Part shown: one piece after another, positions 1 to 48,497 of the stretch
How positions within the stretch are numbered: the first letter of the stretch is position 1
Layout of the letters: each line of letters begins with the position of its first letter
Assembly: GCA_025352065.1 (NCBI GenBank)
Contig: JANXUC010000170.1
Span: 1 to 48,497 of the forward strand
Reading direction: 5' to 3'
Length of the DNA stretch: 48,497 bases
DNA from: Acidobacteriaceae bacterium
GTDB lineage: Bacteria > Acidobacteriota > Terriglobia > Terriglobales > Acidobacteriaceae
Program-made: the position numbers and the translations under genes
Notes under the pieces: model-generated
The model's database searches: none
What the model was told of the DNA's origin: nothing
What the model saw: the letters and a program-made list of their open reading frames with translations, nothing else

Positions 1-2
1 AT

Positions 3-1163
3 ACAAACTTTACGACCGCTCTGGGCAATACAAAAGTTTTGCTCGGCATCAGCGACAAGCCTTTTGGCGCCGACCAGTTTTATTGCAATTGCAATTCTTT
101 TGAACGCACAAAGGCTTGGTTCACGGGGCTCAAGCAGAACATCGGCAAAGCTACTGAGTTTGATTTTGGCTATAGACGCCACACGGACGAGTTTATTTTG
201 CTCCGAGACAATCCCAGCGTCTACGAAAACAATCATATTTCCGAAAGCTATCAGTATGCGTTGCGGCGAAAGCAAGCTCTGGGGACGAATGCGTCACTTT
301 TCTTCGGCGGCGAAGGTTTGCGCGATTCCATCGATAGCAACAACTTGGGCCAACACTCGCGAAATCGCGGCGCGGGATATGCAAACTTGGACGTGCGGGC
401 GCTGGGTCGATTCTCATTTTCCCTGGGCGCGCGGGAAGAAGTTTACGAGAGCAGTAGCCAATTCACGCCATCGATTGCCGTGGGCGTGGCGCTGAATTCC
501 GCATGGAAGTTAAAGGCCAGCGTGAGCAGCGGATTTCGCGTTCCAACCTACACCGATCTTTACTACAGCGATCCAGCCACGATGGGGAACGCAAACTTGA
601 AGCCCGAGTCCGCGTGGAACTACGAAGGCGGAGTGGTGTGGAATCCTGGCGGACGCTGGCGCAGCGAAGCGACGGTGTTCCATTCTCGGCAGAAGAACGT
701 GATTGATTACGTTCAGCTTGTACCGAACGGGAAGTATGTCGCTTCCAACTTAGACCGCGTGAACTACACAGGTTTCGAAGCGTCTTTGCAATTGCGTTTG
801 CCGCACGAACAGCAGGCTTCCGTAAGCTACACGACAGTGCATGGAGCGCAGGAGGCTTTGAACGGTCTGCAGTCGCGCTATGGGTTCAACTATCCCACGC
901 ACCGTGCCGTGGTGAGTTGGCTGGGCGAGTTGCCGGGTAAATTCCAGGCACGCAGTCAACCCGGCGCGGTGCAGAGGTTTGAGCGCGATCCGTGCGCGTT
1001 GTGGGATCTGGCGATTTCGCGCGAGTTCTTTGGAAGAGTGCGGGCGAACCTGCAGTTTTCCAACGTCACGGATACGCGCTACGAGGAAATTCATAACGTT
1101 GTGATGCCCGGACAAAGCGTAGTCTTCGGGCTCGACTTCGTCCTCTGGCGCAAGGGACGCTAG
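3..1163 (+). CDS. TonB-dependent receptor, C-terminal part (gene runs off the left edge)
   Basis: The reading frame is open to the first base of the window, so only the last 386 or so codons are present and the true start lies outside. The visible part is outer-membrane beta-barrel sequence of the vitamin B12/siderophore receptor type. It has the motif FGADQFY near the left end, the barrel signature GFRVPTYTDLYY followed by GNANLKPESAWNYEGG (the NLKPE box common in BtuB-like receptors), and a closing strand ending in VVFGLDFVLW with a terminal aromatic residue as in other outer-membrane barrels. Family knowledge predicts TonB-driven uptake of a metal chelate, cobalamin or glycan. The plug domain that would help choose among these is not in the window. 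An internal TTG at 39 is not a credible start, because homology-like sequence continues upstream of it. Confidence 0.88.
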   Translation, partial: TNFTTALGNTKVLLGISDKPFGADQFYCNCNSFERTKAWFTGLKQNIGKATEFDFGYRRHTDEFILLRDNPSVYENNHISESYQYALRRKQALGTNASLFFGGEGLRDSIDSNNLGQHSRNRGAGYANLDVRALGRFSFSLGAREEVYESSSQFTPSIAVGVALNSAWKLKASVSSGFRVPTYTDLYYSDPATMGNANLKPESAWNYEGGVVWNPGGRWRSEATVFHSRQKNVIDYVQLVPNGKYVASNLDRVNYTGFEASLQLRLPHEQQASVSYTTVHGAQEALNGLQSRYGFNYPTHRAVVSWLGELPGKFQARSQPGAVQRFERDPCALWDLAISREFFGRVRANLQFSNVTDTRYEEIHNVVMPGQSVVFGLDFVLWRKGR

Positions 1164-1223
1164 GAAGATAAATCACGTACGCCGTTGCACCACGTAGACC
1201 CAAGCGCCCCCGCCTGCGGCATC

Positions 1224-1249
1224 GGGCAAGGCACGAAGGTGCTTAGCCC
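1224..1249. terminator. Stem-loop between convergent genes
   Basis: Bases 1224-1234 and 1239-1249 form an 11-base-pair stem (GGGC-A-AGGCAC with GTGCTT-A-GCCC) with one mismatch, one wobble pair and a GAAG loop. It lies between the end of the receptor gene and the stop codon of the leftward gene and overlaps that stop. There is no T-run on either side, so it may be a bidirectional terminator, an mRNA 3'-end stabiliser or a dispersed repeat hairpin. Confidence 0.4.
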
Positions 1250-1818
1250 GCATCTTCTGACACCGGAATTCCAGATGCTAGCCACTGTTCCAGCAACTGC
1301 GGGACTTTCGCGCCCTCCAGCGTTCTGCGCATGGCGTCAAGTGCCGTAATGCGCGCGCGTTCTCCACGGCCACGAAACCCAATCCAGTAGGGAACGTGCA
1401 GATAGCCGGCGAGCGGCTTGGCGGAAATCTCCAGGTTGCGCAGCTTGAAGAATCCCTTGCTAAACAACACGCGCCGGAGTTTTTCGATGAGCAGTTTTTG
1501 CGCAGGCTCGTCTTCGAGGCGCGGCTCCAGGCAGTTACGCGTGTTGATTTCCATGATTTCTCGATCTTGGGGCAGATGCTCGAACTGGTAGAGATCGAGC
1601 ATGCCAAGCACGGCTTCAATGGCAACCAACCTGTGATCTGTTTTCCCGGAGTTTGTGATTTCCACTTCGAAAACACGGAACGGAATGTAGAAATCGGCAA
1701 TCGAGCGCAGCGGCCCGTAGGCAAGGCTACGCGCGAAGCCGAGTGGCCCGCGCGTAGTGAACTGTTCCAGCGCTTCCTGGCGTGTAACGTTGGGACGCAG
1801 ACTGCGAATTTGTGGCAT
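1243..1818 (-). CDS. Conserved-looking hypothetical protein, 191 aa
   Basis: I do not recognise a named family. The protein is soluble: it has no signal peptide and no membrane segment. The composition looks like a real folded protein, with mixed charge and regular hydrophobic spacing; examples are FYIPFRVFEVEITNSG near residue 43 and LAGYLHVPYWIGFRGRG near residue 140. The start is the ATG at 1818; a TTG sits immediately upstream at 1821. It begins four bases after the TAA of the sodium/solute symporter gene on the same strand, so the two are probably translationally coupled. The FxVEI/YWIGF pattern suggests a beta-rich domain, but no function can be assigned. The neighbouring symporter hints at a transport- or membrane-linked accessory role, which is inference only. 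Confidence 0.7.
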   Translation of the reverse strand: MPQIRSLRPNVTRQEALEQFTTRGPLGFARSLAYGPLRSIADFYIPFRVFEVEITNSGKTDHRLVAIEAVLGMLDLYQFEHLPQDREIMEINTRNCLEPRLEDEPAQKLLIEKLRRVLFSKGFFKLRNLEISAKPLAGYLHVPYWIGFRGRGERARITALDAMRRTLEGAKVPQLLEQWLASGIPVSEDAG

Positions 1819-1822
1819 CAAG

Positions 1823-3517
1823 TTACGCGAAATGAATCCATAATCCGATCACGGTTGCCAGCAACGCCAGACTCGCAACCACGTTGATGCGGTGTTCGAA
1901 AGCGGTTTCCGCGGCGGGTTTGTGATCGGACACCACAGGAGTGAAGTCCATCTTGTCATTCACGGTCGCGAAGGTGAGTCCCGCCAGTTTCTTGCGTTCC
2001 GGAGCGGGCGTTACCAGGCTCACGCCAATCAAAACTGCGGAACAGATAACAAACATGAAAATCGCGTAGTGCAGAAAATTCATGTCAATGAGCCAGCGCA
2101 GGATGGGAGATTCGATCTGATGTCCCGCGCCCAGGCGGTCCATGATTTCAACGATAAAGCGTACCGTACCAAGTACAAAGCCCGTCAGCAATGAACTGAT
2201 CGCACCTTGCGAGTTCATGCGCGGCCACAAAATACCAAGAATGAAACAGGATGCAATCGGCGGGCTGATGTAGGCCTGCACGCTCTGCAAATAAATGTAG
2301 AGCTGGCTGCTGATCAGGTGAATAAAAGGAACCCACAGCAAGCCAAGCAGAACCATCACGCCAGTCATGATGCGACCGAAGTTGACCAGGCTTTTTTCGC
2401 TCGCATCGGGCTTAATTTTCTTGTAGAAATCCAGAGTCACTAGCGTCGACGCGGAATTGAAGACCGAACTCATCGCGCCCATTAATGCCGCGAGAAGTGC
2501 TGCGATCATCAGTCCCACAAGGCCGGTCGGGAGCAGGTTGATGATCATGGTGGGATACGCTATGTCGCCATTCATCACCTGCCCGGCGGCGTTGAACTTG
2601 AACAGGTCGCGATAGAGGGCGACAGCGATGAGTCCCGGAAGCACCAGCATGAACACCGGAAGAATTTTCAGGAAGCCTGCGAAAATGGTGCCCAGTTTGG
2701 CGTGGCCTTCATCTTTGGCGGAGAGCACGCGCTGTACGATCACCTGATCTGTACACCAATACCAAATGCCTAAAATCGGAGCGCCAAAAAAGATTCCGGT
2801 CCACGGAAAATCCGGATCGGTGGACGGCTTCATCATGTGAAAGTAATTTGCCGGGAGGGCGGCGCGCAGGCTATCCATACCGCCGACGCGGTGGAGTCCG
2901 ATCACGGTCAGGACTACGGCTCCAGCGATCAGGATCAGCGTTTGCACAAGATCCGTATAGATCACGGCGGCGAGTCCGCCAGCCATGGTGTAAATTCCCG
3001 TCGCGATCACCAGGATGACGGCGACGGTGATCGGACTCCAACCAACAACGCGTTCCAGAACGATGCCTGCCGCGTAGAGATGAACGGATATCTTGGTGAA
3101 AATGTAGGCAAGAATCGAAATGCTGGCGAGATAGACGGCGCACGACCGGCTGAATCGGCGTTCTAAGAACTCTGGCATGGTAAAGACGTTGGCCCGTAAA
3201 TAGAACGGAACAAACACCCAGCCCAGAATCAAGAGCATCAGGCAAGCCAGCCACTCGAAGTGGCCGACGGCGAGTCCAGACGATGCGCCGGAGCCCGCCA
3301 GACCAATAAAGTGTTCGGTAGAAATGTTAGAAACGAAGAGTGAAGCGCCAATGGCAAACCAGCCCACGTCACGACCCGCAAGAAAATACTCCGTAGAAGT
3401 ACGTTCTTTTCGTGCGAAATAAAAACCGATCGCGAAAATGACCGCGAAATAGACCCCGATAATGGCGAGATCAATCCCTGCGAGTGTTTTGTGGGTTACG
3501 TGCGCCGCTTCTACCAT
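1823..3517 (-). CDS. Sodium/solute symporter, SSS family (SGLT-like)
   Basis: A 564-residue membrane protein of the sodium:solute symporter family, with the usual 13-14 hydrophobic segments. Family marks seen are YFLAGRDVGWFAIGASLF near residue 50, the SNIS/EHFIGLAG region after it, the ERRFSR segment, GGLAAVIYTDLVQ in the middle, and GIWYWCTDQVIVQRVLSAK, a segment typical of the sugar-transporting SGLT branch. The predicted role is sodium-driven import of a sugar or similar small solute across the inner membrane. A longer reading frame begins at a TTG at 3532, but the ATG at 3517 is preceded at good distance by GAGGAGG, so 3517 is the better start. The next gene leftward follows after four bases. 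Placement beside glycosidase genes supports a sugar substrate, but the exact one cannot be read from sequence. Confidence 0.9.
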   Translation of the reverse strand: MVEAAHVTHKTLAGIDLAIIGVYFAVIFAIGFYFARKERTSTEYFLAGRDVGWFAIGASLFVSNISTEHFIGLAGSGASSGLAVGHFEWLACLMLLILGWVFVPFYLRANVFTMPEFLERRFSRSCAVYLASISILAYIFTKISVHLYAAGIVLERVVGWSPITVAVILVIATGIYTMAGGLAAVIYTDLVQTLILIAGAVVLTVIGLHRVGGMDSLRAALPANYFHMMKPSTDPDFPWTGIFFGAPILGIWYWCTDQVIVQRVLSAKDEGHAKLGTIFAGFLKILPVFMLVLPGLIAVALYRDLFKFNAAGQVMNGDIAYPTMIINLLPTGLVGLMIAALLAALMGAMSSVFNSASTLVTLDFYKKIKPDASEKSLVNFGRIMTGVMVLLGLLWVPFIHLISSQLYIYLQSVQAYISPPIASCFILGILWPRMNSQGAISSLLTGFVLGTVRFIVEIMDRLGAGHQIESPILRWLIDMNFLHYAIFMFVICSAVLIGVSLVTPAPERKKLAGLTFATVNDKMDFTPVVSDHKPAAETAFEHRINVVASLALLATVIGLWIHFA

Positions 3518-3792
3518 GTTCCTCCTCGTCAATGCTGCGATGTGTTAACAGTGGTTCCAAAAGCAAATACGGATGGTCGGTGAGCACTGGGAAAGGCGCC
3601 AGGTTACCTGCCGTTTTGCCGCGCAGAGAGTATAGCCTAGCCGCATGTGTGGGAGGCAGTTCAAAAGCGAGGGCGGACTGGTTTTGTCCCTGTTCTTCCT
3701 GGCCTACCTGCAAATCATTGATTCCAAGACGATTTTTGGGTCTCCCTTTAGCGGTCGGGTTGTGCGAGAATCTCTGTAGGAGAACTGTTGCC
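3518..3792. other. Intergenic region between symporter and pqqA
   Basis: Divergent spacer of 275 bases that should hold the promoters of the leftward symporter and of the rightward pqqA. On the minus strand a TATACT hexamer (plus-strand 3629-3634) could be a -10 box for the symporter, but no good -35 box stands at the right distance. No convincing promoter is visible for pqqA. Longer open frames here have no family likeness apart from the pqqA end. Confidence 0.4.
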
Positions 3793-3870
3793 ATGTCTTG
3801 GATCACGCCTGAGTTCGAAGAAATCCTGCTGAACTGCGAAATCAACTCGTACGCCAGCGCCGAAGTCTAG
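3793..3870 (+). CDS. pqqA: PqqA, pyrroloquinoline quinone precursor peptide
   Basis: A 25-codon gene whose product starts MSWITPEFEEI and carries the core NCEINSYASAE. In PqqA peptides a glutamate and a tyrosine separated by three residues (E-x3-Y) are crosslinked by the radical-SAM enzyme PqqE and become the PQQ ring system. Here they are Glu16 and Tyr20, at the expected place in a peptide of typical length (22-29 residues). A strong ribosome binding site, TAGGAGA at 3777-3783, stands about 10 bases before the ATG. A larger frame in phase begins upstream but has no family likeness, and the internal site and peptide length argue for the short gene. No pqqB, C, D or E lies in the window, so the peptide must be processed by enzymes encoded elsewhere. 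PQQ serves periplasmic sugar and alcohol dehydrogenases, which fits the nearby sugar locus by inference. Confidence 0.85.
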   Translation: MSWITPEFEEILLNCEINSYASAEV

Positions 3871-3882
3871 TTCGCGTCCCTA

Positions 3883-3911
3883 GCGCGCTTGGAGGCATGT
3901 GCTCCGCGCGC
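3883..3911. terminator. Stem-loop downstream of pqqA
   Basis: GCGCGC-TT-GGAG (3883-3894) pairs with CTCC-GCGCGC (3902-3911) across a seven-base loop, leaving a two-base bulge on the left arm. It begins 12 bases after the pqqA stop codon. No T-run follows, so it may terminate pqqA transcription weakly or stabilise its short mRNA. Confidence 0.45.
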
Positions 3912-3976
3912 TTGGGCGCTCAACCCCTTCCCCTCCTTTCCCCCTTCCTTGCAACTCTTCCTCGCGACCGCGAGGC

Positions 3977-6460
3977 CTACGGTCGCGTGTAGGTCAGGCG
4001 GAGTTTGTGCGCGTTCCTATCCCAAGGAATGCCGTTGGAGACTAGCGTTCCAGCCCCAGTCTTCCACTTGGAAGCTGGCTTCCCATCGACCGTCGTGCTG
4101 CTGATCTTTCCATCCACGCCGTGGATCGTAAACCGCACTTCCTTGAACCAAGGCTGGTAGTGGCCTTCGGGTGCGTTCATCGTGATTTCAAGATGGTCGG
4201 CTGCGGCAACGCACGTAAAGCTCTGGCGCAGGTATTGGCCGTCGCGGTAAGCGAAGGTGTTGCCATCGTCCTGGTAAATTTCGCCGGAGCAATTCGGTCC
4301 CGGATAGACGTGCATTTCCAGTGGTCCTTGCGGAATCTCTTCCACGTGCTGTACCACGGCCTGTTGCGGCACGATTGACCCGGCTCTTACGAAGACAGGC
4401 AGCGTATCCAGTGGCGGTTCGACCTGGAACGTCTTACCGCCGTCGAGCTTGTTGCCCGTCCAGTAGTCGTACCAAGCGCCTTGCGGCAAGGTAACGTCGT
4501 AGGGCTGCAAGAAGCCCCAAACCTTAGGCGCAACCAAGAAACTGCGTCCAAACATGAATTCATCACCGTTACCGGCCAGCCCCAATTCTTTTGGGAATTC
4601 CATGAACATGGGACGCAGTAGGGGAATTCCCGTGCGCGAATTTTCCTCCATGCCGGTGTAGATGTAGGGGAGCAGTTTGTAGCGGGTTTCAATGTAGCGT
4701 TTGCGAATGGCTTCGTGCTCGGGGCCGTCGACCCAGGGCTCGCGGTTACGAGTCTCTTTGGCGGCGTGGTTGCGGTACATGGGATAGAACAGTCCCAGTT
4801 CGTGCCAGCGAGTCAGCAGTTCTGGATTCGGGCTGCCGTTGAAGCCGCCGACGTCGACGCCGGAGAACGCGTATCCGGAAATGCCCAGGTTAAGTAGTTG
4901 GTAGATCGAGAGGCGCATGTGGTTCCAACTGGCAGTATTGTCGCCAGTCCAAGTGGCAGCGTAGCGCTGGGTTCCGGCATAGGCCGCACGCGTAAGGACA
5001 AACGGGCGCTGGTTCGGATTGAGCTTGAGCAGGCCGTCGTAGGTGGCGCGCACGTTCTCCATGCCAAGCACGTTGTGGATTTCGCGATGGTCGGTCAGGC
5101 GGTCTTGTCCACCGTCCTCAGGGCGATCCTGGATATGGTGAATGTTCCCCAGCGGCATGGTCTTATCGGCGCGCTCGAAGATGGCAGGCTCATTCATGTC
5201 GTTCCAGGAGCCCCGAACGCCAGCCTTCATGTAGTCCGTGTAGAGGGTGCCCCACCAATCACGAGTTGTGGCGCGAGTGAAGTCTGGGAAGACGGAATCT
5301 CCGGGCCAGACTTTGCCGACGTAAACCGTGCCGTCGGGATTTTTGATGAAGTGATCGCCCTTAAGTCCTTCTTCGTAGGTCTTCGCGCCAGGAACGTGAG
5401 CGATATGCAAGTCAGTGATGGTGATGACCTTCATTCCTTGCTCGTCTAGATCCTTGATCATGCCTTCAAAGTTGGGGAAGCGTTCGCGATCCACCGTGAA
5501 GGGTCGATTTTTTTCCTGGTAGTCGATGTCGAGATAAACGGCGTCGGCAGGAATCTTACGGGTGCGCAATTCGTTCACAATCTCTCGCACACGGGCCTCA
5601 GGATAGTAGCTGTAGCGGCTTTGCTGGTATCCCAACGAGAATAGAGGCGGCAACGGTGCATGCCCGGTTAAGTCGGTGAAGCGTTCCACAATCTGCTTCG
5701 GGTCCGGGCCATAGATGAAGTAGTAGTTCAGTTCACCGCCGTCCGCGCCAAAAGAGAAGAAATCGCGCGATTCTTTGCCGATATCCCATGTGCTGCGGTA
5801 GGTGTTGTCGAGAAACAAGCCGTAGGCATTTCCATTTCGCAGGCCTACGAGGAATGGAATTGTTTTGTAGCGAGGGTCGGTGGATTCCTGATAGCCAAAA
5901 ACATCTTTGTTCCACATCGTAAACGATTCGTCGCGATGATCGAGAGAGCCGCCTTTATCGCCAAGGCCGAAATAGTGCTCGTCTTCCGGCATGGATTCCC
6001 ATACGCGGAAGGCTGTTCCATTGAAAGCGACAGGGTAGTCAGGATGCTCTTGCAAAACCGTAGCTCCCGCAGCATCCAGAAAGCTGATGCGCAGAGGGGA
6101 CTTGCGGATCGCAACTCGAACGTCGCCAGCGTCAACCTGGATCGAGTCTTTTTCCTCGCGCACGCGAACCTTGGGAGCTTTGTGATCGTTGGGTACGAGG
6201 GCAAACGAATGGTCGGCGGAAAAAGTTCCGCGGGGCGCGTATCGCACACGCACGATGTTGGAGGATACGGCAACAACGCGTACCTTAGAGGACCCTGCGG
6301 TCAGTTCGACCCCGTCGGGCAACACCGCGACCTTCGAGACGTTGCCGAAAGGCTGCCAGCCCGAGGCGAATCCGAAAGGCGACAGACTCAATAGAATGCC
6401 GAGCAGAAACGCACTGCTGCGGCGGTGCAGGGCTGATCTGTGCCGCGAGAGGGTTTGCAT
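3977..6460 (-). CDS. Secreted GH31 alpha-glucosidase
   Basis: An 827-residue glycoside hydrolase of family 31, with an N-terminal Sec-type signal sequence (basic start, then a hydrophobic stretch to about residue 32). Order: N-terminal beta-sandwich (about 35-250), TIM barrel (about 270-620), C-terminal beta domains. The nucleophile is Asp421 in WNDMNEP and the acid/base is Asp507 in TWTGDNTASW, both classic GH31 signatures. DIDYQ near residue 310 and HLRMSI-like context after the acid/base also fit. It should release glucose from the non-reducing ends of maltose-type or related alpha-glucosides in the periplasm or outside. The ATG at 6460 is preceded by TTAGGAGCC, a good ribosome site. It follows the regulator gene by 53 bases on the same strand and is probably cotranscribed with it. 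Alpha-xylosidase activity cannot be excluded by eye. Confidence 0.93.
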   Translation of the reverse strand: MQTLSRHRSALHRRSSAFLLGILLSLSPFGFASGWQPFGNVSKVAVLPDGVELTAGSSKVRVVAVSSNIVRVRYAPRGTFSADHSFALVPNDHKAPKVRVREEKDSIQVDAGDVRVAIRKSPLRISFLDAAGATVLQEHPDYPVAFNGTAFRVWESMPEDEHYFGLGDKGGSLDHRDESFTMWNKDVFGYQESTDPRYKTIPFLVGLRNGNAYGLFLDNTYRSTWDIGKESRDFFSFGADGGELNYYFIYGPDPKQIVERFTDLTGHAPLPPLFSLGYQQSRYSYYPEARVREIVNELRTRKIPADAVYLDIDYQEKNRPFTVDRERFPNFEGMIKDLDEQGMKVITITDLHIAHVPGAKTYEEGLKGDHFIKNPDGTVYVGKVWPGDSVFPDFTRATTRDWWGTLYTDYMKAGVRGSWNDMNEPAIFERADKTMPLGNIHHIQDRPEDGGQDRLTDHREIHNVLGMENVRATYDGLLKLNPNQRPFVLTRAAYAGTQRYAATWTGDNTASWNHMRLSIYQLLNLGISGYAFSGVDVGGFNGSPNPELLTRWHELGLFYPMYRNHAAKETRNREPWVDGPEHEAIRKRYIETRYKLLPYIYTGMEENSRTGIPLLRPMFMEFPKELGLAGNGDEFMFGRSFLVAPKVWGFLQPYDVTLPQGAWYDYWTGNKLDGGKTFQVEPPLDTLPVFVRAGSIVPQQAVVQHVEEIPQGPLEMHVYPGPNCSGEIYQDDGNTFAYRDGQYLRQSFTCVAAADHLEITMNAPEGHYQPWFKEVRFTIHGVDGKISSTTVDGKPASKWKTGAGTLVSNGIPWDRNAHKLRLTYTRP

Positions 6461-6482
6461 AGCAGGCTCCTAAGAAGTTTTC

Positions 6483-6495
6483 GTAAAAAATTTAC
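6483..6495. promoter_or_regulatory. Candidate operator upstream of the GH31 gene
   Basis: The spacer between regulator and GH31 genes contains GTAAA-AAA-TTTAC, two perfect five-base arms around three central bases. It sits about 22 bases before the GH31 start codon, a place where a repressor would block transcription. A GntR/LacI hybrid regulator is encoded just upstream. That it binds here is inference. Confidence 0.3.
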
Positions 6496-6513
6496 TACCA
6501 TTTCAGCGAGTGC

Positions 6514-7665
6514 TCATGGCTCGCTGGTCGATCTACGTCCCGAAGGTTTCCGTGCAGTTCCGTTGTTTTCCAAGTGGCTACCACACGACCTTCGAACTAC
6601 CAGCTTGCAGTCCAGCAAAACATCTCTGGAGGGCATGCCAGGATGCGCGATCCGGTCGAGCATCAGCGTGATGGCGACCTCGCCAATTTCGCGACACGGT
6701 TGACGAACCGTGGTCAAGGGAACGCCCAGCAAACCCGCATATTTCACATCGTCGATGCCAACGAGACGTATTTCTTCAGGGACGCGCCAGCCGAGTTGAT
6801 CGAGTGTGCGCATCAGGTGTGCGGCCGTGCTGTCGTTGGCGCAGACGAAACCATCGGGTTTCAGCTTGGAGAGCGCGGCTTGAACTGCGTCGCTATCGTC
6901 AGGACTGCCGATGTGAACGCAGGCATCGCTGTCTTTGCAGCCATAGTCCCGAAGGGCATCGCGAAAGCCCGCAATGCGGGCATCCACAGTAGGAGCCGAA
7001 AAGGGTGCCGCTAGAAACATCAGTTGCTTGCATCCGTGCTTCAGCAGGTGTTCCGTAACTGTATAACCTGCGCGCCGGTTGTCGATGCCGACCAGATCAA
7101 AACTGCTACGCTTCGGATATTGGAACACGCAGCGATCCAGCAGGACAACTGGGATGCGGGCTTTCTCCAGAGCGCCCAGCACCCAAAGATTGACGCTGTC
7201 TTTATTTGGGGTGAGTTCCACGGGAGCAAAAAATACGCCAGTGACATCGCGCGAGATGTAGTATTCGCAGAGTTCCCGCGTTTGCTGTTCCTTGTTGCCG
7301 GAAGTGTGTGTGGTGTCACCCCAGAGGAGCGCGTGGCCTCCCGCGCGTCCAGCGCGGGCCATGCCCTGGCAGATGGGTTCGAAAATTTCAGTTTCACCGA
7401 GGCCAGGAATCAGCAGGCCGAAAACAAATTTTTCGGTGCGATCCACCCGCTTCACGAATGTTCCGGAGCCAGCACGACGGTCGATCAGCCCTTGATGTTG
7501 CAGGTCTTTTAGGGCGCGTTGGACCGTAATCCTGGAGGTAGAAAATCGCTTAACCAGTTCCGCCTCGCTGGGGAGACGCTGGCCTTCCTTGTACTCGCCG
7601 AGTGTGATCGCCTTGCGTAGATCGAGGACGATTACCTGGTATTTCGGCCTATGCTTCTCGGTCAA
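6514..7665 (-). CDS. GntR/LacI hybrid transcriptional regulator (AraR-like architecture)
   Basis: A 383-residue repressor with a GntR-type winged helix-turn-helix at about residues 5-72 (YQVIVLDLRKAI, then LPSEAELVKRF, SRITVQRALKDL and GSGTFV, all hallmarks of the fold). It is joined to a LacI-type periplasmic-binding-protein-like sensor domain (about 80-350), with LVGIDNRRAGYTVTEHLL and VGIDDVKYAGLLGVPLTTVRQP as LacI-family marks. This architecture is known from AraR and relatives, where a sugar releases the repressor from DNA. A frame extends up to a TTG at 7743, but the TTG at 7665 has AGGAAGAG just before it, and a -10-like TATACT lies inside the longer version, so 7665 is preferred. Its position between GH32 and GH31 genes suggests that it controls this sugar locus, with a hexose or sucrose-derived ligand. 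The ligand is not readable. Confidence 0.9.
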   Translation of the reverse strand: MTEKHRPKYQVIVLDLRKAITLGEYKEGQRLPSEAELVKRFSTSRITVQRALKDLQHQGLIDRRAGSGTFVKRVDRTEKFVFGLLIPGLGETEIFEPICQGMARAGRAGGHALLWGDTTHTSGNKEQQTRELCEYYISRDVTGVFFAPVELTPNKDSVNLWVLGALEKARIPVVLLDRCVFQYPKRSSFDLVGIDNRRAGYTVTEHLLKHGCKQLMFLAAPFSAPTVDARIAGFRDALRDYGCKDSDACVHIGSPDDSDAVQAALSKLKPDGFVCANDSTAAHLMRTLDQLGWRVPEEIRLVGIDDVKYAGLLGVPLTTVRQPCREIGEVAITLMLDRIAHPGMPSRDVLLDCKLVVRRSCGSHLENNGTARKPSGRRSTSEP

Positions 7666-7720
7666 AATGTCTCTTCCTGTGAAAGCGGGCGCCAAATTTG
7701 CGGTTCTACGAATGAGCGTC

Positions 7721-7726
7721 AGTATA
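7721..7726 (-). promoter_or_regulatory. Possible -10 box for the regulator gene
   Basis: TATACT on the minus strand, about 55 bases before the preferred TTG start. A TTGACA hexamer (plus-strand 7751-7756) lies upstream but 24 bases away, too far for a standard sigma-70 spacing, so the pairing is doubtful. It suggests that the regulator may have its own promoter inside the GH32-regulator gap. Confidence 0.25.
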
Positions 7727-7758
7727 GCTGAAGTTTCCCGCAACCTGTCATGTCAAGC

Positions 7759-9243
7759 TCAACTCGTTAATCGATCTGACGAGACTGGCTGCAAATTGCC
7801 CAGCCACAGATTCGAGCGACCATCCTGCGGCGCGGACAGGAGTAAGGGGTTCGCCTTCGATCCGTAGACACGCGCTGTGATGCACACGCGGTCATTGGCG
7901 AACAGCTCGAGCACTGATCCGTCGACAAAAAGTCGCAACTGCAACGGCTCGCTCTTCTCCAGCGCCAGGGGTGCCGAAAATTCGTTACAAGAAAGTTCTT
8001 GCTTTACCGCCGAATACTGGATGCGGGCATAAGCCTTTGGAGCAGCCTCATTTTTTAATTCGATTACCGCATCTTTTGCAGGGATAAGATTTAGTGTGAG
8101 TTCTCCGCAGAGACCTTCGATCACGCCTGCGTTCTTGACGCGCAGCTGCTCCAGTTCTGGAAGTGGTGTTATGCGTAAACGGTTGTCGGGACCAACGCGC
8201 AGCACCCGCGGCAACGACATCGATCCAGCCCAGCCTGCAGCTTTGTGTTCTGCCAGTGGCCGCGTTTCAGGAATCCATCCCCATAGAATCCGTCGACCGC
8301 GAGGGTCTAGCACGCTTTTGGGCGCATAGTAGCTTCCGAAATCTAGTTGGCCTTCTGTTTCTTTTGCGAAACGATGATTTTTGTAAGTCCCAACGTTGTA
8401 GAAAACTTTGCCACGCGTGGAATAAAGGAACACATGTTTGCCGTCGAGCTCGAAAAAGTCGGGACACTCCCACATCTCGCCGGAATCAACCGGATTCTCC
8501 GCCGGGGTGCCGGACCATGTTCCGGAACAGAAGGGGTGCAGATACTCCCATTTGCGCAGATCGGACGAGCGGTAAATCAGCGCCGCGCCACCGATTTTCC
8601 GAAATCCCGTGCCGACTACCATGTACCAGACGCCGCCTTCCTGCCAGACACAGGGGTCGCGAAAGCCAGTGACCGTGAGGTCTTTTGGCGGTCCAGCGAT
8701 GATGGGATTTGCAGGATATTTCTGCCACGTCTTGAAACCATCTATGCTGGTGGCAAGGCACTGTACTTCTGGATTTACGCCGGTGTAAATCAGCGTAGGA
8801 ACGCCGTTGTGGATCCCCGCGCTGCCGCTGAACACGCCATCTTTGTCGGGGCCGCCCGGAGAGGGTGCCATCGCTACAGGCTGATGCTGCCAGTGCAAGA
8901 GGTCGCGACTGGTGGCGTGGCCCCAGTGCATGGTTCCCCAGAAACCGCCGTGCGGGTTGTATTGATAGAACATGTGGAACAGGCCGTCGTGGAAAATTGT
9001 TCCGTTGGGATCGTTCATCCAATTCGCGGCAGGCAGGAAGTGATATTGCGGACGGTTGGGATCGGCGGCAAGCCGGGCGGCATCGGGATTTGCATTGTCT
9101 GTTGCCCACGCAAAAGGGCTGAGTCCATGAGATGATGCGAGGCCGGTGAGGCCGCCCAGCAAGCTCGTTTGCAGGAAACGGCGGCGATCGGAACGCCAGT
9201 TCGTTACTGCGGAAAATGCATGTTGGTCTTTGTCGTCATTCAT
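7759..9243 (-). CDS. GH32 beta-fructosidase (invertase/levanase type), Tat-exported
   Basis: A 494-residue family 32 glycoside hydrolase. The N-terminus carries a twin-arginine signal (RRFLQT at residues 21-26, followed by a hydrophobic, glycine-rich stretch), so export of the folded enzyme is predicted. The catalytic five-bladed propeller shows the nucleophile motif WMNDPNG (Asp78), the RDP motif in GFRDPCVW (transition-state stabiliser) and the acid/base in MWECPDFF. The C-terminal beta-sandwich ends with the usual LRLFVDGSVLELFAND segment. It should split sucrose, levan or inulin-type fructans, releasing fructose. The ATG at 9243 has AGGAGAG seven bases upstream; the codon before it is an in-frame TTG that is less likely. 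The gene is divergent from sucrose phosphorylase and is followed 93 bases later by the regulator gene. Confidence 0.94.
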   Translation of the reverse strand: MNDDKDQHAFSAVTNWRSDRRRFLQTSLLGGLTGLASSHGLSPFAWATDNANPDAARLAADPNRPQYHFLPAANWMNDPNGTIFHDGLFHMFYQYNPHGGFWGTMHWGHATSRDLLHWQHQPVAMAPSPGGPDKDGVFSGSAGIHNGVPTLIYTGVNPEVQCLATSIDGFKTWQKYPANPIIAGPPKDLTVTGFRDPCVWQEGGVWYMVVGTGFRKIGGAALIYRSSDLRKWEYLHPFCSGTWSGTPAENPVDSGEMWECPDFFELDGKHVFLYSTRGKVFYNVGTYKNHRFAKETEGQLDFGSYYAPKSVLDPRGRRILWGWIPETRPLAEHKAAGWAGSMSLPRVLRVGPDNRLRITPLPELEQLRVKNAGVIEGLCGELTLNLIPAKDAVIELKNEAAPKAYARIQYSAVKQELSCNEFSAPLALEKSEPLQLRLFVDGSVLELFANDRVCITARVYGSKANPLLLSAPQDGRSNLWLGNLQPVSSDRLTS

Positions 9244-9368
9244 CAAACTCTCCTGGAAACTGGAAAAAATGCTTACAAAGTTCCGGTCGCCTCGCGTACA
9301 CTCCCTGAGAAAGCTGGGTGGACAGAACCGTTCAACCTGACAGGACAGCCTTCGTTAACAAGTTTTCT
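9244..9368. promoter_or_regulatory. Divergent promoter region between GH32 and sucrose phosphorylase genes
   Basis: A 125-base spacer that must drive both halves of the sucrose locus. I see no clear sigma-70 hexamer pair. It includes GCTTACA (half of a LacI-family-like site) near the GH32 side and GTTAAC near the phosphorylase start. Either could be part of an operator for the locus regulator, but neither is a full palindrome. Confidence 0.35.
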
Positions 9369-10844
9369 ATGAAAAATCAGGTCCAACTTATCACATACGT
9401 TGATCGCCTTTCCGGCGGAGGAGTGGCGGCGCTGCAAAATCTACTGCAAGGGGCGCTGGCTGGCGTTTTCGGTGGTGCGCACGTGCTGCCGTTTTTTCAT
9501 CCCATCGATGGCTCCGATGCGGGGTTCGATCCTATTGATCACACTTTGGTTGATCCGCGGCTTGGCAACTGGGACGATGTGCGCGAGCTCGGTGAGACGG
9601 TTGAACTGATGTCCGACTTGATCGTGAATCATGTTTCGAGCGAATCGCCACAGTTTCAGGATTTCTCGCGTCGAGGGGAAGAATCGCCCCATAGTAAGCT
9701 GTTTCTAACTTACGGCAGCGTGTTTCCCAAAGGCGCCACGGAAGCAGAGCTTCTGCGCATCTATCGACCGCGGCCAGGCTTGCCACTTACGCACATCCAA
9801 TTGCAGAACGGCGAGCAGCATTTGTTGTGGACGACGTTCACGCCTAGGCAGGTAGACATAGACGTTCGCCATCCGCAAGGTGAAGCTTATTTGAAGGCGA
9901 TTCTGGAGCGCTTTCACGATGCGGGAATCCGCGTGATTCGTCTGGACGCTGCTGGATACGCCATCAAGCAGCCGGGGACGAGTTGCTTCATGATTCCCGA
10001 AACATTTGCATTCATCGACAAGATGACCACGCAGGCGCACGCGCTTGGGATTGAAGTACTGGTGGAAATTCATAGCCATTATTTGCAGCAAATTGAGATC
10101 GCAAAGCAAGTGGACTGGGTCTACGACTTTGCGTTGCCGCCGCTTGTCCTGCATGCGCTCTACAAGGGGGATGCTCGATATCTGAAGCAGTGGCTCTCCA
10201 TCAGCCCGCGCAATGCGATCACCGTACTCGATACTCACGATGGCATCGGCGTGATCGACGTGGGCGCGGATGCCGATGGGCATACGGGGTTGTTGCCGCC
10301 TGCCGAAATCAACGAATTGGTGGAGACAATTCACGCGCGCAGTAACGGCCAAAGCAGGGAAGCAACTGGCGCTGCGGCCAGCAACCTCGATCTGTATCAG
10401 GTGAATTGCACGTTTTACGACGCGCTGGGGCGACGTGATTCGGATTATTTGATTGCGCGCGCACTGCAGTTTTTCGCGCCGGGAGTGCCGCAGGTTTATT
10501 ACGTTGGATTGCTGGCTGGCGCCAACGACATGGAACTTCTGGCTCGCACGAAGGTGGGTCGCGATATCAACCGCCACTACTACGCTTCCGGCGAAGTGCG
10601 GTCAGCGCTATCGAAGCCTGTGGTGCGGGGATTGGTGAACCTGATCCGTTTTCGCAACAGCCACCCAGCTTTCGGTGGGCAGCTTGCCGTCGAGTCCTCT
10701 ACCAACAGCCAACTCACGTTGACTTGGCGGCACGATGGAGATTGGGCGCAGCTCGACGCGGATCTTTCAAAGCCCGCCGCGACCGTGAAATATTCCGCAC
10801 CGGAAGGTGAAAGGCAATTTGTCGTGGGTCCTCTGGAAAACTAG
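9369..10844 (+). CDS. Sucrose phosphorylase (GH13, subfamily 18 type)
   Basis: A 491-residue cytoplasmic enzyme that converts sucrose and phosphate into alpha-D-glucose 1-phosphate and fructose. The N-terminus MKNQVQLITYVDRL and the segment FHPIDGSDAGFDPIDHTLVDPR are near-diagnostic for sucrose phosphorylases. Catalytic residues align one position off the well-studied Bifidobacterium enzyme: nucleophile Asp193 in RLDAAGY, acid/base Glu233 in EIHSHY and transition-state Asp291 in DTHDG. The frame opens earlier, at 9318, but families of this enzyme begin at MKNQVQ, so the ATG at 9369 is chosen. No good ribosome site precedes it. The MFS transporter follows after 15 bases, so import and phosphorolysis are probably cotranscribed. 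Related enzymes in this subfamily act on sucrose 6-phosphate or glucosylglycerate, so substrate preference is likely but not certain. Confidence 0.9.
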   Translation: MKNQVQLITYVDRLSGGGVAALQNLLQGALAGVFGGAHVLPFFHPIDGSDAGFDPIDHTLVDPRLGNWDDVRELGETVELMSDLIVNHVSSESPQFQDFSRRGEESPHSKLFLTYGSVFPKGATEAELLRIYRPRPGLPLTHIQLQNGEQHLLWTTFTPRQVDIDVRHPQGEAYLKAILERFHDAGIRVIRLDAAGYAIKQPGTSCFMIPETFAFIDKMTTQAHALGIEVLVEIHSHYLQQIEIAKQVDWVYDFALPPLVLHALYKGDARYLKQWLSISPRNAITVLDTHDGIGVIDVGADADGHTGLLPPAEINELVETIHARSNGQSREATGAAASNLDLYQVNCTFYDALGRRDSDYLIARALQFFAPGVPQVYYVGLLAGANDMELLARTKVGRDINRHYYASGEVRSALSKPVVRGLVNLIRFRNSHPAFGGQLAVESSTNSQLTLTWRHDGDWAQLDADLSKPAATVKYSAPEGERQFVVGPLEN

Positions 10845-10859
10845 AAAGCAGGAGAGTTT

Positions 10860-12116
10860 ATGAGCCAAGTCTCGTCGGCAGGTCCAAGCGCCAGCGTGAA
10901 CACGGGCGCGTTGGGTCAAAACATCCCCATGATCAAGGGACTTACGTTTCTCATGTTCATGATGTTTGCCATGACCACGGATTCCGTGGGCGTGATTATT
11001 CCCGAGATCATCAAAGAATTCCGGCTCACCATGACGGAAGCGGGAGCGTTTCACTACGCGCCGATGATCGCAATCGCGCTGGCTGGAATTTTTCTGGGCT
11101 ACCTCGCCGATAAGCTTGGGCGCAAGAAGAGCATCATTCTGGGTCTCGTGATTTTTGCGTTGAATTCCTATCTGTTTGCTGTCGGGAATTCGTTTGCGTT
11201 CTTCGTTGGACTGCTGGTTATTTCCGGCGCATCGATCGGTATTTTTAAGACTGGCGCTCTCGCATTGATTGGCGATATTTCCACTTCTACGACAGAACAT
11301 ACTTCGACCATGAACACAGTCGAGGGCTTTTTTGGAGTGGGCGCGATCATCGGGCCGGCAATTGTTGCCCATCTACTCAAGACTGGCGTTTCGTGGAAGT
11401 GGCTCTACGTGATTGCGGGAACCATGTGCGCGTTGCTCATCGTGACAGCCTGGCTGGTGAAGTATCCGCAAACCATGAAAGCGACCGAGGAACCCATCGA
11501 TTTGAAGCGCACCGTAAGCATGATGGCGAACCCGTTTGCGCTAGCCTTTAGCCTGGGCGCGTTTCTGTACGTTGCGGTGGAGTGCGCGATTTATGTGTGG
11601 ATGCCCACATTGCTGAAGGACTATCACGGTTCCGCTGTTTTGGTTGCTGCGTATGCGATTTCAATTTTCTTCGTTTTGCGGGCAGCTGGACGGTTTCTCG
11701 GTTCGTGGATGATGGCTCACCTGAACTGGGCCGCCGTATTGACCATTTTCAGTCTGGCGATTCTGGCTTGTTTTGTGGGTAGCCTGATTGGCGGAATTGA
11801 CGTGGCAGTTTATCTGCTACCGCTATCAGGACTCTTCATGTCGGTGATTTACCCAACGATCAACTCGAAGGGCATCAGCTGCTTTCCGAAAGCGCAGCAC
11901 GGAGCAGTCGCTGGCGTTATTCTTTTTTTTACTGCAGGAGGCGCAGCTCTGGGGCCGCTGGCCATGGGTAGGGTCAGCGATATTTTTGGCGGCGCAAAAT
12001 ACGGGTTTATGCTGGCAGCCGGTTTTGCAACGTTGTTATTTGTGGGGGCGCTGCTGAATTGGATCTTCGACCCATCAAAGACACGGTTGCAGTCGCTGGA
12101 TCAAAGCGAATACTAA
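10860..12116 (+). CDS. MFS sugar transporter
   Basis: A 418-residue major facilitator with about 12 hydrophobic segments. The loop between helices 2 and 3 reads GYLADKLGRKKSIILG, the MFS signature, and helix 4-5 carries a GFFGVGAIIGPA motif as in sugar and drug porters. AGGAG stands five bases before the ATG, and the gene starts 15 bases after the sucrose phosphorylase stop. From this pairing I infer import of sucrose or of a related disaccharide across the inner membrane. Hexose uptake is the main alternative. The N-terminal tail before helix 1 is about 25 residues and polar. Confidence 0.88.
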   Translation: MSQVSSAGPSASVNTGALGQNIPMIKGLTFLMFMMFAMTTDSVGVIIPEIIKEFRLTMTEAGAFHYAPMIAIALAGIFLGYLADKLGRKKSIILGLVIFALNSYLFAVGNSFAFFVGLLVISGASIGIFKTGALALIGDISTSTTEHTSTMNTVEGFFGVGAIIGPAIVAHLLKTGVSWKWLYVIAGTMCALLIVTAWLVKYPQTMKATEEPIDLKRTVSMMANPFALAFSLGAFLYVAVECAIYVWMPTLLKDYHGSAVLVAAYAISIFFVLRAAGRFLGSWMMAHLNWAAVLTIFSLAILACFVGSLIGGIDVAVYLLPLSGLFMSVIYPTINSKGISCFPKAQHGAVAGVILFFTAGGAALGPLAMGRVSDIFGGAKYGFMLAAGFATLLFVGALLNWIFDPSKTRLQSLDQSEY

Positions 12117-12131
12117 AGCAGTCTCTCAGGA

Positions 12132-12161
12132 TGAGGCCCAGGCGATGGAACTTAGGCCTCA
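12132..12161. terminator. Hairpin between convergent MFS and GH13 genes
   Basis: TGAGGCC (12132-12138) pairs with GGCCTCA (12155-12161) across a 16-base loop, in the 58-base gap between two convergent genes. A second overlapping pairing, GGAACT with AGTTCC, is possible. No T-run follows on either strand, so termination is plausible but unproven. Confidence 0.35.
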
Positions 12162-12174
12162 GTAGTTCCGAGCG

Positions 12175-13884
12175 TTATTTCGTGACGTTCGCGATGTAAA
12201 CGCCGAACGGTGGCAGAACAATACCGTCACCAGCAACAATGGCGTCTTTCAGCGAGATCGGCGAACTTAGCAAGCCGTTCGTCTTAGCGCCAGCGAATCC
12301 AGAGCTGCTCAGATCGACGCTAACTCTCTGTTCGATTCCTGACATATTTATGGCGACTAGTACAGCCTCGTCTTTGTATTTGCGGACGTACATCATCACG
12401 TTGGGGTCGGTCTCGTTCAGCGAAACGTAGCTGCCATCCAGCAGCGCATGGTTTGTGTGCCGCATCGCCAACAACTGCTTGTAAAACTGCAGCACAGAGT
12501 TTGAATCTTTCGCCTCCGAGGCCACGTTGTGCGTCGCGTGACTCGCTGGAACCGGTAGCCAGGGCGTTGCTATGCTAAAGCCAGCGTTGGTTCCATCCGT
12601 CCATTGCATGGGAGTGCGCTCGCCGTCACGACCGATTTCATTCGGCCATCCAGTGCGGCCGATGGGGTCCTTCACATCTTCTTTGCGCGTTGGGTTGTTG
12701 TTCTCCATCCCAATCTCTTCTCCGTAATACATAATCGCCGTGCCACGAAGCGTGAGATAGAGCCCCGCCAGCACCTTTGCAATTGCGTCGTTATTCTTGC
12801 CGTCGCCATAGCGGTTGTAGGAGCGGTCAATGTCGTGATTGCTAATGACGTACACCGGCCATCCACCCGCCGATTCCACCGCATTGATCTGGTTGCGGAA
12901 CTCAGGCGGAGAGAGCTTGTCGACTTTCGTAAACATGAAGTTCATCGGCATCTGCAATTCGTCGTTGTGCGGGCCATAGTATTCCTTGAGTTCCTCGATG
13001 TTCTTCGTCCAGGTTTCGCCAATCAGCACCGCGTCGGATTCATCCGCCACCTTCCGCAAACCGCGCAACGCATCGTGCATTTCAGGCAGCTTGGCGGTGT
13101 ACGTTTGATCGAGTAACGGATCGCCGAACTTATTTGTCCCCTCCAACGTCTGGCTATCGCGTAGTTTCTCGTCCTCGAACATTCTGTCCACGGCATCCAG
13201 ACGAAAGCCCGCGACGCCGCGTTTGTACCAGAAGCGGTTTACGTCTCCCATCGCCTTGACAACAGCCGGATTGCGCCAGTTGAGGTCCGGCTGCTCGGCG
13301 TAAAAAGCGTGGTAGTAATACTGGTTTGTCTTGGGGGCCAGCTTCCAGGCCGATCCGCCAAAAATGGAAATCCAGTTGTTCGGGGGTTGGCTCGGCCCCT
13401 TACCGTCGCGCCAGATGAACCAGTCGCGATGAGTTGCTTTACGGGAAGATTTCGAATCCAGAAACCATTTGTGCTGGTCGGAGGTGTGATTGACGACGAA
13501 ATCCAGAATGACGCGAATTCCTCGCTTCTTGCCTTCACTCACAAGGCGGTCAAAGTCCCGCATGGTTCCGTACACCGGATCGATGCTTTCATAATCGGAA
13601 ACGTCGTAGCCGAAATCCACTTGGGGAGAAGGGAAGAACGGCGAAATCCAAATCGCGTCGACGCCAAGCTCGTGCAAGTAGTCGAGCTTCGATGTGATGC
13701 CGCTCAAGTCGCCTGTGCCGTCATTGTTGCTGTCGACAAAACTGCGTGGATAGATTTCATAAAATACGGCATGTTGCCACCAGGCGTGGCCTTCGGTGTC
13801 ATTGCCTTTCGTTTGTGCGTTGAGCGAACAGCTCAATACTAGAACAGTCGTCAGGGTGATTAGCTGTGAGAAACGGTTTGACAT
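12175..13884 (-). CDS. Secreted GH13 alpha-glucosidase (oligo-1,6-glucosidase/alpha-glucosidase type)
   Basis: A 569-residue family 13 enzyme with a Sec signal peptide (hydrophobic residues 9-20, cleavage near LNAQ). The barrel shows AVFYEIYPRSF near residue 42, DFVVNHTSDQH (conserved region I), GFRLDAVDRMF with the nucleophile Asp230 (region II), LIGETW with the acid/base Glu290 (region III) and VISNHDIDR with the stabiliser Asp351 (region IV). The overall plan WWQHAVFYEIYPRSF plus GDLSGI resembles oligo-1,6-glucosidases, trehalose synthases and sucrose isomerases. The signal peptide and the sugar context favour an alpha-glucosidase that trims exported or environmental alpha-glucans or sucrose. 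AGGAGGTAAAT before the ATG is an almost perfect ribosome site. It follows the debranching-enzyme-like gene by 48 bases and is probably in its operon. Confidence 0.9.
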   Translation of the reverse strand: MSNRFSQLITLTTVLVLSCSLNAQTKGNDTEGHAWWQHAVFYEIYPRSFVDSNNDGTGDLSGITSKLDYLHELGVDAIWISPFFPSPQVDFGYDVSDYESIDPVYGTMRDFDRLVSEGKKRGIRVILDFVVNHTSDQHKWFLDSKSSRKATHRDWFIWRDGKGPSQPPNNWISIFGGSAWKLAPKTNQYYYHAFYAEQPDLNWRNPAVVKAMGDVNRFWYKRGVAGFRLDAVDRMFEDEKLRDSQTLEGTNKFGDPLLDQTYTAKLPEMHDALRGLRKVADESDAVLIGETWTKNIEELKEYYGPHNDELQMPMNFMFTKVDKLSPPEFRNQINAVESAGGWPVYVISNHDIDRSYNRYGDGKNNDAIAKVLAGLYLTLRGTAIMYYGEEIGMENNNPTRKEDVKDPIGRTGWPNEIGRDGERTPMQWTDGTNAGFSIATPWLPVPASHATHNVASEAKDSNSVLQFYKQLLAMRHTNHALLDGSYVSLNETDPNVMMYVRKYKDEAVLVAINMSGIEQRVSVDLSSSGFAGAKTNGLLSSPISLKDAIVAGDGIVLPPFGVYIANVTK

Positions 13885-13895
13885 ATTTACCTCCT

Positions 13896-13933
13896 GAGTG
13901 AAGTCTCCTGAGGGAAAGCTTTCCGAGTGAAGT
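13896..13933. repeat. Direct repeats flanking a palindrome, candidate operator
   Basis: Two copies of GAGTGAAGT (13896-13904 and 13925-13933) surround the perfect 12-base palindrome GGAAAGCTTTCC (13913-13924). The block lies directly upstream of the GH13 ribosome site. A palindrome with a central GC resembles LacI-family operators, so it may be a control site or an internal RNA hairpin between two cotranscribed genes. Confidence 0.35.
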
Positions 13934-16533
13934 TAAGGCCGCTTTCCCTTTGAACTGCTGGCTCCAAAATGTATCGTGATGCGCGCGGAAGTCCCGTGAG
14001 TCGGAACATCTTCACGCAGGCCGATGCGAATCGCGCCAGTACCCCCGCCGTGATTGACGAAGGCCCCGCCTTCGACGGAAGCAATCTCATCCGGGTTGCG
14101 AACGTACAAGTTTAGGCTGCTGTCTTCGGTTCCTGCTACTTCAAGCACCAAACTATCCTGGTTTGCAGTCCACGATTCCGAAACAACACGCGCTCCAAGA
14201 CTCCGACTCCCCAGAGGGGGTAGGTTGGAGGTTACGCCAAAATCAACGTCTCGCCGCAGATGGATCCGCAACTTGCTTGCGGTTGTGCCAATCGGAACAT
14301 GTACCTCAACGTGCTGATCTGAAGCAGTCTTGCGAATATGGAACGGCAGAGGCTTGCCGTCGATTTCCGCACTCACGACTTGTGCGCGTGCGCTGATCGC
14401 GGGTTCGAAATTGAGCACTACAGTATCTGAGCCAGCTCGACGAGCCTTTAGCGTGATCGTATCCGACGAGCGTTTGTAGTCGAGATCCACCGTCGAGTTG
14501 CCGATTCGCACGTTGCGGGCGTGGAATGAGTTCCAGTCGGCTGGAAGGTGCGGAGCAAGTGTTAGTTGTCCCGCCAGTGCATTCGCTTCTAACCCCAGCA
14601 TGCCCCGCAGAACGGGGCTTACGACCATCGCCGCCGACCAAATCTGGTGCGGCGAAGCTGTTGAGAGGGTTTGATAGTAGTCGCCTGAAAGAACTTCGGT
14701 GACGTGGCCGAGCGAACCATCTAAGGCCATCAGCGCATTCGCTCGCAGGTTTCCATATGCGGGAATCGCGCGGTGGTAGCGGTACTCGCCAACCGACGCC
14801 CAGCCCGTAAACAGCGGCCACACCGACCCGAAGTGATATCCGCCCGCGCCGTAACGCGCGTCCTTCGAAGAGATGATTCGCATGCCCCAATCGACCTGGT
14901 GCTCGGGTTTGGCGAGTTCGTCGATCATGCGATTGCCTTTGTCTTCATCCAGTAATCCGAACCACATCGGAACTGTAGCCAGCACGCTGGCTGTTTCTTC
15001 GCGCTTGTTGTTTTGATCGAGCGCGAACGCGTAGATGTTTTTCTCTGGCGACCAGAACGTCTGATTTAGCGCCGGTTCCTGGCGCTGGAATGCTTGTTCC
15101 AGCTTTACGACCTCATCTTGTTTGCCCGTGAGTCGAGCGAGATTCGAAAGCGCTCGCAAGGCTTCTGTGCCAAGTGAACTCTGATAGAGCTCGGTCTTTA
15201 CTGGAAGTAGCGGGCCACCTTCCACCCATCCGTGGCCAACGCCGATGTTCTTGGGAAATTCATTTTCGTCGTAGGTCGAACGCAGAAACTCATATGCGTG
15301 CCAAAGGTTGTCCCACTTTTCCTTTGCGAACGCGACATCGCCGCTCTGCTTCACGTAATCGTTCATCGTAATAATGAACAGAGGCGTTGCATCGGCGGAG
15401 GCGAAGCCATATGGAAAGTTCTGAAACCAGTCGACGAGGCTTGCTGTTTGTGCGATCTCGTGCGGAATCTTGCCGTCCGCTCGCTGAAACTTCGTGATGA
15501 AATCTAGTGCAGTCCGCGTGTTTGTAAAGTCGCCAGCGGAGTCGAGAGAAAGATCGGTCCACAAAGAATCGCGGCCGAAAAACCACGAGAATCCGGGGCG
15601 CTGATCGTTGCCAGACGTGCGGTATCCCGCCACCAATCCGGTGCCGAGGAACGGATTCTCTACCATACCCTGCAACACGCTCACGCGCGACCAGTCGTAG
15701 GCCTGCTGCAGTTGCGCGTCCGGCAGATCAAGGCTTACCGTCCGTTCTAAATACTTGCGGTAGTAATCGGCAGATTCGCGAAGAAGCTGGTCGTAACTGC
15801 CGGAGAGGTGCCGGTATGTCTTTTCGGCATCGTCGCGGCCCGTGACAGAGCCAGCGATCACGATAACCTTCGTTGCACGACCTTGTACCGTCCCGAGCCG
15901 CATTGAGCTTTCCAATGACGATGAATAATTTGTTACGTACTCCGCTTGAGGACTTGTCGCACTGGGCGATCCAACGAAAGCTGCGTACTTCTTCTGCTCT
16001 TCGCCGAAAGCGAACGCATTCAGATCCGCATCCCACTGCGCGTATGAGCCGCCTAGCGCGGCAGGCCATTCCAACTGGAAATCGCGTTCGAAGACCGCTT
16101 CCAGTTCCAACGGATAACTGCTCTCGATTTCGAATCGAATCACCGCGCCCGATTCGTGCAGAGGTACAAACATTGTTTCGTGAATTGAGAATGTATCGGC
16201 GGCATAAAGGATCGTGCTTGATTCCGGACTTACGGTGAGCGTACGAGCCAATGTCTCGGCGGGGATGGCGCGACCGCCCGTGCGGACGAAAAGATGGAAG
16301 TTGCGTAGAACCTTCAGCGGATAAACCCACGCCTCAAACTGGCCGGACTCCTTGCCAAAAAGCGCCGCCTTGGTTCCAACCGTGGGCAGGAATTCCCAAG
16401 AGCGCACCGGACGGGAGAGCTCCAGATCGTGATTGTCCTCCGCGCGAGCTAGAGAAATTGATGAGAAAGCGACGAGGAGAAGGACAAAACAGGTTAGGAG
16501 GGAAGGCGATTGTGACTTTGTTTTGACTGACAT
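13933..16533 (-). CDS. Secreted debranching-enzyme-like six-hairpin glycosidase
   Basis: An 866-residue protein with a Sec signal peptide (hydrophobic residues 12-30, cleavage near ARAED). The N-terminal half (about 35-260) is beta-rich, like the supersandwich domain of alpha/alpha-six-barrel glycosidases. The centre (about 280-680) is helical and carries WFFGRDSLWTD, ADGKIPHE, GVGHGWVEGGPLLPVKTELYQS and a late YHFGSVWPLFTGW motif, a pattern seen in amylo-alpha-1,6-glucosidase (glycogen debranching) relatives and GH15-like enzymes. The last 130 residues form an extra beta-rich part. The predicted role is hydrolysis of alpha-glucan branches or another glucoside outside the cytoplasm. The ATG at 16533 has a modest GGTGA site. 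The exact substrate is uncertain, since this clan also includes GH63 and GH78-type members. Confidence 0.8.
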   Translation of the reverse strand: MSVKTKSQSPSLLTCFVLLLVAFSSISLARAEDNHDLELSRPVRSWEFLPTVGTKAALFGKESGQFEAWVYPLKVLRNFHLFVRTGGRAIPAETLARTLTVSPESSTILYAADTFSIHETMFVPLHESGAVIRFEIESSYPLELEAVFERDFQLEWPAALGGSYAQWDADLNAFAFGEEQKKYAAFVGSPSATSPQAEYVTNYSSSLESSMRLGTVQGRATKVIVIAGSVTGRDDAEKTYRHLSGSYDQLLRESADYYRKYLERTVSLDLPDAQLQQAYDWSRVSVLQGMVENPFLGTGLVAGYRTSGNDQRPGFSWFFGRDSLWTDLSLDSAGDFTNTRTALDFITKFQRADGKIPHEIAQTASLVDWFQNFPYGFASADATPLFIITMNDYVKQSGDVAFAKEKWDNLWHAYEFLRSTYDENEFPKNIGVGHGWVEGGPLLPVKTELYQSSLGTEALRALSNLARLTGKQDEVVKLEQAFQRQEPALNQTFWSPEKNIYAFALDQNNKREETASVLATVPMWFGLLDEDKGNRMIDELAKPEHQVDWGMRIISSKDARYGAGGYHFGSVWPLFTGWASVGEYRYHRAIPAYGNLRANALMALDGSLGHVTEVLSGDYYQTLSTASPHQIWSAAMVVSPVLRGMLGLEANALAGQLTLAPHLPADWNSFHARNVRIGNSTVDLDYKRSSDTITLKARRAGSDTVVLNFEPAISARAQVVSAEIDGKPLPFHIRKTASDQHVEVHVPIGTTASKLRIHLRRDVDFGVTSNLPPLGSRSLGARVVSESWTANQDSLVLEVAGTEDSSLNLYVRNPDEIASVEGGAFVNHGGGTGAIRIGLREDVPTHGTSARITIHFGASSSKGKRP

Positions 16534-16649
16534 GAAGTTTCACCGCTCGGGTGCAGCCATGCGCTGCCGCTCAGCATCAAGTTACTATAGCTATCGAGGG
16601 CGAATTGTAGCACGGCACCATTCACTTGATCGCTCTGGGAGTCTTACCT

Positions 16650-18461
16650 TTGTCCGCATCGCGCCGCAAGTTCTTACAGTCACTGAGCCGTTCCGCGCTC
16701 GTGCTTCCGCTGGAAGGAGTACTGGCCGTGGCGTTACCTCCGCGCTTGTTCGGGCTTCCAGAAAATACTCCTCTACCAAAACTGGAAGATGATTTGGGAA
16801 TCAGCTTTCTGAATGTTGCGAAGGATGCCGGGCTGAATGCAAAGACGATTTTCGGCGGCGAACACAAGAATAAGTATCTGCTGGAAACGACTGGCTGTGG
16901 CGTCGCTTTCTACGATTACGATAATGATGGCTGGCTCGATATTTTCCTGGTCAACGGTACCCGGCTGGAAGGTTTTCCTGCGGGACAGGAGCCGACTTCC
17001 CATCTTTTCAAGAACAATCGTGACGGCACATTCACCGATGTCACTGCCAAAGCTGGGCTGACCCATAGCGGATGGGGCCAGGGAGTCTGCATCGGCGATT
17101 ACGACAACGACGGTTTCGAAGACCTGTTCGTTACCTACTTCGGCAAGAACGTTCTTTATCACAACAACGGCGATGGCACGTTTACTGATGTCAGCGAGAA
17201 GGCTGGCGTGGCGGGCAAGAAGACGCGCTGGGGAACAGGCTGCGCGTTTGTCGACTACGACAAAGATGGGCACCTCGATCTGTTCGTCGCAAACTACATT
17301 GATCTTGATCTCGCGACAGCGCCAGTTCCGGAATCGGGTCCTTGCCTGTATAAGGGCATGATGGTCGCTTGTGGGCCTCCTGGATTGACGGGCGGAAAGA
17401 ACATTCTTTACCACAACAACGGTGATGGTACGTTCACCGATGTTTCCGAAGCCGCCGGAATCACTTCGGCCAACGGCACTTTCGGACTCGGTGTGTTAGT
17501 GGCCGATCTCGATAACGACGGCTGGCCGGATATTTATGTGGCCAACGATTCCACGCCGAGCGCACTGTACCAAAACAAGAAGAACGGCAAGTTCGTCGAT
17601 ATAGGCATCGAGGCCGGATGCGCGCTCAGTTCTGACGGCAAGCCGCAAGCGGGCATGGGGATTTCCGCGGCGGACTATGATCTTGACGGTAATCTTGATT
17701 TGGTGAAAACGAATTTTGCTGGTGACACGCCGTCGCTGTATCACAATCGCGGTGGTGCTCAATTTGACGACGCAACTTTTACGGGCGGTTTGGGCGCGCA
17801 CACGCAATTTCTGGGTTGGGGTTGCGGCTTCTTCGATATGGACAACGACGGCTGGCCCGATATTTTGATTTGCAACGGCCACGTTTATCCCGAAGTCGAA
17901 CAACTGAAGACCGAAGCCGGATATGCTCAGCGAAAGCTGCTCTACAAGAACCTGCGAAATGGCCGTTTTGATGATGTTTCTTTCAAGGCAGGTCCAGGGA
18001 TCTCCGAGCCGTTTGCCTCACGTGGCTGTGCCTTCGGAGACTTCGATAACGACGGGGATTTGGATATTGTTGTGAATCCCGTGAATGACTATCCACAGCT
18101 TTTGCGTTGCGATTCAGGAACCGGAAACAACTGGATCAAGGTTCGAACTATCGGCGTGAAGTCGAATCGCAGCGGAATCGGCGCGAGAATACGTTGCGTC
18201 ACGCGTCCGCCCGATGAAAAAACTTCGCACTCGCAAATCGACGAGGTTCGCAGCGGCGGCGGGTATTTCTCGCAAAACGATCTTCGCATCCACTTCGGAA
18301 TTGGCAAGGCTACCAAAGTCGAGCTGTTGGAAGTGAAGTGGCCGAGTGGGCAGGTAGATACTTTGAAGGATCTCGCCGTGAATCACCTTGTATTTGTGAA
18401 AGAAGGCGAGGGGATTGTGCGGACGATGCAGTTTGGGAAGGATTCAAAGTCAACGAGATAG
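16650..18461 (+). CDS. CRTAC1-family protein (FG-GAP/VCBS repeats plus ASPIC/UnbV domain), Tat-exported
   Basis: A 603-residue exported protein. The start is taken as the TTG at 16650, with GGGAG eight bases upstream; the N-terminus then reads SASRRKFLQSL, a textbook twin-arginine signal. The body is a chain of FG-GAP-type repeats with calcium-loop sequences such as FYDYDNDGWLDIF, NNGDGTFTDVS and DYDKDGHLDLF, which build an integrin-like beta-propeller. The C-terminus carries the ASPIC/UnbV signature around RSGIGARIRC and ends with a WPSGQVDTL segment. In the family, function is not well defined; extracellular matrix-like binding or a carbohydrate-handling role has been suggested for relatives. 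It is convergent with a second member of the same family. An upstream TTG at 16626 is less likely. Confidence 0.88.
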   Translation: MSASRRKFLQSLSRSALVLPLEGVLAVALPPRLFGLPENTPLPKLEDDLGISFLNVAKDAGLNAKTIFGGEHKNKYLLETTGCGVAFYDYDNDGWLDIFLVNGTRLEGFPAGQEPTSHLFKNNRDGTFTDVTAKAGLTHSGWGQGVCIGDYDNDGFEDLFVTYFGKNVLYHNNGDGTFTDVSEKAGVAGKKTRWGTGCAFVDYDKDGHLDLFVANYIDLDLATAPVPESGPCLYKGMMVACGPPGLTGGKNILYHNNGDGTFTDVSEAAGITSANGTFGLGVLVADLDNDGWPDIYVANDSTPSALYQNKKNGKFVDIGIEAGCALSSDGKPQAGMGISAADYDLDGNLDLVKTNFAGDTPSLYHNRGGAQFDDATFTGGLGAHTQFLGWGCGFFDMDNDGWPDILICNGHVYPEVEQLKTEAGYAQRKLLYKNLRNGRFDDVSFKAGPGISEPFASRGCAFGDFDNDGDLDIVVNPVNDYPQLLRCDSGTGNNWIKVRTIGVKSNRSGIGARIRCVTRPPDEKTSHSQIDEVRSGGGYFSQNDLRIHFGIGKATKVELLEVKWPSGQVDTLKDLAVNHLVFVKEGEGIVRTMQFGKDSKSTR

Positions 18462-18463
18462 CT

Positions 18464-18494
18464 TTGTCATTCTTCACTACGCTCGGAATGACAA
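18464..18494. repeat. Intergenic hairpin repeat, TGTCATTC family, copy 1
   Basis: TTGTCATTC (18464-18472) pairs perfectly with GAATGACAA (18486-18494) across a 13-base loop, three bases after the stop of the preceding gene. Read on the minus strand it begins TTGTCATTCCGA and continues to GAAGAAT, matching the start and end of the element at 40848-40883. It probably belongs to a dispersed REP-like family and may also end transcription between the two convergent genes. Confidence 0.6.
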
Positions 18495-18507
18495 TCGGAA
18501 TTTGTGC

Positions 18508-20289
18508 CTATTTCCGGGTAGAAGCAGTACCGGTGACCGCCGCGCCCGACCCTTCCTTCACTTCCTGAATCGAATCCGCAGCCAATCCATCCCAATGTTC
18601 CGTCAGCCCACTCGGCCAGCGCACAGTGAGGGAATCGATCTTCGTCGCTGTTCCCAAGCCAAAATGCACGCGCATATCGCTATTGGAGTCGTAGCTCGAT
18701 CCGCTGCGGACTTCATCGACCAAAATCCGTTTACCCACCTTCAACGTAAGCCGCGCTCCAATGCCATCGCGATTCGACTTCGTCCCCACTGTCTTAAAAG
18801 CGATCCAATGATTCGTCGAGCGAATCTGATTTGCCAGCAAGCTGGGACGTGCGCTCATATTGCTGACCACGGCTGACATGCGTCCGTCGTTCCATAAATC
18901 TCCTACTGCGAGTCCGCGAGCCGAGGCGGGCGTGCTGATTCCCAGCCCTGACGTGGAAGATAAGTCTGCAAACGTTCCATTTCCGTTATTGTGATAAAGC
19001 TCGCGAGGCTCCTGATAGTTGCTGCCAAGGTTGTGCTTGTCCACTTCGGGGTAGACGTGGCCGTTCACAATCAGCAAATCAGGCCAGCCATCGTTATCGA
19101 AATCGAAAAACATAGTGCCCCAGCCCAGATATTTCGTATAAAGCCCGAGTCCAGCAGTGAACGTCACGTCGGTGAAAGTGCCGTCGCCGTTGTTGTGGTA
19201 GAGCGTGGAGGTATCGTCGGAAAAATTAGTTTTGAAAATATCCAGCTTGCCGTCGCCATCATAGTCGGCAACAGTTGATCCCATCCCAGCCTGCGCGCGA
19301 CCGTCTTCGTTGAAGGCTGCGCCGGAGGTGACGGCCACATCGGTGAAGGTGCCGTCATGGTTATTGTGATAGAGGATGCTCGGCGTGCTGTCACAGGCAA
19401 TGTAGATGTCGGGCCAGCCGTCGTCGTCGTAGTCCAAAGTTGAAACACTAAAGGCGTAGTGGCCGTCCGTGCGGTCGATGCGTGCTTTCGTCGTAACGTC
19501 TTCAAACGTACCGTCACTGCGGTTGTGGTAAAGAATGTTCTTCGATCCGGCAAGCCCACGCGGCCCGCACATCACCGGGATGCCTTTCCACACGCAATTC
19601 GCGCGCTCTCCTGGCGCGGGTGCCGTAGCCAGATCGAAATCCACGTAGTTGGCAACGACTAAATCCAGATGGCCGTCGCGATCGTAGTCGACGAAGGCGC
19701 ATCCTGTACCCCATGCTTTCCCCGTGCCTGCCACACCGGATTTCTCCGCCACTTCGGAAAAAACTCCGTGGTCGTTGTGGTAGAGGCGATTTTTGCCGTA
19801 GTAGGTGACGTAAACATCTTCCCAGCCATCGTTGTCGTAATCGCCCGCGCATACGCCCTGACCCCACCCGCCGCCAGTGAGTCCTGCTTGCACAGTCACG
19901 TCGGTGAAGGTGCCGTCGTGATTGTTGTGATAAAGATGGTTGGTCGGCGCTGCATCTTTTGGCGCGCCAGACTTGTTGGCTTCCAGTGTGGTTCCATTGA
20001 CCAGCAGGATATCGGGCCAGCCGTCGTTGTCGTAGTCGAAAATCGCGACGCCCGTGCCGGTTGTTTCAATGATGTACTTTTTTGTGTCGAGGCCGCCGAA
20101 AACGTTTTCGGCGGTGAGGCCAGCCTTCTCGGCAATATCGACAAAGTTAGCGATCGGCGTAGGAGGGGCAGTCTGTGCTGCGGCGGGGAGCAAGAACCAT
20201 GCTGCAGCCAGCACCGCCAGGGCGAGATGTAGAGCCCAGATGCCTTTGCAACGACGGACCAGGTGGCGCGGGATTGCGGATAGCGTCAT
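18508..20289 (-). CDS. CRTAC1-family protein (FG-GAP/VCBS repeats plus ASPIC/UnbV domain), Sec-exported
   Basis: A 593-residue relative of the protein at 16650-18461, on the opposite strand. The preferred start is the ATG at 20289, giving a basic n-region (RHLVRRCK) and a long hydrophobic stretch ending in AAAQT, a Sec signal peptide; the open frame upstream to 20412 has no family likeness. Repeats with loops such as FDYDNDGWPDILLVNG, NNHDGTFTDVTV and DYDRDGHLDLVVANY cover most of the chain, and NRDGIGARLTL marks the C-terminal ASPIC/UnbV domain, ending in VRWPSGLTEHW. The two copies keep the same domain order and differ in export route. It is divergent from a long TPR protein gene, a pairing that may reflect joint work in the envelope (inference). 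Confidence 0.88.
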   Translation of the reverse strand: MTLSAIPRHLVRRCKGIWALHLALAVLAAAWFLLPAAAQTAPPTPIANFVDIAEKAGLTAENVFGGLDTKKYIIETTGTGVAIFDYDNDGWPDILLVNGTTLEANKSGAPKDAAPTNHLYHNNHDGTFTDVTVQAGLTGGGWGQGVCAGDYDNDGWEDVYVTYYGKNRLYHNDHGVFSEVAEKSGVAGTGKAWGTGCAFVDYDRDGHLDLVVANYVDFDLATAPAPGERANCVWKGIPVMCGPRGLAGSKNILYHNRSDGTFEDVTTKARIDRTDGHYAFSVSTLDYDDDGWPDIYIACDSTPSILYHNNHDGTFTDVAVTSGAAFNEDGRAQAGMGSTVADYDGDGKLDIFKTNFSDDTSTLYHNNGDGTFTDVTFTAGLGLYTKYLGWGTMFFDFDNDGWPDLLIVNGHVYPEVDKHNLGSNYQEPRELYHNNGNGTFADLSSTSGLGISTPASARGLAVGDLWNDGRMSAVVSNMSARPSLLANQIRSTNHWIAFKTVGTKSNRDGIGARLTLKVGKRILVDEVRSGSSYDSNSDMRVHFGLGTATKIDSLTVRWPSGLTEHWDGLAADSIQEVKEGSGAAVTGTASTRK

Positions 20290-20447
20290 ACTCAATTGTG
20301 ATACTAGCAGGGCAGGAAAAGCCGGCAAACTCGGTTGGGTTGCTTTGCGAGGACGGGGCGCCCACGCGACTGCCAACAAGATGCTAACGCTACAAAAATC
20401 CGGTGCTACCAAAGACCGGTATTTCTTGACTTAAGGAACTTGCGTAC

Positions 20448-22010
20448 TTGCTTCGACCACTTCCAATCTGTTGTTTCTTATGTTTTTGTTGCACGACTAT
20501 GTCATCGTCGGCGCAGAGGCCTGCATCTGCGGCCCATTCACAAGGACAAGCGGAGGCCCTCTATCGCCAAGGCCTTGCCGCTTTCCAGAAGCAAGATTTC
20601 GCCGCCGCGCGGGCTGCGTTCGAGAAGCTGGTGCGCCTCGCTCCAAGCAATGCCGAAGCTCATCACCAGCTTGCACGCGTGCTCAGCTTCGTCGCTTCAC
20701 TGGACGATGCCATCAAGGAAATGCGCCGCGCCGTCGAACTCGCTCCGAAGCGGGCTGACTTGCACGATGATCTCGGGTTACTACTGGCACGCATTCCACA
20801 AAATGAACAAGCCGCCGCTGAGTTCACGAAAGCGATGCAGCTGGAGCCAAGGCTTGCACCCGCACATCTTCACCTCGGAGTGATTCGCTGGCAGCAGAAA
20901 TCGTTGACCGAAGCAGTGGAGCATTTACAGGAAGCAGTTCGCCTTGCACCTGAAGCCTCCTTGCATCACTACTACCTCGGTCGTGTGCTCGCCGAGCAGA
21001 ATCCTGCGGATCCAAACGCCGTTCGCGAGCTGCAGGCTGCGGTCAAGCTCAATCCCGACTTCGCTGAAGGCCTTAGCCAACTCGGCCTCTTACTGCAGCA
21101 CACCGAAGATGCCGACGGCGCAGTTGAGATTTTCCAGCAACTCGTACGCCTCAAGCCCGACGATGCCGATGCCCACAACAATCTCGGTTTTGCGTTGATC
21201 CAAACCGGACACGCTGAAAGCTCAATCCCGGAGTTTCAGGCTGCCATGCGACTGCGGCCCGACGACGTAAGTTATCGCGGGAACCTCGGTGTGGCGTATT
21301 TGCAGAAGGCGGATTTCGACGCGGCTGCTCGTGAGTTTCAGGCCGCCTTGGCGGCAACGCCTGACGACGCAACCCTGCACTACGATTTGGGCTTGGCACT
21401 CAAGCTGAAAGACAAGCTCCCCGAGGCGATCGCAGAGTTTCGTAAGGCTGCGGACCTCGATCCTGCACAAGCTGACATCCGCTACACACTTGGGGTCACG
21501 CTTTGGCAGCAGGGCAATTTTGCCGAAGCGGAAACGCAGCTCCGAGCCGCCACGGGAGCGAATCCCAGCTACGCGGAGGCCTACTACACGCTAGGCACAG
21601 TCTTGAAACAAGAGGCGAAGTTGCCGGAGTCTGTGGCAGCTCTTCGCGAGGCGATCCGCCTGCAACCGAACTTCGCTGGTGCGCACACCACGTTGGCTGC
21701 CGTCCTGCGTGAGCAGGGAGACACTGCTGGTGCAGCCGCCGAAAACAAGGCTGCCGCCGAAATCTCGAAATCCGTCAACAGTCTGCAAGGAGCCACTTTC
21801 GCCACCAATTCCGGCAAGCGTCTGCTTCAGGCTGGAGATCTCGATGGAGCGATTGGTCAGTTCCGTTCCGCCATTCAGCTTGCGCCGGAATATGCGTCCG
21901 CACACCAGCAACTGGGCTTGGCACTTCAGCGGAAGGGCGAAAAGGACGAGTCGGGAAAGGAACTGCGCAAGGCCCAGGAACTGGATCCTCGCTTGGCGCC
22001 GGCACCGTAA
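20448..22010 (+). CDS. Exported TPR-repeat protein, 520 aa
   Basis: Nearly the whole chain is tetratricopeptide repeats, about 13 units of 34 residues, with the usual pattern (for example AHNNLGFALIQTGHAESSIPEFQAAMRLRPDD and AEAYYTLGTVLKQ). The start is a TTG with AAGGA 10 bases upstream. The first 22 residues are hydrophobic and cysteine-rich, ending in SSAQ, which fits a signal peptide or lipoprotein-like leader, so the protein is likely periplasmic. TPR arrays bind partner proteins. Its divergent neighbour is a CRTAC1-family protein, and a second CRTAC1 gene follows that one. No enzymatic domain is present. The partner is unknown. Confidence 0.85.
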   Translation: MLRPLPICCFLCFCCTTMSSSAQRPASAAHSQGQAEALYRQGLAAFQKQDFAAARAAFEKLVRLAPSNAEAHHQLARVLSFVASLDDAIKEMRRAVELAPKRADLHDDLGLLLARIPQNEQAAAEFTKAMQLEPRLAPAHLHLGVIRWQQKSLTEAVEHLQEAVRLAPEASLHHYYLGRVLAEQNPADPNAVRELQAAVKLNPDFAEGLSQLGLLLQHTEDADGAVEIFQQLVRLKPDDADAHNNLGFALIQTGHAESSIPEFQAAMRLRPDDVSYRGNLGVAYLQKADFDAAAREFQAALAATPDDATLHYDLGLALKLKDKLPEAIAEFRKAADLDPAQADIRYTLGVTLWQQGNFAEAETQLRAATGANPSYAEAYYTLGTVLKQEAKLPESVAALREAIRLQPNFAGAHTTLAAVLREQGDTAGAAAENKAAAEISKSVNSLQGATFATNSGKRLLQAGDLDGAIGQFRSAIQLAPEYASAHQQLGLALQRKGEKDESGKELRKAQELDPRLAPAP

Positions 22011-22032
22011 AAGAAACCTGCCAAAGTGTAAA

Positions 22033-23331
22033 CTACGGCGCACGTTTCCGCACCGCAACAAGTTCCGTTTCCACAGGAACCCCGCGAATGACTTTTACGT
22101 GCAGCACTGCTTCGAACGGCTTGATCTCGCCGGAATCAGATACAGAGAGCCGCTTTAACAAATCCTCCACCGAGTTTTGTCGACACACATATTCCACTGC
22201 CGCCTGCGTGCCTATGGTCGTTGTCCCCGCCAGAATCAGAACCGATTGCGTTGGATTGATGCCCTTCTCCAGAGCGATCACGGCGTAGTCCTCCGCCTGC
22301 GTTTGTCCCGATGGCGTGGCCAGATAAGCGGCAGCTTCACCCGCCTGCGGATGCATATTCACCACTGCCAAGTCGCCTTTGCGCGGCCCCGACGTCACTC
22401 GTTGGAACACAAACTCCTGGCTTCCCGGGATCTCCAATAATGTCAAATTCTCCGACGGCGACCCTATGAAAATCAGATTGGTATTCTTAGCGTCGTCCAG
22501 CGAGAACAAGCTGCCGCGCTTCACGCGAATCGGATGTTGCAATTGCCCGAAGACGCGGTCCAACTCGTGTACGGCCAAAACTTCTCCCACCCCGGTGTAG
22601 TGGTCAAGAATCGGGCCCGCCGGATCGATACCGCGCTTGTAGTAGCGCATTCCAGTCTCGGGCCGTCCCAGAAACTCAGCATTACTGAAAACCATCCACG
22701 GAGCTTCCGGCCCGGCAATAAACGGTTTCCAGAACGAACGGAAGGCGGGCGGCGCAGGTTCAATCAGCCCTGCCGCCGCGGATGCGGGCGCATTTCGCCC
22801 AGGTAACAGAGAAGCAATCGTAGCCACAGCCAAGCCCAACAGCACGGCGAGCGCCACGGCAGCAAGCATCCAGGGACGACGCCCACTCCAATCGATGGCT
22901 GGCTCGGCAGCTGCGCCCGAACTCGTGGCGGTAGACGCCTTGATCGGAATCCCAACCGCTCCTGGCGGGGGTACTGCCTGTGCCCGTCGGTGGTACGTCA
23001 GGGCGTAAGACCCCTTCGGCAGTTCCACCACAATGGGATCGGAGACGCCAAGCGAACCGTAGTATTCGGCGAGTTTAACGCGCAGCCGCCCCGCTTGTAC
23101 TCGGATCGTCGAATCTAGGTGGGGATCGAAGTCAGCGGGGCGACCAAAGACTTCCGTCGCGAGCTGATACTCCTTGGGCGGCGTGCCGGGATGCTCCATG
23201 GCATGTTCCGCCAAGTATCGAAGCAGTTTGCACAGAGATTCCGAGCCATGCAGCGTAGGACTGTTGACGAGAGTCTCAATCTGCGCCCGAAGCAGCGCTC
23301 TCTCGCCCGTATTGACAGCGGTGGAGGACAT
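22033..23331 (-). CDS. Membrane-anchored protein with a regulator-like N-terminal domain
   Basis: A 432-residue protein with three parts. Residues 1-115 form a charged helical domain with KEYQLATEVFGRPADFDPHLDSTIRVQAGRLRVKLAEYY, then PIVVELPKGSYALTY. I know this pattern from many acidobacterial sensor-like proteins, where it resembles a winged-helix or bacterial transcription-activation domain. One hydrophobic segment follows (about residues 150-180). The C-terminal part is periplasmic, of a type I do not recognise. The layout recalls CadC/ToxR-like one-component regulators, in which an N-terminal cytoplasmic DNA-binding domain is tethered by one membrane span. The start is uncertain: ATGs at 23394, 23358 and 23331 are all possible and none has a strong ribosome site. 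It is divergent from the Oar-like receptor gene, so it may control it (inference). Confidence 0.75.
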   Translation of the reverse strand: MSSTAVNTGERALLRAQIETLVNSPTLHGSESLCKLLRYLAEHAMEHPGTPPKEYQLATEVFGRPADFDPHLDSTIRVQAGRLRVKLAEYYGSLGVSDPIVVELPKGSYALTYHRRAQAVPPPGAVGIPIKASTATSSGAAAEPAIDWSGRRPWMLAAVALAVLLGLAVATIASLLPGRNAPASAAAGLIEPAPPAFRSFWKPFIAGPEAPWMVFSNAEFLGRPETGMRYYKRGIDPAGPILDHYTGVGEVLAVHELDRVFGQLQHPIRVKRGSLFSLDDAKNTNLIFIGSPSENLTLLEIPGSQEFVFQRVTSGPRKGDLAVVNMHPQAGEAAAYLATPSGQTQAEDYAVIALEKGINPTQSVLILAGTTTIGTQAAVEYVCRQNSVEDLLKRLSVSDSGEIKPFEAVLHVKVIRGVPVETELVAVRKRAP

Positions 23332-24079
23332 GTAACATCCAAGTAACAACCCGTCCATCTTACTGCAAGAAATGGCTTTATTTCCAGTAACCATATCAAA
23401 CGCAATGATACTTCCCGGAATCCCGCAAATGATTTGTTCTGCTTCAGTATCTCATTCCAATCGAGTTCCAGCGAACCGAGCGGTGCCAGTGAACCATGGG
23501 TGGTTACTTCAACCGTGGTTTTGGTACGTCACTCCCATCCCCACGTTGTCTCGACCGAGACCAGCGCTAGAGTTGTGTTGTCAACTTTACTTATCCAGAC
23601 AGGTGTAATTAAAATCTGTTCTCCTTGGGAAATTTAACCCCAAAATACCTTTTTTTTGTTTAAATTCCGAGAATTGAGCGAGTCTTACATTCCAGCTTGA
23701 TCTATGTTTTCTCACATTTCTAATCGCTAAAAAGTACGAATTAACATATTTCGCAGTGACTGGAACAAACATCTTGACAATACAGGTTGGCGCTATTGCC
23801 TTGTGGCGCTATGAGTTGGCTCGGGTAATTGATTTCCACTATGCGAAACGGCGATTGGCGAATTAAATGCACTAGATGCAACGGCTTGAATCGCAATAGC
23901 GGTTCAAAAACAGAGTTGAGGGAGAGACCCCACTGAGTTTCGAGCGTTCCAGCTTGAGCAAGACAGATTTCGCCCGTGCGGCTGCTCAGCACGCGGCAAA
24001 TACCATTTCTCCCATCCCTGCCTGTTTTTCGAAGTTCGGCCCCCTGATGTCCCAGAAAATCCCCGGAGGTAAGACCAAT
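23332..24079. other. Long AT-rich intergenic region before the Oar-like receptor
   Basis: A 748-base stretch without a convincing gene, strikingly AT-rich between about 23590 and 23800 compared with its surroundings. It should contain the divergent promoters of the regulator-like gene and of the receptor. TTGACA near 23774 could be a -35 box for the receptor, with no good -10 box. A hairpin TTGAATCG-CAATAG-CGGTTCAA lies at 23886-23907. An in-frame extension of the receptor frame reaches 23954 but carries no signal-peptide-like sequence. Confidence 0.5.
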
Positions 24080-27000
24080 ATGACGAGGCGCTATATCCTC
24101 GCAGCGGTAGTTGCAGTTTGCGTTGCTCTGACCACGCTCGTCCCCACGGCAGCGTTTGCCCAGGCTGTCTACGGCTCCATCGTTGGCACAGTCACTGATC
24201 CTTCCGGCGCAGCCGTAGCCGGAGCAAAGATTACTGTGCTCAACCAACGCAAGGGAACTACGGACACTGCAACCTCCAACGAGAGTGGAAACTATTCCGT
24301 CTCCCACTTGGTTCCGGACACCTACACGGTTCGAGCCGAATCCTCCGGTTTTAAGATCACAGAGTTAAAAGATGTTCAGGTTTCGGCTGATGCCAGCGCG
24401 AGCGTGCCGCTGCAATTCCAAGTCGGCGGTTCCACGGAGACCGTCGAAGTTACTGCAGAAGCGCCTCAGCTCAAGACAGATCGCGCTGATGTGGCCGTGC
24501 AGTTCAACGAGAGATACGTGCAGGATCTGCCTATCTTCAACCGCAATTTCACGCAAATCCAGCTGCTTTCTCCGGGTTCGCAGAAGCTTGTGGGTTGGAG
24601 TCACGCAGCGACCGAAAATCCTCAGGGAGGCCAGCAGATTTTCTCGCAAGGGCAGCACTTTAGCGGCACCGGTTTCGAGCTTGATGGAACCGACAACCAA
24701 GATCCTATCTTGGGGATTATCGTCATTAATCCGAACCTTGACGGTGTAACTGAAGCCAAGGTCGCATTGCAAAACTACGACGCTGAATTCGGCAAGGCTG
24801 TGGCCAGTCTGGTAACTGCACAGACCCGGTCCGGCAGCAACCAACTGCACGGCAGTGGATTTTATTTTGATCGCCGTGATGGTTTCCAGGCCCGCGACCC
24901 TTTCACACAATTCGCCAAAAACCCACTAACTGGCCGCTTTATCCCGCAGGGCAAGTGGCAGCAATTTGGTGGCACAATCGGTGGTCCGGTCATCAAGGAT
25001 AAGCTTTTCTTCTTTGGTGACTATCAAGGAACGCGCCAGACGAGCGGGATCAGCACGCAGTTCACGCTTCCGACAGCTCTGGTTCACTCAACCTGTGACC
25101 CGGCCACGAATACAACTGGCTTCTGCGACCTGAGCGAATACTCGGCCCTTGGTAGCGGCGTCAGCGGGGGCGGGCAGGCTTTTGATCCGGCCAGCAGCAT
25201 ATTTCTCGATGGCTCCGGCAGAAGCCCGTTTTTGGGCAATCTGATTCCGATCGCGAGGATTTCGCCTGCGGCGGGTAAAATTCTGTCTCAGCTTCCTGCA
25301 GCAACAGGCACAGGACTTTTCAACAACTTTGTCGGCAGCGGTTCGGGACCGTTCAAGCAGAATAGCTTCGACACTCGTATCGACTACACGGCCAGTCAGT
25401 CACTGAATGTGTTCGGGCGATTCAGCGTCTCTTACTTCAGCCTGTCGGGCAAAGGACTGCTGGGTGCTTTGGGCGGCTCCGGCAATGGATTGCTAGGATT
25501 GTCCGGGAGTTCTGTCACGCACAACTACAGCTTGGCAACGGGCTTCAATAAGACAATCAGTAGCACCTTGCTGACAGATTTCCGCTTCGGCTATTTCAAG
25601 TACAACCCAGTCGCCTCGAAGCCCACAGGCGGAACGCCCATGACTGCGTTAGGTATCCCGAACGCGAACACGAGTGATCCCAAGACGGCTGGCCTAGGTT
25701 CCTTCCTCTTTGACGGCACGATCTCGAATTTTGGCGATGGCTTGGGAGTGGGACGCTGCAATTGCCCGCTGACGGAAAGCGAGCAGCAATTCCAGTTTGT
25801 CAACAATTGGACGAAAGTTCACGGCAACCATCAATTCAAGTTTGGCGCCGACCTTCGGTATGCCATGAACTTACGCATTCCGAGCGACAACAACCGCACG
25901 GGAGAATATAACTTCAACCGCAAATTGACGGGCGACTTGAATTTCGGCGGCGGTCTCGATCTGGCGTCCTTCCTCTTGGGTGATGTTTCGCAGCTGCAGC
26001 GGTACGCGAACAATCCCGCCAGCGGTGGATCTCCGGCGGAGCGGCAAAAGCGTACGTTCTTTTACGGGCAGGACACCTGGCGCGTAACCCCCAAGCTGAC
26101 GGTCAACTACGGACTGCGCTGGGAAATCTACTTCCCTGAAACAGTCAATGGTAAGGGCGCGGGCGGTTTTGCCAACATCGTCGATAACAATGGAACGGGC
26201 GGTATTCGTGCTGCTGGCTACGGCGGCATCGGATCGAACGGCAACGTCAAGAACGACTTCAAGGCTTTTGCGCCGCGGCTGGGTATTGCGTACCAGCTAA
26301 CGCCGAAAACCGTTGTCCGCATGGGCTATGGCCGCAGCTATGACATAGGCGTTTTTGGTTCGAACTTTGGTCACACGGTGACTCAAAACCTGCCCGTGCT
26401 GCTGAAACAGAACCTGAAAGCTAGCAATATTATTGCTGGCGCTTCGGACGACTATATTCAGATCTTCACGCTGGATCAGGGACCCATCGCGCCGGATTTC
26501 GGCGGAGCGATACCCGCCAACGGAATTATCCAACTAAACGCCAGCCTGTCGGGCACCCACATTCGTCCCATCAAGCAGACTTTGCCTGCGGTGGATGCGT
26601 GGAACGCCACTGTGCAGCGTCAGGTGACGAACACAATTTCCGCGGAAGTTTCGTACGTTGGCAGCAAAGGCACCCACGGCTTCGCGGGCAACGGGCCGAA
26701 CTACGACGTCAATCCCGTTTCCCTGGTGAACTACAAGACAAACAACCCTCTTACCGGAGTGAACTTTACCCAGAACGAGCGTAGGCCTCTCTGCGGACCG
26801 GAAGACACCACGATCGGGCCCACACTTGGCGACTGCACCAAGTTTGGATACGGTCTTGGCAACTATTACGGCAACGACGCTGGCAGCAATTACAACGCGT
26901 TTGAAGTGAAAGTGGACAAGCGCTTCTCTTCAGGCTTGCAGTTCCTAACTCACTACACCTACTCCCACGCCAATAACTTCAACAGCGACTACTACGCGAT

Positions 27001-27649
27001 CAGCCATAAGATTGCATTCGGACCCGTCGACTACAATCGCAACCAGGTCCTTGTGGTCAACACTGTCTACGAATTGCCGTTTGGTAAGGGCAAGAAGTAC
27101 ATGGGCAATGCGAGCCGGGCGATGGACTACGCTATTGGCGGATGGGGAATCACCAACACTACCAACTGGAGCAGCGGCTTGCCATGGACGCCGAAGTTCA
27201 ACAACTGTGATGCCGAACAAGACGTAGGCATTTGCCGCCCGAACAGAGGCTCGGGCTCGTTCCGCACCAGTTTAGGGAAGCTTGACCCGGTCAACCACAC
27301 CATCACTTACTTCACGCCGGTTCAGGACATCACAGCCACCAGTGGTCAGGCGTTCACAGATCCGGGTGCCGGGAATCTTGGAAACGTCGGACGCAACTCT
27401 TTCCACGGTCCGGCTGGATTCTACTCCGATCTGTCGATCTCCAAGGGCTTCAAGATCACGGAAACCGCGAAGGCTAAGTTTGTATTTGATGCTTTTAACG
27501 TGTTCAATCACCCCGTCTACGCGTTCAGTGCAAACAATGGCGCTAACAACTGCATTGATTGCCAAGGCGGCAACAATGGTAAGATCACAGGCCTCGAGCA
27601 GGGTACGAACATGCGGCAGTTGCAATTCGCCGTACGCTTCGACTTCTAG
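24080..27649 (+). CDS. Oar-like TonB-dependent outer-membrane receptor with carboxypeptidase-regulatory domain
   Basis: A 1189-residue outer-membrane protein. It begins with a Sec signal peptide (hydrophobic residues 6-25, cleavage near AFAQA). A carboxypeptidase-regulatory-like beta-sandwich follows (about 30-115: GSIVGTVTDPSGAAVAGAKITVLN is its classic opening), then a plug-like region with VQDLPIFNRNFTQIQLLSPG, then a very long beta-barrel ending in RQLQFAVRFDF with a terminal aromatic residue. The architecture matches the Oar family, abundant in Acidobacteria and Myxococcus. Oar members take up or export large substrates; these are usually unknown, although glycans and protease export have been proposed. 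The ATG at 24080 has GGAGGT nine bases upstream. A perfect terminator follows at 27677. A regulator-like membrane protein is divergent. Confidence 0.92.
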   Translation: MTRRYILAAVVAVCVALTTLVPTAAFAQAVYGSIVGTVTDPSGAAVAGAKITVLNQRKGTTDTATSNESGNYSVSHLVPDTYTVRAESSGFKITELKDVQVSADASASVPLQFQVGGSTETVEVTAEAPQLKTDRADVAVQFNERYVQDLPIFNRNFTQIQLLSPGSQKLVGWSHAATENPQGGQQIFSQGQHFSGTGFELDGTDNQDPILGIIVINPNLDGVTEAKVALQNYDAEFGKAVASLVTAQTRSGSNQLHGSGFYFDRRDGFQARDPFTQFAKNPLTGRFIPQGKWQQFGGTIGGPVIKDKLFFFGDYQGTRQTSGISTQFTLPTALVHSTCDPATNTTGFCDLSEYSALGSGVSGGGQAFDPASSIFLDGSGRSPFLGNLIPIARISPAAGKILSQLPAATGTGLFNNFVGSGSGPFKQNSFDTRIDYTASQSLNVFGRFSVSYFSLSGKGLLGALGGSGNGLLGLSGSSVTHNYSLATGFNKTISSTLLTDFRFGYFKYNPVASKPTGGTPMTALGIPNANTSDPKTAGLGSFLFDGTISNFGDGLGVGRCNCPLTESEQQFQFVNNWTKVHGNHQFKFGADLRYAMNLRIPSDNNRTGEYNFNRKLTGDLNFGGGLDLASFLLGDVSQLQRYANNPASGGSPAERQKRTFFYGQDTWRVTPKLTVNYGLRWEIYFPETVNGKGAGGFANIVDNNGTGGIRAAGYGGIGSNGNVKNDFKAFAPRLGIAYQLTPKTVVRMGYGRSYDIGVFGSNFGHTVTQNLPVLLKQNLKASNIIAGASDDYIQIFTLDQGPIAPDFGGAIPANGIIQLNASLSGTHIRPIKQTLPAVDAWNATVQRQVTNTISAEVSYVGSKGTHGFAGNGPNYDVNPVSLVNYKTNNPLTGVNFTQNERRPLCGPEDTTIGPTLGDCTKFGYGLGNYYGNDAGSNYNAFEVKVDKRFSSGLQFLTHYTYSHANNFNSDYYAISHKIAFGPVDYNRNQVLVVNTVYELPFGKGKKYMGNASRAMDYAIGGWGITNTTNWSSGLPWTPKFNNCDAEQDVGICRPNRGSGSFRTSLGKLDPVNHTITYFTPVQDITATSGQAFTDPGAGNLGNVGRNSFHGPAGFYSDLSISKGFKITETAKAKFVFDAFNVFNHPVYAFSANNGANNCIDCQGGNNGKITGLEQGTNMRQLQFAVRFDF

Positions 27650-27676
27650 ATCTGACGCAAGAGAACTTTCTAACGT

Positions 27677-27714
27677 GAGGGAGTCTGAATCAGACTCCCT
27701 CATTTTTATGTTTT
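27677..27714 (+). terminator. Rho-independent terminator after the Oar-like receptor
   Basis: GAGGGAGTCTGA (27677-27688) and TCAGACTCCCTC (27690-27701) form a perfect 12-base inverted repeat around one central base, followed by a T-rich tail ATTTTTATGTTTT. It lies 28 bases after the receptor stop and should end that transcript before the next TPR gene. Confidence 0.9.
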
Positions 27715-27746
27715 AATCTGGCGAGCGCAAGCCCTTGGCGATAGTC

Positions 27747-28793
27747 ATGTCGACCTCTCGATTATTCTTCGTCGTTATCCTGCTCGCCGCAACGATAGTC
27801 GTCGCGCAAGAGCCGAAAGGTCAAGAACCATCGGCGGCCCCCCCGGTTAGCGACTCGGCTAAATCCCAATTCTCGCAGGCCAAGCAGCTCGCGCAGCACG
27901 GCCAATTCGACGAAGCCATTGCTCAACTTAAAGCTCTGGAATCCTCGCAGGCTCCGCCCAAGGGCCTTTACCACGAACTCGGCACCGCCTACTACAAGAA
28001 AGGCGACTACGCTCAAGCCACCGCATACCTGAAGAAAGCGCTCGAAGAAGACCCCGCTGACAAGGAAGCTACGCAGTTGCTCGGGTTGTCGTACTACCTC
28101 TCCGGCCATCCTACTGACGCGATTCCGCTCCTGGAAAAGGTACAAGGCTGGTTTCCGCGCGCCAATATCGACGCCGCGTATATTCTTGGCGTCTGCTATA
28201 TTCAGTCCAAAGACTATGACCACGCTCGTGGCGCTTTCGCCCGCATGTTCGATGTGCCGCAGAATTCCGCTGCCAGCTATCTGTTTACCGCGCGTATGTT
28301 GATGCGTCAGGAATTCGATCCCGTCGCCGAAGAATACGCGCTGAAGGCCATCGCCCTCGATCCCAAGCTGCCGCTGGCGCATTTTTTGTTGGGCGAGCTC
28401 TATCTCTACAAGTCACGCATCGACGAAGCCATTGCGGAATTCCAGAAAGAGCTGGCCATCAATCCCGCGCACGCTGCTACGCTCTACAAACTTGCCGACG
28501 CTTATTCGCGCATCCAAAAATTTGATGATGCCGAACGCCTTCTGCAACGCTCCATCTGGCTGGATGCCACTTCAACCGGGCCGTACATCCTGATGGGCAA
28601 GGTCCTACAGAAGAAAGGCGAGCCAGTGCTAGCCGCCAGGGCTTTGCAGCGCGCGGTCACGATGGACCCCAACAATCCGATGCCGCATCACTTGCTGGGT
28701 CAAGCCTACCGGGATTTGGGACAAAAAGACGACGCCGAACGCGAACTGAAACTTGCGGAAGAATTGCAATCCAAACAAGACGCGCATCCCTAA
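27747..28793 (+). CDS. Exported TPR-repeat protein, 348 aa
   Basis: The ATG at 27747 gives a clean Sec signal peptide (MSTSRLFFVVILLAATIVVAQ); an in-frame TTG at 27735 would add four residues. About eight tetratricopeptide repeats follow, for example HELGTAYYKKGDYAQATAYLKKALEEDP and PHHLLGQAYRDLGQKDDAERELKLAEEL. There is no other domain. The protein should act in the periplasm as a scaffold for other proteins. It sits between the receptor terminator and the PfkB kinase gene, which starts 18 bases later and may be cotranscribed. A functional link to the kinase is not obvious from sequence. Confidence 0.85.
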   Translation: MSTSRLFFVVILLAATIVVAQEPKGQEPSAAPPVSDSAKSQFSQAKQLAQHGQFDEAIAQLKALESSQAPPKGLYHELGTAYYKKGDYAQATAYLKKALEEDPADKEATQLLGLSYYLSGHPTDAIPLLEKVQGWFPRANIDAAYILGVCYIQSKDYDHARGAFARMFDVPQNSAASYLFTARMLMRQEFDPVAEEYALKAIALDPKLPLAHFLLGELYLYKSRIDEAIAEFQKELAINPAHAATLYKLADAYSRIQKFDDAERLLQRSIWLDATSTGPYILMGKVLQKKGEPVLAARALQRAVTMDPNNPMPHHLLGQAYRDLGQKDDAERELKLAEELQSKQDAHP

Positions 28794-28811
28794 ATCAAAA
28801 CTTCGCCCACC

Positions 28812-29726
28812 ATGAAAAAAGACAAATACAAAGTTGTCGGCATAGGAGAGATATTGTGGGATCTGTTGCCCGACGGGAAACATCTAGGCGGCGCGCCCGC
28901 AAATTTTGCCTACATCACCAGCCTGCTGGGCGATGAAGGAACCGTAGCCAGCCGCGTGGGCTCCGACACTCTCGGAAGCGAGGCGACAAAGCAGTTGGCC
29001 AGCCTTGGACTTGCTGCAACGTTCGTGCAAAGGGATTCGGAGCATCCTACGGGCACCGTGAAGGTGGAAGTTCATGGCGCGGGCCAGCCCAGATTTGAAA
29101 TTGCGTCCTCCGTGGCCTGGGACTATCTGGAGTGGACGCCGCAGTGGCAGGAATTGGCCCGTGAAACCGACGCAGTTTGTTTTGGCTCGCTGGCGCAGCG
29201 TTCGCCGCAGAGTCACCAAACCATTCGTCAGTTCTTGCTGCATATTCCTCCCGGCGCCGTACGCATCTTCGATGTGAATCTAAGGCAGGCTTTCTATTCC
29301 TCGCAAATACTGTCCGAATCCGCCAAGTTGGCGCAAATCATGAAGCTCAATCACGACGAGCTGCCGCAGATCATGCAATTGCTTGATCTGGGCCATGTGG
29401 ATGAGCCTTCCTCCGCCCGGCGGTTGGTTAGCCTGTTTGGCCTGAAGCTGGTGTGTGTTACCCGAGGTGAACGCGGCAGCCTGCTGGTGACTGCTGAGGA
29501 AACCTGCGAGCATCGGGGATTTCGCATCCAGGTGGTCGATACGGTCGGCGCTGGCGACGCCTTCACTGCGGGCCTGGTTCACCACTACTTGCGTGGCTGC
29601 TCGCTGGAAGCCATGAACGACTCGGCCAACCGTATGGGGGCATGGGTCGCCCGCCATGCTGGAGCCACGCCCGCCCCGGATTCGGCGGGCCTAGCCTGCG
29701 CTTTGGCCAACATAACCGCTTGTTAG
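28812..29726 (+). CDS. PfkB-family carbohydrate kinase, probable fructokinase
   Basis: A 304-residue cytoplasmic kinase of the ribokinase/PfkB family. It starts VVGIGEILWDLLPDG with LGGAPANFAYITSLLG next, the N-terminal family signature, and contains FDVNLRQAFYS (substrate/ATP site) and, near the C-terminus, the catalytic motif DTVGAGDAFTAGL with the base aspartate. The short form beginning GEILWDLLP is typical of fructokinases, which phosphorylate D-fructose to fructose 6-phosphate. GH32 and sucrose phosphorylase, encoded about 20 kb to the left, both release fructose, so the kinase completes that pathway (inference). No recognisable ribosome site precedes the ATG. Other sugars of the family, such as ribose, are less likely. 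Confidence 0.88.
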   Translation: MKKDKYKVVGIGEILWDLLPDGKHLGGAPANFAYITSLLGDEGTVASRVGSDTLGSEATKQLASLGLAATFVQRDSEHPTGTVKVEVHGAGQPRFEIASSVAWDYLEWTPQWQELARETDAVCFGSLAQRSPQSHQTIRQFLLHIPPGAVRIFDVNLRQAFYSSQILSESAKLAQIMKLNHDELPQIMQLLDLGHVDEPSSARRLVSLFGLKLVCVTRGERGSLLVTAEETCEHRGFRIQVVDTVGAGDAFTAGLVHHYLRGCSLEAMNDSANRMGAWVARHAGATPAPDSAGLACALANITAC

Positions 29727-29813
29727 ACCTAGATTGCAGGTCCGACCTCCAGCTTTCAGCTATTCTTCATGGATGGGGTTTTACCCTAGCCTTCAGGGAG
29801 AGAAGCGGAAAAC

Positions 29814-32800
29814 ATGGCCAGTGAGAGGAATGAGAAGCCTGAAGAGAAAATTTCGCAGTCTTCGTACTGGCTGGCGCGCCATTCCCGTTCGGTAATCTTC
29901 CTGATTGTTGTGCTCGGCTTGCTCGGCGGATACCTGGCGTCGACTATTCCTGTTTCCGTATTCCCAGCTACAAACTTCCCTCGCATTTTGATCGCTGTTG
30001 ACAACGGCGTGATGCCCATTGACCAGATGCGCGTGACCGTTACCCGTCCGCTGGAAGAAGCTGTAAATAGCGTTCCGGGCCTGCAGGAAGTGCGCTCAAT
30101 TACTAGCCGCGGCTCAGCGGAAATCGATCTGTTTTTTAGCTGGGACGTCGATATGTTCCAGACTTTGCAATACGTGAATGCAGCGCTGGCCCGCGCGCAA
30201 GCGTCGCTGCCTCCGAGGGCGCAGGTGGAAGCCCATCGACTGACGTTCGCCAGCTTCCCAATCCTGGGCTACAGCCTGACGTCGGCGAATGTTCCGCAAA
30301 CGAAACTGTGGGAGCTGGCGACCTACGAGCTCAAGCCGCGCCTGAATCGCCTGGACGGAGTTTCCACGGTAATCGTGCAGGGTGGGCAGGAGCCGGAATT
30401 CCACGTAATGCCCGATCCTGCCAAGTTGCTGACAGCCAGCGTGACCGTTCCAGACATTCTGGAAGCGGTACGGCGCACCAATTTGATTGATTCGCCCGGA
30501 TTGCTGGAGCGCAATCACCAACTGGTGCTCGGGCTAATTAGCGGGCAAGTGCATACTCCCGAAGAAATCGCATCCACCGTGATCAAGACGACGGCTACGG
30601 GGATTCCTGTTCGGGTGGGCGACGTTGCATCCGTTGCTCCGGGAGTGAAACCGGTTTATACGATTGTGACCGCCAACGGCAAACCCGCCGTGCTGCTTTA
30701 TATCAACCGCCAACCCGAGAGCAACACGGTGCAGGTCGCAGATGAAGCGCACGCCGAAGTAGAGCGCATCCGGAAGTCCCTTCCCCCAGGCGTGGCGCTC
30801 ACGCCGTTTTACGATCAGTCCATCATCGTAGGCGAATCAATCAGCAGCGTGCGCGACGCCATTTTTCTGGGACTGATTCTGGCTTCCATCATTCTCGTTG
30901 TTTTTCTTGGCGATTGGAGAACGTCGGTTGTGGCTGGGCTAGTGATTCCGGTTACGGTTCTCGTCACGTTTATCGTGCTCAAGATGCTGGGCCAGAGCTT
31001 TAACCTGATGACGCTGGGCGGACTTGCCGCCGCCGTAGGCCTGGTGATTGACGACGCCATCGTGGTGGTGGAAAACATCGTGCTGCACCGCGACGCTGGC
31101 CAATCTCCAGTGCATGCCATTCGCAGCGCGCTTAACGAAATTACTTTGCCGCTGGTGGGATCCACAGTAACTCCGGTTGTAGTATTCCTGCCGCTGATCG
31201 CCATCACCGGCGTTACGGGAACATTCTTCCGGGCGCTGGCGGTGACGCTGGCAGTGTCGTTGTTTACTTCGCTGATTTTGGCGTTAACCTGGACGCCGAC
31301 CCTGAGCTTGTTACTCCTACGGAACAAGGGGACGGAGTCGAATTTGCCGGAAGCTGGCGTGGAACCGGATCCCGCCAGTGAAGAAAAGTCCACCCGGCGC
31401 ATCATGGCTGCGGAAGAAGCCTCGCTGAGCGGTTTCTTCCTGAAGGTTGTTAATTTCCAGGAGCGTTGGCTGCGGCGGGCGCTGGAGCGACCGAAGTGGC
31501 TGGCGGTTCTGAGTTTGGTTCTGATCGTGCTTTCCTTCATATCGTTTCGCCTTCTCGGAACAGACCTGCTGCCGAAGATGGACGAAGGTGGTTTTGTTTT
31601 TGATTACGTCATGCCTGCGGGGAGCTCTTTGACGGAGACCAACCGCGTCGTCAGTCACCTTGAGCGCATGGTACGCGACATTCCAGAGGTGGAAAGTACT
31701 TCGCGGCGGACGGGCATACAACTGGGGCTCGCAGCGGTGACCGAAGCCAACACCGGCGATTTCTCCGTTATGCTGAAATCTAGCCGCAGTCGAACCAGTG
31801 ACGAAATTGTCTCTGAACTAAGATCCAGATTCGCCGCCGAGGAACCTGCTATTGAGGTTGAGTTTCAGCAGCTTTTGCAGGACATGATTGGCGATCTCAC
31901 GAGTGCACCTGAGCCGGTCCAGATCAAGCTGTTCTCGCCAGACTTCGCATTGCTGCAACAGTGGGCGCCTAAAGTCGCCGATGCCATTCACAATCTTAAG
32001 GGCGTTGTCGATGAACGCGACGGCATTGAAAATACGATTAGTGGTCCGGCAGTGATGTTTCAAGTCAATCCAGCCGTAGCCGCGCGCGCCGGGTTTTCTC
32101 CGGAGGAGGTCGCAATCGATGCCGCAGCCATGCTGGGCGGAGAGCCTGCGCCTACGCCGGTGGTTGCGAATGATCGCGCCTACACATTGCGGGTTCGTTT
32201 TCCCGAGGCCAATCGCTCTTCATTGGAAGCGATGCGCGATACGCTTCTCACCAGTTCGACGGGTAAGACGGCGACCCTGGGCGCGCTGGCTGCGATTACG
32301 GAGTTGCCGGGACAATCGGAGATTCGGCGGGAAAACCTCCAGCGCGACGTAGCCGTCACCGCCCGCTTCGAAGACGTCGACTTGGGGACCGGCATCGCCG
32401 CTGTGCAGAGGGCTGTGAACAACCTGCACATCCCGCCCAGTATTCGAGTCGAGTACGGAGGTACCTTCAAAGAACAGCAAAAGTCTTTTCACGATCTGGT
32501 GCTTGTCCTCGTGCTGGCCGTGTTGCTAGTGTTCGTTGTTCTTCTTTTCGAGTTCGGAACATTCGCGGCGCCGATCGCGATTCTTGCTTCCGCTCTCCTT
32601 TCGACTTCCGGCGTCTTCTTCGCCCTATTGGCCACCCGCACCACTTTCAACATTTCGTCCTTTATGGGGATGATCATGGTGATCGGTATCGTCGCGAAAA
32701 ACGGAATTCTGTTGCTTGATGCGGAGCACAAATTCAGCCGCCTCGGTTTTTCTCCTCAAGATGCCATGTTGCAGGCCAGCCGACGTCGATTGCGTCCTAT

Positions 32801-32990
32801 CGTGATGACAGCGCTGGCGACAGTTGCAGGTATGTTGCCGCTAGCTTTCGCCATCGGCGCAGGCTCTCAGATGTTGCAACCGCTGGCTATCGCTGTCATT
32901 GGCGGCGTCGTTGTGTCGATGGTGCTGTCGCTTATCATCACTCCCGCCGTACACTACTTCCTAACCCGGAACCAACACGCGCAAGCTTAG
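29814..32990 (+). CDS. RND-family efflux pump, inner-membrane component (AcrB/CzcA type)
   Basis: A 1058-residue inner-membrane transporter with the RND plan: a first membrane helix near residue 30, a large periplasmic domain (about 50-335), a six-helix bundle (about 335-500), a second periplasmic domain (about 575-870) and a final helix bundle. Helix 4 carries the proton-relay pair in AAVGLVIDDAIVVVENI, typical of the HAE and HME families. The family drives proton-coupled export of drugs, metals or lipophilic compounds through an outer-membrane channel. No periplasmic adaptor or outer-membrane factor is encoded next to it, which is unusual. A GGGAGAG site stands upstream of the ATG. The small EamA protein gene follows by 29 bases. 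Substrate class cannot be decided by eye. Confidence 0.9.
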   Translation: MASERNEKPEEKISQSSYWLARHSRSVIFLIVVLGLLGGYLASTIPVSVFPATNFPRILIAVDNGVMPIDQMRVTVTRPLEEAVNSVPGLQEVRSITSRGSAEIDLFFSWDVDMFQTLQYVNAALARAQASLPPRAQVEAHRLTFASFPILGYSLTSANVPQTKLWELATYELKPRLNRLDGVSTVIVQGGQEPEFHVMPDPAKLLTASVTVPDILEAVRRTNLIDSPGLLERNHQLVLGLISGQVHTPEEIASTVIKTTATGIPVRVGDVASVAPGVKPVYTIVTANGKPAVLLYINRQPESNTVQVADEAHAEVERIRKSLPPGVALTPFYDQSIIVGESISSVRDAIFLGLILASIILVVFLGDWRTSVVAGLVIPVTVLVTFIVLKMLGQSFNLMTLGGLAAAVGLVIDDAIVVVENIVLHRDAGQSPVHAIRSALNEITLPLVGSTVTPVVVFLPLIAITGVTGTFFRALAVTLAVSLFTSLILALTWTPTLSLLLLRNKGTESNLPEAGVEPDPASEEKSTRRIMAAEEASLSGFFLKVVNFQERWLRRALERPKWLAVLSLVLIVLSFISFRLLGTDLLPKMDEGGFVFDYVMPAGSSLTETNRVVSHLERMVRDIPEVESTSRRTGIQLGLAAVTEANTGDFSVMLKSSRSRTSDEIVSELRSRFAAEEPAIEVEFQQLLQDMIGDLTSAPEPVQIKLFSPDFALLQQWAPKVADAIHNLKGVVDERDGIENTISGPAVMFQVNPAVAARAGFSPEEVAIDAAAMLGGEPAPTPVVANDRAYTLRVRFPEANRSSLEAMRDTLLTSSTGKTATLGALAAITELPGQSEIRRENLQRDVAVTARFEDVDLGTGIAAVQRAVNNLHIPPSIRVEYGGTFKEQQKSFHDLVLVLVLAVLLVFVVLLFEFGTFAAPIAILASALLSTSGVFFALLATRTTFNISSFMGMIMVIGIVAKNGILLLDAEHKFSRLGFSPQDAMLQASRRRLRPIVMTALATVAGMLPLAFAIGAGSQMLQPLAIAVIGGVVVSMVLSLIITPAVHYFLTRNQHAQA

Positions 32991-33019
32991 TTGTTTCCAG
33001 GTGTTAAGGATGGAACTCG

Positions 33020-33436
33020 ATGAACTGGTTTTTGTGGTCCTTGCTTTCAGCCTTGTTTGCAGGCGCTACGGCGGTCTTGGCTAAAGTCGGCGTAAAAGAC
33101 ATCAATTCCAATCTTGCAACGGCGATTCGTACTGCTGTCATCTTCGTGTTCGCTGTGCTGATCGCGACGTTTACCAACACGCACCCGCTGTCCGACATTC
33201 CCCGCCGAACCTGGATATTCCTGGTCTTGTCAGGTCTGGCGACCGGGTTATCGTGGCTATGCTATTTCCGCGCGTTGCAGCTTGGGGAGGCTTCCCGAGT
33301 CGCTCCCGTCGACAAATTGAGTGTCATCGTCGCGATTGCGCTGGCGGCAATCTTCCTGCATGAGAGTCTGACGTGGCACCACTGGGTCGGTGGGCTGTTT
33401 ATATTTTCAGGCGCGCTGGTTCTGGCCTTTAAGTAA
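33020..33436 (+). CDS. Half-size EamA/DMT-family transporter
   Basis: A 138-residue membrane protein with five hydrophobic segments, equal to one EamA repeat instead of the usual two (about 300 residues). Motifs such as LSALFAGATAVLAKVGV at the start and SWLCYFRALQLGEASRVAPVDKL in the third to fourth helix match the EamA repeat well. Single-repeat members are thought to dimerise into a full transporter. Likely substrates of the superfamily include amino acids and metabolites; none can be specified. AAGGATGGA precedes the ATG. It lies 29 bases after the RND pump gene and converges with the beta-propeller gene, with only 15 bases between the two stops. Confidence 0.85.
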   Translation: MNWFLWSLLSALFAGATAVLAKVGVKDINSNLATAIRTAVIFVFAVLIATFTNTHPLSDIPRRTWIFLVLSGLATGLSWLCYFRALQLGEASRVAPVDKLSVIVAIALAAIFLHESLTWHHWVGGLFIFSGALVLAFK

Positions 33437-33451
33437 AGACGGAGCGCTCTT

Positions 33452-35737
33452 CTAACGGTGATGCGCGGCGACGGGCGTCGCAATCTCGTCGACTGCGGTC
33501 GGATCTCCCAACGCGGGGCCATGCCAAACGCCTCCGCCGAATGTCGTGATGTAGATCATGTCTTCATGTTGTGGATCTGGAATTACGCGATTTGCCCACT
33601 TGAAATTGAATCCCTGAATGCGTTTCCAAGTCTTGCCGCGATCCGCAGAACGCCAGATCGCAGATTCATATCCGGCGGCGTAGAGGACCTCAGGTCGTTT
33701 CGGATCGACAGTCACATCGTAGATGTGTTGATCGTTGATAGAACTTGAGCGCCACGACTTGCCTGCGTCGTCGGAAATATAGACTCCACCGCCTTCGGAA
33801 TGATGAGGAAGGTTTCTTCCCCACGCCGCGAGATACAGCCGCCTCGGATTCTTCGGATCGACCGTTATCCCACGAGGCCCGTTACTTCCTGAAGGCAGCG
33901 CGATTCGAACCCAGTGTTCCGCCTCGTCCTCCGACCGGTAGAGTGCACCGTCTTCCTCCTGGCCAATCCCGCCATCCGTGTTGCGGCGTGCCACCACCAA
34001 GTAAAGATTCCCGGCGCTATCCAAGGTCAAGCGATAGGCAAAGGGTTCTTTTCCTGGAATACCAACATTCTTCAGGCTCCAATTTTTCCCCCCGTCGGTC
34101 GACTTGTACACGCCTCGCCCGAACGCCGCAACGTATAGGCCCCGCGCATCCCGCGGACTCTTCGGATCAAGCAGGATGTGAGTTGCTGCCGTCGACGGCA
34201 TTCCGGTGTTCGATACGCGCCATGTCTTACCGCCATCTTCGCTGATGCAGATGCCACCTTCAAAAACACTGGCGGGTTTCTTGCGCCAGGTCTTTGGCTC
34301 GGGCAGATCGTGCTGCCCGCTCATCGCAGCCCACACCCGCCCCCGAACTTCGGGATCAAATACGAGCCAGTAGGTCGTGTTCTTCCATTTCGGCGGGATC
34401 CCGTCCTTGGCCGGAAGCCAGCTATCCCCTCCGTTCTCACTACGAAACGGGCCGATATCCGTATAGGAAATGAGCATTCGTTTGGGGTCAAACGGATTGA
34501 AGTGGATACCATAATTCGTCGTGCTCTCGAGGCCCCGCCCCGAAAATGTTCCGTCGTCCCGTTTGGTCGAATAGAGGGCTTGCCAGTTCTTGCCACCGTC
34601 GGAGGTTCTCAGAATCCGGCCATAGTCGGTTGAGTAGACGAGATCGGGATCGTTTTCCGAGACCGTCATATCGAGGGGACTCTCAGCATAGCCCGCGCCG
34701 AAGTAGGGACTCATCCAGGAATCATGGATATTGGCTGCAGGGCGGGACGACTCCTTCCAAACCGCATCCCAAGTCTTTCCCTCATCACTCGTGCGCATCA
34801 CGCCAAAGGAAACGGTCCTTTCAATCAACCCTTCCTGCAAATTCTTATAAGAAACATATGCGACGCTGGGGTTGCTGGGGCTTACCGCCAGCATACGGAC
34901 CGTTGTGCCTGAGCCAGGAAGGGTTAACCTATTCCACTCTGCCCCACCGTCATTGGAGACAAACAGTCCGGTTGCCGAAGCGGCATACAACACAGCAGCG
35001 CCTGCCTCTGGAACGGACGGGAACGCGATGGAAACAGCGGAAAATGTTCCCCCTCCCTGCGGCAGCTCACGCTGGCGCATTTGGCTGTGTTCGTAAAGAG
35101 AAATAAAGGTCGGGCCTAAGGCAAACACAGTACGGTCGGCGGATGGTGAATGTGGATCGAGAGCTACCCGCAGCGCCGCGCCTCGAAGTGTACCCAGCTC
35201 TTGCCAGGTCTTGCCCCAATCCTTCGACCGAATCAAACTGTGCGCATCGCCCCGCTGCAGGGCCGCGTACAGTGTCTTTGAATCGACAGGATCAACCGCA
35301 AGCGCAGTAATCGTCCCCGACTTGTCGGGAGTTACAAAAACTACTCCGGCATCATCGGAGACGTGTTCCATCACCGTAATTTTTGCGGGATCCGGGTAAA
35401 TTAGACTCCAGGTGACGCCGCCGTTCACGCTACGCCACAATCCCACGCTCTTCGCGTAGATCACATCCGGGTCTTTCGGATCAAACACAAAGTACTTCAC
35501 CCGACCCTGCAGATTAAACATGCGCCAGGTTTCTCCCGCATCGTTCGTGATGTAAGAGCCGGTCATATCACACGCAACTAGAACCCGCTTGGGGTTGTGT
35601 GGGCTGATCGCGGGAGCGAAAAGCGCACCGCCTCCGCCGGGTCCCACGGACAAGAAATGCGCTGCCTCAGGCTTGCGCCAGGACGCAAACAGGCAGCCAA
35701 GTAGAAAAACAGGAAAGAGTCGGCGGAGCGGTTTCAC
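33452..35737 (-). CDS. Secreted beta-propeller protein with twelve Asp-boxes (BNR/sortilin-like)
   Basis: About 761 residues. The chain contains twelve Asp-box motifs of the S/T-x-D/N-x-G-x-x-W type, among them TNDAGETW, SVNGGVTW, SKDWGKTW, SNDGGAEW, TSDGGKNW, SEDGGKTW, STDGGKNW and SADRGKTW. Such motifs build one or two many-bladed propellers as in sortilin/VPS10, xyloglucanases (GH74) and photosystem assembly proteins. Each blade is followed by a VDPKNP or DPKSP loop. No clear catalytic pair of GH74 is recognisable, so a binding role is as likely as hydrolysis. The start is uncertain: the GTG at 35737 gives a tidy signal peptide (KPLRRLFPVFLLGCLF), while an ATG at 35794 would add 19 residues. 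No site has a strong ribosome signal. Confidence 0.82.
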   Translation of the reverse strand: MKPLRRLFPVFLLGCLFASWRKPEAAHFLSVGPGGGGALFAPAISPHNPKRVLVACDMTGSYITNDAGETWRMFNLQGRVKYFVFDPKDPDVIYAKSVGLWRSVNGGVTWSLIYPDPAKITVMEHVSDDAGVVFVTPDKSGTITALAVDPVDSKTLYAALQRGDAHSLIRSKDWGKTWQELGTLRGAALRVALDPHSPSADRTVFALGPTFISLYEHSQMRQRELPQGGGTFSAVSIAFPSVPEAGAAVLYAASATGLFVSNDGGAEWNRLTLPGSGTTVRMLAVSPSNPSVAYVSYKNLQEGLIERTVSFGVMRTSDEGKTWDAVWKESSRPAANIHDSWMSPYFGAGYAESPLDMTVSENDPDLVYSTDYGRILRTSDGGKNWQALYSTKRDDGTFSGRGLESTTNYGIHFNPFDPKRMLISYTDIGPFRSENGGDSWLPAKDGIPPKWKNTTYWLVFDPEVRGRVWAAMSGQHDLPEPKTWRKKPASVFEGGICISEDGGKTWRVSNTGMPSTAATHILLDPKSPRDARGLYVAAFGRGVYKSTDGGKNWSLKNVGIPGKEPFAYRLTLDSAGNLYLVVARRNTDGGIGQEEDGALYRSEDEAEHWVRIALPSGSNGPRGITVDPKNPRRLYLAAWGRNLPHHSEGGGVYISDDAGKSWRSSSINDQHIYDVTVDPKRPEVLYAAGYESAIWRSADRGKTWKRIQGFNFKWANRVIPDPQHEDMIYITTFGGGVWHGPALGDPTAVDEIATPVAAHHR

Positions 35738-35814
35738 TGCCACAATTGTAGCGTCGGCGGCGCTAGCAAACACACACACCTCCCAGCGTCCCATCGCGGT
35801 ACAGCGAGCGCGCC

Positions 35815-36087
35815 CTACTGGACAGCGCTGAGACTCTGGTAAACGAACACCACTCCGATAACCAGTATCATCGCTCCCGATGCCGTGCCAAATATCTTCA
35901 GCATGGGTGTCAGCTTGCTCATCTTCTCCAGTAGCTCCGTTTGCTCCGTGTGCATGGGAGAGTCGGGGTTGCTGAGAAAAAGCTGGTCATCTTCGTGCAT
36001 CGATAGGGTGCTGCGGTAAATCAGCAGGACCACCAGAATAGCGGTCAGTACACCCCAAATAGTGAGAAGCCAATGGAACGGAGTCAT
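35815..36087 (-). CDS. Small membrane protein, 90 aa, unknown function
   Basis: The ATG at 36087 has GGAGGT six bases upstream, which decides the start; the longer open frame to 36192 is ignored. The product has two hydrophobic segments (about residues 4-24 and 63-85) joined by a polar loop with QLFLSNPDSPMHTEQTELLEKM. I do not recognise a family. It lies upstream of the beta-propeller gene on the same strand and could be cotranscribed with it. A role as an envelope stress or assembly factor would be guesswork. Confidence 0.7.
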   Translation of the reverse strand: MTPFHWLLTIWGVLTAILVVLLIYRSTLSMHEDDQLFLSNPDSPMHTEQTELLEKMSKLTPMLKIFGTASGAMILVIGVVFVYQSLSAVQ

Positions 36088-36347
36088 AGACCACCTCCGA
36101 GAGCGGCTTTCGGGCCGATTCCCTCTCTCCAGAAGGCTTTCGGGGGTCCGGAGAAGTAGGATGGCTCGCAACCAGTATAATCCCTTTGGCAAGAGGGTTG
36201 GATTGCGGTGCGGTCACACTGGGGGATGCGTTGCATCACATCGGTCACTTCCCGCATCTAAGTGGCAGAGACTAAAAGGCTTCGACCCTTTTGCCTCCCG
36301 GAACTGCGGGGCCTTCTTGGCTGTCTACTAAAGTTCTGTGGTCAATT

Positions 36348-36356
36348 TGCTATAAT
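36348..36356 (+). promoter_or_regulatory. Extended -10 promoter of the iron-sulfur carrier gene
   Basis: TGC-TATAAT: a perfect -10 hexamer (36351-36356) with the TG of an extended -10 element one base ahead. No good -35 box is seen, which extended -10 promoters do not need. Transcription would start near 36363, about 20 bases before the start codon. Confidence 0.75.
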
Positions 36357-36383
36357 TTGAGTCAGCGGTTTAAGGAGATACTC

Positions 36384-36773
36384 ATGGCGACCACAACCAC
36401 CCCGGAAGTTACGACGCAACCCGTCCCCGAAGCTGCCCCGAAGGCATTGCCGGTCACGCTAACGCCGACGGCGATTGGCAAAGTCAAAGAGATTATGTCG
36501 CAGCAGACTCCCGCGCCTTCCGGCCTACGCGTAGGCGTGGTTGGCGGCGGATGCTCCGGTTTCTCGTACTCCATGCAGTTCGAGAACGCTCCTGGCATGA
36601 TGGACAAAGTTTTTGAATTCGATGGCTTAAAGGTCTACGTGGACGCCACATCGGTCATGTACCTGAATGGCTGCCGCGTGGATTACGTTGAAACGCTGGA
36701 AGGCGCTGGCTTCAAGTTCGAGAACCCGAACGTGAAGAGCACTTGCGGCTGCGGTTCTTCGTTTAGCGTCTAA
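36384..36773 (+). CDS. A-type iron-sulfur cluster carrier (HesB/IscA/ErpA family)
   Basis: A 129-residue protein. The family core starts near residue 22 and shows GGGCSGFSYSM with Cys57 and the C-terminal pair CGCG with Cys121 and Cys123, the three cysteines that bind the cluster or iron. It should receive Fe-S clusters from a scaffold and pass them to apo-enzymes in the cytoplasm. The first 21 residues are a Thr/Pro/Ala-rich tail not usual for the family. AAGGAG stands six bases before the ATG. The gene forms a single-gene unit with its own extended -10 promoter and a perfect terminator. No other Isc or Suf gene is in the window. Confidence 0.93.
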   Translation: MATTTTPEVTTQPVPEAAPKALPVTLTPTAIGKVKEIMSQQTPAPSGLRVGVVGGGCSGFSYSMQFENAPGMMDKVFEFDGLKVYVDATSVMYLNGCRVDYVETLEGAGFKFENPNVKSTCGCGSSFSV

Positions 36774-36798
36774 GTTCTTGTGGGGTAGATTTGATGTG

Positions 36799-36833
36799 AA
36801 AAAGCCTCACCCTAGGGTGAGGCTTTTTGTTTT
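36799..36833 (+). terminator. Rho-independent terminator after the iron-sulfur carrier gene
   Basis: A perfect 30-base palindrome, AAAAAGCCTCACCCT and its complement (36799-36828), followed by GTTTT. The A-run on the left and T-run on the right allow it to end transcription from both sides. Confidence 0.95.
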
Positions 36834-36844
36834 AGAAAATGTAG

Positions 36845-36864
36845 CGCGGACACTCTAGTCCGCG
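36845..36864. repeat. Intergenic hairpin, CGCGGAC family
   Basis: CGCGGAC (36845-36851) pairs perfectly with GTCCGCG (36858-36864) over a six-base loop. It lies downstream of the leftward pseudopilin gene and next to the terminator above. The surrounding GTAGCGCGGACACTC resembles a dispersed hairpin repeat I associate with Acidobacteria and other soil bacteria. A second copy is not in the window. Confidence 0.45.
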
Positions 36865-36912
36865 AAAACTTCCCACCGATATAAATCTTCGCAACTTCCT
36901 AGCTGTGTGGCT

Positions 36913-37899
36913 CTAGCTGGGTGGCGGATCGCCGATCGGTGCCGGATTTTGCCCCGGACCCGGGTTGCCCTCGGGGTTCGGATTCTGTCCAACTGGCGTG
37001 CCTAAGCCGTTGGGCGGGTTGCCGGGTTGTCCTGGAAGCTGACCCTGCGCTCCGAAACCCAACACTTGCGCCTGCGCTGGTCCGTTCAGCAGCCCTCCGC
37101 GGTCGCCTTGAGGGTCGTAGTAAAAAAGCCACTGGTTGTAACGATGCTTGTGATTGAACTCGCGGATGGATTCTTTCTTACTGGTGCTGGCCACGCCGAC
37201 AATCGCGCCGCCACCAAACGTAGGTCCACCGGAGACCGGGGCGGGTTGGCCCGCATCCTCTTTGTCGGTTGCGTCACCAGTAGGATTACCGTTCGCATCT
37301 TCACCGGGAGTCTTGGCATCCGGGTTCTTGCCGGTATCGACGGCGCTGGGATTGGCCTGTGTCGGATTGCCTTCCACTGGGTTGTTCGGATTTTGGTCCA
37401 ACACACCTTGTTGCTGCAGCAGGCTCTGCGCTCGATTCAACAGCGCGGCATTCGAGGCGCCGTTAAGCAAACCCACCCCCGGCGGTACTTGCCCGCCGAT
37501 CCCACCGCTCAGTTTGACCCCACTATCGCCGAAGTGCAGCAGCTTAAAGTCATTTCCGGTAAGCGGATCTTTGTAGCGCCTGCGCAGAAAGCGCAGGTTG
37601 TTCGTCGATTCCAGGTCTTCGATCTTCGCAGGGTAGCGCTGGACTTTTTTGTAGTAGGCCTTGATGGCCCGCATATACTGCGTCCCACGGTGACGCATTT
37701 CCTCTTCGCGATCCCGCTGATTTTGCTGCTTGATGTAGCCCAGGTCGTAAGTCAGCGCGAGTGTGGCGATCGCTCCCACGGCAACGAAAAATATGAGCGT
37801 AAGCAGGATATAGCCGCGCTGTTTGCGCCCCGGACCTGACTGCGGCGGACGCCGGAGCCGCTGGGAAAAACGATCTGGATTGCTGCGTTCCTGCGGCAT
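36913..37899 (-). CDS. Pseudopilin-like protein with a Pro/Asn/Gly-rich tail
   Basis: A 328-residue protein, last in the pilus operon. After a basic head, KQRG-YILLTLIFFVAVGAIATLALT forms a type IV prepilin-like leader and helix: a glycine cleavage site followed by a hydrophobic stretch. Position five of the mature form is threonine instead of the usual glutamate. Residues 60-110 continue as a charged amphipathic helix (REEEMRHRGTQYMRAIKAYYKKVQRYP) typical of GspG-like pseudopilins. From about residue 145 the chain becomes rich in Asn, Pro, Gly and Ala, low complexity, and ends PIGDPPPS. Family knowledge suggests a minor pilin or pseudopilin of a type II/IV system. It starts two bases after the stop of the PilP-like gene. 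Confidence 0.75.
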   Translation of the reverse strand: MPQERSNPDRFSQRLRRPPQSGPGRKQRGYILLTLIFFVAVGAIATLALTYDLGYIKQQNQRDREEEMRHRGTQYMRAIKAYYKKVQRYPAKIEDLESTNNLRFLRRRYKDPLTGNDFKLLHFGDSGVKLSGGIGGQVPPGVGLLNGASNAALLNRAQSLLQQQGVLDQNPNNPVEGNPTQANPSAVDTGKNPDAKTPGEDANGNPTGDATDKEDAGQPAPVSGGPTFGGGAIVGVASTSKKESIREFNHKHRYNQWLFYYDPQGDRGGLLNGPAQAQVLGFGAQGQLPGQPGNPPNGLGTPVGQNPNPEGNPGPGQNPAPIGDPPPS

Positions 37900-37901
37900 G
37901 G

Positions 37902-38510
37902 CTAGCTCTGCGTCAGAGGAATGCTCTGGCTATGCTTGTAGAGAACATCCTCGATCTCAACCGCATTCGGGCTGATGCGGACAACCTTGTAGCGCCGATT
38001 CACAATGTCGCCTTCGGAAGCAATGAATACGTCTTCTCCTTCGGAGAGGAAAACTCTCTTCGCTTCGCCGGGCTTATTCGTAAAACCGAAAAACTTCAAG
38101 GTTATAGGTGGCGGCGGAGGGGGTCCAGTCGGTCCCTGAGGAACGTCAGTCCGAGGATCATGTACAGGTGTTGGAATCTTCGCTACTTCAGCCTGTTCCA
38201 CAAAAATATTCCGTCCGCTTCCGCTATAACTAAGCCCTTCCACCGAACGCAGCAACTGCAGCCGGAGCGTGGGATCCAGCGACGATTGCGGATCCGCCAC
38301 CAGTCGGGGATTCCCCTTCGCGCCTGTTCTTGAAGCAGAATACGAGCCGCCGCTAGCCGAAGGGGTTTTCGTCGCACTCGTGCTCATAGTCGAAGCCCCC
38401 GGAGCGGGCGCAGGATCCGGCCACCCCAAACGGATCACCTGCACCAGCGCCAGTAGTCCCAGCACGCTGGCGATGATCACCTGCTTCCGGTTTTCCACTC
38501 CGATCTGCAC
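37902..38510 (-). CDS. PilP/GspC-like inner-membrane alignment protein
   Basis: A 202-residue protein with one N-terminal membrane segment (about 11-27), a Ser/Ala/Pro-rich linker, a proline run near residue 135 and a C-terminal beta domain (LKFFGFTNKPGEAKRVFLSEGEDVFIASEGDIVNRRYKVVRISPNAVEIED), the fold used by GspC and PilP homology regions. It should link the PilNO platform to the secretin in the periplasm. The start is a GTG that directly follows the TAA of pilO, so the genes are translationally coupled. It lacks the lipobox of typical PilP, and the single N-terminal helix is more GspC-like. Secretin pilQ is not in the window. Confidence 0.72.
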   Translation of the reverse strand: MQIGVENRKQVIIASVLGLLALVQVIRLGWPDPAPAPGASTMSTSATKTPSASGGSYSASRTGAKGNPRLVADPQSSLDPTLRLQLLRSVEGLSYSGSGRNIFVEQAEVAKIPTPVHDPRTDVPQGPTGPPPPPPITLKFFGFTNKPGEAKRVFLSEGEDVFIASEGDIVNRRYKVVRISPNAVEIEDVLYKHSQSIPLTQS

Positions 38511-39098
38511 TTAAGCGCCTGCCTTTACGTAAGTTTCCAATTTCAGTTGCAGCTTTACATCGCCACCCTGCGACTCGCCCAAACTCACGCTATTCACGAT
38601 GAAGAAAGTCTTCGACCGTTCCAGATCGTTAATGAATCGCATCATGTTGGGATAGCTGCCGGAAAACGCCGCTTCCACTTGCACCGGTCGCAATCCCACG
38701 GCGAGCGCCGCTGCCGTATTGTCCCTGCCTTCGGACCTCGTCTCCGCCTTGGGATCGGTCTTTCTTTCGTATTTCGCCAGATCCATCTTGACCGAATGCG
38801 TCCCCGCAATCTTGCCTAACGCTTCCGGAATTGAGGATTGTTCGGCCGGGAAGCGATTAGCGTAGAAATCGTTAATCTCGCCTCGCGCCTCAACAATCTT
38901 CTTGTCAATCCCGCGCAGCGGAACCACTTCCCGCGTTTTATCCCGCAGAGTCGTGTCCAGTTGCTGCAGTTCGGCCAGTCGCGAGCTCGACGATCCCGTC
39001 AACGGCGTAAGCAGCACCACCAGTGAAGCCACGCTGAGCACGCCCATCGCGATCAGCGCGGTATAGATGCGTTTTTTAGCTTGTCCAAAATCCGCCAT
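38511..39098 (-). CDS. pilO: PilO, type IV pilus inner-membrane platform protein
   Basis: A 195-residue protein with one membrane helix (about 12-31), a coiled-coil stretch (about 40-75) and a ferredoxin-like periplasmic domain (SGSYPNMMRFINDLERSKTFFIVNSVSL is the family mark). It pairs with PilN in the ring that ties the cytoplasmic motor to the outer-membrane secretin. Its ATG overlaps the stop of pilN by one base (TAATG), showing tight translational coupling. The length is close to the family norm. Confidence 0.87.
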   Translation of the reverse strand: MADFGQAKKRIYTALIAMGVLSVASLVVLLTPLTGSSSSRLAELQQLDTTLRDKTREVVPLRGIDKKIVEARGEINDFYANRFPAEQSSIPEALGKIAGTHSVKMDLAKYERKTDPKAETRSEGRDNTAAALAVGLRPVQVEAAFSGSYPNMMRFINDLERSKTFFIVNSVSLGESQGGDVKLQLKLETYVKAGA

Positions 39099-39739
39099 TA
39101 GCGCGCGCCCCTCTCTCCCGTGGCAGCTTTCGCGGCTGTCTTCGTGGCAGCGCTACTCGGCTTCACAGCTTCGGCTTGCGGCAGATAAACGGCTTCGATT
39201 TCCGAATGCACTGGATCCCCATTGCCCTGAGCTTGATTCGTACTCTCTTCGTGAATGGAAGGCTGCAGGAACCGCGGCGACTGTTCCATCTTACGTACAA
39301 GTTCAATAGCGCGCTCACGCGTCTGGCTCGCCACGCTGAGCTTCAGCTTGAGCTGATTGTCCTTAAGCTCCGGATGAATGGAGGTCACGTGAATCTGTGG
39401 CGGCATAATCCGCTCCAGATCGACGAACACCTGCGTCCACGAAAACGACTTGCGCCGGATCAGATCGTTAATGAATTGCGATTGATCGCGCGCACTGCGA
39501 TTTTCCAACCGGTCCAGCACTTCCTGCGCACGAGAGCGTTCCTGCTCGCAAGCGCCGATCTGTTTCTGGAAACTCGCAATCTGATTCTGATCTTTGCGCG
39601 CGTCTTTCCACGCCAGGATCGCTGCGATCATCAGCCCCAGCGTGACCAAGCCAGCCAAGGCCAGCGCCGGGCCCCAGCGCAGCCAGAATTTCCGGCTGTC
39701 TTCGTACGGCTGGCTCGCAAGATTGATGTTTAAACGCAT
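39098..39739 (-). CDS. pilN: PilN, type IV pilus inner-membrane platform protein
   Basis: A 213-residue protein. The N-terminal cytoplasmic tail MRLNINLASQPYEDSRKF matches the short PilN motif that docks into PilM. A membrane helix (about 24-44), a coiled coil (about 48-85) and a ferredoxin-like domain with VFVDLERIMPPQIHVTSIHPE follow. The last 40 residues are an Ala/Lys/Thr-rich tail. PilN binds PilM inside the cell and PilO in the periplasm. The upstream gene pilM ends 161 bases earlier, with the large inverted repeat in between; all other gaps among these genes are close to zero. No clear ribosome site is visible ahead of the ATG because of the AT-rich insertion-like sequence. Confidence 0.88.
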   Translation of the reverse strand: MRLNINLASQPYEDSRKFWLRWGPALALAGLVTLGLMIAAILAWKDARKDQNQIASFQKQIGACEQERSRAQEVLDRLENRSARDQSQFINDLIRRKSFSWTQVFVDLERIMPPQIHVTSIHPELKDNQLKLKLSVASQTRERAIELVRKMEQSPRFLQPSIHEESTNQAQGNGDPVHSEIEAVYLPQAEAVKPSSAATKTAAKAATGERGAR

Positions 39740-39749
39740 GATGAATGTT

Positions 39750-39860
39750 TAATTTTGTAATGTGTAATTTGGTAATTTAAAACCTTAAACCTCGGAACAG
39801 CCCTCGCGCGATGCGCAACGTTTCCGCTCTTAAATTACAAAATTACACATTACAAAATTA
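39750..39860. repeat. 31-base near-perfect inverted repeat between pilM and pilN
   Basis: Left arm 39750-39780 and right arm 39830-39860 are complementary over 31 bases with one mismatch, and enclose a 49-base GC-richer loop. The arms are made of short reiterations of ATTACAAA/TTTGTAAT and are far more AT-rich than the flanking genes. The block nearly fills the 161-base gap. It could be a tiny non-autonomous mobile element, or an RNA hairpin that stops or slows transcription inside the operon. Confidence 0.85.
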
Positions 39861-39900
39861 CAAATTCTAAAAATCAAACTTGCCACCTTGGCCGAACTGC

Positions 39901-40788
39901 TTACGAAACCAAAGCTCCCACCACCCCAGCCATGCGCCAGCGTGGCGCTGAACCGGTGGTGCCAGCTCCTAGCTGCGAGGACTCGACTAAGTCGTGAACC
40001 TCCGCGCCCGTCTGTGCCTTCAGCGCCGGACCTGCGCCGCCACTGTCAGGCAGTCCAGAAACAAAAATGTGCTCGATGTTCAGATGGTACGTGTCTTGAA
40101 AAAAGACGACCGAAGGGTAAACTTCTTCCGCCAACTGTTCGCCCGTGATGGTCACGCCGCGCATGTTTTCCAGAGTGCGGAACAGCAAAAGCTGATTCTG
40201 ATCCATAATCGCGATGCTGGTGCTGCGGGCATCCACCTTCACGACCAAGGAAGGCCGCGACGTGTCGGCCGCGCCCAGAGCGGCAATCATCGACGGAACA
40301 ACTATACCCGGGCTGTATCCGGCATCGCGTAAAGCCGATTCGTATTCTTCCAAAATCTTGGTCAGAACCACGGCGGCCACAACGCGAATGCCAGACTCCT
40401 TGCCCGGCTGCGCATGATAGGAAACTTTCGCCTGATCCAAATCGAACGGCAGCGCCTTCTTCAAACGGAATCTGACGACACCCTCAGCTTCCCTTGGATT
40501 GGAAGGCAGAGCGTCAAAATCCAGCAGCATCACGCGGGCCGTGGCGTCGGGCAATACGGCAATGACGTCCTTCGAGCGGCCAGCCACTTCGTCCAGCACT
40601 TCACGCAACGCCTGTCGCACAGCTTCCGGCTGGCGGATATTCGATTCGGTCAAGTCGGGTACAACGCTGCCCGGCGCGAGTTCCCGCGCGGCATACGTCT
40701 CCAAAATCTGCCCGCTATCCGAAACGCGTCCAGCCAGCACTCGATCCGCAGCGATCTCGCAGGCTAAACGTGGACGAGCATCCGCCAT
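39901..40788 (-). CDS. pilM: PilM, actin-like cytoplasmic pilus protein
   Basis: A 295-residue actin-fold protein of the PilM/FtsA type. ACEIAADRVLAGRV near the start is the first phosphate-loop region; RFRLKKALPFDLDQAKVSYH matches the PilM-type domain; and LVVKVDARSTSIAIMDQNQLLLFRTL is the second ATP-binding strand pair. It binds ATP and the N-terminal tail of PilN, forming the cytoplasmic ring over PilB and PilC. The ATG at 40788 has AGGAG eight bases upstream; an earlier in-frame start at 40818 has none. The family is usually about 350 residues, so this one is somewhat short, missing mainly the C-terminal helix region. Confidence 0.86.
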   Translation of the reverse strand: MADARPRLACEIAADRVLAGRVSDSGQILETYAARELAPGSVVPDLTESNIRQPEAVRQALREVLDEVAGRSKDVIAVLPDATARVMLLDFDALPSNPREAEGVVRFRLKKALPFDLDQAKVSYHAQPGKESGIRVVAAVVLTKILEEYESALRDAGYSPGIVVPSMIAALGAADTSRPSLVVKVDARSTSIAIMDQNQLLLFRTLENMRGVTITGEQLAEEVYPSVVFFQDTYHLNIEHIFVSGLPDSGGAGPALKAQTGAEVHDLVESSQLGAGTTGSAPRWRMAGVVGALVS

Positions 40789-40847
40789 TTCGTGAACTCC
40801 TAGAGAAATTGAAACCAATTAACGCTGAAACTAACTCAACTCAAAGC

Positions 40848-40883
40848 TTGTCATTCCGAAGGGCTTCAGCCCCGAAGAATCTG
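40848..40883. repeat. Intergenic hairpin repeat, TGTCATTC family, copy 2
   Basis: Starts TTGTCATTCCGA and ends GAAGAATCTG, with an inner hairpin GGGCT-TC-AGCCC. It shares the 12-base start and the GAAGAAT end with the reverse complement of the element at 18464-18494, so the two are members of one family. It lies in the gap between pilB and pilM. Confidence 0.6.
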
Positions 40884-40999
40884 CTTCCTTGCCCCTGAAG
40901 CGCTCTTACCACTATAAATTCAAACTCAGCCAGCCAAGCACCGCAATAGCCGAATCAGCACTCCCGAGTACTAGAACTTTAGTGCAGAATCGCCGGGTG

Positions 41000-41035
41000 C
41001 CCCGTCCTTGTCGCGCCCTTTGCGACAGGGCGGGG
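41000..41035. repeat. GC-rich hairpin directly after pilB
   Basis: CCCCGTCCTTGTCGC (41000-41014) pairs with GCGACAGGGCGGGG (41022-41035) with one wobble and one bulged base, loop of seven. It begins five bases past the pilB stop. It could end or attenuate transcription between pilB and pilM, although no T-run follows on the minus strand. The flanks (GCCGGGTG before, ATCTTC after) resemble a dispersed acidobacterial repeat I recall. Only one copy is in the window. Confidence 0.5.
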
Positions 41036-41040
41036 ATCTT

Positions 41041-42753
41041 CTATCGCGAACTCTCAATAAACGTAACCTTGTTGATCTCTTTCAAGGTCGTGAAGCCCAT
41101 CCGCACCCGATCCAGCGCCGATTCTCTCAGGAACCGCATACCTTCTTCGCGCGCCGCCCGGCGAATTTCCGAACTGGGACGCTTATCCAAAATCATTTCG
41201 CGAATACGATCGCTCAGTTCCAGCAACTCGTGGATCGCAGTTCGCCCGCGATATCCGGTACCCGCACACTCAATACAGCCCTGGCCTTCATAAAAGGGAA
41301 CCGGTCCCCATTGCACGGGGTCAAGGCCACTGGCTTCCAGCATCTCCGCCGGATAGTGCAGCTGCGTCTTGCACGATTCGCAAATCAAGCGGACAAGTCG
41401 CTGGGCCAGGATGCAGTTCAACGCAGAGACAAAGTTGTAGGCCTCAACGCCCATGTTCAAAAAGCGCCCTAGCACGTCGACCACGTTATTCGCATGGACG
41501 GTGGTGAACACCAAATGTCCCGTTAGCGCCGAGTTAATGGCAATCTGTGCCGTTTCCTGGTCGCGGATTTCGCCGACCATGATCTTGTCGGGGTCGTGAC
41601 GCAAAATGGAACGCAATCCACGGGCAAACGTTAAACCCTTCTTTTCATTCACCGGAATCTGCGTGATGCCGCGCAACTGGTATTCGACGGGATCTTCAAT
41701 CGTGATGATCTTGTCTTCGTCCGTCTTGATTTCATTGATGGCCGCGTACAGCGTAGTCGTCTTACCGGAACCGGTCGGCCCAGTTACCAGCACCATGCCG
41801 TAAGGCTCTTTAATGTAACGACGGAAGCGGCGCAAATCATCTTCGCCAAAGCCCACCACATCCAGCGTGAGCTTCTGGAACTTCTCGCTCATCGATTCTT
41901 TATCCAGAACGCGGAGCACCGCGTCCTCGCCGTGAATCGACGGCATGATCGAAACGCGGAAATCGATAGGCCGTTCCGGCTGGCCGTACTTCACGCGGAA
42001 ACGGCCGTCCTGCGGCACGCGGCGCTCGGATATATCGAGCTCGCTCATCACCTTGATGCGCGAAATAATCGTCGATTGATGTTCGCGGCCCAGCGGCTGC
42101 ATGGCCTGCTGCAACACGCCGTCAATGCGGTATTTGATCACCACAGAGTCATCGCGACTCTCAATATGGATATCACTGGCGCGGCGCTGCAGCGCGGTAA
42201 AGATGACGATATCGACCAGCCGAATAATCGGACTGATATCGTCTTCCGCCGTCAGGCGGTCGATGGAAATACTTTCGTCGGCGTTTTCATCTTCGTGAAC
42301 CACATGCAGCGTGAAGCCTTCGCTGGCATCTTCCAGCACGCGCTGCGACTGCTCAGTCTTCTTCAGAATGTCGCTGATCTGCGCCAGCGTCGCCACTTTC
42401 GTGACAATTCGCTTCCCCAGCAGCGTGCTGATCTGGTCGATCATCATCAGCTGGCTGGGATCGGCAATCGCAATCGCCAGGCGTCCGTCCGGAAGTTCTT
42501 CCAACGGAATAAAGTTGCTGTTGAACATCAATTGCACAGGAATCTTGCGGAAGAGGTCGTGCTGCAACTGAAAGTTTCGCAGATCGACAAATTCAAAACG
42601 ATAGCGGCGGGCCAGGCTTTGTGCCCGTTCCACATCGTCCTGATGATCCACCACACGACCCCCGTTCGCGCCCGCGTTGACCGCCATAGGTTTCTTGACG
42701 CCGCTGCTCGGATCGAGTGCCGCTGGAATCTCGGGTTGTTTGCCTGCCGCCAT
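41041..42753 (-). CDS. pilB: PilB, type IV pilus extension ATPase
   Basis: A 570-residue hexameric ATPase of the GspE/PilB family. The N-terminal domain (about 30-170) is the PilB-type MshEN-like fold (ARRYRFEFVDLRNFQL, FNSNFIPLEELPDGRLAIAIADPS). The motor domain has Walker A GPTGSGKTTT with Lys331, the Asp box after it, Walker B IMVGEIRDQETAQIA and a His box ending TGHLVFTTVHANN. Near the C-terminus the zinc-binding cysteine set CESC and CIEC marks PilB rather than the retraction ATPase PilT. It powers pilus assembly. The ATG at 42753 follows AGGAAGC. PilC is encoded just upstream (54 bases) and pilM downstream after two hairpin repeats. Confidence 0.95.
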   Translation of the reverse strand: MAAGKQPEIPAALDPSSGVKKPMAVNAGANGGRVVDHQDDVERAQSLARRYRFEFVDLRNFQLQHDLFRKIPVQLMFNSNFIPLEELPDGRLAIAIADPSQLMMIDQISTLLGKRIVTKVATLAQISDILKKTEQSQRVLEDASEGFTLHVVHEDENADESISIDRLTAEDDISPIIRLVDIVIFTALQRRASDIHIESRDDSVVIKYRIDGVLQQAMQPLGREHQSTIISRIKVMSELDISERRVPQDGRFRVKYGQPERPIDFRVSIMPSIHGEDAVLRVLDKESMSEKFQKLTLDVVGFGEDDLRRFRRYIKEPYGMVLVTGPTGSGKTTTLYAAINEIKTDEDKIITIEDPVEYQLRGITQIPVNEKKGLTFARGLRSILRHDPDKIMVGEIRDQETAQIAINSALTGHLVFTTVHANNVVDVLGRFLNMGVEAYNFVSALNCILAQRLVRLICESCKTQLHYPAEMLEASGLDPVQWGPVPFYEGQGCIECAGTGYRGRTAIHELLELSDRIREMILDKRPSSEIRRAAREEGMRFLRESALDRVRMGFTTLKEINKVTFIESSR

Positions 42754-42807
42754 ATGCTTCCTGACTTATTTCTAAATACGGAACTATAAATTCTAGAGCT
42801 ATGAATT

Positions 42808-44019
42808 CTAGTGTTGCGATAATCCTGAACCCAGCGAAAAAATCGGCATGTACAGAGAAATCAAAACGCCGCCAACCACCACTGCCATCACAATCAAAAT
42901 AATCGGCTCAATCAACGATAACGCCGCCGATAGGGCTGTCTGTACATCCTCTTCGTAAAATTCCGCGACCGAGGTCAACATGCCGGGAAGCGCACCGGTG
43001 GATTCGCCGACTTCCATCATTTCAACCGCCAGCTGCGGAAAAACTTTCTCGTCCTCAATACATTTCGAAAGCGGCTGCCCGCCGCGCACGCCGCCCACGG
43101 CCGACTCCACGCCTTTGCGGATGCGGGCACTCGTCATAGCGGGACCAGCGGTTTCGAGAGCGGCCACCAACGGCAATCCGCCCGCCAGCAAAGTCGACAT
43201 CATGCGCGAGAAATTTGCCACTTGGTATTTCAGCAGAATTTGACCGATCAGCGGCGTTCCTAAGAGCACTCGGTCTATAAAAGCCGCGCCTTTTTCCGTC
43301 CCCGCCCAGCGCCACATCAGAACGACGAACGTCACAGTTCCCAAAGCGATCCAGATAAAGTAGTCTCGCGCCGCCGTGCCAATCGCCATCATGATAATCG
43401 TTGGCATCGGCAGCTTCGCGCCCATGTTATCGAACAACTTGGCAAACTCCGGCACCACGTAGGTGACCAGAAAAATGAGCATCACAATTACCATGCCGAT
43501 CAGCAGCACGGGATAAACCAGCGAAGCCGTCAGCTTCTTCCGGAAACTCATTTCCAGCCGCTGGAATGCGATGTAGCGGCTCAGTACTTCTTCCATGTTG
43601 CCGCTCTTTTCGCCCGCTTCCAGCGTGGTCGTGTAAACCTTGGGGAACGCAGCCTGCGCATCGAACGCCTGCGAGAGGAGTTCACCGCTCTTCACGCGAT
43701 CGCGCACGTTATCCAATAAGGAGCGCAAATACAAATTCGGTTGCCGCTTAATCAGCAAATCCAAAGACGTCAATACCGGCAACCCAGCCTTCAGCAGTGT
43801 CAAAAACTGCTGGTTAAAAATTACGAACTGTTCCAGTTTGATGCGCTTCTTGCCGAAATTAACCTGACCGCCGGTCAGAATTCCCTGCGGCTTCACCGAA
43901 TACACAAGGTAGCCCTGCTGCGTGAAGCGCTCCTGCACCTCGGCAGGCGAGTATCCACGCTCCACCTGCTCCATGGTGCGGCCCCGCTCATCGGCCATCT
44001 TGATGACAAATTCGGCCAT
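42808..44019 (-). CDS. pilC: PilC, type IV pilus inner-membrane core protein
   Basis: A 403-residue protein of the GspF/PilC family with two homologous T2SF domains, each followed by membrane helices. Marks seen are FNQQFLTLLKAGLPVLTSLDLL in the first domain and NFSRMMSTLLAGGLPLVAALETA in the second, a classic pair. The final helix ends PIFSLGSGLSQH. It forms the membrane platform on which PilB turns to insert pilins. The start at 44019 has only a weak ribosome site. It is followed 54 bases later by pilB on the same strand and preceded by a lolA-like gene. Length and domain order are normal. Confidence 0.95.
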   Translation of the reverse strand: MAEFVIKMADERGRTMEQVERGYSPAEVQERFTQQGYLVYSVKPQGILTGGQVNFGKKRIKLEQFVIFNQQFLTLLKAGLPVLTSLDLLIKRQPNLYLRSLLDNVRDRVKSGELLSQAFDAQAAFPKVYTTTLEAGEKSGNMEEVLSRYIAFQRLEMSFRKKLTASLVYPVLLIGMVIVMLIFLVTYVVPEFAKLFDNMGAKLPMPTIIMMAIGTAARDYFIWIALGTVTFVVLMWRWAGTEKGAAFIDRVLLGTPLIGQILLKYQVANFSRMMSTLLAGGLPLVAALETAGPAMTSARIRKGVESAVGGVRGGQPLSKCIEDEKVFPQLAVEMMEVGESTGALPGMLTSVAEFYEEDVQTALSAALSLIEPIILIVMAVVVGGVLISLYMPIFSLGSGLSQH

Positions 44020-44217
44020 TGCTTTCTATGCCTTACGCAAAAATTTTGGTTTCAACTCTTTCCCCAGCAAAAAACTCTGCGCCACTTTACAGTTTAGCAT
44101 CGCTCCGCGCACTTCCTACGCTAGCCCACTCCATTTGGTCCAACCTTCATGGTGCCACGTCAGAACCCAACTTCTCCAGTAACCAAAGTGTTCTCTATAA
44201 CATACAGCCCCAAGAGC

Positions 44218-44949
44218 CTATTCCTCCAACCCACCCTCCACAACTTCTACGCCCTTCGGAGGCGTAAACCGAAAGCGTTGGTCGTCAATCGATGCAGCAT
44301 CCACCGCCCCATTTTCCTTAGACTCCGAAAAGACAAACTCGGTGGTCGACCCATCCTGATCCTCCGCGACGATACGATCAATCCGGCCCTGCGGCGTCAC
44401 TTCCAGCAAGACCTGCGCCACCCGACCTCCCAAGCCCTTGGGAATCCCACGTAAAACTATGTTTCCAGACGACTTAGGTGTAGCATCCGATGCCAAGGAT
44501 AGCCCATCAAACTCCTTTTCCAGCTTCGCTCGTCCCAAAAGGTACGCCAGAGGCGACCGCAAATCCTCCAGCTTCTTGTAAGCCGTTCGACGCGCCTGAC
44601 GGTCCCCTGGAGCGTAGAACCATGCCGTCTTGCCGTCTGTAATGAACAACTTAGCGCGAGGCTGACGATACTCCCACCGCATGTTCCCAGGCCGCCTTAT
44701 CCACAGCGTGCCAGATTCGGTCCGATCCATGCCAGCACCCCGAAACGTCTCCACAAACTCCACCTGCATGGCATGGAGCGCGTTGTAGTGCCCATCCACA
44801 CGCCGGGCTATGGCATGAACGTCCGTCCGAGACCCGTCCCTGGAAGGAACGCCCTGCGCGGAGGAACTTGCAAGCGAATTGACCAAAAGAGTGAGACACG
44901 CTCCAAACCAGGCAACCAAGCCGAGTTGGCGAAGCCGGAGCGTGCTCAT
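44218..44949 (-). CDS. lolA: LolA-like outer-membrane lipoprotein carrier
   Basis: A 243-residue periplasmic protein with a Sec signal (hydrophobic residues 10-30, cleavage near SSAQG). The body fits the LolA fold: HYNALHAMQVEFVETFRGAG near residue 63, then GTLWIRRPGNMRWEYRQPRAKLFITDGKTAWFY, the best family mark, then RIVAEDQDGSTTEFVFSE. LolA carries lipoproteins from the inner membrane to the outer membrane. The start is the ATG at 44949; a longer open frame to 45441 only reads through the TPR gene in another phase and is not coding. Standing between an ABC transporter module and pilC is unusual and suggests a carrier for a pilus-linked lipoprotein (inference). lolCDE-like genes are not recognisable here. 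Confidence 0.88.
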   Translation of the reverse strand: MSTLRLRQLGLVAWFGACLTLLVNSLASSSAQGVPSRDGSRTDVHAIARRVDGHYNALHAMQVEFVETFRGAGMDRTESGTLWIRRPGNMRWEYRQPRAKLFITDGKTAWFYAPGDRQARRTAYKKLEDLRSPLAYLLGRAKLEKEFDGLSLASDATPKSSGNIVLRGIPKGLGGRVAQVLLEVTPQGRIDRIVAEDQDGSTTEFVFSESKENGAVDAASIDDQRFRFTPPKGVEVVEGGLEE

Positions 44950-45050
44950 GAACTTCAATGACTTGGTGACCAATCTATTCGGAGGACCTGCGGATAGAGT
45001 AGCGCGAAAACGAGGAAAGTGACAACTTTCCCCGCGCTCACGAGGCAAAG

Positions 45051-45968
45051 CTAGTTCTTGGCGTTCATGGGGGGCACGTAGCCTTCGGGCAGGCCCTTCT
45101 CCAGGAACTTGAACTTCACCGGATGGCGAACCACGACGTGTCCCTCGGCAGTCAGGACGTAGGGTTGCTGATGCGGGTCGAGAGGCAGACCCGGAAGCAG
45201 GTTCGCGGTGGCCATGTCGCGGAAGCTGGCGGGCAAGCGTCCTGTTTGCGTGCGATAAATGTCGACAATTTTTTCCAATCCCGTAACGTCTTCCTCGACT
45301 TGGACTGCGATCAGGTGCTGGGTGGATGTTTCTTTGATGTCTCGATCTGTCGTTGTGTCGTACATGGCTGTCCACATCATGCGGGCAGTTTGGGTGTCCC
45401 CGGCTTTTTGTGCCATTTTGCCAGCCAGAACAGTTAGCCACGGATGAGCGTTAGGGACCTTGGACCCGCGCATGAACGCATTGGCGGCCCCTTCGTAATC
45501 CTTCAATTCCATGTAGTGCAGGAAGCCAAGAGAATAGTACAAATGCCAATTGTCCGGATTGGCTCGAATGCCCTTCTCCACAAGCGCGACAGCTTCTTTC
45601 GGCAATCCCGCCCCTGTCGACGGTTTTGGGGCTAGGAATGCGGCGCCATATTCGTACGCTACCGTGAGCTTCGGGTCGAGGTCGGTGGTGATGTTCAACA
45701 GTGGCGCCAGCAGTTCGTAACGAGGCGCATCTTCTCCAGAGTGCTGGCCGCCGTAATACTGCACCGCGCGAGTCCAGTAGATGTCCGCCACCAGACCGGT
45801 ATAACCCAGACTCATCCATTTGAGTTGTGAGGATTTCAAATATAGAACGTCTTCAATCGTATCTTGAGGGTGGAGCCGGTCCATAAAACGGACCAGCCCA
45901 GCCGACATTGCCAAACAAACGGTAAGCAGGGAAGCCACGATAAGCGTAACCGGCCGGGACGGCTTCAT
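45051..45968 (-). CDS. TPR-containing membrane-anchored protein linked to the ABC transporter
   Basis: A 305-residue protein with an N-terminal membrane anchor (about 7-26). After it, KSSQLKWMSLGYTGLVADIYWTRAVQYYGGQHSGE marks a family I know from genomes in which such a gene follows an ABC-2 permease; TPR-like helices follow (LVEKGIRANPDNWHLYYSLGFLHYMELKDYEGAANAFMRG). The C-terminal 80 residues (FRDMATANLLPGLPLDPHQQPYVL) form a small extra domain. Its ATG overlaps the stop of the permease gene by four bases (ATGA), so the two are coupled. It may be the periplasmic partner of the transporter. PilG of Myxococcus stands in a similar place, but equivalence is inference. Confidence 0.78.
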   Translation of the reverse strand: MKPSRPVTLIVASLLTVCLAMSAGLVRFMDRLHPQDTIEDVLYLKSSQLKWMSLGYTGLVADIYWTRAVQYYGGQHSGEDAPRYELLAPLLNITTDLDPKLTVAYEYGAAFLAPKPSTGAGLPKEAVALVEKGIRANPDNWHLYYSLGFLHYMELKDYEGAANAFMRGSKVPNAHPWLTVLAGKMAQKAGDTQTARMMWTAMYDTTTDRDIKETSTQHLIAVQVEEDVTGLEKIVDIYRTQTGRLPASFRDMATANLLPGLPLDPHQQPYVLTAEGHVVVRHPVKFKFLEKGLPEGYVPPMNAKN

Positions 45969-46741
45969 TTCAAATTCCGCCGCTCAAAAATCAGAATTGC
46001 GCCGCACAGAACCATGGCAGCGTAGAACAGGGAATAAGCCGTATTCGCCAGAATCATTTGGCGGGCTACAGACTCGCCATGCGCTACGGAACTGATCACA
46101 TTGAGCGCGGAAAGGTTGGGAACCACATAGGCAGCAGCCGTGGTGATCCATCGCGAGAACCCATGCGACATGCCAGCAAATCCCCGAAGATCAGCCGAAA
46201 AGCTTCCGATCACGAATAAGGCAAAAGCGAAAACAGCCGAAAGCAGTGGCGATGAGAAAGACGAGAACAGCAAGGCAAGCGCCGTAACGATTACGAACTG
46301 AAGCACGATGAAATAGAGCGCGACCAGAATGGAGGAATCCGCCCGCTGCAGCCGATGCGCTACATACAGCAGCGAAAGGAACACTCCCGCCGCCATGCAA
46401 ACCGTGTTCACCGCCAACGTTCCCGCCAGGCCGAAGAACTTTCCCAGAATGAACTCCCAGCGCTGCACTGGCCGCGACAGGACCGTGTATAGGGTCCGTT
46501 TATCGATTTCCTTGGAGACGAGACCGATGCCGATAAAGATAGAAATGACGACTCCAAAAAGTGAAACCGCCGTCAATCCGAGATTGATGACGACTAGCTT
46601 TTCAATGTCGACCGAGATTTGCCCAACCAAAATGGAGGTGCCGGCCATTAAGACAGAAAATCCGATCAGGTTGTACAAGACCCGGTCGCGAATGGCTTCG
46701 CGAAAGGTGTTCGAAGCGATAGCAGCGATACGGTGGTTCAT
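45965..46741 (-). CDS. ABC-2 type transporter permease
   Basis: A 258-residue inner-membrane protein with six hydrophobic segments. The start MNHRIAAIASNTFREAIRDRVLYNL is the standard N-terminal cytoplasmic helix of ABC-2 permeases, and the middle has IGLVSKEIDKRTLYTVLSRPVQRWEFILGKF, the family signature. The ATG at 46741 has AAGGAG eight bases upstream, and its first bases overlap the stop of the ATPase gene (ATGA), so translational coupling is expected; a longer frame to 46855 is not needed. Together with the upstream ATPase it forms one export system. The pilus-locus setting recalls the PilH/PilI pair of Myxococcus. Confidence 0.88.
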   Translation of the reverse strand: MNHRIAAIASNTFREAIRDRVLYNLIGFSVLMAGTSILVGQISVDIEKLVVINLGLTAVSLFGVVISIFIGIGLVSKEIDKRTLYTVLSRPVQRWEFILGKFFGLAGTLAVNTVCMAAGVFLSLLYVAHRLQRADSSILVALYFIVLQFVIVTALALLFSSFSSPLLSAVFAFALFVIGSFSADLRGFAGMSHGFSRWITTAAAYVVPNLSALNVISSVAHGESVARQMILANTAYSLFYAAMVLCGAILIFERRNLK

Positions 46742-47697
46742 GCCGAGGCTCCTTTCCGGGATGAGCCAGTTTGAGATAAGTCCGGCGTGTTCATCTGTTG
46801 CACGAAATATTCTTCCAGCGTCCCGCGCACGGGAACGATCGAGATGATTCGGCAACGTTCGCGGCGGAGGATATCAATGGCGGCGTCGAGCTGCGAATCG
46901 TTCATTTGGGCTCGCAACGTATCGCCGCTCACTTGACCAGTGGCTCCCAGTGCTTGCAACGCAGCTGGGAAAAGCGAACCGTGCCACGTGATCTCGACTT
47001 TCCCCTGAGTTTTACTGGTCAGATCGGCTACCGTGCCTATTCCTCGCAACTCGCCCTCATGGAGGACCGCAACCCGATCACACAGAGCCTCAGCGTCGGC
47101 CAAAATGTGGGTGGAGAAAAAGATGGTTTTACCTTCTTGCTTCAGCTGCACCATCAAGTCGCGCACTTCCCGGCGGCCCATGGGATCGAGACCAGACATC
47201 GGCTCGTCCAGGAACACGACTTTGGGATCATGCAGGATGGCTTGCGCAATCCCAGCGCGCTGCAACATACCTTTCGAGAACTTGCGAAGCTGTGTGGTCG
47301 CGGCTCTAGTGAGCCCAACGCGGTCGAGCACGGCTGCAATGCGTTGTGGCAACTCCCGTGTTGCTACGCCCGATAGCTTGCCGTAGTAGGTGAGTAACTC
47401 ACGGGCCGTCAGGTAGTCGTAAAAATAAGGCTGCTCGGGCAGGAATCCGATCTGCGCTTTCATGCGCGGATCGTTGATTTCCATTCCCAGAATACGTGCC
47501 GAACCGGATGTGGCATACATCAAACCCATCAGCAGCTTCAGGGTCGTGGTCTTGCCCGCGCCATTGGGGCCGAGAAAGCCAAAAACCTCCCCGTGTTCGA
47601 CGGATAAATGGAGTGGTTTAAGGGCTTGCTTCGGCTGCTTGCGCCAGAAGCCGACCGAATAAGTTTTTTCCAAGCCTTGAATTTCGATTGCGTTCAT
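46738..47697 (-). CDS. ABC transporter ATPase
   Basis: A 319-residue ATP-binding subunit. Walker A GPNGAGKTTTLKLL is near residue 43, the Q-loop GFLPEQPYFYDYLT follows, the signature reads KFSKGMLQRAGIAQAI, Walker B is VVFLDEPMSGLDP, and the H-loop ends FFSTHIL. The sequence resembles the Gld/Nat/drug-type ABC-2 ATPases (GldA-like). The C-terminal 90 residues form an extra domain (VEITWHGSLFPAALQALG and more). The ATG at 47697 is chosen as the family start; no strong ribosome site is seen and the open frame reaches 47787. The gene is the first of a coupled trio with the permease and the TPR protein, downstream of pilA. Confidence 0.92.
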   Translation of the reverse strand: MNAIEIQGLEKTYSVGFWRKQPKQALKPLHLSVEHGEVFGFLGPNGAGKTTTLKLLMGLMYATSGSARILGMEINDPRMKAQIGFLPEQPYFYDYLTARELLTYYGKLSGVATRELPQRIAAVLDRVGLTRAATTQLRKFSKGMLQRAGIAQAILHDPKVVFLDEPMSGLDPMGRREVRDLMVQLKQEGKTIFFSTHILADAEALCDRVAVLHEGELRGIGTVADLTSKTQGKVEITWHGSLFPAALQALGATGQVSGDTLRAQMNDSQLDAAIDILRRERCRIISIVPVRGTLEEYFVQQMNTPDLSQTGSSRKGASA

Positions 47698-47832
47698 AGC
47701 GTCGCCGATGTGAGCCGTTCCGAGGAACGTTCCGAAGAAAATTATAAGCAGGAACCTAGCTGACGAATAGCCCAGGCAGATTACCAAAGTACTTTGGCAA
47801 GGGCAGCAGCGGAGGGGGAACCCGCCGCAATA

Positions 47833-48333
47833 CTACTGAATCGGATTCAAAGCCATACAAGCAGCGCGGCCGGCTACGAGGGTGCCGCTTGGGTTCAGTC
47901 GCATCACCGCATCGTCGAAGCCGCAAAAACTACGATCTCCCGTGGAGTGCAGAGTGACCGGGGTTGCGGTCGAGTAATAGTTGTAATTGACGCCGTTTAC
48001 GGTGTTACCTCCGGTGGCAGCGACGTTGAAACCGTTCTTGACTCCTGCGGCCAGCGTGCCATCAATCAGGCAAGCGTTGGCGGAACTCGCTACGCAAGGA
48101 ACCGCCGCTGTAGGACCGAGCGCGAGAAGGGTCGCTGCATAACCGACGGTAGGGTAGGTTGTCTGATAGGAGCTCATCGCGGTGTTGATGGTACGAAGTG
48201 AGCCTACCGCAGACGATTCATTGGCAGCCATCCTGGCGCGCAACATGTTGGGAATCGCAATGGCCGCAATGATCAGGATGATGGCGACCACGATCAACAG
48301 CTCAATGAGTGAAAAACCCTGATTCCTGCGCAT
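47833..48333 (-). CDS. pilA: PilA, type IV major pilin precursor
   Basis: A 166-residue type IVa pilin. The short leader MRRNQG is cut before phenylalanine; the mature N-terminus FSLIELLIVVAIILIIAAIAIPN has the required Glu5 and the long helix that packs the pilus core. Four cysteines (in PCVASSANACL and at SFC and AAC) can make two disulfides, and the globular head is rich in Thr, Ala and Gly. AGGGGGCG stands a few bases before the ATG. It is the first pilus gene in order of transcription, 136 bases ahead of the ABC ATPase, so it probably has its own strong promoter. The prepilin peptidase pilD and the retraction ATPase pilT are not in the window. Confidence 0.95.
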   Translation of the reverse strand: MRRNQGFSLIELLIVVAIILIIAAIAIPNMLRARMAANESSAVGSLRTINTAMSSYQTTYPTVGYAATLLALGPTAAVPCVASSANACLIDGTLAAGVKNGFNVAATGGNTVNGVNYNYYSTATPVTLHSTGDRSFCGFDDAVMRLNPSGTLVAGRAACMALNPIQ

Positions 48334-48355
48334 TTCGCCCCCTGTTTGGACTAAC

Positions 48356-48371
48356 CACTGTGTCTACAGTG
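48356..48371. promoter_or_regulatory. Inverted repeat upstream of pilA, candidate regulator site
   Basis: CACTGT-GTCT-ACAGTG, two perfect six-base arms with a four-base spacer, about 23 bases before the pilA start codon. Its position would suit a regulator or a 5' UTR hairpin. I looked for a sigma-54 GG-N10-GC promoter, common for pilA, and found only a mis-spaced GG-N11-GC further upstream. Confidence 0.4.
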
Positions 48372-48497
48372 CATTTTTGGGACCACTCGGAAGCACGGTT
48401 GCCGAGTTCAGGTAACTCTGATAAGCGATTGAAAAAGAACAGTTTAGTAGAAGCTCCAGCTCATGCCAGAGTGAAAAGGGGGTAAGATGGACTGACA

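Follow-up and report, generated by a model that had tools for sequence, protein, structure and literature searches.

The forward strand of the stretch of DNA analysed here (the window, 48.5 kb, which is contig C101 of genome G000) carries a genuine pqqA gene at positions 3793 to 3870, stop codon included, encoding the 25-residue precursor peptide of PQQ, and the observation made in an earlier note on this DNA is confirmed. The genes pqqB, pqqC, pqqD and pqqE lie on another contig of the same assembly, C15, and we consider it very probable that this is an authentic pqqA parted from the other genes of the PQQ pathway, read as a short transcript of its own and served by the PqqB, PqqC, PqqD and PqqE of C15. 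The gene has been displaced repeatedly in this bacterial family, and one genome retains a fossil of the process.

Results

Identity and conservation of the peptide

Translation of positions 3793 to 3870 on the forward strand gives MSWITPEFEEILLNCEINSYASAEV followed by a stop codon, which bears out the frame, the coordinates and the 25 codons plus stop that the earlier note had given, as well as its Glu16 and Tyr20, the two residues of the E-x3-Y cross-link spacing. A ribosome-binding site, TAGGAGAA, is read directly at 3777 to 3784 of the same strand, 8 nt 5' of the ATG; the note too had pointed to a ribosome site. The similar GAGGAGAACTGC precedes the detached pqqA copy in a relative, G013. 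Alignment to the PqqA families, one of the checks that the note proposed, placed the peptide above the cut-off of the NCBIfam model TIGR02107 (24.6 bits, cut-off 20) and just below that of Pfam PF08042 (19.5 bits, E 0.0011; gathering 21.1 bits), the latter being a model threshold rather than a defining chemical trait of the PqqA family. When the whole assembly (4,247,604 bases in 183 contigs, 98.5% complete) was searched in six frames with TIGR02107, the window gene was the sole match above the cut-off (22.0 bits, E 0.00116) and the runner-up reached 12.4 bits; the further pqqA copies for which the note had suggested looking did not appear above this cut-off. We agree with the note that the gene is small enough to escape gene callers, and in the accessible part of a published survey pqqA was annotated in 42 of 53 islands and found by search in the remaining 11 (PMC9088363).

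Thirteen positions, including C15-E16-I17-N18-S19-Y20, are invariant across ten PqqA peptides taken from G000 and seven related genomes. Codon-level comparison was made with the best 80 of 114 relatives confirmed in a scan of named genomes, 79 of them titled Acidobacteriota (Candidatus Sulfotelmatobacter, Edaphobacter, Granulicella and MAGs) and one an alphaproteobacterial MAG. Together with the window these make 81 sequences, 80 of them distinct at the nucleotide level; six Edaphobacter/Granulicella sequences were extended by one codon at the 5' end, where that register contains no start codon. Residues W3, P6, E10, C15, E16, S19 and Y20 are unchanged in all 80 distinct sequences (window counted, best 80 of 114 relatives), and each of these with more than one possible codon is encoded by more than one across this set. 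Where codons of the window differ from those of the best 80 of 114 relatives, 43% of the changes are synonymous, against 14% when the same number of changes is made at random. Hence the conservation in relatives and the gene-like pattern of substitution, both of which the note had named as tests of its claim, are found, and the coding sequence of pqqA is under strong codon-level constraint.

These comparisons also bear on whether the 25 codons are simply a chance open frame that resembles PqqA, a view favoured by the open frame of 135 codons in which pqqA is contained and by another of 124 codons on the opposite strand. With a profile made from the relatives' 80 peptides, window excluded, the window frame is recovered at E 2.9e-16 and the next best of the six window frames at 0.6; this leave-one-out result, the single genome match above the cut-off and the synonymous excess refute the chance frame for practical purposes, and we give it almost no credence.

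The PQQ pathway on contig C15

Profile searches of G000 located pqqB, pqqC, pqqD and pqqE, in that order, in a single cluster on C15. PqqB scores 340 bits against an NCBIfam cut-off of 245, PqqC 330 against 240, and PqqE, the only such match above the cut-off in the genome, 521.7 against 381.35; PqqD, at 45.1 bits, falls just below its cut-off of 46 and is placed between pqqC and pqqE as expected. The frames of pqqA, B, C, D and E are all open. Within the 48.5 kb window no match to pqqB, C, D or E was found at E <= 1e-3, in keeping with the note's statement that pqqBCDE is not nearby. The note's term 'orphan' does not hold at the level of the genome: with pqqBCDE on C15 and none in the window, the gene is displaced rather than orphan. 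The search for pqqBCDE that the note recommended thereby rules out an absence of pqqCDE and, since PqqB, C, D and E are encoded on C15, the PQQ production that it had implied is likely. No pqqA-like reading lies 5' of pqqB on C15, where the sequence, judged from its residues, looks like part of an aldo/keto reductase.

Surroundings of the displaced gene

Upstream of pqqA stands a divergent sodium:solute symporter gene (1823 to 3532, reverse strand; PF00474, 331 bits, and synteny), beyond which is a gene without a family match (1243 to 1821, reverse strand). The downstream neighbour is a convergent gene for a glycoside hydrolase of family 31 (GH31; 3977 to 6460, reverse strand; PF01055, 390 bits), and beyond it follow a GntR/LacI-type regulator, a GH32 protein, an alpha-amylase-family protein, a major facilitator transporter and further glycosidases. 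Between this divergent and this convergent gene, pqqA would be read as its own short transcript. Folding predicts a stable hairpin on the forward strand at 3874 to 3919, directly 3' of the stop codon and with no clear T tract behind it, and positions 3868 to 3990 fold at -44.9 kcal/mol (z -2.72 against shuffles). The hairpin is a possible transcript end; it was not listed in a scan for consensus terminators, and a scan for promoter consensus found none. Farther along the window, 16626 to 18461 and 18508 to 20412 encode two FG-GAP/ASPIC-UnbV proteins on opposite strands, adjoining a TPR protein.

Recurrent displacement across the family

In a family sample of 150 genomes, 40 yielded PqqE and 44 a PqqA match at E <= 0.01, or 43 after removal of one stop-containing match; three of 61 PqqA rows were dropped before counting, namely an 11-residue match (G060), a stop-containing match (G041) and a stop-containing copy (G125). 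Among the 40 PqqE genomes, pqqA lies within 6 kb of pqqE in 29, four of which have extra copies, and only elsewhere in ten; the remaining genome, G086, has none, its PqqE being at a contig edge. Six of the ten are clearly displaced cases (G000, G005, G097, G101, G138 and G158), in which the stretch before pqqB was read and contains no intact pqqA. In G060, a pqqA-pqqB pair and six more pqqA copies are found on contigs other than that of pqqCDE, and in G052 and G091 the contig stops inside the pqq cluster. The tenth, G120, was rejected as a displaced case: pqqA-pqqB-pqqC run to a contig end and pqqD and pqqE are on another contig, the operon being cut between the two.

Genome G101 retains a decayed pqqA directly before pqqB (L251, 6037 to 6075), with Tyr20 replaced and the start lost, and has its intact copy on another contig, while G013 has two copies, one in the operon and one outside. 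Taken together, these support a duplication of pqqA after which the operon copy was lost. In G021 the gene is divergent from pqqBCDE. Since displaced copies recur in the family, the window pqqA, though genuine, is fairly commonplace. A pqqA with no accompanying PqqE match is seen in four genomes (G092, G109, G126 and G133); in the last three, one pqqA copy is followed by pqq genes to or near the end of fragmentary contigs. The other, G092 (97% complete; L122-L123), has two pqqA copies, one of them preceding a pqqB, an intact TIGR03075 protein and no PqqE match.

It might be asked if pqqA is near pqqBCDE in G000 after all, with C15 and C101 adjoining and the gap between them a break in the assembly. 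C15 terminates about 100 bp past pqqE and pqqA is 3.8 kb from the end of its own contig; were the two to adjoin, as little as about 4 kb might separate the gene from pqqE. The pqqABCDE cluster of G012 is preceded by homologues of the symporter gene and, after it, of the gene at 1243 to 1821, and that of G013 is preceded, at about 5 kb, by homologues of window positions 12175 to 16533; in relatives, then, genes of the window region have stood beside the pqq cluster. The operon of G120 is split by just such a contig break. Against adjacency, no pqqA precedes pqqB on C15, no word of 15 bases or longer is common to the last 300 bases of C15 and the 2 kb at either end of the window, and separated pqqA copies occur in relatives with long contigs, for example G158. 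We regard adjacency as improbable, if worth bearing in mind; it would overlap in part with the separation that we prefer, pqqA still not being placed before pqqB.

Candidate users of PQQ

The only quinoprotein gene of the methanol/ethanol type (TIGR03075) in G000 lies on C15 at about 13305 to 14750 (about 4300 to 5750 of L129), and it is broken, with two TGA, one TAG and one TAA in the main match. Its open piece scores best with TIGR04528, acido-empty-quinoprotein group A, and intact relatives occur in other genomes. PF13360, which matched an E. coli control, has two matches only in G000, a piece of this broken gene and one propeller, and turned up no membrane glucose dehydrogenase. A 370-residue protein on contig C93 exceeds the Pfam cut-offs for GSDH (57.9 bits) and TrAA12 (43.9 bits), and scores 22 bits to the glucose/sorbosone PQQ family TIGR03606 and 45.7, below cut-off, to the PVC-type TIGR02604; this GSDH/TrAA12-like protein is the only candidate sugar dehydrogenase found, and a weak one. 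Searches with PF13360, PF07995, TIGR03075 and PF22807 found no intact, clearly PQQ-dependent enzyme in G000.

The note had proposed that the cofactor is used by a glucose dehydrogenase. That such an enzyme is fed by the local glycosidases is a guess which these data do not support, and what links PQQ to the sugars released by those neighbours is adjacency alone. Overall, the note's interpretation survives as regards an easily missed pqqA without adjoining pqqBCDE and the likely production of PQQ; orphan status does not hold, and use by a glucose dehydrogenase is unsupported.

A broken quinoprotein gene, with no recognised intact PQQ enzyme besides the weak GSDH-like protein, is what one would see if the peptide were a relic in a lineage that is losing PQQ synthesis and its enzymes. 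The open frames of pqqA, B, C, D and E and the retention of every invariant residue in pqqA argue against decay, and we think it quite unlikely. Elsewhere in the family, TIGR03075 is matched above its cut-off in eight of 14 PqqE genomes checked, by lower matches only in three (G000, where the gene is broken, G012 and G101), and not at E <= 1e-30 in the other three (G005, G009 and G021); it is also above cut-off in two of 13 genomes without a PqqE match (G014 and G092).

Neighbourhoods of pqqA and the propeller genes

We counted by eye the contexts of 80 pqqA loci, the best 80 of 114, chosen by similarity to ten peptides and from genomes partly shared with the 150-genome sample. Within these best 80 of 114, pqqA is beside pqqB or pqqC at 27 loci and in one conserved neighbourhood (gene clusters c3 and/or c4) at 40, where the lone gene is flanked by what we take to be genes for a GAF-domain-like protein and an MraY/WecA-like transferase. 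A further nine follow a propeller-like or BNR-like gene by no more than about 100 nt, two lie 3-4 kb upstream of a propeller-like gene, and two have no such context. The window gene fits none of the three settings (pqqB or pqqC, conserved neighbourhood, propeller). At L109, L112, L113, L180 and others, the lone pqqA of the conserved neighbourhood adjoins polysaccharide-type genes.

Genome G060 has seven pqqA copies, an eighth match of eleven residues being omitted. Six are 20-26 nt behind propeller-like or BNR-repeat genes and have a good ribosome site (L133, L134, L138, L145, L155 and L185), as if co-operonic, and the seventh precedes pqqB; the copies are partly segmental duplicates, with the upstream 300 nt up to 82% alike, so that we place no weight on a chance estimate for this arrangement, which took the copies as independent and supposed 40 propeller/BNR genes in 4000. 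Further copies within about 100 nt behind propeller or BNR genes occur in other genomes (L144, L164 and L199). The propeller-like proteins are probably secreted, to go by their N termini. Those scanned match PQQ_2 or PQQ best in Pfam, below the cut-off, or have no match, and two have Big_1 domains; the BNR-type proteins match BNR_2 above its cut-off. A structural model of one propeller has a pLDDT of 61, and a fold search of the PDB returned quinohemoprotein alcohol dehydrogenases first, then a lanthanide alcohol dehydrogenase, followed by BamB and numerous other propellers, at an rmsd of about 12; with such values, and with PQQ-free propellers such as BamB close behind, the model identifies no more than the propeller class. 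Members of the propeller family are matched in 18 of 20 genomes searched, including G004 and G045, neither of which gave a PqqE match, so that most of its members need not use PQQ. G000 itself has five matches, one of them short.

The position of pqqA behind propeller genes in relatives may hint that PqqA acts for a product or client outside the classical dehydrogenases. Six of the seven G060 copies are so placed, the PqqE genomes G005, G009 and G021 lack a TIGR03075 match at E <= 1e-30, and G000 encodes members of the propeller family. The window gene, however, has no propeller neighbour, the family is present in G004 and G045, and the structural model, which has low confidence, is also similar to BamB; such a client seems to us unlikely. 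Equally doubtful is the broader proposal that pqqA in the acidobacterial family is a mobile cistron, settling beside genes for cofactor-dependent proteins; these would include the probably secreted beta-propellers, as new enzymes dependent on PQQ or on a cofactor derived from PqqA, and the window copy would have settled at a sugar locus.

Discussion

From the sequences compared here, a displaced, apparently monocistronic pqqA most likely supplies PqqD and PqqE in trans. In the accessible part of the literature, PqqA is bound to PqqD and cross-linked between Glu16 and Tyr20 by PqqE, after which a protease, PqqB and PqqC act (PMC10906245). The window PqqA would likewise be bound by PqqD, cross-linked at Glu16 and Tyr20 by PqqE, and then acted on by a protease, PqqB and PqqC, with PqqB, C, D and E provided in trans from the C15 cluster. 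The similar GC content of the window (0.556) and of 7.4 kb of C15 (0.552) is weak evidence in favour of this reading. The parting may have come about by duplication of pqqA with loss of the operon copy, or by a move of pqqBCDE. An available extract from another study puts PqqA expression 20-fold above that of PqqC or PqqE (PMC2294125), and a separate short gene would be one way to reach such an excess.

A practical consequence is that a PQQ maker may be wrongly scored as lacking pqqA if only the operon is inspected. Furthermore, the propeller genes trailed by pqqA copies are concrete candidates for PQQ-consuming enzymes in G000 and in a few relatives that yielded no methanol/ethanol-type quinoprotein. 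We recognised no report of displaced pqqA in Acidobacteriota among the titles and abstracts listed by searches of the open-access literature. Multi-copy pqqA is already known; the link between pqqA and propeller genes in relatives, in which the window copy is not included, could be new.

Compared with the PqqA family as modelled by TIGR02107 and PF08042, the window gene is alike in encoding a short peptide with Glu-x3-Tyr at 16 and 20 in a genome that encodes PqqB, C, D and E, and differs in standing outside the pqq operon, in belonging to the acidobacterial CEINSY sequence group and in falling just below the Pfam cut-off. With respect to TIGR04528 and TIGR03075, a gene of this kind is present on C15 of G000, but it is not intact and is not near pqqA. 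A published parallel is in Methylophilaceae, for which the accessible text reports 3-12 pqqA copies and typically one set of the other pqq genes (PMC4109929): there, as here, pqqA does not pair one-to-one with the other pathway genes, whereas G000 has a single copy, which is itself the displaced one.
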